A DNA stretch of 49,651 nucleotides, from positions 1 to 49,651 of the forward strand of contig CAIJIT010000324.1 in the NCBI GenBank assembly GCA_903820745.1. Direction: 5' to 3'. The stretch's first letter is position 1, and each line of letters opens with the position of its first letter. Positions 1 through 49,651 of the stretch are shown one piece after another. The stretch is from an uncultured Burkholderiales bacterium. Lineage in GTDB: Bacteria; Pseudomonadota; Gammaproteobacteria; Burkholderiales; Burkholderiaceae_C. The position numbers were made by a program, and so were the translations under genes. The notes under the pieces were generated by a model. The model did no database searches, had not been told where the DNA came from, and saw only the letters and a list, made by a program, of their open reading frames with translations.

Positions 1-1
1 G

Positions 2-472
2 TTGTTCGCGGCGGTGCTGCTGTACCTGCTCATCTCGCGGACCCGGCTCGGCATGCTCATCCGCGCGGGGGCGAGCAACCGGGTGATGATTGGTGCGCTC
101 GGCGTGAACATTAAGTTGCTCTACACTGCGGTGTTCGGCCTCGGCGCGGTGCTCGCCGCACTGTCGGGGGTGATGTCCGGGCCGATCTCTTCGGTAGAGC
201 CTGGTATGGGCGACAAGATCCTCATCCTCTGCCTCGTGGTGATCGTGATCGGCGGCATCGGCTCGGTGCGCGGCGCGTTCATCGGTGCGCTGCTGATCGG
301 CATCGTCGACACCTGCGGCCGTGTGTTCCTGAGCCCGCTGTTGTTCTGGCTGATGCCGGGCGCGGGCGCGAGAACGGCAGGCCCCGCGATCGCGACGATG
401 CTGATCTACATGACGATGGCCCTGGTCCTTTTCTTCAGGCCGCGCGGGCTTTTCCCGCCCAGGCTTCGCTAG
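2..472 (+). CDS. livH: Branched-chain amino acid-type ABC transporter permease LivH, 3' part
   Basis: This is the C-terminal part of an inner-membrane permease of the LivH type, which pairs with LivM to form the channel of a HAAT-family ABC importer. The gene is cut by the left edge of the window, so the true start is missing; about 156 codons remain of a usual ~290-300. Visible are several hydrophobic helices, the cytoplasmic loop segment RAGASNRVMIGALGVN that faces the ATPases, and the family-typical GGIGSVRGAFIGALLIG near the C-terminus. livM follows 16 bases downstream and livG and livF after that, all on the same strand, so this is one transport operon. Substrates of such systems include branched-chain amino acids, amides, urea and aromatic acids. 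The substrate cannot be told here because the binding protein is not in this part of the window. Confidence 0.9.
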   Translation: MFAAVLLYLLISRTRLGMLIRAGASNRVMIGALGVNIKLLYTAVFGLGAVLAALSGVMSGPISSVEPGMGDKILILCLVVIVIGGIGSVRGAFIGALLIGIVDTCGRVFLSPLLFWLMPGAGARTAGPAIATMLIYMTMALVLFFRPRGLFPPRLR

Positions 473-488
473 CGCTGGCCCCCCACCG

Positions 489-1436
489 ATGAAATTCAAC
501 ATCCGCATCGCCCTCGTGGGCCTGTGCCTCGCCCTGTTCGGGCTGCTGCCCTTGCTCGCCCAAGCGGCTGGCGCCGCCTACTTCCTCGACGTCGCGCTGC
601 GCATCATGATCTTCGCGATCGCCGCCGTGAGCCTCGATCTCGTGCTCGGCTACGGTGGCCTCGTGAGCTTCGGCCATGCGGGTTACCTCGGCGCCGGCGC
701 GTACGCCGTCGCTATCCTCTCGCATCATGGCATCGGCAATGGCTTCATCCATCTCGCAGCGGCCATCCTTGCCGCCGCGCTCGTCTCGCTTGTGGTGGGT
801 TTGGTCTCACTGCGCACTGCTGGCCTGCACTTCATCATGATCACGCTCGGGTTCGGCCAGATGATCTACTTCCTGGGCACGAGTCTTGACACCTACGGGG
901 GCGAGGACGGCACGAACATCACCTCCACGAGCAACTTCGGCTCGCTGCTCGATTTGGGCAAGGGGGCCACGCTCTATTACGTGGCGTACTGCACGCTGGT
1001 GCTCGTGCTGTTCTTGCTGGGCCGCGTCGTGCGCTCTCGCTTCGGCATGGTGCTCCGCGGCGCCAGGATGAACGAGCGGCGCATGGCCGCGATCGGCGTG
1101 CCGGTGTTTCGCTACCGCCTTGCGGCGTTCGTGATGTCGGGCACGATTTGCGGCCTCGCGGGCTTCCTGCTCGCGAACCAGAATCTCTTTGTCTCGCCCG
1201 CGATGATGCACTGGACGCGGTCCAGCGAGCTCATGATCATGGTGATCCTCGGTGGTGTGGGCTCGCTCGTCGGGCCGGTGTTCGGCGCAGCCGCGCTGCT
1301 GCTGCTCGAGGCCGGGCTCTCGCGCTTCACCGACCACTGGCAATTGCTGCTCGGCATCGTGCTGCTCGCGGTGATATTGTTCGCCAAGCGCGGCCTGTTC
1401 GGTGCCCTGGTGGCGCTTGGCGGGAGGTCGGAATGA
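489..1436 (+). CDS. livM: Branched-chain amino acid-type ABC transporter permease LivM
   Basis: The second membrane subunit of the HAAT-type importer, 315 residues, a normal length for LivM without the long N-terminal extension seen in enterics. The protein has eight or nine hydrophobic stretches. The LivM hallmark YGGLVSFGHAGYLGAGAYA is at residues 55-73, and the ATPase-facing loop GARMNERRMAAIGVP is near 191-205. The ATG at 489 follows livH closely. The stop codon overlaps the start of livG as ATGA at 1433-1436, which implies translational coupling. It acts in the cytoplasmic membrane with LivH, LivG and LivF. Identification of the family is secure; the substrate is not. Confidence 0.93.
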   Translation: MKFNIRIALVGLCLALFGLLPLLAQAAGAAYFLDVALRIMIFAIAAVSLDLVLGYGGLVSFGHAGYLGAGAYAVAILSHHGIGNGFIHLAAAILAAALVSLVVGLVSLRTAGLHFIMITLGFGQMIYFLGTSLDTYGGEDGTNITSTSNFGSLLDLGKGATLYYVAYCTLVLVLFLLGRVVRSRFGMVLRGARMNERRMAAIGVPVFRYRLAAFVMSGTICGLAGFLLANQNLFVSPAMMHWTRSSELMIMVILGGVGSLVGPVFGAAALLLLEAGLSRFTDHWQLLLGIVLLAVILFAKRGLFGALVALGGRSE

Positions 1437-2197
1437 ACGCCACCGCCACGCCTGAGCTCCTTCGCATGCAGGGGCTCGTCAAGCGCTTCGACGGCATCCT
1501 CGCCACCGACCATTTAAGCCTCTCGGTGCACGAAGGCGAACTCGTCGCAGTGATCGGTCCGAACGGCGCCGGCAAGACGACGCTCATCACCCTGCTTTCG
1601 GGCGAACTTGCGCCTGACGAGGGCTCTGTCGTGTTCGCGGGCCGGGCCGTGACGCGGCTGGCGGTGCACGCGCGGGCCGAGCTCGGTTTCGCGCGTTCCT
1701 TTCAGATCACGAGCATCTTTCCCGATTTCACTGTGCTGCAGAACGTGGCGCTCGCCGTGCAGGCCGAAGCGGGGCACAGCTTCCGCTTCTGGGGCGATGC
1801 GAGCGCGGACGCCGGGCTCGCCCGCACCGCGACGGGATTTCTCGAGGAGGTCGGTCTCGCCGCACGCGCGGCCCTGCTCGCCGCGTCGCTCTCGCACGGC
1901 GAGAAGCGTGCACTCGAGATCGCGATCGCCCTGGCTGCGCGCCCGCGCCTGTTGCTGCTCGATGAGCCGATGGCGGGCATGGGTCCTGAGGAGTCCGCGC
2001 GGATGATCACGCTGCTGTCGTCGCTCAAGGGCCGCCTTTCGACTATTCTCATCGAGCACGACATGGAGGCCGTGTTCGCGCTCGCCGACCGTATCGCTGT
2101 GCTGGTGTCGGGTCGCATCATCGCGCTCGGCACACCCGACGAGATCCGCGGCAACGAAGAAGTGCGCCAAGCGTACCTCGGCGAAGGAGGCGCATGA
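1433..2197 (+). CDS. livG: Branched-chain amino acid-type ABC transporter ATP-binding protein LivG
   Basis: One of the two cytoplasmic ATPases that power the Liv-type importer, 254 residues. The Walker A motif GPNGAGKTT is at residues 42-50, the signature is LSHGE near 153-157, Walker B is LLLLDEP with D177 and E178, and the switch His is H209 in LIEHDME. An open frame reaches further upstream inside livM, but the ATG at 1433 is chosen because it overlaps the livM stop (ATGA) and gives the normal LivG N-terminus. The signature has SHGE instead of the usual SGGE or SYGE, a common variation in LivG proteins. The next gene, livF, again overlaps by ATGA at 2194-2197. Confidence 0.94.
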   Translation: MNATATPELLRMQGLVKRFDGILATDHLSLSVHEGELVAVIGPNGAGKTTLITLLSGELAPDEGSVVFAGRAVTRLAVHARAELGFARSFQITSIFPDFTVLQNVALAVQAEAGHSFRFWGDASADAGLARTATGFLEEVGLAARAALLAASLSHGEKRALEIAIALAARPRLLLLDEPMAGMGPEESARMITLLSSLKGRLSTILIEHDMEAVFALADRIAVLVSGRIIALGTPDEIRGNEEVRQAYLGEGGA

Positions 2198-2898
2198 TGC
2201 TCAAGGTTCGCGGGCTCCATGCGGGCTACGGCCAGAGCCAGGTGCTGTTCGACGTCGGGTTCGACGTCGGCGCGGGCGAGGTGGTGACGCTGCTCGGCCG
2301 CAACGGCATGGGCAAAACGACCACCATCTCGTCGTTGATGGGCATCGTAAGTCCCACGGCGGGCACGATCGAGTTCGCGGGCCAGGCCATCGCGGGTCTA
2401 CCCTCATACCGCATCGCGCAGCGCGGCCTCGGCCTTGTACCCGAAGGCCGGCAGGTGTTCCCCAACCTTACCGTGCGCGAGAACCTCGTAGCCACGGCGG
2501 CCAACCGTTCAGGCACCTCGAAGCCATGGGACCTCGCGGCGATCCTTGCGATGTTCCCGCGCCTGGGCGAGCGTATCGACAACCCCGCGGCGCTGCTTTC
2601 GGGCGGCGAGCAGCAGATGATGGTGATCGGTCGTGCACTCATGACCAACCCGCACCTGCTGATCCTCGACGAGGCCACCGAAGGCCTTGCGCCGCTCATC
2701 CGCAGCGAGATCTGGGCTTGTCTGGCGCGCCTGAAAGCCGCAGGCCAGTCGATCCTCGTCGTCGACAAGAACGTGGCTGCACTGAGCCGGATCGCCGACC
2801 GGCACTACATCCTCGAGAAAGGCCGTGTGGCGTGGAGCGGGAACTCCGCTGCGCTGATGGCCGACACCACGCTGAGTCGCCGCTACCTCGGCGTCTAG
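2194..2898 (+). CDS. livF: Branched-chain amino acid-type ABC transporter ATP-binding protein LivF
   Basis: The second ATPase of the importer, 234 residues, which matches the family. Walker A GRNGMGKTT lies at residues 35-43, the signature LSGGEQ at 135-140, and Walker B LLILDEA with D159 and E160. The H-loop region reads VVDKNVAAL where LivF proteins usually have VEQN, a mild variant. The start ATG overlaps the livG stop. The DapA-family gene starts 35 bases after the stop on the same strand, which suggests that it belongs to the same transcript and that the transported compound may be the substrate of that lyase or its precursor. Confidence 0.94.
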   Translation: MMLKVRGLHAGYGQSQVLFDVGFDVGAGEVVTLLGRNGMGKTTTISSLMGIVSPTAGTIEFAGQAIAGLPSYRIAQRGLGLVPEGRQVFPNLTVRENLVATAANRSGTSKPWDLAAILAMFPRLGERIDNPAALLSGGEQQMMVIGRALMTNPHLLILDEATEGLAPLIRSEIWACLARLKAAGQSILVVDKNVAALSRIADRHYILEKGRVAWSGNSAALMADTTLSRRYLGV

Positions 2899-2933
2899 GC
2901 CCTTTTTAACTTCAACCTGCAAAGGCTATTCCC

Positions 2934-3833
2934 ATGGACACCAGCCATTTCAAGGGCGTCATCCCCGCCGTTGCCACCCCCTTCAACGCCGACGAGTCGG
3001 TCGACGAGGGGCGCCTGCGCTCGCTGATTGACGACTACATCGCCAACGGCGTCGACGGCATCTCGGTTGCAGGCAGCCAGGGCGAGTTCTTCTCGCTCGA
3101 ATACGACGAGCATGTGCGCCTGCTCGAGGTATCGATGGACGCGATCGCAGGCCGCGTGCCGCTGTACGCGGGCACCGGCGCCGTCACCACGCGCGGCACG
3201 ATCAAGCTCACGCAGGTGGGCCAGTCGCTCGGCGTCGATCTTGCACTGCTCATCACGCCGTTCTTCGTGCAGCCCACGCAGGACGAACTGGTGGCCCACT
3301 TCACTGCAGTGGCGAAGGCGACGACGCTGCCTGTGATGCTCTACAACAACCCACCGCGCACGAGCGTGAACCTGTTGCCCGAAACGCTCAAACGCTGCAT
3401 GGAGGTTGACAACATCGTGGGCGTGAAGGATTCGAGCGGCGACATCACACAGACCGTCGAGTACAAGATCGTCACTGGCCGGCGCGCGCTCGTCTTCTCG
3501 GGCCGCGACACCATTTTCCAGGCGCTGATGATGCATGGTGGCGACGGCACGATCTCGCCCGCGGCCAATGCATTCCCGCGGCTCGTGGTCGCGCAGTACA
3601 AGGCCATCCAGCGTGGCGACTGGACCGAGGCGAGCCGCATCAACGACGTGCTCGCCCCGCTGCGAGCGGCCTGGGCCTTCGGGTCTTTCCCCGTGGTGAT
3701 CAAGGAAGCGATGCGCATCGTGGGCCGCGACGCGGGCCTCGCGCGCAAGCCGATCCAGGGCCTGCCGCCGGCGAAGCTCGATGCACTCAAGGCAATCTGC
3801 GCGCGCATCGGCGAAGAAGAAGCGAAGCTCTAG
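2934..3833 (+). CDS. Dihydrodipicolinate synthase/N-acetylneuraminate lyase family protein
   Basis: A class I aldolase-type TIM-barrel enzyme of the DapA/NanA family, 299 residues. The family performs Schiff-base aldol or dehydratase chemistry on 2-keto acids. The pyruvate-binding GSQGEFFSLEYDEH segment is at residues 48-61 (GTTGE in DapA). The conserved Tyr of YNNPPRT is Y137 and the Schiff-base Lys of GVKDSSGD is K165, so the active site looks complete. The position behind a transporter operon, rather than among lysine genes, suggests a catabolic role (for example a keto-deoxy sugar acid or related keto-acid lyase) rather than lysine synthesis. That is inference. The last codons overlap the stop of the convergent LysR gene. 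Confidence 0.85.
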   Translation: MDTSHFKGVIPAVATPFNADESVDEGRLRSLIDDYIANGVDGISVAGSQGEFFSLEYDEHVRLLEVSMDAIAGRVPLYAGTGAVTTRGTIKLTQVGQSLGVDLALLITPFFVQPTQDELVAHFTAVAKATTLPVMLYNNPPRTSVNLLPETLKRCMEVDNIVGVKDSSGDITQTVEYKIVTGRRALVFSGRDTIFQALMMHGGDGTISPAANAFPRLVVAQYKAIQRGDWTEASRINDVLAPLRAAWAFGSFPVVIKEAMRIVGRDAGLARKPIQGLPPAKLDALKAICARIGEEEAKL

Positions 3834-4774
3834 TCGATCTCGTGCGTTTCGGGGCCGGGGATGTTGTTCAGTCGTCTCAACTCAGACAGGATCTGCACTT
3901 CCTCGGCGATGCCGAGGAAGGCCTGCACCAACGGCGGCAGCGGGTCCCGGTCGAGCACGACCAAGCCTACCTTCTCGCGCTCGCTCGAGTCCTTGAGCGC
4001 GATGGCGACCGTGCCGCGCGGCGGGCCGAACGGGTTCAGGTAACTCTTGGGCAGCACGGTCGACCAATGCCCCGAACACACGTGCGAGCACAGCGCCAGG
4101 ATCGAATCGGTCTCGATCTGCGGCTTGGGCTCGCAACCGACTGCGGTGAACTGCCGGTCGATGATCTGGCGCGTGCGGATGTTCTTCTTGAGCAGGCACA
4201 GCGGTACTGAAGCTGCTTCGGCCCAGCTGATCGAGGCCCGGTCCGAGAAGGGCCCGCCGTCGGGCGTGAGAAAGGCGTAGCTCTCGGTGTAAAGCGCGGG
4301 CGTCACGCGCAGGTTGGGCAGCACCACCGTGCTCAGTAGCGTGAAACCGATGTCGAGATCGAAGTCGAGCAACCGGCGCTGGATGTCGATCTCGGTGAGC
4401 GAGAGGGCTTCGATGGAGACCTGCGGGTAGCGCGCACACAGCACGCTGGTGAGCAGCGGCAACATCGGCATCACCGAAGGCACGACGCCGATCTTGAGCA
4501 AGCCTTCCAGTGCGGCCGAACCGAGGCGCAGTTGCTGCCGCATCGTCGTTGTTTCGTCGAGTACGCGTCTCGCGTAGTTCAGCACGATTTCACCCTGCGG
4601 CGTGAAGCCCTTGAACCGCTGCGTGCGCAGGATGATCGGCACGCCCAGGTCTTCCTCGAGCTGCCGTAGCGCGGTGGAGATGCCGGGCTGCGACATGTTG
4701 CACGCCTCCGCCGCGCGGCCGAAGTGACCTTCGCGCGATAGCGCCACGAGATAGATGAGTTGCTTCAGGACCAT
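3830..4774 (-). CDS. LysR-family transcriptional regulator
   Basis: A DNA-binding regulator of the LysR type, 314 residues, the usual length. The N-terminal winged helix-turn-helix is clear: LIYLVALSREGHFGRAAEA followed by MSQPGISTALRQLEEDLG (about residues 6-45). The periplasmic-binding-like effector domain runs from about 90 to 300. It is convergent with the DapA-family gene and overlaps its stop codon by three bases, so the two transcripts must be complementary at their 3' ends. It is a natural candidate for control of the liv-dapA operon, although no operator can be assigned because the operon promoter lies outside the window. The effector is unknown. Confidence 0.9.
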   Translation of the reverse strand: MVLKQLIYLVALSREGHFGRAAEACNMSQPGISTALRQLEEDLGVPIILRTQRFKGFTPQGEIVLNYARRVLDETTTMRQQLRLGSAALEGLLKIGVVPSVMPMLPLLTSVLCARYPQVSIEALSLTEIDIQRRLLDFDLDIGFTLLSTVVLPNLRVTPALYTESYAFLTPDGGPFSDRASISWAEAASVPLCLLKKNIRTRQIIDRQFTAVGCEPKPQIETDSILALCSHVCSGHWSTVLPKSYLNPFGPPRGTVAIALKDSSEREKVGLVVLDRDPLPPLVQAFLGIAEEVQILSELRRLNNIPGPETHEID

Positions 4775-5084
4775 GGGGCGAGTGTGCCGCGAAACATCGC
4801 AGGAAAACTGGAATGGTTAAATGGACAGGAGCTCCAACCACGTGGCAACAAGTATGACACGCGCTGTGGGCCGAAAAAGCCTTTGATTCCTGTGGTCCGC
4901 AAGGGCGCAATTGATCTGCAGACCGTGCGCCGGATGCCGCCGCATTCACCCTGAATAAAACGGGTCGCGTGAGCGCAACGACTCTCAGGCGGCCAAAATA
5001 TCCATCCACCTGCTGGCGCAGAACGATGCCATAGCGAACAAGCTAGGGTTTGAACTCAACGGGCAGGAACTCCCTGCCACCGAC
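4775..5084. other. Intergenic stretch upstream of the LysR gene
   Basis: About 310 bases without an intact gene. It must hold the promoter of the LysR gene on the minus strand. Near 4985-5023 the minus strand ends with codons that resemble the tail of a HigA antitoxin (separate entry). No other coding sequence, tRNA or clear terminator was seen. Confidence 0.5.
4985..5023 (-). pseudogene. Possible HigA-like C-terminal remnant
   Basis: Read on the minus strand this short stretch ends with the residues SRWMDILAA and a TGA stop. The intact HigA at 5829-6239 ends with RVPMDVLAA. The flanking DNA after the stop is also similar (TGAGAGT here, TAAGAGT after the intact gene). Nothing upstream can be read as the rest of a HigA protein, so at most this is a scar of a former module. 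The similarity is short and could be chance. Confidence 0.3.
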
Positions 5085-5396
5085 TCATGCCGTATTGCCG
5101 TCCGTCGCAGTTTGCGCATGCAGACGAATGCCCAATGCCGAAGTGACCTTCAGAATCGTCGCAAAACTAGGGTTGCCTTCGCCCGACAAAGCCTTGTAAA
5201 GGCTCTCCCGGCCCAGACCCGTGTCACGCGAAAGCTGAGACATTCCTTTCGCGCGTGCGATATTGCCCAGAGCTTTGGCGACGAAGGCGGCATCATCACC
5301 GGCCTCCTGCAAGCAGGCTTCAAAGTACTGCGCCATGTCATCATCAGTTTTGAGATGTTCGGCGCTATCCCATTTGCGAAGTTTGATGGTGTTCAT
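5085..5396 (-). CDS. HI1420-type addiction module antidote protein (HTH antitoxin)
   Basis: A 103-residue antitoxin of the family known as putative addiction module antidote (HI1420 type). It starts with the typical KLRKWDSAEHLKTDDDMAQY segment. An Xre-like helix-turn-helix follows in the C-terminal half: IARAKGMSQLSRDTGLGRES then LYKALSGEGNPSF, about residues 47-80. Such proteins bind and neutralise the partner RelE-like toxin and repress their own operon. The gene lies nine bases downstream of the toxin gene 5406-5696, the normal toxin-first order of this family. A second, clearly related copy is at 6949-7266 on the other strand, with nearly the same HTH region. Confidence 0.9.
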   Translation of the reverse strand: MNTIKLRKWDSAEHLKTDDDMAQYFEACLQEAGDDAAFVAKALGNIARAKGMSQLSRDTGLGRESLYKALSGEGNPSFATILKVTSALGIRLHAQTATDGNTA

Positions 5397-5405
5397 TCAA
5401 CAGTC

Positions 5406-5696
5406 CTAAAGTTGCTGCGCCAAGGCCAGGGCAGAGATGATGTCCTTGCCCTGTGTGGATTTGTCCCCGCCAGCCAGCAGAATTACGATTTCCAAGCCGC
5501 GCTGAGCGAAATAAACACGGTAGCCTGGCCCGAAGTGAATCCGCATTTCAGAGACTCCCCCGCCGACTGGCTGGCAATCACCGAAATTCCCTTCTTCAAC
5601 ACGGTCGATGCGGGCCTGAATTCGCCGCGCAGCCTGCCTATCACGTAGGTTGCCGAACCACGCATCGAACACCTCCGTGGTGTAGACCAATTTCAT
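5406..5696 (-). CDS. HI1419-type RelE/ParE-superfamily toxin
   Basis: A 96-residue toxin of the phage-derived Gp49-like/HI1419 type, a RelE-fold protein expected to be an mRNA interferase. The family pattern is complete: FDAWFGNLRDRQAARRIQAR at residues 10-29, then VGGGVSEMRIHFGPGYRVYF at about 44-63, then ILLAGGDKSTQ near 71-81. It is co-transcribed with the downstream antitoxin. The minus-strand promoter at 5703-5731 places the likely transcription start at or next to the ATG, so the mRNA may be leaderless. No Shine-Dalgarno sequence is visible in front of the start. Confidence 0.9.
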   Translation of the reverse strand: MKLVYTTEVFDAWFGNLRDRQAARRIQARIDRVEEGNFGDCQPVGGGVSEMRIHFGPGYRVYFAQRGLEIVILLAGGDKSTQGKDIISALALAQQL

Positions 5697-5702
5697 GCCA
5701 GG

Positions 5703-5731
5703 AGTGTATTAAATGGGATACATCCTGTCAA
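5703..5731 (-). promoter_or_regulatory. Sigma-70-type promoter of the first HI1419/HI1420-type module
   Basis: On the minus strand TTGACA (5726-5731) and TACACT (5703-5708) are separated by 17 bases, a near-consensus sigma-70 promoter. The inverted repeat TGTAT/ATACA at 5705-5709 and 5718-5722 overlaps the -10 region and is a plausible site for autorepression by the antitoxin. Only six bases separate the -10 box from the toxin ATG. Confidence 0.65.
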
Positions 5732-5828
5732 GCCTCACGCCGCATAAATCTTCGGCACTGTACCGACGCGGCACGGTGGTTTGACAGGGGCTCAGAATTT
5801 AGACTTGACCCTGGTGCCTCAACCACTC

Positions 5829-6239
5829 TTAGGCGGCCAGAACATCCATCGGCACCCTAAACCTGGCCGATAGCGCTTTGACCTGGCGCAGATTCAGCGC
5901 TCGCCTGCCTGCCAACACCTCTGACACCACGCCTTGGGAGCCCACTTCGGGCAAGTCAGTCTGCTTTAGGCCATGCTCTCGCATCAAGCTGGCCAGCACC
6001 GTTGCGGGTGTGCTGTTATTGGGCCAAGGGTAGACGCGATCTTCATAGGCCCGAATGCGCGCGGCGACCAAATCAACCAAGGAAAACACGGGATGACTGT
6101 CATCAGCCCCGAAGCGATCGAAGCACTCGTCCACAAAGCTCAATAGCTCAACGTAGTGCGCCTCGTCACCCACGCCTGCCGCCAAGCCCAAGGCCGAATT
6201 GATGGCCGCCCAAGGAGCCAAAACCTCAGTCACATTCAT
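5829..6239 (-). CDS. higA: HigA-type antitoxin (COG5499, Xre-like HTH)
   Basis: A 136-residue antitoxin of the large HigA type that pairs with HigB toxins. The N-terminal part is the acidic region typical of COG5499 proteins (FDRFGADDSHPVFSLVDLVA). The C-terminal half is a helix-turn-helix: ASLMREHGLKQTDLPEVGSQ followed by VVSEVLAGRRALNL, about residues 85-120. An open frame extends upstream, but the ATG at 6239 is preferred because it overlaps the higB stop codon as ATGA (6236-6239), giving tight coupling. It should bind HigB and repress the higBA operon. Confidence 0.88.
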   Translation of the reverse strand: MNVTEVLAPWAAINSALGLAAGVGDEAHYVELLSFVDECFDRFGADDSHPVFSLVDLVAARIRAYEDRVYPWPNNSTPATVLASLMREHGLKQTDLPEVGSQGVVSEVLAGRRALNLRQVKALSARFRVPMDVLAA

Positions 6240-6520
6240 TTCCACGCCCCTTTGTCGTACTCGCCGTGCGTCAGCACCGCTTTGACCCACACCAGGCGGG
6301 GCGCAAACGCAATCGCCGCCACCAACCGGTACTTGTTACCGCCAATGTTGAACACATAGCGCTCGCCCACCTTATCAACCTTGGCAAAAGTGGCAAGTAG
6401 TTGCGCAAAATTAACGAACGTGCCTGCCTCTATCAAACGCCTGAAATCCTGCAAAGGCTGCGCTGCATCGGCATGCAATTCCGAAAATTCCCGCAGCGCT
6501 TTATTGGAGATCAGTTTCAT
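6236..6520 (-). CDS. higB: HigB-type mRNA interferase toxin
   Basis: A 94-residue toxin of the HigB family (RelE superfamily), which cleaves ribosome-bound mRNA. The start MKLISNKALREFSELHADAA at 6520 is typical of the family; an upstream in-frame extension is AT-rich and rejected. The core FNIGGNKYRLVAAIAFAPRL at about residues 57-76 and VWVKAVLTHGEYDKGAW at 77-93 are characteristic. The toxin precedes its antitoxin, as usual for higBA, and the two genes overlap by four bases. Confidence 0.9.
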   Translation of the reverse strand: MKLISNKALREFSELHADAAQPLQDFRRLIEAGTFVNFAQLLATFAKVDKVGERYVFNIGGNKYRLVAAIAFAPRLVWVKAVLTHGEYDKGAWK

Positions 6521-6537
6521 CGGCTTATCGGCACGAT

Positions 6538-6552
6538 ATCTCAATTTGAGAT
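6538..6552. promoter_or_regulatory. higA: Palindrome upstream of higB, candidate HigA operator
   Basis: ATCTCAA (6538-6544) and TTGAGAT (6546-6552) form a perfect 7-base inverted repeat around one central T, 17 bases upstream of the higB start. Autoregulation by a HigA dimer through such a palindrome is the norm for this family. The assignment is inferred from position and symmetry. Confidence 0.5.
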
Positions 6553-6648
6553 TTAATATCACTCGTCAGAGTAGTCCTTGCTTACAGTGGAGCAGGTGTG
6601 CGAGCACGAGCGCATTGAAAAATTGTCGGTTATAGCCTACAGTTTGCC

Positions 6649-6945
6649 GTGATCGAAGTCATTAAAAGTGCGACCTTCGAGAGTTGGCTGGTCGGCTAGA
6701 AGGATCCTCAGGCGCGGCTGCCGGTGATATCGCGAATTGAGCGCCTGAGCGCTGGAAATCCAGGCGATGTGGAACCGGTGGGCGCCGGCGTTTCCGAATT
6801 GCGGCTCGACCACGGCCCCGGTTACCGGGTGTATTTGATGCAGCGTGGTGCGTTGGTGATCGTGCTGCTGGCGGGCGGCGGCAGGCGCACGCAGGATGCT
6901 GACATCAAACTCGCCATCAAGGTTGCGCAAGACTGGAAGGAGTGA
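6649..6945 (+). pseudogene. Second HI1419-type toxin gene with in-frame amber codon
   Basis: A paralogue of the toxin at 5406-5696. From a GTG at 6649 the frame reads VIEVIKSATFESWLVG, then a TAG at 6697-6699, then KDPQARLPVISRIERLSAGN and on to an intact C-terminus with VGAGVSELRLDHGPGYRVYL. In the family the interrupted position is Leu (G-L-R/K-D), so a single TTG to TAG change explains it. The rest of the frame is undamaged. A protein restarting at the GTG at 6724 would have 73 residues and lack the first helix. The gene is therefore either an inactivated toxin, a truncated version, or readable only in an amber-suppressing background. The intact antitoxin gene follows three bases after the stop. 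Confidence 0.75.
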
Positions 6946-6948
6946 AGC

Positions 6949-7266
6949 ATGGCTGAAAATTTCCCCCGCTGGGACTCGGCGGATTATCTGAAAACAGACG
7001 AGGACATGGCGCTGTATTTTGAAATTTGCACCGCGGACGATCCCGGCGACGGCAGCCTGATACGCAGCGCTCTGGGCGCGATTTCCCGCGCACGTGGCAT
7101 GACGCAACTGGCGCGCGATACGGGCATTTCGCGTGACGGGCTGTATACCGCGCTCTCGGCCGAAGGCAACCCGAGCTTTGCCACGATATTGAAGGTGACG
7201 CGCGCGCTGGGCTTGGCCTTGCATGGCGGGCCGCTTGCAGCGGCTGATGCAAAGTCAAATGCGTAA
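6949..7266 (+). CDS. HI1420-type addiction module antidote protein, second copy
   Basis: A 105-residue antitoxin related along its whole length to the one at 5085-5396. Both have a PRWDSADYLKTDEDMALYFE-like start and the HTH region ISRARGMTQLARDTGISRDG, then LYTALSAEGNPSFATILKV. The C-terminus is rich in Ala. It lies directly behind the toxin gene that carries an amber codon. With the toxin damaged, this gene may survive as an orphan antitoxin that can still bind DNA or neutralise the related intact toxin about 1.2 kb away. The last point is inference. Confidence 0.87.
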   Translation: MAENFPRWDSADYLKTDEDMALYFEICTADDPGDGSLIRSALGAISRARGMTQLARDTGISRDGLYTALSAEGNPSFATILKVTRALGLALHGGPLAAADAKSNA

Positions 7267-7287
7267 GGTGACCGCAGCGCAGTAACC

Positions 7288-7450
7288 AGCGCTGGCACAT
7301 CCACTTCAGAAATTGAAGTCTCTTTGGTATCCGCCAAGGGCTTCTGTTTACTCCTCGGTGATGAAGAGGTGTTTGTCGCCGACGCTGATTCCCCCCTGGT
7401 TCAAGCAAGCCACGGTTGAGCAGGGGACGAGGCCTTTCAGGCGCTGCCAT
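7288..7450 (+). pseudogene. Decayed DUF2442-family gene
   Basis: The plus strand reads TSEIEVSLVSAKGFCLLLGD and then EEVFVADADSP. This resembles the start of DUF2442 proteins (a V-x-V-x-x-V...G-x-x-L-L-L-x-x-E-E-x-F pattern). After about 7391 the similarity continues in another frame as PPWFKQATVEQ, where the family has FPWF plus a short helix, so there is a frameshift. The usual C-terminal LYWP-type ending cannot be found. DUF2442 genes often sit in toxin-antitoxin-rich regions next to DUF4160. The boundaries are approximate. Confidence 0.5.
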
Positions 7451-7567
7451 GATTGTCAAGAGCCGTCGGATTTATATGCATAAATAATCCGCTTTTCTAT
7501 ACATATCAAGCCTATCATGTAAAGAATTCGTTCATCGCGATACACCTCGACCCCTTCCAGGCTAGCC
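7451..7567 (+). promoter_or_regulatory. AT-rich leader and likely promoter region of the fic gene
   Basis: This short stretch is much more AT-rich than the surroundings (TTTATATGCATAAATAAT and TTTTCTATACATATCAAG) and precedes the fic start at 7568. Several possible -10 boxes are present (TATATG, TATACA), so no single promoter can be chosen. No strong Shine-Dalgarno sequence is seen before the ATG. Confidence 0.4.
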
Positions 7568-8650
7568 ATGCCCGCACTCACGCCGCTTGAACAACTCAAC
7601 CCCGCCCGGTTCGAGACGCCCGCCATCCTCAAAAAATTGGCCAGCAGCAGCCGCAAGCTGGCGGAACTGAAGGGCATTGCAGCGTCCATTCCCAACCAGA
7701 GCATCCTGATCAACACGTTGGCGCTGCAAGAGGCCAAGGACAGTTCCGAGATCGAAAACATCGTCACCACCCACGACGAGCTGTTCAAAGACGATGTGCT
7801 GCCCGAATCGTTTGCCAACCCTGCCGCCAACGAGGTGCTGCGATACCGCCAGGCGCTTCGGGTTGGGTTTGAGCAGGTGCGTGGCAGTGGATTGCTCACC
7901 TGCAACCACATCATCGAGATTCAGGGTGAGCTGGAGCGCAACAACGCGGGTTTTCGCAAGCTACCCGGAACGGCGCTCAAAGACGGCGCCGGCCAAACCA
8001 TCTACACCCCGCCGCAAGACCCGGCGGAGATCGTGGCGCTGATGCGGGACCTGGAGCGATTCATCAACGAGGCCGGTCTGTTTGATGCCGACCCATTGAT
8101 CAAAATGGCGTTGATCCACCACCAGTTCGAGAGCATCCACCCCTTCTACGATGGCAATGGCCGCACCGGCCGCATTGTGAATGTGCTGTACCTGGTGAAA
8201 GAGGGCTTGCTGGACATTCCGGTGCTGTACCTGAGCCAACACATCGTGCGCCACAAGGCCGACTACTACCGCCTGCTGCAAACCGTGCGCGACGAAGACA
8301 GCTGGGAACAATGGGTGCTGTACCTGCTGGAAGCTGTGGAACAGACCGCCGGGCAGACTATTCATACCGTGCAGGCCATCAAGGCCGTGCTGTTTGACTA
8401 CGAGCAGCGCATTCGCGCAAGCTACAAGTTTTACAGCCAAGACTTGATCAACAACTTGTTCATGCACCCCTACACCAAGATCGAATTTGTGCAGCGGGAC
8501 TTGGGCGTGTCACGCATCACCGCCACCAAGTATCTTGAGGCTTTGACCGCGGGCGGATTCCTGCAAAAGCAAAAAATCGGGCGTGGCAATTTCTATGTGA
8601 ACCTGGCCCTGAACGCGGTGTTGCAGGGCCAAGCGCCAGTTGGGCCATGA
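7568..8650 (+). CDS. Fic-domain protein with N-terminal inhibitory motif and C-terminal winged helix
   Basis: A 360-residue Fic protein. Fic enzymes transfer AMP or another nucleotide moiety from a nucleotide to Ser, Thr or Tyr of target proteins. The catalytic motif HPFYDGNGRTGR is complete at residues 191-202, with H191 as catalytic base and the anion-binding GNGR. An N-terminal inhibitory helix carries SSEIEN at 59-64, which fits the (S/T)xxxE(G/N) motif of self-inhibited class II Fic proteins, with E63 as the inhibitory Glu. The C-terminal ~80 residues (PYTKIEFVQRDLGVSRITAT) look like a winged helix, as in the Fic/DOC proteins known from Shewanella and Bacteroides. No separate antitoxin gene is needed or seen. 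The gene closes the TA island. Confidence 0.9.
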   Translation: MPALTPLEQLNPARFETPAILKKLASSSRKLAELKGIAASIPNQSILINTLALQEAKDSSEIENIVTTHDELFKDDVLPESFANPAANEVLRYRQALRVGFEQVRGSGLLTCNHIIEIQGELERNNAGFRKLPGTALKDGAGQTIYTPPQDPAEIVALMRDLERFINEAGLFDADPLIKMALIHHQFESIHPFYDGNGRTGRIVNVLYLVKEGLLDIPVLYLSQHIVRHKADYYRLLQTVRDEDSWEQWVLYLLEAVEQTAGQTIHTVQAIKAVLFDYEQRIRASYKFYSQDLINNLFMHPYTKIEFVQRDLGVSRITATKYLEALTAGGFLQKQKIGRGNFYVNLALNAVLQGQAPVGP

Positions 8651-8936
8651 CAGGTTCCGGGTTTGGCTGCGAGCATCAGGCCTTTTCGGCGCCCTCCCGA
8701 AAAGCGCCCAGACAACGCCTGTTGGCTAGGCCCAAGTCGGCCAGATCGGCTCGAGTTGGCGAGGCTCAGGACAAAAAACGCTATACCCGTAGGGATTTTT
8801 GGCCAGCGAGCCATCTCCGGCAGCCAAGCAGGCTCACCTTCGGCAACAAGTCGCCTGCGTGACGTTGGCATACCGGCCGGGATGATCCAATCGGTGGCGC
8901 AGCGAGGCGCTGCGATCACTGACCCCAGGAGCCCAG
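8651..8936. other. Intergenic stretch between fic and the acyl-CoA dehydrogenase gene
   Basis: About 290 bases with no gene recognised. A perfect 8-base stem (CTTTTCGG at 8682-8689, CCGAAAAG at 8697-8704, seven-base loop) lies 30 bases after the fic stop and may act as a terminator, but it lacks a T tract. A good Shine-Dalgarno sequence AGGAG at 8927-8931 belongs to the next gene. Confidence 0.45.
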
Positions 8937-10169
8937 ATGCTGACCGAATATTCACCCAAGACCCTTGAGCTGATGCAGGCCCTGCAGGCTTTCTTTGATC
9001 AATATATTTACCCGAACGAGGCTCGCTATGCGCAGGAGCTCGACGCGCTGCGCCGCGCCGGCAATCCCTGGCAGCCTTCGGCGCTGGTCGAGGAGCTGAA
9101 GCTGATCGCGCGCAAAGCCGGGCTGTGGAACCTCTTCTTGCCGCATCGCTATGAAGGCGAGGGCGGCATTTCCAATCTCGATTACGCGCCCTTGTGCGAG
9201 TTGATGGGACGGGTCAGTTGGTCCGGCGAGGTGTTCAATTGCTCGGCGCCCGATACCGGCAATATGGAGACCTTCGAACGCTATGGCACCGAGGCGCAAA
9301 AGCGCCAATGGCTGGAGCCGCTGCTGGCCGGCAAGATCCGTTCGGCCTTTTTGATGACCGAGCCTGCGGTGGCCTCGTCGGATGCGACCAATATCCAATG
9401 CAGCATCCGTCGCGATGGCGATGACTATGTCATCAACGGGCGCAAATGGTACTCGTCAGGTGCGGGCAACCCGCATTGCGCGATTTTCATCGTGATGGGC
9501 AAGACCGACCCCGAGGCGCCGCGTCATGCGCAACAGTCGATGGTGCTGGTGCCGCGCGATGCGCCGGGCGTCACGGTGATCCGGCCGCTCAGCGTCTTCG
9601 GTTACGACGATGCGCCGCATGGCCATATGGAAGTACTGCTTGAGAATGTGCGTGTGCCGGCCAGCAGCATCCTGCTCGGCGAAGGTCGCGGTTTCGAGAT
9701 CGCCCAGGGCCGGCTCGGCCCGGGCCGGATTCACCATTGCATGCGTTCGATCGGCGCGGCCGAGCGTGCGCTGGAGATGATGGTCGACCGGCTGCAAAGC
9801 CGCATCGCTTTCGGCAAGGCCTTGTCCGAGCAGTCGGTCTGGCATGAGCGCATCGCCGAATCGCGCTGCATGATCGATCAGGCGCGCCTGCTGACCCTGC
9901 ATGCGGCCTACAAGATGGACCGCGAAGGCAACAAGGCGGCAAGGGCCGAGATCGCGATGATCAAGGTGGTGGCACCCAATGTCAGCTGCAAGGTCGTCGA
10001 CTGGGCGATCCAGGCCCATGGCGCGGCCGGTGTCAGCGGTGACTTCTGGCTCGCCGAGGCCTATGCGCACCAGCGCACGGTGCGCCTGGTTGACGGTCCG
10101 GATGAAGTGCACCGCAGCGCGATTGCCAAGATCGAGTTGTCGCGGCGCAGCCGTTTGAAGAGCGCTTGA
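8937..10169 (+). CDS. Acyl-CoA dehydrogenase family protein (ACAD10/11-like)
   Basis: A flavoprotein dehydrogenase of 410 residues with the three-domain acyl-CoA dehydrogenase fold. FAD/substrate segments are visible: [18 protein letters not shown] near residues 138-155, and [12 protein letters not shown] in the following beta domain. At the place of the usual catalytic Glu (YEGT) the protein has DGPDEVH at 386-392, so Asp occupies the base position, as in the ACAD10/ACAD11-like branch. AGGAG lies five bases before the ATG. It is transcribed towards, and ends seven bases from, the MarR gene of the hydroxycinnamate operon. It may oxidise a saturated acyl-CoA feeding the same pathway, but its substrate is unknown. 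Confidence 0.88.
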
Positions 10170-10176
10170 AGGCGGC

Positions 10177-10638
10177 TTATTTGTAGACCTTCTGCAGCAG
10201 TTGCAGCAGGGTTTGGCGCTCTGCGGCGCTGAGCCCGGTCAGCAGATTGTCTTCATGCTCTGCCGCGGTCCTTTCGGCGTCGTGCATCATGGTTTGACCG
10301 CTGAGCGTCGGGTGCAAGCCCGTCGCCCGGCCGTCACGGGGATGCGGCAGGCGGCTGATCAGCGAGCGTTTTTCCATCGCGTTGAGCATGCCGACCAGGT
10401 TGGGTGCCTGCATGCCGAGGGCTTTGCAGAGCTGGCGTGACGTGATGCCGGGGTTGTGCGTGATCAGCGAGAGCACCGAGAAATCGACCGGACGCATGCC
10501 GTAAGGGGCCATCCGCTGCATGAAATCGCCGATCACGACCAGAGCCGCGCGGCGGGCGTTGTAGCCCAGCAGACTTTCCAGGTAGCTGCAGTCCACCCGG
10601 CTGACTGCAGGCGGCAAGGCGGGGTCAGCTTGGCGCAT
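10177..10638 (-). CDS. MarR-family transcriptional regulator of the aromatic operon
   Basis: A 153-residue winged-helix regulator. The DNA-binding core is visible as PVDFSVLSLITHNPGITSRQ, then LCKALGMQAPNLVGMLNAME, then the wing LPHPRDGRATGLHPT (about residues 50-112). It is the last gene of the minus-strand operon and overlaps the acyl-CoA dehydrogenase gene by 14 bases. MarR proteins are known to control hydroxycinnamate catabolism by binding hydroxycinnamoyl-CoA (CouR of Rhodopseudomonas, FerC of Sphingobium). By analogy this protein probably represses the operon at the palindrome 18819-18845 and is released by an aryl-CoA. That is inference from context. Confidence 0.87.
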   Translation of the reverse strand: MRQADPALPPAVSRVDCSYLESLLGYNARRAALVVIGDFMQRMAPYGMRPVDFSVLSLITHNPGITSRQLCKALGMQAPNLVGMLNAMEKRSLISRLPHPRDGRATGLHPTLSGQTMMHDAERTAAEHEDNLLTGLSAAERQTLLQLLQKVYK

Positions 10639-12349
10639 CGCAATTGCGCTTGCCCGCAGCGCTGCATTGCGCCGTCAGGGTCTTGATCCACATGTCGAAT
10701 TCAGGCAGCACCCGCTGCTGCAGTGCCGCCGGCGCTTGCCAGCGCTTGTTGTCGGCGCCGGCGGCAGCTTCGATGCGGGCCCAGGCCCAGGAAAGCAGGG
10801 CCAGCGCGAGGAGTCTCAGGTAATCGTCGGCCGCCTGATAGGGCAGCGCCGGGTCTGAGCTGGCTGCGGCGCTGATGGCCTGGGTCAATTGCTTGAGCTG
10901 GGCAAAACGATGGCGGACCTCGAGGTCGGCTGCGCGGCCTGGATCCAGTTCGGTTTCGAGTTCCTCCAGCATGCCGGCCAGCGCGACACCGCCATCGGGG
11001 AGGACCTTGCGCAGCAGCAAGTCGATCGCCTGGATCTCGTTCGTGCCTTCATAGATCATCGTCACTCGGGCATCACGCAGGATTTGCTCGATACCCCATT
11101 CGCGGATATAGCCATGGCCGCCGAAGACCTGCAGGCATTCGCTGGCGCCATAGAAGGCCTGCTGGGTCAGCGCGGCTTTCAGCACCGGCGTGATCAGGGC
11201 GCACCAGCGCTGGGCGCTGGCCCGGCGTTCCGGATCCGGATGCTGCCGGGCCAGATCGAGTTCGATCGCGGTGCGATAGGCCAGCAAGCGGCCGCCGTCG
11301 ATCCAGCAGCGCTGGGTCTGCAGGATGCGTTGCATCGCCGGGTGCAGGGCAATCAGATCGGCGGGTTCGCGGCTGCTGCGGGCGCCGGGTGCGCGCATCT
11401 GGCGGCGCTCCTGCGAGTAGGCCGAAGCTTTCTGCCAGGCCGCTTCGAGCAGGCCCAGGCCCTGCAGGGCCACATGCAGGCGGGCCGCGTTCATCATCAC
11501 GAACATCGCGTTCAGGCCCTGGCCGGGCAAGCCGATGATCGAGCCGATTGCGGCATCAAAGCGCATCGAGCAGGTCGGGCTGCCGTGCAGACCCATTTTT
11601 TCTTCGATACGGTCGCACAGCACCAGATTGCGGCTGGCATCGGGCAGCCATTTGGGCACCAGGAACAAGGACAGACCTTTGGGCCCGGCCGGCGCATCGG
11701 GCAGGCGCGCGAGCACCAGATGCACGATGTTGTCGCTCAGGTCATGCTCGCCGCCCGAGATGAAGATCTTGGCGCCGCTGATGCGGTAGCTGCCGTCCAC
11801 CTGAGGTGTGGCCAGGGTGCGCATCAGCCCGAGGTCGCTGCCGGCATGGGCTTCGGTCATGCACATCGTGGCCAGCCATTCGCCGCTGGCGATCTTTTCC
11901 AAGTACTGTGCTTTCAGCGCTTCGCTGCCATGGTGCTTGAGGCAATCGTAAGCACCATGCAGCAGGCCCGGCGCCATCGTCCAGCCATGGTTGGCGCCGC
12001 TGAGCATTTCGTACAAGACCGCTTCGAGCAAGACCGGCAGCCCCTGGCCGCCATCCTCGCCCGCACAAGCCAGCGCCGGCCAGCCATTGCGCCAGAAGGC
12101 CTGATAAGCGTCCCTGAAGCCGGGCGGCGTGATGACCTCGCCGTCGACCCAGCGGCAACCTACTGTGTCGCCGACCTGTTGCAAGGGCGCGATCACGCTG
12201 GCGACGAACTTGCCCGCTTCATCGACCACCTGGCGCATCAGCCCGGCATCGCTGTCGGCAAAAGCGGGCAGGGGTTGCAGCTGCGCGGGCGCATTCAGGG
12301 CATCGTGGACGATGAACTGAATGTCGTCCAAAGGAGGCTGGAAGTTCAT
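10625..12349 (-). CDS. Acyl-CoA dehydrogenase (long form with C-terminal extension)
   Basis: A 574-residue FAD enzyme of the longer acyl-CoA dehydrogenase branch, with the short N-terminal domain and the extra C-terminal helical domain typical of this branch. The FAD-binding MTEAHAGSDLG is at residues 164-174 and the catalytic Glu is E434 in IYEGTNEIQ. In the operon it would introduce or act on an alpha,beta double bond, so that saturated side chains (dihydro-hydroxycinnamoyl-CoA or a fatty acyl-CoA) could enter the same beta-oxidation steps. The specific substrate is inferred. It starts 62 bases after the binding-protein gene and overlaps the MarR gene start. Confidence 0.9.
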   Translation of the reverse strand: MNFQPPLDDIQFIVHDALNAPAQLQPLPAFADSDAGLMRQVVDEAGKFVASVIAPLQQVGDTVGCRWVDGEVITPPGFRDAYQAFWRNGWPALACAGEDGGQGLPVLLEAVLYEMLSGANHGWTMAPGLLHGAYDCLKHHGSEALKAQYLEKIASGEWLATMCMTEAHAGSDLGLMRTLATPQVDGSYRISGAKIFISGGEHDLSDNIVHLVLARLPDAPAGPKGLSLFLVPKWLPDASRNLVLCDRIEEKMGLHGSPTCSMRFDAAIGSIIGLPGQGLNAMFVMMNAARLHVALQGLGLLEAAWQKASAYSQERRQMRAPGARSSREPADLIALHPAMQRILQTQRCWIDGGRLLAYRTAIELDLARQHPDPERRASAQRWCALITPVLKAALTQQAFYGASECLQVFGGHGYIREWGIEQILRDARVTMIYEGTNEIQAIDLLLRKVLPDGGVALAGMLEELETELDPGRAADLEVRHRFAQLKQLTQAISAAASSDPALPYQAADDYLRLLALALLSWAWARIEAAAGADNKRWQAPAALQQRVLPEFDMWIKTLTAQCSAAGKRNCDAPS

Positions 12350-12411
12350 CGCTGTACCGGCTCGTTGTTGGAAGGATGGGACAACGCCTTGACTGGCAAG
12401 GCGGGCCGGAA

Positions 12412-13545
12412 TTACTCCATCTTCCAGTCGCCGTTGACGACCTTGACGATCACGCCGGTCTCATTCGTATAGCCCCAATGGTCGTCCTTGGTCCAGTTCA
12501 TCACGCCATGGGCAAACACCGTGCGGCCCATGGTTTCGAAGGCATCGCGCAGCGCCAGGCGGAATTCCTTGGTGCCGGGCTTGGCTTTCTTCAAGGCCAG
12601 CGGGAAGGCCTTTTCCATCGCCACCACGGCATCGTAGGCATGGCCGGCAAACTGGTTGCGGCTGCCCACGCCATAGACATGGTCGTATTTCTGGGCGAAG
12701 TCCAGGGCGAGCTTTTTCGACGGATGGCTGTCGGGCAGTTGTTCCGGCGCGATCACCGGGCCTGAAACGACATAAGTGCCTTCCACGCTCTTGCCGCCGA
12801 TGCGCATCAAGTCGCGTGTGGCGGCGGCATGGGTCTGGTAGATCTTGCCCTTGAAGCCGCGCTCGATCACGGCCATTTCAGGCATCGCCGCGCCGCTGCC
12901 TGAGGCGACGATCAGCATCGCATCGGGGTTGGCCGCGACCAGTTTCAGCGCCTGTCCGGTGACCCCGGTATCGGTGCGGGCAAAGCGCTCGGCGGCGATC
13001 ACCTTGATGCCGGCCTTTTCGGCGATCGGCGTGAAATCCTTCAGCCAGCCTTCGCCATAGGCATCGGTGTAGCCAAGAAAACCGACTGTCTTGACGCCCT
13101 GTTTTTTCATATGCTCGACGACGGCAAAAGACATCACCGAGTTCGACTGCGGCAGCCTGAAGCTCCAGGCATCCTTGCCCGGCGGCAGGCCGGCCGGTGT
13201 GGCCAACAGCTGCGGCGTTTCGGACTCGAAAGCCACATCGGCCATCGCAATGCCGACCGGCGTTGCCGCCGAGCCGACGATCAGGTCGACCTTGTCTTCG
13301 GTGGCAAAGCGACGTGCATTCTTGACACCGTTGGTCGGGTCGGTGGCATCGTCAAGCACGATGAACTTGAGCTTTTCGCCGGCAATCGACTGGGGCCAGA
13401 GCGCGATCTGGTTCTTCATCGGAATACCCAGGCCCGAAGCCGGTCCGCTCAGCGGCAAACTGACGCCGATGGTGATGTCGGCGATGACCGCCTGTGAGGC
13501 CAGGACCGCAACGGCAGCGGCAAGAATGGTTCTGCAATTTTTCAT
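12412..13545 (-). CDS. Periplasmic binding protein of a branched-chain amino acid-type ABC transporter
   Basis: A LivK/type I periplasmic binding protein of 377 residues. A signal peptide is visible (MKNCRTILAAAVAVLASQAV, cleavage near residue 22), followed by the family start ITIGVSLPLSGPASGLGIPM. No permease or ATPase genes lie beside it, so it must use a transporter encoded elsewhere, perhaps a Liv-type system like the one at 2-2898. In operons for aromatic acids such orphan binding proteins often capture the aromatic substrate. Here it sits between the thioesterase and acyl-CoA dehydrogenase genes, which supports a role in uptake of a phenylpropenoid or benzoate-type acid. Confidence 0.88.
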   Translation of the reverse strand: MKNCRTILAAAVAVLASQAVIADITIGVSLPLSGPASGLGIPMKNQIALWPQSIAGEKLKFIVLDDATDPTNGVKNARRFATEDKVDLIVGSAATPVGIAMADVAFESETPQLLATPAGLPPGKDAWSFRLPQSNSVMSFAVVEHMKKQGVKTVGFLGYTDAYGEGWLKDFTPIAEKAGIKVIAAERFARTDTGVTGQALKLVAANPDAMLIVASGSGAAMPEMAVIERGFKGKIYQTHAAATRDLMRIGGKSVEGTYVVSGPVIAPEQLPDSHPSKKLALDFAQKYDHVYGVGSRNQFAGHAYDAVVAMEKAFPLALKKAKPGTKEFRLALRDAFETMGRTVFAHGVMNWTKDDHWGYTNETGVIVKVVNGDWKME

Positions 13546-13593
13546 GGTTTGTCTCCTGATGGGCGAGGTGGGTAGGACGGGAAATTCAACAGC

Positions 13594-14022
13594 TCAGCGG
13601 CACATGGCCTTGATATCTTCGGGAACGGGAATGGCTTTGATACGGTCGGGCTCACCCGGCACGCGCACGCAAAAGACGCGGGTTTCGCTGCCTTCGCAGA
13701 GCAGTTCGTCACCCCGCATCACCACATGTTTGTGCACGAAGACTTTGTCGCGCCATTCCTGCACCGAGGTGTGGATCTGCAGCGTTTCGCCATAGGTCGC
13801 AGTGCGCTTGAACTTGGTGTGGATTTCGAGCAGCGGCGTGCCGATGATGCCGGTGGTCTTGACCAGTTCGCGCCAGGGTGCCAGCCCGCATTGGATGAAA
13901 AAATTCACTGATGAAGCGTCCATCCAGCGGGAGAAATTCGGATAAAAAACGATCCCGGCCGGGTCGCAATCGCCGAAGCTGACCTGGACTTCGAAGACGA
14001 TGGTTTTTGGGGCTTCTTGCAT
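13594..14022 (-). CDS. 4-Hydroxybenzoyl-CoA thioesterase-type hot-dog protein
   Basis: A 142-residue single-domain hot-dog thioesterase. The segment FGDCDPAGIVFYPNFSRWMD at residues 16-35 is very close to the active-site region of the Pseudomonas 4-hydroxybenzoyl-CoA thioesterase, with D20 matching its catalytic Asp17. FFIQCGLAPWRELVKTTGI also follows that protein closely. The ATG at 14022 is chosen: it lies ten bases after the upstream gene's stop and gives the normal family start, while a longer frame would overlap the SDR gene. The likely reaction is release of a hydroxybenzoate (4-hydroxybenzoate or vanillate) from its CoA ester as the last step of the operon-encoded pathway. The exact aryl group is inferred. 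Confidence 0.87.
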   Translation of the reverse strand: MQEAPKTIVFEVQVSFGDCDPAGIVFYPNFSRWMDASSVNFFIQCGLAPWRELVKTTGIIGTPLLEIHTKFKRTATYGETLQIHTSVQEWRDKVFVHKHVVMRGDELLCEGSETRVFCVRVPGEPDRIKAIPVPEDIKAMCR

Positions 14023-14032
14023 GATGGGCGGC

Positions 14033-14812
14033 TCAGCGTGGTGCCATGCGCAGCGCGCCATCCAGTCGGATGACCTCGCCGTTCAAATGCGTATTGGTGA
14101 CGATATGGCAGGCCAGTTGTGCGAACTCATCCGGTTTGCCCAGTCTTGCGGGGAAAGGGATGCTGGCCGCCAGCGAGGCCTGGATGCCTTCAGGCAGGGT
14201 CTTCATCAAGGGCGTGGCAAACAGGCCAGGCGCGATGCTGCAGACCCTGATGCCATGCTGGGCCAAGTCGCGTGCCATCGGCAAGGTCATGCCGACCACC
14301 CCGCTCTTGGAGGCGCTGTAAGCCTGCTGCCCGACTTGGCCATCAAAGGCCGCGACCGAAGCCGTGAAGACCATCACGCCGCGTTCGCCATCTTCCATCG
14401 GATCGAGCTTGGCACAGGCCGCGGCAAACAGCCTGGCGGCGTTGTAGGTGCCGATCAGGTTGACGTTGACGACGCGGACAAAGTCTTCCAGCGGCGCCGG
14501 GCTTCCGTCCCTGGCGATGATGCGTTTGGCCGCGCCGATGCCGGCAATGCTCATCAGGATCCGCGCTGGCCCAAGGACTGCCGCGGCCTGGTCGATCGCT
14601 GCCTGCAGGCTTTGGCTGTCGGTGACGTCGCATGGGCAAGCAATGGCCTTGCCGCCTTGCGCATTGATCTCGGCCGCCACGCGCTCGGCGCTGACCAGAT
14701 TCAGGTCGAACAAAGCGACGCTGGCACCGAGTTGCGCGAGTTCACGGGCGGTGGCCTCGCCCAGGCCCGAGCCTGCGCCGGTGACGATGGCTGATTGAGC
14801 TTGGATTTTCAT
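14033..14812 (-). CDS. Short-chain dehydrogenase, probable 3-hydroxyacyl-CoA dehydrogenase
   Basis: A classical SDR of 259 residues. The cofactor motif TGAGSGLG is at 11-18, the acidic residue after the second strand (LFDLN) suggests NAD, the catalytic Ser is near S152, and YSASK has Y165 and K169. The closest general pattern is that of the HSD17B10-like 3-hydroxyacyl-CoA dehydrogenases, which share the VMVFTASVAAFDGQVGQQAY segment and the APGLFATPL loop. In the operon it would oxidise the 3-hydroxy-3-aryl-propanoyl-CoA made by the crotonase to the 3-keto ester for the thiolase. Family assignment is firm; substrate is from context. Confidence 0.88.
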   Translation of the reverse strand: MKIQAQSAIVTGAGSGLGEATARELAQLGASVALFDLNLVSAERVAAEINAQGGKAIACPCDVTDSQSLQAAIDQAAAVLGPARILMSIAGIGAAKRIIARDGSPAPLEDFVRVVNVNLIGTYNAARLFAAACAKLDPMEDGERGVMVFTASVAAFDGQVGQQAYSASKSGVVGMTLPMARDLAQHGIRVCSIAPGLFATPLMKTLPEGIQASLAASIPFPARLGKPDEFAQLACHIVTNTHLNGEVIRLDGALRMAPR

Positions 14813-14850
14813 GTGGGTGGTCTGGAAGTTGTCGTTGCTGAATGCCGTAG

Positions 14851-16092
14851 TCAGGCCGCGGCCGGATTTTCAAGCAGCAAGGCGATGCCCTGGCCGCCGC
14901 CAATGCAGGCCGAGCCGATGCCGTAACGCAGGCCCGAGCGCTGCATCTCGCGCGCCAGCGTGATCGTCAGGCGCAAGCCGGTAGCGGCCAGCGGATGGCC
15001 CAGCGCAATCGCGCCACCGTTGACATTGAGGCGGTTCAGGTCGAGCCCCAGTTCCTGAGCCACCGACAAGGTCTGTGCACCCTGCGCTTCATTGATTTCG
15101 AAGCAGCCGATCTGCTCCAGCCGCAGTCCGGTGCGCTGCAGCAGCAGGCGGATCGCCGGGGCCGGGCCGATGCCCATGATCTCGGGCGGCACGCCGACCA
15201 CAGCGGCAGCGACCACGCGCGCCAAGGCCTGTTTGCCCTGCGCTTTGGCATAGGCGCCAGACGACACCACCGCAGCGGCAGCGGCGTCGACCAGGGCCGA
15301 GCTATTGCCACCGGTCTGGACGCCACCTTCATAGACCGGACGCAGCTTGGCCAGCACTTCGACCGGCGAGGCGCGCACATGGCTGTCGAGCGTGACTTCG
15401 GTGAGCTTGCCCTGCAGCTTGATGCCGCGCGGCTGATAGCCTTCGAGCAGGAATTTTTCGGTGATCACCGGCACGATTTCCCCGGCATGGAATTCCTTCG
15501 CAGCCTGCGCTTTGGCGAAGGACTGGCTGGCAAATTCATCCACCTGTTGGCGCGTAATGCCGTATTTACGGGCCAGGTTTTCGGCCGTCTGGATCATGTT
15601 GATGCCGGCCGCCGAGTCCTTCAGGGCTTCCCACAGGAAGTCCTTGAAGCCAACCGGCGCACCGAGCTTGAAGCCGTTGCGATGTTCGAACGAAGCGATC
15701 GGGTTGCGCGTCATGTTCTCGCTGCCGACGACCAGCACGGCTTCGCAAGCGCCGCTCTGAATCTGCTCGCCCGCCTGGCGGAATAGCTCGAAACCGGTGC
15801 CGCAGATGCGCTGTGCCATCAGCGCCGGCACTTCGACCGGCACCCCGGCATAAAGGCCGATATGGCGCGGCAGCATGAACTGCTCGAAGTCGCCGGGCGC
15901 CATATTGCCGGCAATCACTGAACCGATATGCTCGCCCGGCACGCCGGCGCGCGCCAACGCTGCACGCGCGGCCTTGATGCCCAGATCGGTCGGCGAGATA
16001 TGGCCGAACGCGCCGCAATAGTCGACCAGTGGCGTGCGCACACCGTCAAGCATCCAGATGTCGTCGAATTGCGAGAAAAAGCCTTGGCTCAT
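14851..16092 (-). CDS. Thiolase family protein (acyl-CoA C-acyltransferase)
   Basis: A degradative-type thiolase of 413 residues. The nucleophilic Cys is C97 in AQRICGTGFE, the NEAQGAQ loop is at 334-340 (NEAFA in most thiolases), the His is H366 in GGAIALGHPLAATG, and the second Cys is C396 in SACIGGGQG. All catalytic residues are present. It would cleave a 3-keto-3-aryl-propanoyl-CoA with CoA to give acetyl-CoA and an aroyl-CoA, the substrate for the thioesterase encoded two genes downstream. It begins 14 bases after the ligase gene stop. Confidence 0.9.
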   Translation of the reverse strand: MSQGFFSQFDDIWMLDGVRTPLVDYCGAFGHISPTDLGIKAARAALARAGVPGEHIGSVIAGNMAPGDFEQFMLPRHIGLYAGVPVEVPALMAQRICGTGFELFRQAGEQIQSGACEAVLVVGSENMTRNPIASFEHRNGFKLGAPVGFKDFLWEALKDSAAGINMIQTAENLARKYGITRQQVDEFASQSFAKAQAAKEFHAGEIVPVITEKFLLEGYQPRGIKLQGKLTEVTLDSHVRASPVEVLAKLRPVYEGGVQTGGNSSALVDAAAAAVVSSGAYAKAQGKQALARVVAAAVVGVPPEIMGIGPAPAIRLLLQRTGLRLEQIGCFEINEAQGAQTLSVAQELGLDLNRLNVNGGAIALGHPLAATGLRLTITLAREMQRSGLRYGIGSACIGGGQGIALLLENPAAA

Positions 16093-16106
16093 GGGTCGCT
16101 GTACTT

Positions 16107-17963
16107 TCAGTTTGAATGCGGGAAAAGAATTGATGGCAGCCTGTCGTCATGCAGCGCCTGCACCAGTTGGGCACGATGCGCGAGCACGGCGCCCTGGTTG
16201 ATCGAGCCCTTGTCGGTGATCTCGCCGCGGTCCAGGGTCGGCGGCTCGGCCAGCAGGCATAAACGCGCAATCCGGCTGGCGCTGCCGGTCGACTGGGCGG
16301 CCAGCGCATCAAGTAGCCTCTGGAAATGCGCCAGCACCGGCGCCGCTGCCAGCACTTCGCTCATCGCAGCGCCTGCGCCCAGGCCGCTCAGCGCACGTAC
16401 CGCCTGGGTCGGGAACACCATCGCGCCGACTTCCTTCCTGTTGATGCCGGTCAGCACCACGTCCTGGATATAGGGCGCGCCGGCGCCGATGATCCTGGCG
16501 CGCAGCGGCCCGACGCTGACGAAGGTGCCGGTGGCGAGCTTGAAGTCCTCGGCGATGCGGCCGTCGAACTTCAGACCCTGGTGGATGTCCGCCGGATCAA
16601 TCCACTTGACCGCGTCGCCCGAGCAGAAGAAGCCCTCGGCGTCGAAATGGCGGGCGGTTTCCTGCGGCGCGCGCCAATAGCCGGGGGTGATATTGGGGCC
16701 GCGGTAGCGCACTTCGGTTTTGCCGTCGACTTCGACCAGCTTGAGTTCCAGGCCCGGTGTCGGTACGCCGAGATCGCCGGCCTTGACGGCGGGGCTGGTG
16801 ACGAAGATGGCAAACGGCCCGGATTCGGTCATGCCCAGTCCGGTACTCATGACGATGCGCTCGCCGATTTCCTGCTCGGCCGAGGCGAACAGACTGTCCC
16901 AGACCGGCTGGGCCAGCGCGGCGCCGGCATAGAAGAACATCTGCACCCGTGACAGCAACTGCTTTCTCAGTGCGGCGTCGTTTTGCATCGCCAGGGCAAT
17001 TGCTTCGAAACCGGTCGGCACATTGAAATAGACCGTCGGCGCGATCTCGCGTAGATTGCGCAGGGTCTCGCCCATCAAGGCCGGTGTCGGCTTGCCATCG
17101 TCGATGTACAGGGTGCCACCGTGAAACACCACCATGCCGAAATTGTGATTGCCGCCGAAGGTGTGGTTCCAGGGCAGCCAGTCAACCAGCACCGGCGGCG
17201 CCTGCGTCAGCACCGGCATCGACTGCGCCATTTGCTGCTGATTGGCACACCACATGCGCTGCGTGTTGATCACTGCCTTGGGCAGCTTGGTCGAGCCACT
17301 GGTGAAGAGAAATTTGACGATCGTGTCGGGGCCGGATGCCTGCATCGCCGCATCGACGGCAGGTGTCGCCACCGTGGCGAGCAGCTCGGTGAATGTACTG
17401 CTGGCGCGGCCCTCAAGTTGGCCTGAGTTCAGCATCACTTCGACATCGCTGCCCACGGTGGCCAGAATCGCCTTGCCATAGCGTTCTGCATCGGCGGCAA
17501 AGACCAGGCCCGGCAGGACGGTGGCGAGCACATGGCGCAGCTTCTCGAAGTCCTGGCTGACCAGCGAATAGGGTGGCGAAGTCGGCACGAAAGGCACGCC
17601 GGCCAGCATGCAGCCGAGCGCCATCAAGGCATGCTCGAGGCTGTTCTCTGACAGGATCACCACCGGGCGCTCAGCGCTCAGACCGCGGTTGATCAGGCCC
17701 TGCGCGATGCAGCGGGCGCTGGCCCAGGCTTGCGCATAGCTGACATGCCGCCAGTCGCCCAGGCTGCCGTCAGACAGCTTCTGGCGCCGCGCCATGAAAG
17801 TTCGTTCGGGTGCGACCTGCGCCCAATGCTGCAGGCGATCGGTCATGCGCTGCGGATAGTCGTGCAGGGCTTGCTCGGCCTGCAGATACTGCACGCCAGC
17901 CGCGCCTTGGCGCAATTGCACGCGGTTCACGCCGAAGCTCAGCGGCCGGTATTTCGGGGTCAT
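16107..17963 (-). CDS. fcs: Feruloyl-CoA synthase-like acyl-CoA ligase
   Basis: An ATP-dependent adenylate-forming ligase of 618 residues. The phosphate-binding motif LFTSGSTKLPKAV is near residues 219-231, and a TESGP-type adenine motif (GLGMTESGP) follows at about 395. The segments INTQRMWCANQQQ and WLPWNHTFGGNHNFG are typical of the proteins annotated as feruloyl-CoA synthase in Burkholderiales. It would convert ferulate, p-coumarate or caffeate to the CoA thioester, the entry step of this operon. Neighbours for hydration, oxidation, thiolysis and hydrolysis fit that role. Another aryl-CoA ligase specificity remains possible. Confidence 0.82.
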   Translation of the reverse strand: MTPKYRPLSFGVNRVQLRQGAAGVQYLQAEQALHDYPQRMTDRLQHWAQVAPERTFMARRQKLSDGSLGDWRHVSYAQAWASARCIAQGLINRGLSAERPVVILSENSLEHALMALGCMLAGVPFVPTSPPYSLVSQDFEKLRHVLATVLPGLVFAADAERYGKAILATVGSDVEVMLNSGQLEGRASSTFTELLATVATPAVDAAMQASGPDTIVKFLFTSGSTKLPKAVINTQRMWCANQQQMAQSMPVLTQAPPVLVDWLPWNHTFGGNHNFGMVVFHGGTLYIDDGKPTPALMGETLRNLREIAPTVYFNVPTGFEAIALAMQNDAALRKQLLSRVQMFFYAGAALAQPVWDSLFASAEQEIGERIVMSTGLGMTESGPFAIFVTSPAVKAGDLGVPTPGLELKLVEVDGKTEVRYRGPNITPGYWRAPQETARHFDAEGFFCSGDAVKWIDPADIHQGLKFDGRIAEDFKLATGTFVSVGPLRARIIGAGAPYIQDVVLTGINRKEVGAMVFPTQAVRALSGLGAGAAMSEVLAAAPVLAHFQRLLDALAAQSTGSASRIARLCLLAEPPTLDRGEITDKGSINQGAVLAHRAQLVQALHDDRLPSILFPHSN

Positions 17964-18009
17964 GCCTTTTGCTCCTGTTGCTCCTGCTGAGCTGCGAACT
18001 TTTGACGCT

Positions 18010-18792
18010 TTATGCTTTTTGAACTTTCGCCGCGCGACCCTCGAGGAAGTCGCGCACGCGCTGCTTGGCTTCGGGCGCGCTCTGCGCGATCGCGGCCATC
18101 ATGGCTTCGGTCATGAAGCCCTGATCGGCCGGTTGATCGGCGATCCGCGGCAGCACATGGGTCAGCGCATAGTTGGTCAGCGGCGCGTTCTGCGCGATCC
18201 GCTGCGCCAGCTCCAGCGCTTTGGCAAAGGCATCGCCTTGCGGCACCAGGTATTGCGCCAGGCCGATGCGTTCGCCGTCCTGCGCGTTGTAGACCCGCCC
18301 GGTCAGCATCATGTCGGTCATCCTTGCGACACCGATCAGGCGCGGAATCCGCACCGATCCGCCACCGCCGACGAAGATGCCGCGCGAGCCTTCGGGCAGG
18401 GCGTAGAAAGTCGTTTCGTCAGCCACCCGGATATGGCAGGCACTGGCCAGTTCAAGGCCGCCGCCGACGACCGCACCCTGCAGCGCTGCGATTACCGGCA
18501 CCGGCCCGAACTGCAGGCTTTCAAGCGCGGCATGCCACATGCGCGAGTGCATCAGACCTTGGCCGGCATCGCGCTCCTGCAACTCGCTCAGATCCAGCCC
18601 GGCGCAGAAATGTTCACCTTCGCCGGCGATGACTGCGGCCCTGATGCCCGCGGGCATCTTTTCGAACAGCTCGCGCAGCGACATGATCAAGCTATCGTTC
18701 AAGGCATTGCGCTTGGCCGTCCTTGTCAGCCGGATGACGGCGATTTCCTGCTGCTCGCCGCAGCGTTCAAAGTGGATGGATGGCTTGGTCAT
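18010..18792 (-). CDS. Enoyl-CoA hydratase/crotonase family protein
   Basis: A 260-residue crotonase, first gene of the operon. The two oxyanion-hole segments are HFCAGLDLSEL (61-71) and ALQGAVVGGGLELA (103-116), and both catalytic Glu positions are filled (E114 in GGGLEL and E134 in ALPEGSRG). It lacks the sequence hallmarks of the hydroxycinnamoyl-CoA hydratase-lyase that yields vanillin. Together with the SDR and thiolase genes this suggests simple hydration of the side chain within a beta-oxidation route. The start lies 26 bases after the palindromic operator region. Confidence 0.87.
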   Translation of the reverse strand: MTKPSIHFERCGEQQEIAVIRLTRTAKRNALNDSLIMSLRELFEKMPAGIRAAVIAGEGEHFCAGLDLSELQERDAGQGLMHSRMWHAALESLQFGPVPVIAALQGAVVGGGLELASACHIRVADETTFYALPEGSRGIFVGGGGSVRIPRLIGVARMTDMMLTGRVYNAQDGERIGLAQYLVPQGDAFAKALELAQRIAQNAPLTNYALTHVLPRIADQPADQGFMTEAMMAAIAQSAPEAKQRVRDFLEGRAAKVQKA

Positions 18793-18818
18793 CGATTTTC
18801 TGCCCGGCTTCAGTGGGC

Positions 18819-18850
18819 TTGATTATGGTTATAAGTTATAATCAAATCAA
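18819..18850 (-). promoter_or_regulatory. Promoter with palindromic operator of the aromatic operon
   Basis: On the minus strand TTGATT (18845-18850) and CATAAT (18822-18827) are 17 bases apart and form a plausible sigma-70 promoter for the crotonase-to-MarR operon. A perfect inverted repeat, TTGATTAT (18819-18826) and ATAATCAA (18838-18845) with an 11-base spacer, covers the -10 box and most of the spacer. It is an ideal position for a repressor, most likely the MarR protein encoded at the end of the operon. Confidence 0.6.
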
Positions 18851-18904
18851 GGGCTTGGCAGGCGTTTCTTGTCGGTGTTTACCCCTTGCAACGCTGCCGT
18901 ATGG

Positions 18905-19858
18905 TCAGGCCGTCAATGCGGCGCGCTCGAGCGCATCGATGAACATCTTCGGTACATCGAAGCCGGTCTGGTCGGTGATTTCCTGGAAACAGGTCGGGCT
19001 GGTGACGTTGATTTCAGTCAGGCAGTCGCCGATCACATCGAGCCCGACCAGCAGCAGACCACGCGCGGCGAGTAAGGGCCCGAGCGCTTGGGCGATTTCG
19101 CGGTCGCGTTGGCTGATCGCCTGAGCCACGCCCTTGCCGCCAACGGCCAGGTTGCCGCGGATCTCGCTGCCTTGCGGAATCCGCGCCAGGCAAAAGGGCA
19201 CGACCTCGCCGCCGATCACCAGCACGCGTTTGTCGCCGGCCTTGATCTCGGGCAGGTAGCGCTGCACCATGATGGTCTCGGCGCCACCCTTGTTGAGCGT
19301 CTCGACGATGGCGCCGAGGTTCAGCCCATCGGGGCCGACGCGGAAGATGCCCATGCCACCCATGCCGTCGAGCGGCTTGAGGATGATGTCGCCATGCTCG
19401 GCATGGAAGGCGCGCACTGCGGCCTCGTTGCGCGTCACCAGCGTCGGCGGGCAGAACTGCGGAAACTCCAGAAGTGCGAGTTTTTCCGGATGGTCGCGCA
19501 AGGCTGAAGGCTTGTTGAAGACCCGGGCGCCTTCGCGTTCGGCCTGTCCCAGCAGATGGGTGGCGTAGAAATATTCGCTGTCGAAAGGCGGATCCTTGCG
19601 CATGATGACGGCATCGGCATCGGCCAGTGCGAGCTCGGCCGTGGTGGCCACCGTAAACCAGGCGTCGGCCTCCCCGGTCAATGTGATCGCGCGTGCGGCC
19701 CGCGCCACCACCCGGCTGCCTTGGCGCCAGACCAGATCCTGTGGCTCGCAAGCCCAGATCTGGTGGCCGCGCCGCGCCGCTTCGCGCATCATCGAAAAAG
19801 TCGTGTCCTTGTAGGTCTTGAAAGTCTCCAGCGGGTCGGCAACGAACAGCAGTTTCAT
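18905..19858 (-). CDS. gshB: Glutathione synthetase
   Basis: The ATP-grasp enzyme that adds Gly to gamma-glutamylcysteine to make glutathione, 317 residues, the normal proteobacterial length. It starts with MKLLFVADPLETFKTYKDTT. Family signatures include MRKDPPFDSEYFYATHLL, ILKPLDGMGGMGIFR, and the C-terminal GLDVIGDCLTEINVTSPTC. The ATG at 19858 is chosen over an in-frame start 21 bases upstream because it gives the family N-terminus. gshA lies about 3 kb away on the same strand, separated by the amidotransferase and kup genes. Confidence 0.95.
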   Translation of the reverse strand: MKLLFVADPLETFKTYKDTTFSMMREAARRGHQIWACEPQDLVWRQGSRVVARAARAITLTGEADAWFTVATTAELALADADAVIMRKDPPFDSEYFYATHLLGQAEREGARVFNKPSALRDHPEKLALLEFPQFCPPTLVTRNEAAVRAFHAEHGDIILKPLDGMGGMGIFRVGPDGLNLGAIVETLNKGGAETIMVQRYLPEIKAGDKRVLVIGGEVVPFCLARIPQGSEIRGNLAVGGKGVAQAISQRDREIAQALGPLLAARGLLLVGLDVIGDCLTEINVTSPTCFQEITDQTGFDVPKMFIDALERAALTA

Positions 19859-20014
19859 CGAGTTCAGTCCTTGAAGCAAATTGGGAGAAGTGTTGCATTA
19901 AACGCGCGAGCCTGCCTGTTTGGCCAGTGGGAATTGATTTGTGACAGATTTTTGGCGAGGGTCGACGTCGTTTCGCTTACCATTGCAGCGCTGGCGAGGC
20001 CCGCCAGCAGAGCC

Positions 20015-20035
20015 AAAAAACCGCCAATCTGGCGG
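20015..20035 (-). terminator. Rho-independent terminator on the minus strand
   Basis: On the minus strand the perfect six-base stem CCGCCA/TGGCGG (20030-20035 and 20021-20026, three-base loop) is followed by six T residues (20015-20020). No minus-strand gene ends here. The nearest upstream one is kup, which ends at 20905, directly against the convergent amidotransferase gene. It probably stops kup transcripts that have run antisense through that gene, just before gshB. A further stem (19990-19996 with 20002-20008) lies beside it. Confidence 0.6.
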
Positions 20036-20098
20036 CGAAGCCAGGGTCCGACCTATCTGCCGGCACCTTGCTTCATGGCCCTTGACCCAAGCCTTTCC

Positions 20099-20902
20099 AT
20101 GTGCCGATTTCTTGCCTACGTGGGCGATGCGATATTTCTGGACGAGCTGGTGTGCAAGCCGCAGCATTCGCTGGTGCGCCAGTCCTTGCGCGCTGACGAG
20201 GCCAAGGCGGTGACGAATGGCGATGGGTTCGGCATCGGCTGGTATGGCGATCGCCAGGCGCCCGGTGTCTACCGCGAGGTGATGCCGGCCTGGTCGGACG
20301 AGAACCTGCTGGCCTTGTGCGCGAATGTGCGCTCGAAACTTTTCTTCGCCCATGTGCGCGCTGCCACCGGCACCGGCATCGCGCGGCAGAACTGCCATCC
20401 GTTCCGTTACGGGCCCTATCTGTTCATGCACAACGGCCAGGTCGGCAGCTATGGTCAGCTGCGCCGCACGATGGAGGCGCGCCTGCCCGACCATCTGTAT
20501 GCCGAGCGTAAAGGGGCAACCGATTCGGAGCTGATGTTCCTGATGATCATCGACTTGATGGCCGGCGGCGCCACGGCGGCCGACGCGGTCAGCCAGGTGC
20601 TCGAAGAGGTGCTGGCGATGATGGCAAGGGTCGGCGCGACCCAGCCGCTGCGCTTTGCCGCTGTGCTGGCCGACGGCCAGCAAATGCATGCCTTTCGTTT
20701 CGCCAGCGACGCCAAGGCGCCGACGCTGTATCTGCAACGGCAGGCTTCAGGCGGGTTGGTGCTGGCTTCCGAGCCCTTGGTCGACGACCATGAAGGCTGG
20801 GACTTGCTGCCGCAGGGTACGGTGATGCGGCTCAGCGCCGAGGGTTGCCACAGCCAGCAATTGTCACCGGCCAACCCGATCGAAGCGCTCGCAGCCGCCT
20901 GA
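20099..20902 (+). CDS. Class II glutamine amidotransferase domain protein (YafJ-like)
   Basis: A stand-alone Ntn-type glutamine amidotransferase domain of 267 residues. The catalytic Cys is C2, exposed after Met removal (MCRFLAYVG). Other active-site segments are GDGFGIGWYGD, HVRAATGTG, NCHPFRYGPYLFMHNGQVG and a C-terminal LASEPLVDD. It hydrolyses glutamine or a gamma-glutamyl compound in the cytoplasm. The eukaryotic relative DUG3 acts on glutathione, and the neighbours here are gshB and gshA, so a role in glutathione turnover is possible but unproven. The ATG at 20099 is forced by the catalytic Cys; the open frame upstream is not coding. It ends two bases from the convergent kup gene. Confidence 0.88.
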   Translation: MCRFLAYVGDAIFLDELVCKPQHSLVRQSLRADEAKAVTNGDGFGIGWYGDRQAPGVYREVMPAWSDENLLALCANVRSKLFFAHVRAATGTGIARQNCHPFRYGPYLFMHNGQVGSYGQLRRTMEARLPDHLYAERKGATDSELMFLMIIDLMAGGATAADAVSQVLEEVLAMMARVGATQPLRFAAVLADGQQMHAFRFASDAKAPTLYLQRQASGGLVLASEPLVDDHEGWDLLPQGTVMRLSAEGCHSQQLSPANPIEALAAA

Positions 20903-20904
20903 TC

Positions 20905-22788
20905 CTAGATTTCGACCTTTGAGCCGAGCTCGACGATGCGGTTCGTCGGCAGGTGCAGGAAGTCGGCCGCTGCGGCCGCATTGCGGTGCATGCTGGCGAA
21001 AAGCTTTTCGCGCCACATTGACATGCCACTGCCGATCGTCGGGATGACGATGTCGCGCGACAAGAAATAGCTGGTTTCCATCTCTTCCAGGATGACGCCC
21101 TGCGCCGCCAGCATGCTCAGGGCTTCGGGTACATCGGGTTCGTTCTTGAAGCCGAAATTCAAGCTGACAGCCCAGCAATCGCGGCCCAGGTTCTCAACCT
21201 GCACGCGCTTGTCGAAGCCGACCCAGGGCACTTCATGGTGCTTGACGTTGACGAACAGGTTCTGCTCATGCAGCACCTTGTTGTGCTTGAGGTTGTGCAA
21301 GAGGGCATTGGGCGTAACGCCGACTTCGGCCGACAGGAAAACCGCCGTGCCCGACACGCGCACCGGCGGGTGGGCGAAGACGGACTCGAGGAAACTCGGC
21401 AAGTCGATCGCGTCCTCGCGCAGCTTGTTGCTGAGCAGGCTGCGGCCCTGCTTCCAGGTCAGCATCAAGGTGAACATGCCGATGCCGATCATCAGCGGGA
21501 ACCAGCCGCCGGCAATCAGCTTGAGCATGTTCGAGGCCAGGAAGGTGACGTCGATGCAGAAGAAGAAGAGGGTCGCAGCAAGGCACAGCCACAAGGGGTA
21601 TTTCCAGCCGTAGCGGACCACGAAGAAGGTCATCACCGTCGTGATCGTCATGTCGATCGTCACCGCAATGCCGTAAGCACCGGCCAATTTGCTGCTGCTG
21701 CCGAACAGCACGACGGCCAGCACGATGAAGACGAACAGACCCCAGTTGACGAAGGGTACATAGATCTGGCCGATGTCGCGCACCGAGGTGTGCAGGATGC
21801 GCATGCGCGGCAGGATGCCCAGTTGGACCGCCTGCTTGGTGACCGAGAAGGCGGCGGTGATCAAGGCTTGCGAAGCCACAATGGCGGCCATCGTAGCGAG
21901 CGCAAACAAAGGCATCTCGGCCCAGGCCGGCGCCAGCAGGAAGAACGGGTTCTCGATCGCTTCCGGATGCTCAAGCAGCATCGCGCCTTGGCCGAAATAG
22001 TTCAGCACCAGGGCCGGCATGACAAAGCCGTACCAGGCGATGCGGATCGGTTGTTTGCCGAAATGGCCCAGGTCGGCATAGAGCGCCTCGCCGCCGGTGA
22101 CGACCAGCACGACCGCGCCAAGCGCCACGAAGGCAACCAATTTATGCGCCATGCAGAAAGAAAACGCATAGTACGGATTGACGGCGAAGAGGATCTGCGG
22201 ATTCTCGAGAATATGCGGCAGGCCGAGCACGGCAAGCACCGCAAACCAGACCAGCATCACCGGCCCGAAGGCCTTGCCGATGCCGCCGGTGCCGAAACGC
22301 TGGACCGCGAACAAGCCGGCCAGCACAACCAGGGTCAGCGGCACGATCACGTCGTGATACTCGGGTGCATAGACATCAATGCCTTCGACTGCGCCCAGCA
22401 CCGTCATCGCCGGTGTGATCACCGCATCGCCATAGAAGATCGCCGTGCCGAACAGGCCCACCATGAGCAGCACATTGCGCAGCTTCGGCTTGTCGTTGAC
22501 GGCATTGGTCGCCAGCGCGAGCATTGCGATCAGGCCGCCTTCGCCATGGTTGTCGGCACGCAGGATCAACAACACGTACTTGACCGAGACGATGATCGTC
22601 ATGGTCCAGAAGATCAGCGAGAGCACGCCGAGGATATTGTCCGCAGTGGGGGCCACATGGCCGCCATGGAAAACTTCCTTCAGCGCGTAGAGCGGGCTGG
22701 TGCCGATGTCGCCATAGACCACGCCCAAGGCGCCGACGGTCATGCCGGCCAGTGCAGAGGGGCTACGCCCCGATTGTGCAGAACTCAC
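20905..22788 (-). CDS. kup: Low-affinity potassium transporter Kup
   Basis: An inner-membrane K+ uptake protein (probably H+ symport) of 627 residues, with about 12 transmembrane helices in the first ~430 residues and a cytoplasmic C-terminal domain. Family signatures are plain: [19 protein letters not shown] near residues 22-40, and [20 protein letters not shown]. The C-terminal part contains [20 protein letters not shown]. It stands between gshA and the amidotransferase gene. No terminator fits in the two-base gap to the convergent gene. Confidence 0.95.
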
Positions 22789-22899
22789 GAGAACTTCCCG
22801 GCGGTTTGGGCCGGATTCATCAAAACGCGCATTTTGCTCTAAAAATTGTGCAGTGCGTCAATTTACTTTTCAGCAGCAATTGCGCCCGGCGGATCTTCA

Positions 22900-24192
22900 T
22901 CAGTAGGACTCGGCTTCGGGGTCGGTGACTTCGAGCTCGTAACTGGCCGCCAGCATCGCCAGGCGGGCGATCACCCCGTACATATAGAAGCGGTTCGGCG
23001 GGCTGGCACCGGGCTTTTCTCCGGGCCGGGGCAGATGCGACGAACGGGCGAATGCCAGCGGCACGAAGCTGGCACCCGGCGCGTTGAGGTTCTCATCGAC
23101 GCCGCGTTCGGCATGGACGCGGTAAAAGCCGCCGACCACATAACGGTCGACCATATAGACCACGGGTTCGGCCACCGCCTCGTTGACGCGCTCGTTGGTC
23201 GGCACGCCTTCCTGGATGAGCACCTCGGTGACATCGTGGCCGTCCTTGACCACCGACATCTTGTTGCGCGTCAGTCGGCTCAGGTCGACCAGTTCCTTGG
23301 CGTCGCGCACCGTCATCACGCCCATGCCATAGGTACCGGCATCGGCCTTGATGATGACAAAAGGCTTTTCCTGGATGCCATATTCCTTGTATTTGCGCCG
23401 GGTCTTGGTCAGCACGGCATCGGTCTGGGTCTGCAAGGCCTCGAGCCCTTCGCCTTCGCTGAAGTCAAGCCCGTTGCAAGCCGCAAACATCGGGTTGATC
23501 AGCCAGGGATCCATGCCCAGCAGTTTGGAAAAACGCTTGGCCACCTCTTCATAGCAGCGGAAATGCTTGCTCTTGCGACGCACCGCCCAACCGGCATGCA
23601 GCGGCGGCAACAAGTATTGCTCATGCAGGTTTTCAAGCAATTTCGGAATGCCGGCCGAAAGGTCGTTGTTGAGCAGGATCGTGCAGGGGTCGAAATCCTT
23701 CAAACCGAGCCTGCCGCGCGTGCGCAGCAGCGGCTCCAGCGTCAGCGAACTGCCATCAACGAGCTGTAATTCCGTCGGCGCGGTGATGGTCTGGTCGAGA
23801 CTGCCCAGCCTGACATTCAAGCCGGCCTGGGTGAAGATGCGCACCAACGTTGCGACATTGCTGAGATAGAAGGTATTGCGCGTGTGGTTTTCGGGAATCA
23901 GCAACAGATTCTTGGCTTCGGGGCAGATCTTTTCGATCGCTGCCATCGCGGCCTGGACCGCCAGCGGCAGCGTGGCCGGGTTCAGGTTGTTGAAGCCACC
24001 TGGGAATAGATTGGTGTCAACCGGCGCCAGCTTGAAACCGGCATTGCGCAGATCGACCGAGCTGTAGAACGGCGGCGAATGTTCCATCCATTCGAGCCGG
24101 AACCAGCGTTCGATCGCTGGCATCGATTCCAGCATGCGCTGCTCAAGTTCGTTGATCGGGCCGGTCAGAGAGGTGGTGAGATGAGGAACCAT
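22900..24192 (-). CDS. gshA: Glutamate-cysteine ligase (proteobacterial type)
   Basis: The first enzyme of glutathione synthesis, joining Glu and Cys with ATP, 430 residues. It belongs to the separate gshA type first noted in Acidithiobacillus and common in betaproteobacteria, not the E. coli type. Supporting segments are VDTNLFPGGFNNLNP, LLIPENHTRNTFYLSNVATL, FVIIKADAGTYGMGVMTV and, near the C-terminus, NRFYMYGVIARLAMLAASYE. It is divergent from the IlvD/Edd-family gene. Confidence 0.93.
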   Translation of the reverse strand: MVPHLTTSLTGPINELEQRMLESMPAIERWFRLEWMEHSPPFYSSVDLRNAGFKLAPVDTNLFPGGFNNLNPATLPLAVQAAMAAIEKICPEAKNLLLIPENHTRNTFYLSNVATLVRIFTQAGLNVRLGSLDQTITAPTELQLVDGSSLTLEPLLRTRGRLGLKDFDPCTILLNNDLSAGIPKLLENLHEQYLLPPLHAGWAVRRKSKHFRCYEEVAKRFSKLLGMDPWLINPMFAACNGLDFSEGEGLEALQTQTDAVLTKTRRKYKEYGIQEKPFVIIKADAGTYGMGVMTVRDAKELVDLSRLTRNKMSVVKDGHDVTEVLIQEGVPTNERVNEAVAEPVVYMVDRYVVGGFYRVHAERGVDENLNAPGASFVPLAFARSSHLPRPGEKPGASPPNRFYMYGVIARLAMLAASYELEVTDPEAESY

Positions 24193-24230
24193 GGCGAATG
24201 CTCGGAGAGCGAGTCCAGAATAGGATCCGC

Positions 24231-24319
24231 TTTGACAAGTAGCATAGCTTGGGTCGGAGTCAGCAAAGCCAAGTCCGGGTGTCGGGGTAAATTACCGTTC
24301 ACGGAGAGGACTTGTCAAA
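24231..24319. promoter_or_regulatory. Inverted pair of ACTTGTCAAA boxes between gshA and the dehydratase gene
   Basis: TTTGACAAGT (24231-24240) and ACTTGTCAAA (24310-24319) are perfect 10-base inverted copies 69 bases apart in the divergent region. The second, read on the minus strand as TTGACA with TAATTT 18 bases on, could also be the gshA promoter. An eight-base core of the same sequence occurs as an inverted pair before the GntR gene (36106-36160). A stem GGACTG/CAGTCC at 24325-24341 follows. Confidence 0.45.
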
Positions 24320-24403
24320 CAATAGGACTGTTGCTCAGTCCGGCAGCCGTTTTTTCCATCTTCCGGTTCGCCTATTTTACCGCTGTCAGCCGAGAATCCC
24401 GTC

Positions 24404-26167
24404 ATGACCAAACCTTCCGACAACACATCCAGCCTTGCCGCCGACGCCGAGATTGCCGGCATGAAAAAAGGTCTGACCAGCTATGGCGACCAGGGTTTTT
24501 CGCTGTTCTTGCGCAAGGCTTTCATCAAGGGTGCGGGCTTCACCGACGCGGCGCTTGACCGCCCGGTGATTGCCATCGCCGATACCGGCAGCGACTACAA
24601 CCCCTGCCATGGCAACTCGCCGCAGCTGGTTGAGGCCGTCAAGCGCGGCGTGATGCTGGCCGGCGGCTTGCCGATGGTCTTCCCGACGATCTCGGTGCAT
24701 GAGAGCTTTGCCGCACCGACCAGCATGTATTTGCGCAACCTGATGGCGATGGATACCGAGGAGATGATCCGCGCCCAGCCGATGGATGCGGTGGTGCTGA
24801 TCGGCGGCTGCGACAAGACCGTGCCGGCCCAGTTGATGGGCGCGGCATCGGCCAATCTGCCGGCGATCCAGCTGATTACCGGCTCGATGCTGACTGGCTC
24901 GCACCGTGGTGAGCGGGTGGGCGCCTGCACCGATTGCCGCCGCTATTGGGGCAAATTCCGCGCCGGCGAGATCGACGCCGACGAGGTCGCTGAAGTCAAC
25001 AACCAGCTGGTCGCCAGCGTCGGCACTTGCTCGGTGATGGGCACGGCCAGCACAATGGCCTGCATCGCCGAAGCGCTGGGCATGACGATGCCGGGCGGCG
25101 CATCGCCGCCAGCGGTCACTTCCGACCGCATCCGCATTGCCGAGCAGACCGGTGCGCAGGCGGTGAAAATGGCCCGCGACCGGCTGACGATCGACAAGAT
25201 CCTGACTCCGGCTGCGTTCGAGAACGCGCTGCGGGTGCTGCTGGCAATCGGCGGCTCGACCAATGGCATCGTCCATTTGGCGGCGATTGCCGGCCGGGTT
25301 GGCCTGGACATCGACATGCAGGCGCTCGACCAGATGGGCCGCCAGACGCCGGTGCTGCTCGACCTGAAGCCCTCAGGCCAGCATTACATGGAAGATTTCC
25401 ACAAGGCCGGCGGCATGGCCACGCTGCTGCGCGAGCTCAAGCCCTTGCTGCGGCTCGATGCGCTGACCGTCACCGGTCGCACGCTGGGCGAGGAACTCGA
25501 GCGCTCGGGCACCGGCTTCAAGCAGGATGTCGTGCGCAGCATTGCCAACCCGATCTATCCACAAGGCGGTATCGCCGTGCTGCTGGGCAATCTGGCGCCG
25601 GGTGGGGCAATCATCAAGCAGTCGGCCGCCGACCCCGGGCTGATGGAGCATGAAGGCCGTGCGGTGGTGTTCGAGAACCTGGAGGACATGGCGCTGCGGC
25701 TCGACGCCGCTGACCTCGACGTCAGGGCTGACGATGTGCTGGTACTGAAGAACATTGGTCCCAAAGGCGCGCCCGGCATGCCTGAGGCCGGCTACATTCC
25801 GATCCCGATGAAGCTCGCGCGTGCCGGTGTCAAGGACATCGTGCGGATTTCTGATGGCCGCATGAGCGGCACCGCCTTCGGCACCATCGTCCTGCATGTC
25901 ACGCCCGAATCGGCAATCGGCGGGCCGCTGGCCTATGTTCAAAACGGCGACCGCATCCGCCTGAGCGTGAAGAACCGCGAAATTTCATTGCTGGTGAGCG
26001 AGGCCGAACTGGCGCAGCGCGCGCTCGACAACCCGGTGGTCGAGCCGAGTGCCGAGCGCGGCTACCGCAAGCTCTTTCTGCAGGAAGTCAACCAGGCTGA
26101 CAAGGGCGTCGATTTCGGTTTTCTGCGCGCAGCCACCCTGGTCGGCAAGACGCCGCAAGCAAAGTAA
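24404..26167 (+). CDS. IlvD/Edd-family dehydratase, probable sugar-acid dehydratase
   Basis: An Fe-S dehydratase of 587 residues. The cluster ligands are visible: C68 in DYNPCHGN, C136 in IGGCDKT and C209 in VGTCSVMGTAST. The motif GACTDCRRYWGKFRAGEID is typical of the branch acting on aldonates such as arabinonate, xylonate or gluconate rather than dihydroxy-acid dehydratase. It should convert a sugar acid to a 2-keto-3-deoxy acid. The D-2-hydroxyacid dehydrogenase gene follows five bases later, and a DapA-family lyase and sugar-acid transport genes lie downstream on the other strand. The exact substrate is not determined. Confidence 0.88.
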   Translation: MTKPSDNTSSLAADAEIAGMKKGLTSYGDQGFSLFLRKAFIKGAGFTDAALDRPVIAIADTGSDYNPCHGNSPQLVEAVKRGVMLAGGLPMVFPTISVHESFAAPTSMYLRNLMAMDTEEMIRAQPMDAVVLIGGCDKTVPAQLMGAASANLPAIQLITGSMLTGSHRGERVGACTDCRRYWGKFRAGEIDADEVAEVNNQLVASVGTCSVMGTASTMACIAEALGMTMPGGASPPAVTSDRIRIAEQTGAQAVKMARDRLTIDKILTPAAFENALRVLLAIGGSTNGIVHLAAIAGRVGLDIDMQALDQMGRQTPVLLDLKPSGQHYMEDFHKAGGMATLLRELKPLLRLDALTVTGRTLGEELERSGTGFKQDVVRSIANPIYPQGGIAVLLGNLAPGGAIIKQSAADPGLMEHEGRAVVFENLEDMALRLDAADLDVRADDVLVLKNIGPKGAPGMPEAGYIPIPMKLARAGVKDIVRISDGRMSGTAFGTIVLHVTPESAIGGPLAYVQNGDRIRLSVKNREISLLVSEAELAQRALDNPVVEPSAERGYRKLFLQEVNQADKGVDFGFLRAATLVGKTPQAK

Positions 26168-26172
26168 ATGTC

Positions 26173-27096
26173 ATGAAAAAGCAGCTGGTCCAGGTCGGAT
26201 TTTTCACCCCTGATCTGCAGCGGCAGATCGATAGCGAGTTCGACAGTGTCAAGGCCGAGTTGGCCGATGCGGGGCTGCGCGCGACCGTGCAGGGCCTGAT
26301 CACCCGCAGCAACTACCAGCTGCCGCAGGCTTTGCTCGAAGAGCTGCCGGCGCTGCGTGTGATCGCCACCTCGGGCGTCGGCTTTGATGGCATTCCTGTG
26401 TCCTATGCGCAGCAGCGCGGCATTGTCGTGACCAACACCCCTGGGCTGCTCGATGCGGCGGTCTGCGAGCTCGGCATTGGTCTGCTGCTGGCGATGCTGC
26501 GCGAGATTCCTCAGTCCGATCGCTTTGTCCGCGACGGTGCTTGGGCGCAATCGGTCTATCCGCTGACTTCGAGCCTGAGCGGCAAGCGCATCGGCATCAT
26601 CGGCCTGGGTCGCATCGGCAAAGGGATGGCGGCCAGGCTTGAGGCCTTTGGTGTCAGCCTGGCTTATTCGGGCCGCCGGCAGGAGGAGTCGCCCTACCGT
26701 CATGTCGCCAGCCCGCTGGCGCTGGCGCAGGAAGTCGATGTGCTGCTGGTTTGCTGCAAAGGCGGTGAGCAAACCCGCCATTTGGTCAACGCGGCCTTGC
26801 TCGAAGCGCTGGGCCAGGGTTGGCTGGTCAACCTGTCGCGCGGCTCGGTGGTCGATGAATCTGCAGTGTTCCAAGCCTTGACCAAGGGCAGCTTGCGCGG
26901 GGCCGCGCTCGATGTGTACGAGCAGGAGCCGCTGGTCGAATCACCGCTGCTGGGATTGAAGAATGTTGTCTTCTCGCCCCATGCCGGCTCGGCCACGGTC
27001 GAAACGCGCGCTGCGATGCTGCGGCTGACGCTCGACAACCTGCATGCCGTGCTCGGCGGCAAAGCCGCGCTGACACCGGTGCCTACAGTCGACTGA
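26173..27096 (+). CDS. D-2-hydroxyacid dehydrogenase (NAD(P)-dependent)
   Basis: A 307-residue enzyme of the D-isomer-specific 2-hydroxyacid dehydrogenase family, acting on substrates such as glyoxylate, hydroxypyruvate or 2-keto sugar acids. The nucleotide motif GLGRIG is at 144-149. Catalytic residues are R223 in LSRGSVVD, E252 in YEQEP and H270 in SPHAGSA. The GRR at 167-169 after the second strand suggests NADP preference. It forms an operon with the dehydratase gene, five bases upstream. A remnant of a Bug-type binding protein begins just after its stop. Confidence 0.9.
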   Translation: MKKQLVQVGFFTPDLQRQIDSEFDSVKAELADAGLRATVQGLITRSNYQLPQALLEELPALRVIATSGVGFDGIPVSYAQQRGIVVTNTPGLLDAAVCELGIGLLLAMLREIPQSDRFVRDGAWAQSVYPLTSSLSGKRIGIIGLGRIGKGMAARLEAFGVSLAYSGRRQEESPYRHVASPLALAQEVDVLLVCCKGGEQTRHLVNAALLEALGQGWLVNLSRGSVVDESAVFQALTKGSLRGAALDVYEQEPLVESPLLGLKNVVFSPHAGSATVETRAAMLRLTLDNLHAVLGGKAALTPVPTVD

Positions 27097-27104
27097 GCGC
27101 CGGT

Positions 27105-27248
27105 TTTGCGCAAGTCCTGGTGAGGATTCTTCGCCTGACCGGTGGCGAGACCCTTGGCAGTTCACCCGCCGAAATGGCCCAACTGATCGCCGGCAACAGC
27201 AGTAAGTTTGCAAAGATCGTCAAGGAAGGGCGGATCGAGATCGAATAG
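27105..27248 (+). pseudogene. 3' remnant of a Bug/TctC-family binding protein gene
   Basis: After the dehydrogenase stop, the plus strand reads LRLTGGETLGSSPAEMAQLI and then AGNSSKFAKIVKEGRIEIE before a TAG at 27246. This is the standard C-terminal end of Bug (tripartite tricarboxylate transporter) binding proteins. The rest of the gene is missing. It suggests that the operon once carried its own binding protein, lost by deletion or by the event that brought in the BrnTA genes. Confidence 0.65.
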
Positions 27249-27322
27249 CCTGGGAGGCCGTACAGCCGCTCGGGGTCATCGGGCCTCTTGCCCCTGACCA
27301 TCAGATGGGGCCAATTCGGGAT

Positions 27323-27655
27323 TCAGACATTCGCGGGACTGTGCGACTTCAGCCAGTCTTCCAGCGCATTGTTCATCCGCGTCTGCCATCCCGAGCCACT
27401 GGCCCGAAAAGCTGCAATCACTTCCGGGTTGTACCTGATGGCGACCTGCTCCTTGGTCGGCGAACGGTTCGGGCCACGGGTCCTTGCTTTGCCCAGTTCA
27501 ACGCCGCCTTGCCGCAGCACTGCGCCATCCCAATCGGCCGCCGTTGTGGCCGGGCTGTCGACGTCGTGACTGATCTCGCGATCCTTCATCGCACGCACAC
27601 GTGGCCAATCGGTCTTGTCAGCCGGGATAGTTTTTCCAGTAGATGCGTTCTTCAT
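27323..27655 (-). CDS. brnA: BrnA-type antitoxin
   Basis: A 110-residue antitoxin of the BrnA family. The C-terminal half has the ribbon-helix-helix-like pattern of the family: VAIRYNPEVIAAFRASGSGW, then QTRMNNALEDWLKSH (about residues 71-105). The start at 27655 (MKNASTGKTIPADKTDWPRV) is chosen because upstream in-frame sequence lies inside brnT. The two genes overlap by 38 bases, in toxin-antitoxin order. It neutralises BrnT and represses the operon. Confidence 0.88.
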   Translation of the reverse strand: MKNASTGKTIPADKTDWPRVRAMKDREISHDVDSPATTAADWDGAVLRQGGVELGKARTRGPNRSPTKEQVAIRYNPEVIAAFRASGSGWQTRMNNALEDWLKSHSPANV

Positions 27656-27890
27656 GCTTTTGCGCCTTTCGGATCGAGATAACGTGGTCAGCCCTGCCGC
27701 GCGGCGTGTGGACGATGAAAACGACAACGCCTTGCCAAAGCCCCATGGTTTGCAGGCGCAACTCGCCATAGCTGTCAAACGCGTCCTCGCGGGTGATTGT
27801 GAAGCCCGAAAACACCACCTCGCTGCCGACAAAATCAAAGCCATGCTTCAACAGATTGGCTTGTCGTTTGGCTTCGTCGAAGGAGACCAT
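27618..27890 (-). CDS. brnT: BrnT-type ribonuclease toxin
   Basis: A 90-residue RelE-fold toxin of the BrnT family (DUF497). Recognisable are FDEAKRQANLLKHGFDF at the start, VVFSGFTITREDAFDSYGE, and the C-terminal RADHVISIRKAQKHEERIYW, where the family has ISxRxAxxxE. The ATG at 27890 is used. A minus-strand promoter at 27897-27925 ends six bases before it, so the transcript may be leaderless. The pair stands between two short copies of a Bug 3' end. Confidence 0.88.
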   Translation of the reverse strand: MVSFDEAKRQANLLKHGFDFVGSEVVFSGFTITREDAFDSYGELRLQTMGLWQGVVVFIVHTPRGRADHVISIRKAQKHEERIYWKNYPG

Positions 27891-27896
27891 TGGCAA

Positions 27897-27925
27897 ATTG
27901 TAGGTGCGTTATAGACAGGCGGCAA
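27897..27925 (-). promoter_or_regulatory. Candidate promoter of brnTA
   Basis: On the minus strand TTGCCG (27920-27925) and TACAAT (27897-27902) are separated by 17 bases. Only six bases lie between the -10 box and the brnT ATG, as for the toxin gene at 5406-5696. Confidence 0.5.
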
Positions 27926-28023
27926 CAATGAATTTTTGCTTGTCCACCGGTCTCTGGCACTCGACGGCTTGCGCCTACCGCTGCACAAGGACGGTTCTGA
28001 TTTCCTTCTTGGTTGGCTGCCAA

Positions 28024-28062
28024 GGCCGGATCGAGATCGAAAAGGCTCAGAACCCGGGCTAA
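28024..28062 (+). pseudogene. Second short copy of a Bug-type C-terminus
   Basis: The plus strand reads GRIEIEKAQNPG and a stop. The first 18 bases match the end of the remnant at 27228-27245 in 17 positions, and CTGAGCGCCGGTT follows at 28080-28092, a sequence also present at 27093-27105 around the dehydrogenase stop. The BrnTA genes lie between the two copies. Confidence 0.45.
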
Positions 28063-28098
28063 CCGCCGCAGGCAATCGGCTGAGCGCCGGTTGTAATC

Positions 28099-28833
28099 CT
28101 ATTTGGCCGAATCAGCCGCTGCCATCGCCGCAGCAAAGCGGGCCTTGTTTTCGGCGTTTGGCGGGTACAGGCCGGGCAGGGCGGCGCCGGCTTCGACTTC
28201 GGCCATGATCCATTCCTCGAGGCGCTCTTGCTCTGGCGCCAACGCGAGCATCTCGTCGAGCAGGTCAGCGGGGATCAGCACCGCGCCGTCGTCGTCGACG
28301 ACGATGATGTCGCCAGGAAAGACTGCCACCCCACCGCAGCCTATAGGTTGCTGCCAGGCGACGAAAGTCAGGCCGGCCACCGAGGGCGGCGCAGCCACAC
28401 CGCTGCACCAGACTGGCAGGGCGCTGCCCAGCACCCCGGCGACATCGCGCACGACGCCATCGGTGATCAAGGCGGCAACGCCGCGTTTGCGCATCCTGGT
28501 GCACAGGATGTCGCCGAAGATGCCGGCATCGGTCACGCCCATCGAGTCGACCACGGCGATGCAGCCGGCCGGCATGTCCTCGATGGCGGCGCGCGTCGAG
28601 ATCGGCGAAGACCAGGAAGCCGGCGTGGCCAGGTCCTCACGTGCCGGCACAAAGCGCAGCGTGAAAGCCCGCCCGACCAGGCGTGGCTGACCCGCGCGCA
28701 ACGGCTTGGTGCCGCGCAGCCAGACATTGCGCAGGCCTTTTTTCAGCAGCAAGGTGGTCAAGGTGGCGGTGGTGATGGTCGAGAGAACTTCAATCACCTG
28801 CGGGTCAAGCTGCATTTCGATCGGGGCTGTCAC
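28099..28833 (-). CDS. RraA-family protein (HMG/CHA aldolase or oxaloacetate decarboxylase-like)
   Basis: A 244-residue member of the RraA/4-hydroxy-4-methyl-2-oxoglutarate aldolase family. The active-site pattern is present: FGDILCTRMRKRGVAALITD at about 106-125, with R129 and D130 in DGVVRD. The family includes class II pyruvate aldolases, oxaloacetate decarboxylases and the RNase E inhibitor RraA. At 244 residues and with this operon context a metabolic lyase is far more likely than RNase control. It is the last gene of the seven-gene minus-strand operon, 19 bases after the DapA-family gene. Confidence 0.83.
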   Translation of the reverse strand: MTAPIEMQLDPQVIEVLSTITTATLTTLLLKKGLRNVWLRGTKPLRAGQPRLVGRAFTLRFVPAREDLATPASWSSPISTRAAIEDMPAGCIAVVDSMGVTDAGIFGDILCTRMRKRGVAALITDGVVRDVAGVLGSALPVWCSGVAAPPSVAGLTFVAWQQPIGCGGVAVFPGDIIVVDDDGAVLIPADLLDEMLALAPEQERLEEWIMAEVEAGAALPGLYPPNAENKARFAAAMAAADSAK

Positions 28834-28852
28834 AGGAGAGTCTCCGGCTGGG

Positions 28853-29788
28853 TCAGGAAATTTCGGCGAGGCGGCGGGCCTGCCTGGCGCTCAGGCGCGT
28901 GATGTCGGCGAGGTCCTGGGCCGACAGCTTCGGGCCGGGCTTGCGAATCGCCGCGGACTTGATCACGCCGCGTTCGGCCAGCAGATGCTTGCGCACCGCC
29001 AGGCCGATGCCGGACTGCTGCTCATAGCGGGCCAGCGGCAGGTAGGCATCGAAAATGTCATGGGCGCGCTCGATCTCGCCGGCGGCATGGGCGCGACAGA
29101 CATCGACCATCATTTCAGGGTAGGCAAAGCCGGTCATCGCGCCATCGGCGCCGCGCGTCAGCTCTTCGGGCAGGAACAGCCCGCCGCCATTGCCGGTCAG
29201 GATCGAGACCCGGCGCAGCTCGCCGCTGGCGCTGGCCGCGCGGATGCTGGAAAGCTTGGTCAACCCCGGGCAATCCTCATGCTTGAGCATCACGCAGCTC
29301 GGGCTGTTCTTGATGATCTGCTTGATCACGGCTGTCGACATCTGCACCCCGGTGGCGACCGGGTGATCCTGCAGTACCCAGGGAACTGCAGCACCCAGCG
29401 TCTGGCCGACCATCTCGAAATAGGCCAGGATCTGTTCGTCGGTGCGCAAGGTCGAAGGCGGCGCCACCATCACGCCGGCGGCTCCCAGGCTCATCACGCT
29501 GTCGGTCAATTCGCGCATCGGCGCAAAACCGGCTGACGAGGCGCCGACGACCACCGGCACCCGCCCTGCGACCCGCGCCAGCACCTGTTTGACGAAGAGG
29601 GTCGATTCCTCGGCAGTCAGCTTGCTGGCCTCGCCCATGATGCCGAGCACGGTCAGCCCGGTGACGCCGCAATCGAGGCAGAAATCGACCATCCGGTCGG
29701 AGCTTTCCAGATCCAGCGCACCGCTGTCGGTGAAGGGCGTGACCGTGATCAGGTAGACGCCGGTCGCCTGGGCATTGAATTGACTCAA
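28853..29788 (-). CDS. Dihydrodipicolinate synthase family protein with altered Tyr motif
   Basis: A 311-residue DapA/NanA-family TIM barrel. The Schiff-base Lys is K169 in VMLKHEDC, and the pyruvate-binding loop reads GIMGEASKL (49-57, normally GTTGE). At the position of the conserved Tyr motif (YNxP) the sequence is LQDHP at 139-143, so the Tyr that relays protons in DapA is absent. This is not DapA of lysine synthesis. It belongs to a catabolic subgroup, possibly a keto-deoxy acid aldolase or dehydratase. It lies between the TRAP permease and RraA-family genes, 16 bases after the former. Confidence 0.83.
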   Translation of the reverse strand: MSQFNAQATGVYLITVTPFTDSGALDLESSDRMVDFCLDCGVTGLTVLGIMGEASKLTAEESTLFVKQVLARVAGRVPVVVGASSAGFAPMRELTDSVMSLGAAGVMVAPPSTLRTDEQILAYFEMVGQTLGAAVPWVLQDHPVATGVQMSTAVIKQIIKNSPSCVMLKHEDCPGLTKLSSIRAASASGELRRVSILTGNGGGLFLPEELTRGADGAMTGFAYPEMMVDVCRAHAAGEIERAHDIFDAYLPLARYEQQSGIGLAVRKHLLAERGVIKSAAIRKPGPKLSAQDLADITRLSARQARRLAEIS

Positions 29789-29804
29789 ATGATTCTCCAG
29801 CAGC

Positions 29805-31820
29805 TCAGGCAGGCTGCAATTCTTTGCGGAAATACTGTTTCGCCAGTGCCGCGATCACCAGCCCGAAACCGATCAGGTCGGCCATGGCACCCGGGTAGAC
29901 CAGCGCGAAACCTGCCGCCAGCAGCATCCAGCGTTCGACGAACGTGGTGCGCTTCAAGGCCCAGCCCTGGAAACCGCCAGCCAGCGCGGCGATGCCGATG
30001 GCCGCAGTCAGCGTCACCTGGGCGATCGACCACCAGTTCGCTGCTGCCAACGCCTTGACCGAACCCATCAGCAGCAGGCCCTGGCCTTCGGGAGCAAGTA
30101 CGAACATGAAGGGCAGCAGGAAGGCCGGGACGGTGTATTTCCAGCATTGCATCGTCGTCTTGTACGGGTCACCGCCGGTGATCGCGGCAGCCGCGAAGGG
30201 CGACAGGGCGGTCGGTGGTGAGACCTCGGACAGCACGGCGTAATAGAAGATGAACATGTGCGCGGCGAAGTCCGGCACGCCCATCTTGATCAGCGCCGGC
30301 GCAGCGATCACCGCGCAGATGATGTAGGAGGCCGTCACCGGCACGGCCAGGCCGACGATCCAGACCACCAGCGAGGTCATGATGGCAGTCAGCAACAGGT
30401 TGCCGTCGGCATAGTCGATCACGATGGTGCTGAACTTCAGCCCCAGGCCGGTCAGCGTGACGACGCCGACGATGATGCCGGCGCCCGCGCAGGTGGCCGC
30501 CACATTGAGCACGCCGATTGAGCCGCCCTGCATCGCCTTGACGAAGGGGGACTTGAAGAGGTTGTCGCTGAACGATCCCTTGCCCTGAAACAGGTCATAG
30601 GACATCAAGGCGGTGTCGCGGCGCAGGAAACTGGTAAAGAATGACACCACCGTGGCCCAGAACACCGACAGCACCGGCGAGAAACCCCACAGCATGAAGA
30701 ACACGATCGAAATCAGCGAAAGGAAATGGAACCAGTAGTTCTTGCTCAGGTTCCAGACCGAGTCGACCTTCTCCAACTCGACATTGCCCATGCCGTACTT
30801 GCGCGCGTCGATTTCTACCATCAGGAACAGCGCCAGGTAAAACAGCAGCGTCGGGATGCAGGCCATCAAGAGCACGTCGAGGTAGGAAATCTTCAGGAAT
30901 TCGGCGATCAGGAAAGCTGCGGCACCGAGCACCGGCGGCGAGATGATGGCGCCAAGTCCGCCGGCAGCGAGCAAGCCGCCGGCGGCGTTCTTTTCATAGC
31001 CGACCTTGGCCAGCATCGGGTATGCGACCGCACCGAGGGTCACCGTGGTCGCCACGCCCGATCCGGACGGGCCGCCGAGCAGGAAGGAGGCGAGCACGAC
31101 GGTGCGACCAGCGCCGGTCGGTTTGCCGCCCATCGCGGCAAAGGAGAAGTCGATATAGAACTTGCCTGCGCCCGAATATTGCAGGAAGGCACCGAAGATC
31201 GTGAACAGGATGATCAGCGACGCCGAGACATCGACCGCCACGCCATAAATGCCTTCCAGCGTCATGTACATCACCCCGACCAGGCGGCCGATCTCATAGC
31301 CCTTGTGCGTCCAGGGTGCCGGAAGATAAGGGCCGAACAGGGCATAGGCGATGAAGCAGCCGGTGATGACCGGCATGATCCAGCCATTGGTGCGCCGCAT
31401 CGCTTCGAGCACCAGCAGGATCAAGGTCAGACCGAAGGCAATGTCCCAGGGATTGGGAGCAGTGTTGCGGTCGGTGATGTCGTCGCCGCCCATGATCAGG
31501 TAGACCACGGTGGCAATCGACAGCGCCGCGGCCAGCCAGTCCCACCACATCACGCGATGGCGAAAGCGTGCCGCCATCGGGAACATCAAGAAGCACAGAA
31601 ACAACACGAAGCCGACATGCACCGGCCGCAGCGTCTGCGTCGGCACGATTGCGTAGGCGGTGTAGAGGTGGAACACCGACATGATGAAGGCGACGGCAAT
31701 GACGAAGATGTTCAGCCAGCCCTTCAGCTTGTTGGCCGCTCCTTCCTCGGCTTCGATGAACTCTTCGGCTTTTTGAAGCGCTTCGTCACTGATGACGATC
31801 TTGTCGATGTTTTCACTCAT
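29805..31820 (-). CDS. TRAP transporter fused permease (TAXI type)
   Basis: A 671-residue integral membrane protein that joins the small 4-helix and large 12-helix TRAP subunits in one chain, as in TAXI-type TRAP systems. These are sodium-driven secondary importers of carboxylates. Typical segments include GGPSGSGVATTVTLGAVAYP, AAGGLGAIISPPVLGAAAFL, and LSEVSPPTALSPFAAAAITG. The start at 31820 (MSENIDKIVISDEALQ) is used; 12 extra codons upstream are unlikely. The gene for its TAXI binding protein ends 56 bases upstream. Confidence 0.92.
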   Translation of the reverse strand: MSENIDKIVISDEALQKAEEFIEAEEGAANKLKGWLNIFVIAVAFIMSVFHLYTAYAIVPTQTLRPVHVGFVLFLCFLMFPMAARFRHRVMWWDWLAAALSIATVVYLIMGGDDITDRNTAPNPWDIAFGLTLILLVLEAMRRTNGWIMPVITGCFIAYALFGPYLPAPWTHKGYEIGRLVGVMYMTLEGIYGVAVDVSASLIILFTIFGAFLQYSGAGKFYIDFSFAAMGGKPTGAGRTVVLASFLLGGPSGSGVATTVTLGAVAYPMLAKVGYEKNAAGGLLAAGGLGAIISPPVLGAAAFLIAEFLKISYLDVLLMACIPTLLFYLALFLMVEIDARKYGMGNVELEKVDSVWNLSKNYWFHFLSLISIVFFMLWGFSPVLSVFWATVVSFFTSFLRRDTALMSYDLFQGKGSFSDNLFKSPFVKAMQGGSIGVLNVAATCAGAGIIVGVVTLTGLGLKFSTIVIDYADGNLLLTAIMTSLVVWIVGLAVPVTASYIICAVIAAPALIKMGVPDFAAHMFIFYYAVLSEVSPPTALSPFAAAAITGGDPYKTTMQCWKYTVPAFLLPFMFVLAPEGQGLLLMGSVKALAAANWWSIAQVTLTAAIGIAALAGGFQGWALKRTTFVERWMLLAAGFALVYPGAMADLIGFGLVIAALAKQYFRKELQPA

Positions 31821-31876
31821 TGCGATGGACCTCGGCTGCAGCGGGTTTCGTATCAAGCGCGGTCAAGCGCAGCGGT

Positions 31877-32830
31877 TCAGTTGAGCTTGACGCCTTTTTC
31901 AGCGAAATACTTCAAGGCGCCAGGGTGGAACGGCACCGGCGAGGCGTTGGTCTTCTGGTTTTCGAGCTTGATGTTGGCCGATTCCTTGTGCACCGCAATC
32001 AGATCCTCGCGCTTTTCGAAGATCGTCTTGACGATGTTGTAGGCGGTCTTGTCGTCCATCGATTCATGCGCGACGAGGATGTTCATCACGGTGGCCTGCT
32101 TGTTGTCGCTGTCCATGCCGCGGTACATTTCCTTCGGAATCACGTCCTCGATATAGAGGTTGCCGTATTTCTTGTTCATCGCCGCCACAGCTTCGGCATG
32201 GTCGATCATCTTGAGCTTGTTGCCCGGTGTGTTGGCCAGGTCGGTGACGCCCGCAGTGGGCAACCCGCCGACCCAGAAGAAGGCGTCGATCTTGCCGTCC
32301 TTGATCGCGTTGACCGATTCAGCCACGCCCAGGCGTTCGCGTTTGACATCGCTGTCCTTGTTCAGCCCGGCGGCCTCGAGCAGGCGGAAAGCCATCACTT
32401 CGGTCGCGCTGCCCGGCGAGCCGGTCGAGACGCGCTTGCCTTTCAGGTCGGACATCTTGTTGACGCCGCGGCCTTCGACGCTGACCACATGCATGCGGTT
32501 CGGATAAAGAATCATCAGCGTTCTGAGGGCGACCTTGTTGCCCTTGAATTTGTCCTCGCCGCGGTAGGCGTCGAGGCTGGCATCGGTCATGGTGAAGCCG
32601 ATATAGGACTTGCCGGTGCCGACCAGCTTGAGGTTGTCGACCGATCCGCCGGTCACTTCGGCCGTGGCTTGCATGCCGGGAACAAATTTGGACAGCACTG
32701 CCGCGATGCCGCCGCCCATCGGGTAATAGACGCCGCCGGTGCCCCCGGTGGCGACCGAGATGTTCTGTGCACCGGCGCTCAGCGCCAGGCCGGCCAGCAA
32801 CAGACAGATTGAGGCTTTGATGAATTTCAT
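31877..32830 (-). CDS. TAXI-family TRAP transporter substrate-binding protein
   Basis: A 317-residue periplasmic binding protein with a signal peptide (MKFIKASICLLLAGLALSAG, cleavage near residue 22). The mature start ISVATGGTGGVYYPMGGG is the TAXI hallmark. KGKRVSTGSPGSATEVMAFR and DAFFWVGGLPTAGVTDLA are also characteristic. The start at 32830 is chosen from the signal peptide; an upstream frame is ignored. It delivers its ligand to the fused permease encoded next. The ligand is likely a carboxylate but cannot be named. Confidence 0.92.
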   Translation of the reverse strand: MKFIKASICLLLAGLALSAGAQNISVATGGTGGVYYPMGGGIAAVLSKFVPGMQATAEVTGGSVDNLKLVGTGKSYIGFTMTDASLDAYRGEDKFKGNKVALRTLMILYPNRMHVVSVEGRGVNKMSDLKGKRVSTGSPGSATEVMAFRLLEAAGLNKDSDVKRERLGVAESVNAIKDGKIDAFFWVGGLPTAGVTDLANTPGNKLKMIDHAEAVAAMNKKYGNLYIEDVIPKEMYRGMDSDNKQATVMNILVAHESMDDKTAYNIVKTIFEKREDLIAVHKESANIKLENQKTNASPVPFHPGALKYFAEKGVKLN

Positions 32831-32890
32831 GGCTGTCTCCGCAAAAGTTTTGATAATCCCACGCTTGAAGGCGCAGCGGTCTAGGGGCAA

Positions 32891-33859
32891 CTACTCGGCT
32901 TTGATGTTGGCGCGCTTGATCAGGGCGGCATATTTCGTCAGCTGCAGCTTGGTCGCGGCGCCGAGTTCTTCAGCGCTCGATCCCCGCGGTGTCAGGCCCT
33001 GGGCAATCAACTGCTCGCGCAAGGCCGGGTCAGCAAGTGCCTTGACGATCTCGCTGTTCAGCCGGGCGACGATCTCGGCCGGCGTGCCTGCCGGAGCGAG
33101 CACGGCGAACCAGGAATTGAATTCGAAACCGGGCAGTCCCGATTCACTCACCGTCGGTGCCTCGGGGTATTGCGGCATGCGCTTGGGCGTCGATACCGCC
33201 AGCAACTTGACGCGGTTGCCCTTGATCAGCGAGTTGACTGTGGCCAGGCCCTGGAAGGCGACTGCCACCTCGCCGCCGGCCACGCCGACCGCAGCTTGCG
33301 TCGCGCCCTTGTAAGGTACATGGGTCAGGCTGATGCTGGCTTCGGAAGCGAACAAGGCCATCGCAATATGTTGCGGGCTGCCGATGCCGCCCGAGCCGTA
33401 GTCGATCTTGCCCGGCGCTGCGGCTGCCGCCGCGATCAGCCCGCCGGCGCTCTTGTAGGCCGAGGCCGGATAGGCGACCAGGCCCCATTCGACGGTTGCG
33501 ACCAGCGACACCGGCGTGAAATCGCGCAGAATGTCCCAGGGCATCCTGGCCTGCAGTGAAGGCACCATCGTCATGATGCTGTCGTTGAAACCGCCGATCG
33601 TGTAGCCATCGGGTGCGGCTTTGGCGACATGGTCGGCGCCGACCAGACCGGCGGCTCCCGGCTGGTTTTCCACCACCACCGTCTGGCCCAGCGACAGCGA
33701 CATTTTTTGCGCCACCATGCGCGCTGCCACGTCGACCGCGCTGCCTGCGGCCAGCGGCACGATCATGCGGATCGGCTTGTTCGGATAGTTCGATTGGGCG
33801 GCTACCGGCATTGTCAGCAGGGTGCCAAGCAGGCTGGAGAACAGTAAAAAGCGCTTCAT
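32891..33859 (-). CDS. Bug-family (TctC) substrate-binding protein
   Basis: A 322-residue periplasmic binding protein of the Bug family, with a signal peptide (MKRFLLFSSLLGTLLTMPVA). The mature start YPNKPIRMIVPLAAGSAVDV and the loop VVENQPGAAGLVGADHVAKA are hallmarks. GYTIGGFNDSIMTMVPSL and THVPYKGATQA follow. No TctA or TctB membrane genes are nearby, a usual situation in Burkholderiales, where many orphan Bug proteins exist. It shares an operon with a complete TAXI-TRAP system. It may sense or deliver the same acid to another transporter. Confidence 0.9.
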   Translation of the reverse strand: MKRFLLFSSLLGTLLTMPVAAQSNYPNKPIRMIVPLAAGSAVDVAARMVAQKMSLSLGQTVVVENQPGAAGLVGADHVAKAAPDGYTIGGFNDSIMTMVPSLQARMPWDILRDFTPVSLVATVEWGLVAYPASAYKSAGGLIAAAAAAPGKIDYGSGGIGSPQHIAMALFASEASISLTHVPYKGATQAAVGVAGGEVAVAFQGLATVNSLIKGNRVKLLAVSTPKRMPQYPEAPTVSESGLPGFEFNSWFAVLAPAGTPAEIVARLNSEIVKALADPALREQLIAQGLTPRGSSAEELGAATKLQLTKYAALIKRANIKAE

Positions 33860-33870
33860 GGAGGTCCTTT

Positions 33871-34932
33871 TCAGCGGTCGAGAATGGCCAATGGCGCGAT
33901 GCCGAGTTCAGCCGCCAGCGCGTCGAGCAGTTGATGCAGAGTTGCTGCGAGCGGAATGCCCTCGAGTCCATAGGCGCTGCGCCGCGCATGGCTTTGCTCG
34001 CCGGGCAGCCAGATGCGTTCGACATCGGGCATGCGCTCGCTGTCGCGCAGGTCGCGCACCAGGGTGTCGACCCTGGCCTTGAATTCCTTGGCGTCGCCGA
34101 AAGCGGCGATGTCTATCATCGCCACGGCCTGCCCGGTGTTGGTGACCGATTCGGCGTCATGGTTGAAATCGATCACATCGCGGCCCATCGCCGCACCGTT
34201 CAAGGTGCCGGCGAGCAGGCCGACGATCAGCGACAAGCCATAGCCCTTGTAGCCGCCGATCGGCAGCAAAAAACCTTCTTCGGCACGTTTCGGGTCGAGC
34301 AGCGGCTTGCCCAGGCGGTCGATCATCCAGCCCTCGGGCATCATTTCGCCGCGCTGTGCCTTGGCCTTGACCTTGCCATAGGCGGCCACCGTGGTCGCCA
34401 TGTCGAGCACCACCGGTGGCTCGTTCAAAGTGGGCACGGCCACCGCGATCGGGTTCGTCGACAAGAGCATCTCCAAGCCGCCCCAGGCCGGCAGATGGTT
34501 GGCGTTGCCGACCGCGAAGTACAGGCCGATCATGTCGTGCGGCAAAGCCATGCGGGCGTACAGCGATGCCGGACCGGCATGGTTGCTCAAGCGTGCGCCG
34601 ACCCAGCCGATGCCGGCGACGCGCGCCTTTTGCGCAGCGATTTCGGCCGCGCGGCTCATCACCAGATGGCCCATCGCGTTGTCGCCGTCGAGCAGGGCGG
34701 TGGCGGCGCGCTCCTCGGCGATGCGGATGTCTGGCCGCAGGTTGATGCCGCCGGCCTTGATGCGTTTGATATAGGGCGGCAGGCGGATCATGCCGTGCCC
34801 GTCCGAGCCCTGAAGATCGGCCTCGGTCATCAAATCAGCCACCCGCCTTGCATCTTCGGCCGGCATGCCGACCGCGCTGAAGGCGCTGGCGATGAACTCG
34901 CTCTGCGCCTTGGTCGTCACCCTCGAGCTCAT
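33871..34932 (-). CDS. Ldh-family (YlbC/MdhI-type) NAD(P)-dependent oxidoreductase
   Basis: A 353-residue member of the malate/L-lactate dehydrogenase family that is unrelated to Rossmann-type LDH and includes ureidoglycolate, sulfolactate and 2,3-diketogulonate oxidoreductases. The signature SDGHGMIRLPPYIKRIKAGG is at about residues 42-61. VGARLSNHAGPASLYARMAL and GYKGYGLSLIVGLLAGTLNG are also present. The ATG at 34932 lies one base after the preceding stop. In this operon it would oxidise or reduce a 2-hydroxy or 2-keto acid intermediate. Confidence 0.87.
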   Translation of the reverse strand: MSSRVTTKAQSEFIASAFSAVGMPAEDARRVADLMTEADLQGSDGHGMIRLPPYIKRIKAGGINLRPDIRIAEERAATALLDGDNAMGHLVMSRAAEIAAQKARVAGIGWVGARLSNHAGPASLYARMALPHDMIGLYFAVGNANHLPAWGGLEMLLSTNPIAVAVPTLNEPPVVLDMATTVAAYGKVKAKAQRGEMMPEGWMIDRLGKPLLDPKRAEEGFLLPIGGYKGYGLSLIVGLLAGTLNGAAMGRDVIDFNHDAESVTNTGQAVAMIDIAAFGDAKEFKARVDTLVRDLRDSERMPDVERIWLPGEQSHARRSAYGLEGIPLAATLHQLLDALAAELGIAPLAILDR

Positions 34933-34933
34933 G

Positions 34934-36079
34934 CTAGCGTCCGGCCGAAATCTGGGTCCAGGCCGAGGCCCCACCGGCATAGCGTGAAACCGCAGCCTCG
35001 TCGAAGTTGAAGCCCAGCCCCGGGGTCTGATGCAGCATCACATAGCCGTCCTTAAAGTCGAGTTGGCGGTCGATCAGCCGGCGGAAATTCAGGACCTGGT
35101 CGTCGGTGAAGAATTCGACATAGCGGGCATTCGGCGTGGCCGCGACCAGCGGCGCATGCAGGTCGTGGAACCAATGCGGGCTGACCGTCACGCCGCGGCT
35201 GTCGGCATGGGCGGCAATCCTGCGCCATTCGGAAATGCCGCCGCAGACTGCCGCATCGGCTTGCAATATTTCGGCGCCACCGGCGTCGATCAGTTCACGA
35301 AAGCGCCAGCGGCCGGTCTCGATTTCACCGGTGGCGATGGTGATCTTGGTCGCAGCGGCCAGTCGCGCATGCAGATCGATCGCATCGGGCAGGAAGGGCT
35401 CCTCGATCCAGTAAGGGTTGTAGGCCTCGAAGCGGCGGGTGTACTCAAGCGCAGTCGGCAGGTCCGACCAGCCATTGTTGACGTCGATCATCAAGACCAC
35501 ATCGGGGCCGATGGCGGCCCGGGCGGCCGCCACGCGCTGTTCCTCTTCGGCGGGCGACAGGCGGCCGGTCTTCATCTTGACGGCAGTAAAACCCAGCTTC
35601 ACATAGCCGGCCATCTCGTCCCCGAGGTCGGCCGCGGTCTTGCCGTCGACGTAATAGCCGCCACTGGCATAGGCGATGACCTTTTCGCGGTTCATGCAGC
35701 CGAGGTAGTCGTGCAAGGGCAGACCGGCCGTGCGGGCGTTCAAGTCCCAGATCGCGTTGTCGAGGATCGAGAGGCCACGCATCACCGAACCACTGCGGCC
35801 CTGCAGCAGGCTTTCCTGGTACATCTCGTTCCAGAGCCCTTCGCTGCGCAGGCTGTCCTGCCCGATCAAGACCGGCGCGAGCAACTGTTCGACGGCGACC
35901 TTGACGATGTCGCCGGCTTTGCTGCCCGCGTAGCAGAAGCCGACCCCTTCGAGACCATCGCTGCTGCGCACCTTGACGATGCAGTAATGCCGCTCCGATA
36001 CGGTGCGGGTCGAGAACGAGGTGACGCGGTCGAGGGGCACGCGGGCGACGGCAACGCTGACTGATTCGATCTTGGCCAA
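34934..36079 (-). CDS. Mandelate racemase/muconate lactonizing enzyme family protein
   Basis: An enolase-superfamily enzyme of 381 residues, probably an acid-sugar dehydratase, epimerase or racemase. A KxK motif is K168 and K170 in AVKMKTG. Metal ligands are D199 (MIDVNNGW), E226 (WIEEP) and E252 (TGEIETG). A His-Asp dyad is likely formed by H302 in VSPHWFHDLH and D275, as in the mandelate racemase subgroup. The start is taken as TTG at 36079, with a good CAGGAG sequence just upstream, because all in-frame ATGs upstream lie in an AT-rich leader that carries regulatory sequence. First gene of the operon, divergent from the GntR gene. Confidence 0.87.
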   Translation of the reverse strand: MAKIESVSVAVARVPLDRVTSFSTRTVSERHYCIVKVRSSDGLEGVGFCYAGSKAGDIVKVAVEQLLAPVLIGQDSLRSEGLWNEMYQESLLQGRSGSVMRGLSILDNAIWDLNARTAGLPLHDYLGCMNREKVIAYASGGYYVDGKTAADLGDEMAGYVKLGFTAVKMKTGRLSPAEEEQRVAAARAAIGPDVVLMIDVNNGWSDLPTALEYTRRFEAYNPYWIEEPFLPDAIDLHARLAAATKITIATGEIETGRWRFRELIDAGGAEILQADAAVCGGISEWRRIAAHADSRGVTVSPHWFHDLHAPLVAATPNARYVEFFTDDQVLNFRRLIDRQLDFKDGYVMLHQTPGLGFNFDEAAVSRYAGGASAWTQISAGR

Positions 36080-36105
36080 GGGGGCTCCTGTGATTTTTTG
36101 CCGGG

Positions 36106-36168
36106 TTGACAAGGGATGCAAATATCTGGATATTAGGACTTCGACATCGGTGCTTGTCAATTGGCAAG
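36106..36168. promoter_or_regulatory. Divergent promoter/operator region between the enolase-superfamily and GntR genes
   Basis: TTGACAAG (36106-36113) and CTTGTCAA (36153-36160) are perfect inverted copies. Read on the plus strand, TTGACA with GATATT 17 bases on forms a promoter for the GntR gene. Two palindromes lie here: AATATCTGGATATT (36121-36134, six-base arms) and CTTGTCAATTGGCAAG (36153-36168, seven of eight pairs). Either could bind the GntR protein. The region is AT-rich compared with its surroundings. Confidence 0.55.
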
Positions 36169-36267
36169 TACCGTTTGTGAAGCCATAAAACATCAAATTC
36201 TTCCTGCTTGGGCGGTGGAATTTTGCAATACCAAGGGCAGATATATGGACAAAGTCCATCAAGGAAT

Positions 36268-37071
36268 ATGGCCCGCTCTGGCGCGGCCGAAGGCATGAGC
36301 GAGCCTGCCAAGCCGCGTCAGCGCGGTCGCCGCTCGGGCGGTGCGCTGTACAAGAAAATCGCCGAGCAGATCGAGCAGGACATCAGCGCGGGGATCTTTC
36401 CGGTCGGCACGCTGTTGCCGACCGAGGCCGAGTTCAGCCTGCGCCTTGATGTCGGCCGGCATACGGTGCGCGAGGCTTTGCGCCTGTTGTCGCAAGGCGG
36501 CTTGATCGTGCGCCGCGCCGGCAGCGGCTCGACCGTGGTCAGCAACGGCCGGCGCCATGTGTTCGCGCATGCGGTGACGAATTTCGACCAATGGTTCAAT
36601 TACCCCGACAGCGTCAGGCGGCGGCATATCTCGCATCAACTGCTGGTGGCCGACGCGAGGCTGGCGCAAAGCCTTGGCTGCGAGCAAGGCAGCGCATGGC
36701 TGCAGATCAGCGCCTTGCGCACACTCGATGATGTGGCTGAACCGCTGTGCTGGGTCGACATCTACATCCAGCCCCGTTTTGCCGGCGTGATGAAGTCAAA
36801 GCAGTTCGACCTTTCGCCGGTGCATGAGCAGATCGAAGCGCTGTTCGGCGTCGCGATTGCCGATGTCGAAGTCAGCATTTCGGCCGGCAGGGTGCCCGCG
36901 CATATGGCCGAGGCGCTGGGCGCCGACAGCGACAGCCCGGCGCTGCTGCTGCAGCGGCGCTATCTGGCTGCCGATGGCGAATTGCTGCAGGCCACGCGCA
37001 CCGTGCACCCCGAAAATCGCTATGTCTATGCGATGAAGTTCCGCCGCGCAGCGGTCAGCAAATATGCCTGA
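36268..37071 (+). CDS. GntR/HutC-family regulator (UTRA effector domain)
   Basis: A 267-residue regulator. The N-terminal winged helix is clear (LYKKIAEQIEQDISAGIFPV, then GTLLPTEAEFSLRLDVGRHT, then VREALRLL; about residues 28-75). The C-terminal UTRA domain is expected to bind a small metabolite. The ATG at 36268 is used; one at 36295 is an alternative and one at 36208 is less likely. It is divergent from the seven-gene operon and followed by the tartrate dehydrogenase-like gene, so it probably controls both. The ligand is likely the transported acid or a derived keto acid. Confidence 0.87.
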   Translation: MARSGAAEGMSEPAKPRQRGRRSGGALYKKIAEQIEQDISAGIFPVGTLLPTEAEFSLRLDVGRHTVREALRLLSQGGLIVRRAGSGSTVVSNGRRHVFAHAVTNFDQWFNYPDSVRRRHISHQLLVADARLAQSLGCEQGSAWLQISALRTLDDVAEPLCWVDIYIQPRFAGVMKSKQFDLSPVHEQIEALFGVAIADVEVSISAGRVPAHMAEALGADSDSPALLLQRRYLAADGELLQATRTVHPENRYVYAMKFRRAAVSKYA

Positions 37072-37155
37072 AGGCAGCAGTCGCTGCATCGTTAAAGTTC
37101 AATTTTCGCAGGCTTGATCGGATCTGCGCTGACCCCCGACAGAAGGAGAAATCGA

Positions 37156-38223
37156 ATGAAAATCTACAAAATCGCCACCATCCCCGGCGACGGCATCGGC
37201 AAGGAAGTCATCCCGGCCGGCCGTCAGTTACTCGAAGCGCTGCAGGCCTCGAGCAGCGGCTTTGGCCTCAGCTTCGAAAACTTCGGCTGGGGCGGCGACT
37301 GGTACCGCGAGCATGGCGTGATGATGCCGGCTGACGGTCTCGATGCCCTGCGGCACAAGGATGCGATTTTGTTCGGCTCGGCGGGTGATCCGCAGATCCC
37401 CGACCACATCACGCTGTGGGGTTTGCGCCTGAAGATTTGCCAGGGATTTGACCAATACGCGAATGTCCGGCCAACGCGGATCCTGACCGGCATCGATGCG
37501 CCGTTGAAGCGCTGCGCGCCAGCCGATCTCGATTGGGTGATCGTGCGCGAGAACTCCGAGGGTGAATATTCGGGCATCGGCGGCCGCGTCCACCAGGGCC
37601 ATCCGATCGAGGTGGCGACTGACGTCTCGATGATGACCCGCGTCGGCGTCGAACGTATCATGCGCTTCGCCTTCAAACTGGCCGCATCCAGGCCGCGCCG
37701 GCATCTGACCGTCATCACCAAGAGCAATGCGCAGCGCCATGCGATGGTGATGTGGGACGAGATCGCGGTGCAGATCGCCAGGGAATTTCCTGAAGTCACT
37801 TGGGACAAGGAGTTGGTCGACGCGGCCACCGCGCGCATGGTCAATCGCCCGGCAACGCTCGACACGCTGGTGGCGACCAATCTGCATGCCGATGTTCTCA
37901 GCGACTTGGCTGCCGCGTTGGCCGGCAGCCTGGGGATCGCACCGACCGGCAATATCGACCCCGAGCGCCGCTACCCCTCGATGTTCGAACCGATCCACGG
38001 CTCGGCGTTCGACATCATGGGCCTGGGCCTGGCCAATCCGGTCGGCACCTTCTGGTCGGTGGTGATGATGCTCGAGCATCTGGGCGAGAGCGCTGCGGCG
38101 CAGCGCGTGATGCAGGCGATTGAGCATGTCACCGCCAACCAGGCATTGCACACGCGCGACCTCGGCGGCAATGCCACGACGGCCGAAGTGACCGCAGCAG
38201 TCTGCGCCGAACTGCTGCCCTAA
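37156..38223 (+). CDS. Tartrate dehydrogenase/D-malate dehydrogenase-like protein
   Basis: A 355-residue beta-decarboxylating dehydrogenase of the isopropylmalate/isocitrate type. The start IATIPGDGIGKEVIPAGRQL, the segment VIVRENSEGEYSGIGGRVHQ, and EPIHGSAFDIMGLGLANPVG place it with the tartrate/D-malate branch. It should oxidise tartrate or D-malate with NAD and a divalent metal. AAGGAG at 37143-37148 lies seven bases before the ATG at 37156, which is preferred over an in-frame start 42 bases upstream. Its position after the GntR gene ties it to the acid-catabolic operon. Confidence 0.88.
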   Translation: MKIYKIATIPGDGIGKEVIPAGRQLLEALQASSSGFGLSFENFGWGGDWYREHGVMMPADGLDALRHKDAILFGSAGDPQIPDHITLWGLRLKICQGFDQYANVRPTRILTGIDAPLKRCAPADLDWVIVRENSEGEYSGIGGRVHQGHPIEVATDVSMMTRVGVERIMRFAFKLAASRPRRHLTVITKSNAQRHAMVMWDEIAVQIAREFPEVTWDKELVDAATARMVNRPATLDTLVATNLHADVLSDLAAALAGSLGIAPTGNIDPERRYPSMFEPIHGSAFDIMGLGLANPVGTFWSVVMMLEHLGESAAAQRVMQAIEHVTANQALHTRDLGGNATTAEVTAAVCAELLP

Positions 38224-38227
38224 GGCG

Positions 38228-38260
38228 AAAAAAAAGCCGCCTGCATGGCTGCGGGCGGCT
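38228..38260 (-). terminator. Rho-independent terminator of the torF-glnK-amtB operon
   Basis: On the minus strand AGCCGCC (38254-38260) pairs with GGCGGCT (38235-38241) across a 12-base loop and is followed by a run of T residues (38228-38235 on the plus strand as A). It lies about 40 bases after the amtB stop. Confidence 0.85.
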
Positions 38261-38299
38261 GGGTCTTGCTTGCGACCGGCTTGGCCGATCGCTCAGTGC

Positions 38300-39781
38300 T
38301 TACTTGTGATAAGCCGTTTCGCCGTGCGAGCTGATGTCCAGACCTTCGCGCTCTTCTTCTTCCGAGACGCGCAGACCGAAGATCAAATCAACGATCTTGT
38401 AAGCGACCACCGAGACCAGGGCCGACCAGACGATCGTCACGCCGATGGCCTTGGCCTGCACCCAGACCTGGGCGGCGATCGAGTAGGCGTCAGGCGTCAC
38501 CGAAGTCGCCGTGACCCAGTCGCCGACGAAGCTCGGGCCACCCAGAGCCGGTGAGTTGAAGACGCCGGTCAGCAGTGCACCGACGATACCGCCGACGCCA
38601 TGCACACCGAACACATCGAGCGAGTCATCAGCGCCGAGGATCTTCTTCAGACCCGAAACACCCCACAGGCAGGCGAAGCCGGCCACCGCACCGATGATCA
38701 AGGCGCCACCGATGCCGACATTGCCAGCAGCCGGCGTGATTGCCACCAGACCGGCAACAGCACCCGAGGCAGCACCCAGCATCGAAGCCTTGCCCTTCAA
38801 CAACGCTTCACCGACTGACCAGGCCAGCACGGCAGCGGCAGTGGCGACAAAGGTGTTGATGAAGGCCAGGGCAGCGAAACCATTGGCTTCCAATGCCGAG
38901 CCAGCGTTGAAACCAAACCAGCCCACCCACAGCAGCGAGGCGCCCACCATCGTCAGGGTCAGGCTGTGCGGCGTGAAAGCTTCCTTGCCGTAGCCGACGC
39001 GCTTGCCGACCATATAAGCACCCACCAGGCCAGCGACCGCAGCATTGATATGCACGACCGTGCCGCCAGCGAAGTCCAGCGCGCCCCATTGCCACATCAG
39101 ACCGGCTTTGCCATTCATTTCATCGACGACACCGGCTGCCGTGTAAGCATCAGGACCCATCCAGAACCAGACCATGTGCGCGATCGGCAGATAGCTGAAG
39201 GTGAACCAGAGGGCCAGGAACGTCAGCGCGGCCGAGAACTTGATGCGCTCGGCGAAGGCACCGATGATCAAGCAGGCGGTGATGCCGGCGAAGGTGGCTT
39301 GGAAGGCGGCAAAGACGATTTCAGGAATCACGACGCCCTTGCTGAAGGTCGCTGCATTCGAGAAGGTGCCGGCGACGTTGTCCCATATGCCCTTCATCAT
39401 CAACCGGTCAGTGCCGCCGATGAAAGCATTGCCTTCGGTGAATGCCAGGCTGTAGCCGTACATGACCCACAGCACGACGATCATCGAGAACGCGACCATC
39501 ACCTGCATCAGCACCGACAGCATGTTCTTGCTGCGGACCAGGCCGCCGTAGAACAGCGCCAGACCGGGCACGGTCATCATGATGACCAGCAGCGTCGACA
39601 GCATCATCCAGGTGGTATCGCCCTTGTTCGGGACGAGCGCGGGGGCTGCGGCGGGTGCCGTAGCGTCTGGCGCTGCTGCAGCAGCGACGCTGGCGACTGG
39701 CGCCGAGGCGGCTTCATCGGCCCAGGCTACCGGTGCGAACACCGCAGCAGCAAGGGCCAGACAGGCGAGAAATTTTTTCAT
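38300..39781 (-). CDS. amtB: Ammonium transporter AmtB
   Basis: An ammonium channel of 493 residues. A signal peptide (MKKFLACLALAAAVFAPVAW) is followed by an Ala/Pro-rich stretch of about 30 residues and then the 11 helices of the Amt family. The pore His pair lies in FAGGTVVHINA and DVFGVHGVGGIVGAL. GDTTWMMLSTLLVIMMTVPG marks the first helix. The start at 39781 is chosen from the signal peptide. It is regulated post-translationally by GlnK, encoded just upstream. Confidence 0.95.
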   Translation of the reverse strand: MKKFLACLALAAAVFAPVAWADEAASAPVASVAAAAAPDATAPAAAPALVPNKGDTTWMMLSTLLVIMMTVPGLALFYGGLVRSKNMLSVLMQVMVAFSMIVVLWVMYGYSLAFTEGNAFIGGTDRLMMKGIWDNVAGTFSNAATFSKGVVIPEIVFAAFQATFAGITACLIIGAFAERIKFSAALTFLALWFTFSYLPIAHMVWFWMGPDAYTAAGVVDEMNGKAGLMWQWGALDFAGGTVVHINAAVAGLVGAYMVGKRVGYGKEAFTPHSLTLTMVGASLLWVGWFGFNAGSALEANGFAALAFINTFVATAAAVLAWSVGEALLKGKASMLGAASGAVAGLVAITPAAGNVGIGGALIIGAVAGFACLWGVSGLKKILGADDSLDVFGVHGVGGIVGALLTGVFNSPALGGPSFVGDWVTATSVTPDAYSIAAQVWVQAKAIGVTIVWSALVSVVAYKIVDLIFGLRVSEEEEREGLDISSHGETAYHK

Positions 39782-39842
39782 CAGGATCTCCAACGAGGGC
39801 TGGGAATTGGGATTTTTGGAAAAGGTCCGACGGCGGCTCTGA

Positions 39843-40944
<1,102 letters not shown>

Positions 40945-41250
40945 GGTCAAGCTCCTGGAGGAAAAACAAACAAAGGGTGAGAACGTTGGTAAGACCTTTG
41001 CAGCTTTCGTGCCAGCTTGTTCTGGAGCTCTGTTGTCGAGCGAAAGCGCACCTTTTCACCCCAAAACCGCTGATTTGGCCAATGGTTTGCGGAAACGCAC
41101 CAGGATGGAACCAGAAAAAGGATCAGTCGGCCGGGCCTGATGCACCGTTGTTGTGCGTGATCAAGGGGGCAGGAGAACCGGAGGCTGCGGGAACAATCGA
41201 GGCGATGGCCTGCGGCTGCGGGTCTTTGGGAGCAGGCGTGTCACTGGCCA
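40945..41250. other. Upstream region of the nitrogen operon, no gene recognised
   Basis: About 300 bases that hold the sigma-54 promoter (41000-41014) and no recognisable gene. yifB remains begin near 41251. The 5' half of yifB, expected here, is absent. Confidence 0.45.
41000..41014 (-). promoter_or_regulatory. Sigma-54 promoter of torF-glnK-amtB
   Basis: On the minus strand TGGCACGAAAGCTGC matches the sigma-54 pattern TGGCACG-N4-TTGC with one mismatch. The invariant GG and GC have the correct spacing. The predicted start is about 40 bases before the torF ATG. NtrC-dependent activation under nitrogen limitation is expected for this operon. Confidence 0.7.
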
Positions 41251-41475
41251 TTGTTCACAGCCGTTCTCTGGATGGTCTGGCTCACCGCCGCGGCCGGGCG
41301 AGATTTCACTGGCCCTGCATGGCGTGCTGTTCTCGACGAATTGCCCGAGTTCAACCGCGCGGCGCTGGAAGCCTTGCGCGAGCCGATGGAGACCGGCAGA
41401 TACTGATCTCGCGCGCCGCGCCTCAGGCCTTGTTCCCGGCCAGTTTTCAGTTGATCGCGGCGATGAATCCCTGCC
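41251..41475 (+). pseudogene. yifB: YifB/ComM pseudogene, central fragment with frameshifts
   Basis: The fragment encodes a central part of a YifB/ComM-type Mg-chelatase-like ATPase, a helicase-like protein that aids natural transformation. The plus strand reads SPPRPGEISLALHGVLF in one frame, LDELPEFNRAALEALREPME in the next and LISRAAPQALFPASFQLIAA plus MNPC in the third. Two single-base losses, near 41332 and 41402, explain this. The Walker B-type LDELPEF is recognisable, but the N-terminal half including Walker A is missing. The fragment ends where the IS607-like element begins. Confidence 0.8.
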
Positions 41476-41595
41476 ATTCCTAGAACCATAGACAATCATT
41501 GCACTCACAGTGGGACATCGCCCAGTACGCCAGCCGAACAGTGCTGCTGACCGTTCGCGCTACGGTATTGCACCGTAGAGGATCGGATAGAACGC

Positions 41596-41636
41596 AATGC
41601 CCGCATTTCTGGAGACAGAGGTTCGGGCATTTTTTT
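41596..41636 (+). terminator. Terminator-like hairpin at the left end of the IS607-like element
   Basis: AATGCCCG (41596-41603) pairs with CGGGCATT (41624-41631) and is followed by a run of seven T residues (41630-41636). It reads on the plus strand, against the element's genes, and could stop host transcription entering the element. Confidence 0.55.
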
Positions 41637-41739
41637 GTTCATGCCCGACCGATGATGCGCTACATGCGCCGCTTTCAGGGTTGTTCTGATCTTCGCCCAC
41701 CGTGACCACACAGGCCTCTTGCGATTACTTTCAGTTACG

Positions 41740-41933
41740 CAGAAGGTGACGTGGCCACCGTTACGGGCGGGCACTATGCCCCCCCGCTTGGGTGGTTTAT
41801 CAGTCAGGCCCATACCTCTTCGAGCGATGGCCATAGCCGCGCCCATGGGAACCGAAATACCTTTTACTTGCGCGTGGCTGCAGTTTGTACAGCGTCCAGC
41901 ACCCGTCGAGTCTGGTAGGTCAAGATGGGGCGC
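41740..41933 (-). pseudogene. Possible TnpB C-terminal remnant
   Basis: Directly after the recombinase stop, in the same frame, the minus strand reads CTNCSHAQVKGISVPMGAAM followed by AIARRGMGLTDKP. The CxxC, the spacing and the xAAxxIARRG tail resemble the Zn-finger end of TnpB proteins, where DxNAAxNIxRRG is usual. Most of TnpB, including the RuvC core, is gone, so it cannot be active. The match is short and partly degenerate. Confidence 0.4.
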
Positions 41934-42512
41934 TCATCCATGATCTTCCCCATCGTGTGTATGCAGGGCATCGAGCGCCTTTTGCGCCCTATTTTTGGCA
42001 GATCGCTTGCCATACAAACGGGCGCACATACAGACGATTACTTCATGCAAATCACGAGCTATGTCGCCTGTCATCTCGTGGGCCTCTATCACAATGATCT
42101 TGCGCCCCTGCGCTGCCAAAGCAGCTTCGACATACTCAAATCCGAATCGCATGAGCCGCTCTCGGTGTTCCACAACAATCGCGTTGACCTCCGGATTGGA
42201 GAGCAGCTTGAGCATATTGCGGCGATGACCATTGAGTCCCGAACCAATCTCTTTTACGGCATCAACGATCACAAACTTGTTGGCAACAGCATATTCAGTC
42301 AGACGCGCCAACTGCCGATCCAAATCATTTTTTTGGTCGTTGCTTGAGACTCTCGCGTAAAGAGCAACCCCACAGGCCTTTGGTTTGGCTTCAACAACCA
42401 CAGTGCCTGTGGCGAGTTGGTAGGCCGGGACCGGCAAGGTCTTGGCTTTCCACATGCGCCATGCGGTCTTGTAACTGATGCCTTGTAGTTCGGCCCAAAC
42501 ACTGAGTCTCAT
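41934..42512 (-). CDS. IS607-family serine recombinase (TnpA)
   Basis: A 192-residue serine recombinase of IS607. An N-terminal MerR-like helix-turn-helix comes first (MRLSVWAELQGISYKTAWRM), as is peculiar to this family. The resolvase domain follows: VALYARVSSNDQKNDLDRQL with the catalytic Ser in RVSS near residue 56. The later segment VVEHRERLMRFGFEYVEAAL belongs to the same domain. The C-terminus is normal and the frame complete, so the recombinase may still be active. It would use both ends of the element. Confidence 0.92.
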   Translation of the reverse strand: MRLSVWAELQGISYKTAWRMWKAKTLPVPAYQLATGTVVVEAKPKACGVALYARVSSNDQKNDLDRQLARLTEYAVANKFVIVDAVKEIGSGLNGHRRNMLKLLSNPEVNAIVVEHRERLMRFGFEYVEAALAAQGRKIIVIEAHEMTGDIARDLHEVIVCMCARLYGKRSAKNRAQKALDALHTHDGEDHG

Positions 42513-42571
42513 ACTTTAATTATAGAATCGTTTGTCTACATCTGTCTATATTTAAAGCAACTGTTGGCAAC

Positions 42572-43036
42572 CCCTGCGGTCATTTGGGCAACCCGCTGCG
42601 CGCCTGCTGTTGCACGCCGGATCAGGTGGCGCGCTACCAGGGACGGCTCAGCGGCCCGTTTCTGGATCGGCTCGACCTGCAGATCGAAGTGCCGATGGTG
42701 GCGCCTTCGGCGTTGGCGGCCGCTGCCGACGGCGAACCCAGCAGCGAGGTGGCTTCGCGGGTTGCCGCCGCGCGCGAGCGCCAGTTGGCGCGCCAGGGTT
42801 GCAGCAATGCCTTGAGGCCGCCCCAGTTACTCGATCAGCATGGCCTGCCTGACAAGGCTGCGATGGACCTGCTCTTGAAAGCCGCTGCAAGGCTGGCCTG
42901 GTCAGGCCGCAGCTACCACCGCGTGTTGCGGGTTGCGCGCCGCATTGCCGATCTGGCCGGCAGCCGCGAGGTCGGTGCGGCGCAGATGGCCGAAGCGGTG
43001 CAATTGCGCTGCGGCCTCGACGGCGCCTGCCCTTGA
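42572..43036 (+). pseudogene. yifB: YifB/ComM pseudogene, C-terminal fragment
   Basis: The C-terminal part of the same gene, in one frame: CGHLGNPLRACCCTPDQVAR, then YQGRLSGPFLDRLDLQIEVP, and the Mg-chelatase C-terminal domain ending with GAAQMAEAVQLRCGL. It is separated from the central fragment only by the IS607-like element and continues the NPCPCG motif across it. Without its own start and ATP-binding part it cannot be functional. Confidence 0.85.
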
Positions 43037-43043
43037 GTCAACT

Positions 43044-45773
43044 TCAAAGCAGCGGCGCCAGCGCCCGCTCGGCGGCTTCCTGGTTTAGGCCGGTGCGCTG
43101 GGCCCAGTCGGCCACCTGGTCGGCGCCGATGCGGCCAACGTTGAAGTAAGCCGCGTCCGGGTGCGTCAGGTAAAACCCCGAGACGCTGGCGGCCGGCGAC
43201 ATTGCCATCGACTCGGTCAAACCCATGCCGATTTCCTCGGGCGCCAGCAGCTTGAACATGTCGCGCTTGACCAGATGGTCGGGGCAGGCCGGATAGCCGG
43301 GTGCCGGACGGATGCCTTGATATTGTTCGTCGATCAGCGCTTCGACAGCCAGACTCTCGGTCGCTGCATAGCCCCAGAATTCAGTGCGCACACGCTGATG
43401 CAGGCGTTCGGCAAAGGCTTCGGCCAGGCGGTCGGCCAAGGCCTTGAACATGATCGCCGAATAGTCGTCATGCTCGGCCAGAAATTGCGCTTCCTTCTTC
43501 TCGACGCCCAAACCTGCGGTGACGGCGAACAGGCCGATGTAGTCGGTACCCGCCGCGCGCGGCGCAATGAAATCGGCCAGGCAGCGGTTTGGCCGCTGGA
43601 CGCCGTCGACGACCGGCCGCAAGGACTGCATGCGCAGCCCATGCCAGGTCATCAGGACCTGGCTGCGCGACTCATCGCTGTAGATCTCGATGTCGTCGTC
43701 GTTGACCTGTGCCGCCGGGTACAGACCGAAGACACCACTGGCCGTCAGCCAACGCCCGGCTATCAGGCGCTGCAACATCGCCTGGGCATCGGCAAAGACG
43801 CGCTGCGCTTCGCTGCCGACCACCGGGTCATTCAGGATTGCTGGAAAGGACCCGGCCAGATCCCAGGTCTGGAAGAACGGGCCCCAGTCGATGCAGGTGG
43901 CCAGCTCGGCCAGGTCGTAGTTACGGATCACGCGCCGGCCGATGAACTGCGGCGCCGGTGGTTGATAGCTTGACCAGTCGAGCGCGGCCTTGTTGGCGCG
44001 CGCCTGCGCCAGACTGACCATCGGCGTCTGCTTCTTGTTGGCGTGTAACTGGCGCAGATTGGCGTAGTCGGTCTGCAGCTCATGGATGAATTTGTCAGCG
44101 CGCTCGTCTGACAGCAAATCGCTGCAGACTGCCACGCTGCGCGATGCATCGGGCACATAGACCACCGGGCCACTGTAATTGGGCGCGATCTTCACCGCGG
44201 TATGGACACGGCTGCAGGTGGCGCCGCCGATCAGCAGCGGCGTCTGGCGTGCGCGGAAATAGTCATCGCGCTGCATCTCGGCAGCCACATGCTGCATTTC
44301 TTCAAGGCTCGGCGTGATCAGCCCGGACAGGCCGATGATGTCGGCGCCCTCGTCTTTGGCGCGCGCCAAAATGTCCTGGCAGGCCACCATCACGCCCATA
44401 TTGACGACTTCGAAGTTATTGCATTGCAGCACCACGGTGACGATGTTCTTGCCGATGTCGTGCACATCGCCCTTGACGGTGGCGATGACGATCTTGCCCT
44501 TCGGTTTGGCCTCGCCGCCGGCAGCGATCAGCGCAGTTTTTTCGGCTTCGATATAGGGAAGCAAATGGGCCACCGCCTGTTTCATTACGCGCGCGCTTTT
44601 CACCACTTGCGGCAGGAACATCTTGCCGGCGCCGAAGCGGTCGCCGACGACGTTCATGCCGGCCATCAGCGGGCCTTCGATCACATGCAGCGGCCGCCCG
44701 CCCGTGGCCTGTATGGCCTGCCAGGCTTCTTCGGTGTCGGCGGTGATGAATTCGGTGATGCCATGTACCAGCGAATGGCTGAGGCGCTGGTCGACATCGC
44801 CGGTGCGCCAGGCCAGCCGTGCCGTGTCGTCGATCGCCATGCCCTTGGCGCGTTCGGCCACTTCGATCAGGCGTTCGCCCGAATCGGCGCGGCGGTTCAG
44901 CACCACATCTTCGACGCGCTCGCGCAATTCGGCGTCGAGGTCGTCATAGACGCCAACCATGCCGGCATTGACGATGCCCATGTCCATGCCGGCCTTGATC
45001 GCGTGGTACAGGAACACCGTGTGGATCGCCTCGCGTACCGGGTCGTTGCCGCGGAAACTAAAAGACACGTTCGAGACTCCGCCCGAAACCTTGGCGCCCG
45101 GCAGGTTCTGCTTGATCCAGCGTGTTGCCTCGATGAAGTCGACCGCGTAGTTGTTGTGTTCCTCGATGCCGGTGGCGATGGCGAAAATGTTCGGGTCGAA
45201 GATGATGTCTTCGGCCGGAAAGTCGACCTCGTCGACCAGGATGCGGTAGGCGCGCGCACAGATTTCAATCTTGCGCTCATAGGTGTCAGCCTGGCCTTTT
45301 TCATCGAAAGCCATCACCACCGCAGCGGCGCCATAGCGGCGCACCAGCTTGGCCTGGCGTTTGAACTCGGCTTCGCCTTCCTTCATCGAGATCGAGTTGA
45401 CGATGCCCTTGCCCTGGATGCATTTCAGGCCGGCTTCGATGACGCTCCATTTCGAGCTGTCGACCATGATCGGAACGCGCGCGATCTCGGGCTCGCCGGC
45501 GAGCAGATTCAGGAAGCGCACCATCGCCGCCTGGCTGTCGAGCATCGCCTCGTCCATATTGATGTCGATGACCTGGGCGCCGTTTTCGACCTGCTGGCGC
45601 GCAACGGCCAGGGCCGCTTCGAACTGTCCGTTCAGGATCAGCCGGGCAAACGCCTTGGAACCAGTGACATTGGTGCGCTCGCCGATATTGACGAACAGAC
45701 TGCCGGCACCGATTTGCACCGGTTCGAGTCCGGACAACTTCATGGGCTGCACGGCAGCGAAGATTTCAGACAT
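43044..45773 (-). CDS. metH: Methionine synthase, folate/cobalamin/activation-domain part
   Basis: The second half of B12-dependent methionine synthase as a separate 909-residue protein. In order: the pterin-binding domain (residues ~25-300, with [20 protein letters not shown] and MVDSSKW), the helical cap (~340-440), the B12-binding domain with [11 protein letters not shown] (lower His ligand) and an [14 protein letters not shown] segment (~460-590), and the AdoMet-dependent reactivation domain with [12 protein letters not shown] (~600-909). It should work with the homocysteine-domain protein encoded upstream. The ATG at 45773 is chosen over a longer frame reading into the leader. The 158-base leader contains an SAH riboswitch. 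Confidence 0.94.
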
Positions 45774-45795
45774 GGAGGCCTCAACGAATGAATCG

Positions 45796-45820
45796 AGGGC
45801 CGCAAACTCACCGCGGCCCT
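45796..45820 (-). promoter_or_regulatory. Hairpin between the SAH riboswitch and metH part 2
   Basis: AGGGCCGC and GCGGCCCT (45813-45820 and 45796-45803) form a perfect eight-base stem with a nine-base loop. No T tract follows, so it is not an intrinsic terminator. The loop plus one stem base (45807-45813) is complementary over seven bases to 45830-45836, the 3' part of the riboswitch, which suggests a switching element. Confidence 0.5.
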
Positions 45821-45830
45821 GCAAGGGATC

Positions 45831-45922
45831 GGTGAGCGCTGTTGTCTGCGAGGGCAAGCCCAAGCCGGTTCGAGCCTGGCAGTCCGGCCGCTTGGCCCTC
45901 CTGTCGCAACGCTCCTCGAACG
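45831..45922 (-). ncRNA. S-adenosylhomocysteine (SAH) riboswitch upstream of metH part 2
   Basis: The minus strand carries the conserved blocks of the SAH riboswitch: CGAGGAGCGTTGCGAC, then GCCAGGCTCGAA, then AACAGCGCTCACC. The structure fits. P1 pairs GTTCGAG (45915-45921) with CTCGAAC (45868-45874). P2 is a GGCC/GGCC hairpin (45886-45897). The pseudoknot pairs GAGCGTTG (45907-45914) with CAGCGCTC (45834-45841) with one G-U pair. It starts about ten bases after the stop of metH part 1 and ends 57 bases before the ATG of metH part 2. SAH riboswitches are known to raise expression of SAH-recycling genes (ahcY, metH, metF) when SAH accumulates. Confidence 0.87.
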
Positions 45923-45931
45923 GATGTGATT

Positions 45932-46996
45932 TTAAACCGAAGCAGTCTCGCCAGATTCAAGCAAGCTGCTGAGGAACTTCGCCCCGCAAGGCCGTGGCTT
46001 GTAGGCCGAGACGCTTTTGGCGATGGCAGCGATATGTTCGGGCGTCGTGCCGCAGCAGCCGCCAGCGATATTGAGGAAGCCGCTGCGGGCGAATTCCTCC
46101 ATCAGCCGCCCGGTCACTGCGGGCGTTTCGTCGAAGCCGGTGTCGCTCATCGGATTGGGCAGACCGGCATTCGGGTAGCAACTGATCGCCGTCGCCCCGG
46201 CAGCATTGGCCAACTCCTCGATATAGGGCCGCATCAATGTCGCACCGAGCGCGCAGTTGAGTCCGATCGCCAGCGGTCTGGCATGGCGTACCGAATGCCA
46301 GAAAGCGGTCACCGTCTGGCCCGACAGGATGCGACCGGAGGCGTCGGTGACGGTGCCCGAGATGATTACTGGCACGCGCTCGCCGCTGTCTTCCATCAAC
46401 TCGTCGAGCGCAAAGATCGCTGCCTTGGCATTCAAGGTGTCGAAGATCGTCTCGACCAGAAACAGATCGACCCCGCCCTCGAGCAAGGCCTTGGCCTGGT
46501 CGTAATAGGCGGCGCGCAAGGTCTCGAAATCGACATTGCGTGCGCCGGCATCGTTGACATCGGGGCTGATGCTGGCGGTGCGCGGTGTGGGCCCCAAGGC
46601 ACCGGCGGCAAAACGCGGTTTGTCGGGAGTTGAAAATTTATCGCAGGCCGCGCGCGCAATCTTTGCCGCCGCCACATTCATCTCGTAGGCATAGGCCTCG
46701 AGACCGTAATCCTCCTGCGCCACCGAAGTCGCACCAAAGGTGTTGGTTTCGATGATGTCGGCGCCAGCGGCCAGGTATTTTTCGTGAATCTCCTGGATTA
46801 CCTCGGGCCTTGTGAATTGCAGCAATTCGTTGTTGCCCTTCAGGTCCTTCGGATGGTCGACAAAGCGGCTGCCCCGGTAGTCGGCTTCGACCAGCTTGTA
46901 GCGCTGGATCATCGTGCCCATCGCGCCGTCGAGAATGACGATGCGCTGCTGCAGTATGGCGGGCAGCAAGGCGCCGCGGGTGAATGGCTTTTCCAT
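45932..46996 (-). CDS. metH: Methionine synthase, homocysteine-binding part
   Basis: A 354-residue protein equal to the N-terminal homocysteine S-methyltransferase domain of MetH. The start [20 protein letters not shown] is typical. Zinc ligands are the Cys in IGLNCALGA and the pair in [10 protein letters not shown]. The [14 protein letters not shown] segment is MetH-like. It transfers the methyl group from methylcobalamin on the partner protein to homocysteine. The start ATG overlaps the stop of the ProQ-family gene by one base (TGATG), so the two are translationally coupled. The partner gene follows after an SAH riboswitch. Confidence 0.93.
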
Positions 46997-47826
46997 CAGA
47001 CCGTGCCCGCCGGTTTGCCGCGTTGATCTTGGCGCGGCCGGCCGCGGTTTTCACCGCGGCGGTCGGGTCTGCCGCCTGGGTCGGGTCTGCCACCTCGGTC
47101 GGGTCGCGCAGTTCGATCATGACCTGCCGGCGCTGGCCTTGGCTCGCGCTGCGGTGGCGGCTCGGCAGCTTCGCGCCGGGCGATTTCCAGCAAGCCCGGC
47201 AACTCCTCGGGCGTCACGCCTTTGAGGACGCAAAAATTCGCCAGTGTCAGGGTCGTGCGCTCGTGGTCGTAGAGCAGGCCGGCGCGGTTGCGGCGCTGGA
47301 TCTGTTCGAGCTGGACGCGCTCGCGCTGCTCAGTTTGTTCTTGTGCCGTCCGCTGCTGTTCAAGCGCCACGCGCTCTTGCTGCAGACCGCGCCGACGGGT
47401 CAACTCCTCAAGGGCTGCATCGCGATGTTCATCGCTCAGTTGGCCGGCCGGCTGACCGTCGAGGTCAGCGCGCTGGGTCGACCGGCTCAGGGCAATCAGA
47501 TAGCCGGTGCTGCCGGTATGGCGGCGCAAGAAGGCCGACAACTGCGCCTTGGTGAAGACGCCGGGTGCGCGCTCCTGGATGTCAGCCTGCACACGCAGTT
47601 TCAGCGGCTTGAAGCCATTGCCACCGAACAAGGCTGGAAACAGCGATTTCAGTTTTGCGGCCACAGCTGATGGCGTCATTTCGTTGGCTACAGCAGCCTT
47701 GGCTGGCAGGTCCGGCGCGGCCGCCTCGAGGGCGAGTTCCGGCGCTGCTTCGACCTGGAGTTCAGGCGCGGTCTCGGCCACAGTCAGAGGTTCTGCGAGC
47801 GGCGGCGCGTTGGGGATGTCGTTCAT
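46996..47826 (-). CDS. ProQ/FinO-family RNA-binding protein
   Basis: A 276-residue protein with a ProQ/FinO domain in the middle (about residues 50-165: [20 protein letters not shown], then [20 protein letters not shown]). A Gln/Arg/Glu-rich helical stretch follows ([20 protein letters not shown], about 155-175), and a very basic Gly/Arg/Pro/Asp tail with repeats ([13 protein letters not shown]) ends the protein. Such proteins bind structured RNAs and act as sRNA chaperones or 3'-end protectors. The N-terminus is acidic and Ala/Pro-rich. It overlaps metH part 1. The start at 47826 gives a natural N-terminus ([12 protein letters not shown]). Confidence 0.83.
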
Positions 47827-47884
47827 TGGCAAGGGCTGGGAAATGCGGAAGGAAAACGCTATTGTCGTCTGGCCGGGCCCCAAG

Positions 47885-48553
47885 CTATCCGCCGAAGACT
47901 TTTTTCAGGATCGCGCTGCCGGTGCCGATCGGATCCTGGCGGATCTTGCGTTCTTCCAGTCCGATCATCAGGTAGAGCCCGTCAAGCGCTCTCGTGGTGA
48001 CATATTGTTCGATGCTCGCGTCTTCATGCTTGAGCAGACCCAGGCTGGAAGCCTTGGCCGCCAGCGTCTTGTACTTTTCGGCCAGCGCCACTTTCTGCGT
48101 GGCTTCGGTGACGATCGGCAGGAACTGCAACGCCAGCGGCGCGCGAGTCTTGGCCGCAAAGTACTGCGTCGCTGCATCCTCGCCACCGCGCAAGATGCGC
48201 ATCGCATCAGAAAAACTGATCGACTTGATGGCTGACAATAGCAGCGGTTTGGCCGCTGCGACAGCGAGTTCGGCGGCGCGGTTCATCGCCAGCAGCAACT
48301 CGTCGAGCAGCTTGCCCTGGCCAGCGGTCCGCAGCAGGCGGGCGACATCCTTCAAATGACCGGGCAAATCGATTCGCACCGCCGGGTTGCCGACGAAGCC
48401 ATCGGGTTTGGCCAGCAGATCGACGGCTGCCAACGCGCCGCGCTCGAGGGCGGCACGCATGCCCGAACCGGCATCGCCCTCGCTGATCGGGGCTGCCCGG
48501 GCGGCGCTGGCAAAGAGGGCCAGATTGGCCAGGATGATGGTTCTACGTTGCAT
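47885..48553 (-). CDS. DUF4197 domain-containing exported protein
   Basis: A 222-residue protein of a family with unknown function (DUF4197). It has a short N-terminal signal-like segment (MQRRTIILANLALFASAARA). The body is helical, with FVGNPAVRIDLPGHLKDVAR, SISFSDAMRILRGGEDAATQ, and a C-terminal TTRALDGLYLMIGLEERKIR that are typical of the family. It is probably periplasmic or a lipoprotein-like protein, although no lipobox Cys is seen. It lies ten bases after the fumarylacetoacetase-family gene and 58 bases before the ProQ-family gene. Confidence 0.82.
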   Translation of the reverse strand: MQRRTIILANLALFASAARAAPISEGDAGSGMRAALERGALAAVDLLAKPDGFVGNPAVRIDLPGHLKDVARLLRTAGQGKLLDELLLAMNRAAELAVAAAKPLLLSAIKSISFSDAMRILRGGEDAATQYFAAKTRAPLALQFLPIVTEATQKVALAEKYKTLAAKASSLGLLKHEDASIEQYVTTRALDGLYLMIGLEERKIRQDPIGTGSAILKKVFGG

Positions 48554-48563
48554 CGATTTCTCC

Positions 48564-49472
48564 CTATTGCGCTGATTCAAGCAAGGGCAGCAGGTCCTGG
48601 TCGATCGTGCCGAACAGCTTGCCGCCATCGCGCCCTTTCATTTCAATCCGGATACTGTCGCCGAATTTCATCCAAGGTGTCACCGCATTGACATCGATCC
48701 GGGTTTCGAGCGCGCGTTGATCGGCGATGCTGCAATAGCCATGGACTGGATCGCTGACCGCGCCGCTGCTGATGATGGTGCCAGCGCGAAAGCCGCGCGT
48801 CCTGGCGAGTTGCGCGATCAATTGGCCGAAGTGGAAAGTCATCCCGGACCCGGTTTCACAAAGGCCGACCTGCTTGCCGTTGAATGTCGCCTTCAGGTTC
48901 AGCTCGACCCGGCCGCCCTGCCAGGCCGCGCCAAGCTCGTCGGGGGTGACCGCAACCGGGCTGAAGGCCGTGGCCAGTTCAGCTTGTTGCAGGTTCTGCA
49001 AACGCCAGTCATTGGCCAGCATCAAGAGCCGCACCGTATCGAGCGCCTGTGCCGGGTTGACTCCGACCGTGACATCGCCGCTGATGATGGCGATGCCGGC
49101 CTCGAAGGAGACGCCCATCGCTTCCGAAGCGCAGCGGGCCGGGTCGGTGGCCCCGAGAAAATCATCGCTGCCGCGGCGCTCGAGCCTGGGCTCGAGCAGT
49201 CCGCGCTCGTAGGCTGCGCCGGTGACGAATTGATAGGCTCGCGGCAGCGGTGCCATGCACCGGGACGGTTCAAAATTGAAGGCATGGCGCAAGCGCCCCT
49301 GGTTCAATTTGAGGTACAGATCTTCCAGCTGTGGCGACAGAAAACCCCAATCATCAAGCAGTTGCTGCAAGCGGGTGGCGTGAGCTGTGGCGTAATGCGC
49401 CTGGCTGAGGTCGCGTGAAACGACGAGCAGTTGCCCGTCGCGCGAACCGTCTTGGTAGGTGGCAAGTTTCAT
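48564..49472 (-). CDS. Fumarylacetoacetate hydrolase family protein
   Basis: A 302-residue member of the fumarylacetoacetase family, which splits or decarboxylates 2-keto or dioxo acids using a divalent metal. The C-terminal catalytic domain is recognisable by MTFHFGQLIAQLARTRGFRA and GTIISSGAVSD. SFEAGIAIISGDVTVGVNPA provides likely metal-binding residues. The family also includes homogentisate, homoprotocatechuate and acylpyruvate hydrolases, so the substrate is open. The start at 49472 is only 43 bases from the stop of the tnpB copy at the right edge, so its native upstream region has been replaced by the mobile element. Confidence 0.85.
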   Translation of the reverse strand: MKLATYQDGSRDGQLLVVSRDLSQAHYATAHATRLQQLLDDWGFLSPQLEDLYLKLNQGRLRHAFNFEPSRCMAPLPRAYQFVTGAAYERGLLEPRLERRGSDDFLGATDPARCASEAMGVSFEAGIAIISGDVTVGVNPAQALDTVRLLMLANDWRLQNLQQAELATAFSPVAVTPDELGAAWQGGRVELNLKATFNGKQVGLCETGSGMTFHFGQLIAQLARTRGFRAGTIISSGAVSDPVHGYCSIADQRALETRIDVNAVTPWMKFGDSIRIEMKGRDGGKLFGTIDQDLLPLLESAQ

Positions 49473-49511
49473 CTGAGGATGGTATCTGGACGCGAGGGGT
49501 TGACATCCTCT

Positions 49512-49525
49512 CGCCCTAAAGGGCG
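49512..49525 (-). repeat. Terminal hairpin of the IS200/IS605-type element
   Basis: CGCCCT and AGGGCG pair across the tnpB stop codon. The stretch around it (GTTGACATCCTCTCGCCC to GGGCGGGGATTCC) resembles the right end of many IS200/IS605 elements. The hairpin is probably the right-end structure and the 3' part of the TnpB guide (omega) RNA scaffold. The element would end close to 49500. Confidence 0.6.
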
Positions 49526-49651
49526 GGGATTCCCTCTACAGGGGCTGCATGTCCGCAGCCGGCTCTGAACTTTGACAGGATATTGCGAGCAGCGTTCACA
49601 TCACGATCATGCAAACCCTCACACCCCCAGCAGGTCCATGGCCTTATTGCA
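49516..49651 (-). CDS. tnpB: TnpB-type RNA-guided nuclease, C-terminal part cut by the window edge
   Basis: The minus strand reads RPWTCWGCEGLHDRDVNAAR, then NILSKFRAGCGHAAPVEG and a TAG. This is the end of a TnpB protein: the second half of the Zn-finger (CWGC) and the third RuvC motif DRDVNAARNIL with its Asp. Only about 45 codons are inside the window, so completeness cannot be judged. Intact TnpB is a guide-RNA-directed nuclease that keeps IS200/IS605 elements at their donor site. Confidence 0.87.
   Translation of the reverse strand, partial: AIRPWTCWGCEGLHDRDVNAARNILSKFRAGCGHAAPVEGIPAL

Follow-up and report, generated by a model that had tools for sequence, protein, structure and literature searches.

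SAH riboswitches bind SAH and reject SAM, and expression is switched on by SAH; ahcY is the classical target of the class. In its main text, Leyn et al. 2014 (PMC4239095) gives ahcY and metF as core targets of SAH riboswitches and also places them on MetH in Comamonadaceae, and therefore both the class and the target that concern us here were already known. The SAH riboswitch of ahcY in B. cenocepacia (BCAL0145) is described, in the sections of PMC4603805 drawn on here, as a 119-nt RNA, a length inferred from 5'-end data and terminators.

We have analysed a stretch of 49,651 nucleotides from an uncultured Burkholderiales bacterium, called the window below, in which an SAH riboswitch stands between the two genes of a split metH. 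Our reading, which we regard as probable, is that the riboswitch belongs to a promoter-riboswitch-metH2 cassette and acts as a translational ON switch, that metH1 lies outside the switch, and that the two came to be adjacent by gene loss.

The aptamer between the metH genes

The genes and the elements that separate them are as follows.

46996 to 47883, minus strand: ProQ/FINO-family gene, overlapping the metH1 start as TGATG
45932 to 46996, minus strand: metH1, homocysteine S-methyltransferase domain, 354 aa (PF02574, S-methyl_trans, E 6.5e-95); relative in 143 of 150 family genomes
45929 to 45934, minus strand: TAAAAT, the predicted -10 hexamer for metH2, whose opening TAA doubles as the metH1 stop codon
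45827 to 45923, minus strand: SAH riboswitch aptamer (RF01057), 48.5 bits with Rfam and 49.7 bits with the family model R1
43044 to 45773, minus strand: metH2, folate-binding, B12-binding and activation domains, 909 aa (Pfam); relative in 144 of 150 family genomes

Together with the domain of metH1, the Pfam domains of metH2 (Pterin_bind, B12-binding_2, B12-binding and Met_synt_B12) make up every domain of one B12-dependent methionine synthase MetH. A first-pass annotation had drawn an SAH riboswitch on the minus strand at 45831-45922, between the two halves of metH, and had it control the folate/B12/activation half only. When the full window was scanned with Infernal against Rfam 15 at the gathering cut-offs, RF01057 was the sole match (45827-45923, minus strand, 48.5 bits against a cut-off of 37, E 5.2e-06); it covers model positions 1-78 completely and encloses the interval drawn earlier. 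The genes identified by their Pfam domains as metH1 and metH2 lie upstream and downstream of it, and the riboswitch is placed to act on metH2 alone, as had been proposed. Its 5' end falls 8 nt past the metH1 stop and its 3' end 53 nt ahead of the metH2 ATG. The gene that follows, metH2, is one of the SAM-cycle genes (ahcY, metF or metH) expected downstream of a member of RF01057.

The P1 and P2 helices, the conserved core and the pseudoknot strand are all present, the last recognised by sequence as the models leave the pseudoknot pairing unscored. Six standard pairs and a single C-C mismatch make up P1, and a 12-base insertion precedes the pseudoknot strand. A family covariance model, R1, was built from 26 family members with ahcY and metH2 copies pooled; P1 and P2 covary in these sequences (72 double-change cells, against 20.7 in shuffles). 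The match of the window to R1 (E 2.9e-11, 49.7 bits) is not independent, since the window is among the 26 training sequences. The only other RF01057 match of the genome precedes ahcY and scores 62.6 bits against the 48.5 of the window. Judged by its sequence, the window element is a genuine riboswitch, of a class already known but unusually placed, and it presumably binds SAH as the class does.

A metH2 cassette with a probable promoter of its own

Of 150 genomes from this family, 146 have at least one SAH riboswitch. The DNA ahead of metH2 was then compared in 140 relatives and the window, 141 regions in all, with G036, G104 and G147 omitted because their metH2 match starts late. Model R1 found a riboswitch in 122 of the 141 (E 3.8e-05 or better), always in the sense orientation, and the list at this threshold holds no match for the other 19. 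Seven weaker R1 matches (E 0.05 to 1) were dropped, five of them in metH2 upstream regions and two in the window; two of the seven share their locus with a strong match that lies, by position, in the same region on the strand of the gene.

In 121 of the 122 loci the riboswitch lies 28-226 nt ahead of the first aligned metH2 codon. The distance to the end of metH1 is at most 135 nt in 11 of the 122 and 580 to 1,246 nt in 24; for 86 loci the upstream DNA retrieved, at most 1.5 kb and less where a contig ends, showed no metH1. Because the riboswitch precedes metH2 in 121 loci and metH1 is close in only 11 of the 122, the element is one that travels with metH2 wherever that gene stands.

Some loci are arranged differently. 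In G125 the riboswitch precedes metH1 of an adjacent metH1-metH2 pair, and both halves may be controlled; in another locus (L196) it precedes metH1, with metH2 about 1.8 kb further on and no second match there. Among 80 named metH1 loci, three have a riboswitch in the fetched DNA, a count that gives no rate since metH2 is out of view in many: it stands before metH2 in Rhodoferax sp. OV413 and a Polaromonas, and before metH1 in Comamonadaceae bacterium OS-4. In more distantly related named genomes, Noviherbaspirillum, Alcaligenes and Methylotenera among them, the metH parts lie within about 30 nt of each other in tblastn matches, as they would in a fused metH.

A -10-type hexamer begins 15-22 nt ahead of the aptamer core in 120 of 120 scorable loci, compared with 14 of 10,715 control windows in the same loci (TAAAAT 84, TAGAAT 21, TACAAT 10, TAAACT 4 and TACACT 1). 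The count omits G107, where the contig ends, and G125, with its riboswitch before metH1. The hexamer set was picked after inspection of the aligned sequences, albeit the contrast with the controls is far too large for that to matter. No -35 consensus emerged upstream of the family riboswitches, and a consensus scan for sigma-70 promoters gave no match at the riboswitch of the window. Since the riboswitch accompanies metH2 and the -10 box is conserved, metH2 most likely forms a separate transcription unit, whose RNA most likely begins at the foot of P1, set by the box at 45929-45934. Some read-through from metH1 into metH2 may occur as well.

The best surviving alternative, which we nevertheless consider unlikely, is that proQ, metH1 and metH2 lie on one mRNA in which the riboswitch tunes translation of the last gene and so sets the subunit ratio. 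It would account for the overlap of proQ with metH1, for a metH1 that ends 8 nt ahead of the aptamer and for a terminator scan that gives none between the genes, and a riboswitch would also function within a longer mRNA; yet it does not explain why all 120 scorable loci have a -10 box at the base of the aptamer, nor the opposed gene that separates the halves in the 12 close relatives with both in view, nor why proQ stands directly ahead of metH1 in only one of 20 fetched relatives. The peculiar operon-internal control point of the first-pass annotation is not borne out either, as the riboswitch accompanies metH2 in 121 of the 141 regions and brings the conserved box with it. That annotation had also coupled metH1 to the ProQ-family gene. 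The two genes do overlap in the window, but proQ is found near metH1 in five of the 20 relatives and directly ahead of it in a single one, of the same genus, so that on this comparison the link is a local one. Ahead of metH1, at 46996-49472, the window carries ProQ-family, DUF4197 and FAA-hydrolase genes, an order repeated in a same-genus locus.

How the metH2 cassette came to lie directly behind metH1 is suggested by the close relatives. In fourteen fetched loci metH1 shares 83 percent identity or more with that of the window, and in 13 of them a gene of about 397 codons on the opposite strand lies downstream of metH1. It stands between metH1 and metH2 in the 12 with both halves in view, while in G116 the contig ends; the exception among the 14 is G030, where the halves are about 31 kb apart. 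Both same-genus relatives of the set have the reversed gene. A family search with two copies gave an HD-domain match below the cut-off for one and none for the other. Neither the window nor its genome (a draft of 357 contigs) gave a match to the reversed gene. Nine residues follow the FLSSL motif of metH1 in the window, compared with three to five in the 14 relatives.

Because the reversed gene is present in 13 of the 14 relatives and has no match in this genome, the adjacency of metH1 and riboswitch looks like a secondary deletion of that gene, and the metH1 stop probably lies inside the metH2 -10 box because the gene was lost here. An assembly error at the junction could give the same picture. 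In a more distant genome, G092, whose metH1 is 75 percent identical, the metH1 stop likewise starts the metH2 -10 hexamer.

A rival strand for the pseudoknot

The aptamer pseudoknot has CGCTCACC as its 3' strand, and the leader between it and metH2 contains the following elements.

45830 to 45836, minus strand: CTCACCG, part of the pseudoknot 3' strand and the following bases; alternative pairing with 45807-45813
45807 to 45813, minus strand: CGGTGAG, anti-pseudoknot strand, identified by the conservation of GGTGAG and a covarying flanking pair
45797 to 45819, minus strand: GC-rich type II hairpin, arms GGGCCGC / GCGGCCC around a loop that contains GGTGAG; within the clade of the window the arms are mostly conserved
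45779 to 45782, minus strand: Shine-Dalgarno GAGG of metH2, identified by sequence; GAGG or AAGG stands just ahead of the ATG in most aligned close relatives

GGTGAG, the complement of CTCACC, occurs downstream in 95 of 112 scorable leaders, where 0.8 would be expected from shuffling; 12 of the remaining leaders have a near match and five have none. Left out of this count are G125 and nine loci in which the pseudoknot strand did not fit the pattern. The first pair beside the six-pair helix is Watson-Crick in 76 of the 95 leaders (shuffled mean 44.5, maximum 56, in shuffles that ignore kinship), and its variety, with T-A in 57, G-C in 11, C-G in seven and one other, amounts to covariation. For the second neighbouring pair the count, 55 of 95, comes close to the top of the shuffled range (mean 45.5, maximum 57); neither the third nor the fourth pair gave a signal against shuffles in the 95 leaders. 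Since CTCACC has a rival partner in GGTGAG with one covarying neighbour pair, the riboswitch is likely a translational ON switch.

The leaders fall into two types. In type I, 65 of the 95, GGTGAG belongs to the ribosome site directly ahead of the start codon. In type II, 30 of the 95 with the window included, GGTGAG mostly lies further upstream and a distinct GAGG-like element serves as ribosome site, although two that are counted here (G057 and G089) could belong to type I, with just 10 nt between GGTGAG and a start. In the clade of the window GGTGAG is held within a hairpin, GGCCGC-GGTGAG-GCGGCC. A short reading frame at 45740-45811 begins at a GTG of the hairpin and overlaps the metH2 start out of frame, which may be chance.

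To assess the two types, leaders were folded with the pseudoknot strand blocked. The accessibility of the ribosome site went up in 63 of 67 type I leaders (two of these with near matches), and as modelled the type I platform is a direct ON switch. Type II showed no general effect, with four of 36 leaders up and six of 36 down; the window went from 0.20 to 0.34. The test omits G056 (no ATG by the rule) and G057, G089 and G124 (type ambiguous), and G062 and G129 were reassigned by hand to type II both here and in the covariation count. Start codons were set by simple rules, which leave those of G111 and G100 doubtful in this test and in the arm test below.

Full-leader folding of 108 leaders, with five loci left out beforehand and nine skipped, gave a mean accessibility change of 0.086, compared with 0.050 with shuffled linkers (p 0.012); accessibility rose by more than 0.2 in 25 leaders and fell by more than 0.2 in eight, and no clear change was seen for the window. 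This signal is weak, and the platform argument therefore rests on conservation and covariation. Complementarity between hairpin arm and ribosome site was assessed by duplex energies on 21 leaders hand-picked for a GGTGA hairpin. It exceeded that of shuffles overall (paired p 0.0009) and was individually significant in four of the 21, the window among the four; mean energies were not used, since G111 has no arm by the rule of the script and its energy is meaningless.

We put forward, as a tentative view, that there are two platforms: a direct one, where the ribosome site is what the pseudoknot strand can pair with instead, and a relay one in the clade of the window, where that partner has moved into the loop of a GC-rich hairpin and a new ribosome site can alternatively be masked by the far arm of the hairpin. 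The same view takes in a metH1 stop and metH2 -10 box that share bases in the window and in G092.

In the scheme that we propose, the -10 box at 45929-45934 would direct transcription from the base of P1. With SAH absent, CTCACCG would pair with CGGTGAG and the metH2 ribosome site would be masked; with SAH bound, the strand would be locked in the pseudoknot, the ribosome site freed and MetH2 raised. More MetH2 would mean that homocysteine released from SAH is converted to methionine, while metH1 would stay outside the control of the switch. In the type II relay the far hairpin arm would mask the ribosome site while CTCACC holds GGTGAG, and would return to its own hairpin upon binding of SAH. 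For the leader of the window, this final release step is a hypothesis, and the evidence for it is at most suggestive.

A transcriptional switch, with the GC-rich hairpin at 45797-45819 as a terminator or part of one, seems very unlikely to us. The hairpin is stable and largely conserved in the clade, but no T-run follows it and it is absent from the terminator scan. Moreover, its pair probability is 0.66 in the free and 0.95 in the bound-like state, so that as a terminator it would let SAH turn the gene off. Least credible is a decaying riboswitch, with metH2 fed by read-through after the deletion and an aptamer that no longer matters: the window does score below the ahcY copy and has a P1 mismatch (the 12-base insertion says little, because that of the ahcY copy is longer), but core, -10 box, GGTGAG and hairpin are all intact.

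In this family, SAH appears to govern only one of the two parts of a split enzyme, which makes it well suited to the question of how cells balance two subunits; the halves may be expressed unequally. The conserved rival strand GGTGAG suggests a simple way in which SAH could switch metH2, one that lends itself to testing, and the family supplies many natural variants. The interest of the locus lies in this one-sided wiring, in the rival strand and in the shared stop codon and -10 box, and it exemplifies the appearance of design that an arrangement can gain through the loss of a gene.

Comparison with described systems

In the open-licence literature, including the parts consulted of PMC4239095, PMC4603805, PMC10907184 and PMC2864571, the placement in a split metH, the -10 box and the platform types were not found. 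The nearest described case, RF01057 on metH of Comamonadaceae (PMC4239095), resembles the window in RNA family, in its methionine synthase target and in broad bacterial group, and differs in that the parts consulted do not describe a split-half placement, a -10 box or two platforms. The split metH of Cupriavidus, Paraburkholderia, Trinickia and Caballeronia has the same two adjacent halves, and the loci fetched gave no riboswitch match.

The SAH riboswitch of ahcY, in the same genome and as BCAL0145, has the same aptamer with the -10 box at the same place, and another target gene. The hexamer (TATAAT also allowed) was found at that place in 24 of 25 ahcY riboswitches tested, a test that drew on the copy of this genome and 25 of 30 loci (L003-L032), including one that turned out to be metH2. 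In four ahcY leaders (L008, L013, L019 and L031) the bases after the pseudoknot strand (CCACGC or similar) recur inverted before a T-run, in the manner of an intrinsic terminator, and ahcY may be switched differently from metH2. In the ahcY leaders inspected, any GGTGAG stands a long way from the start of the gene, a further difference from metH2.
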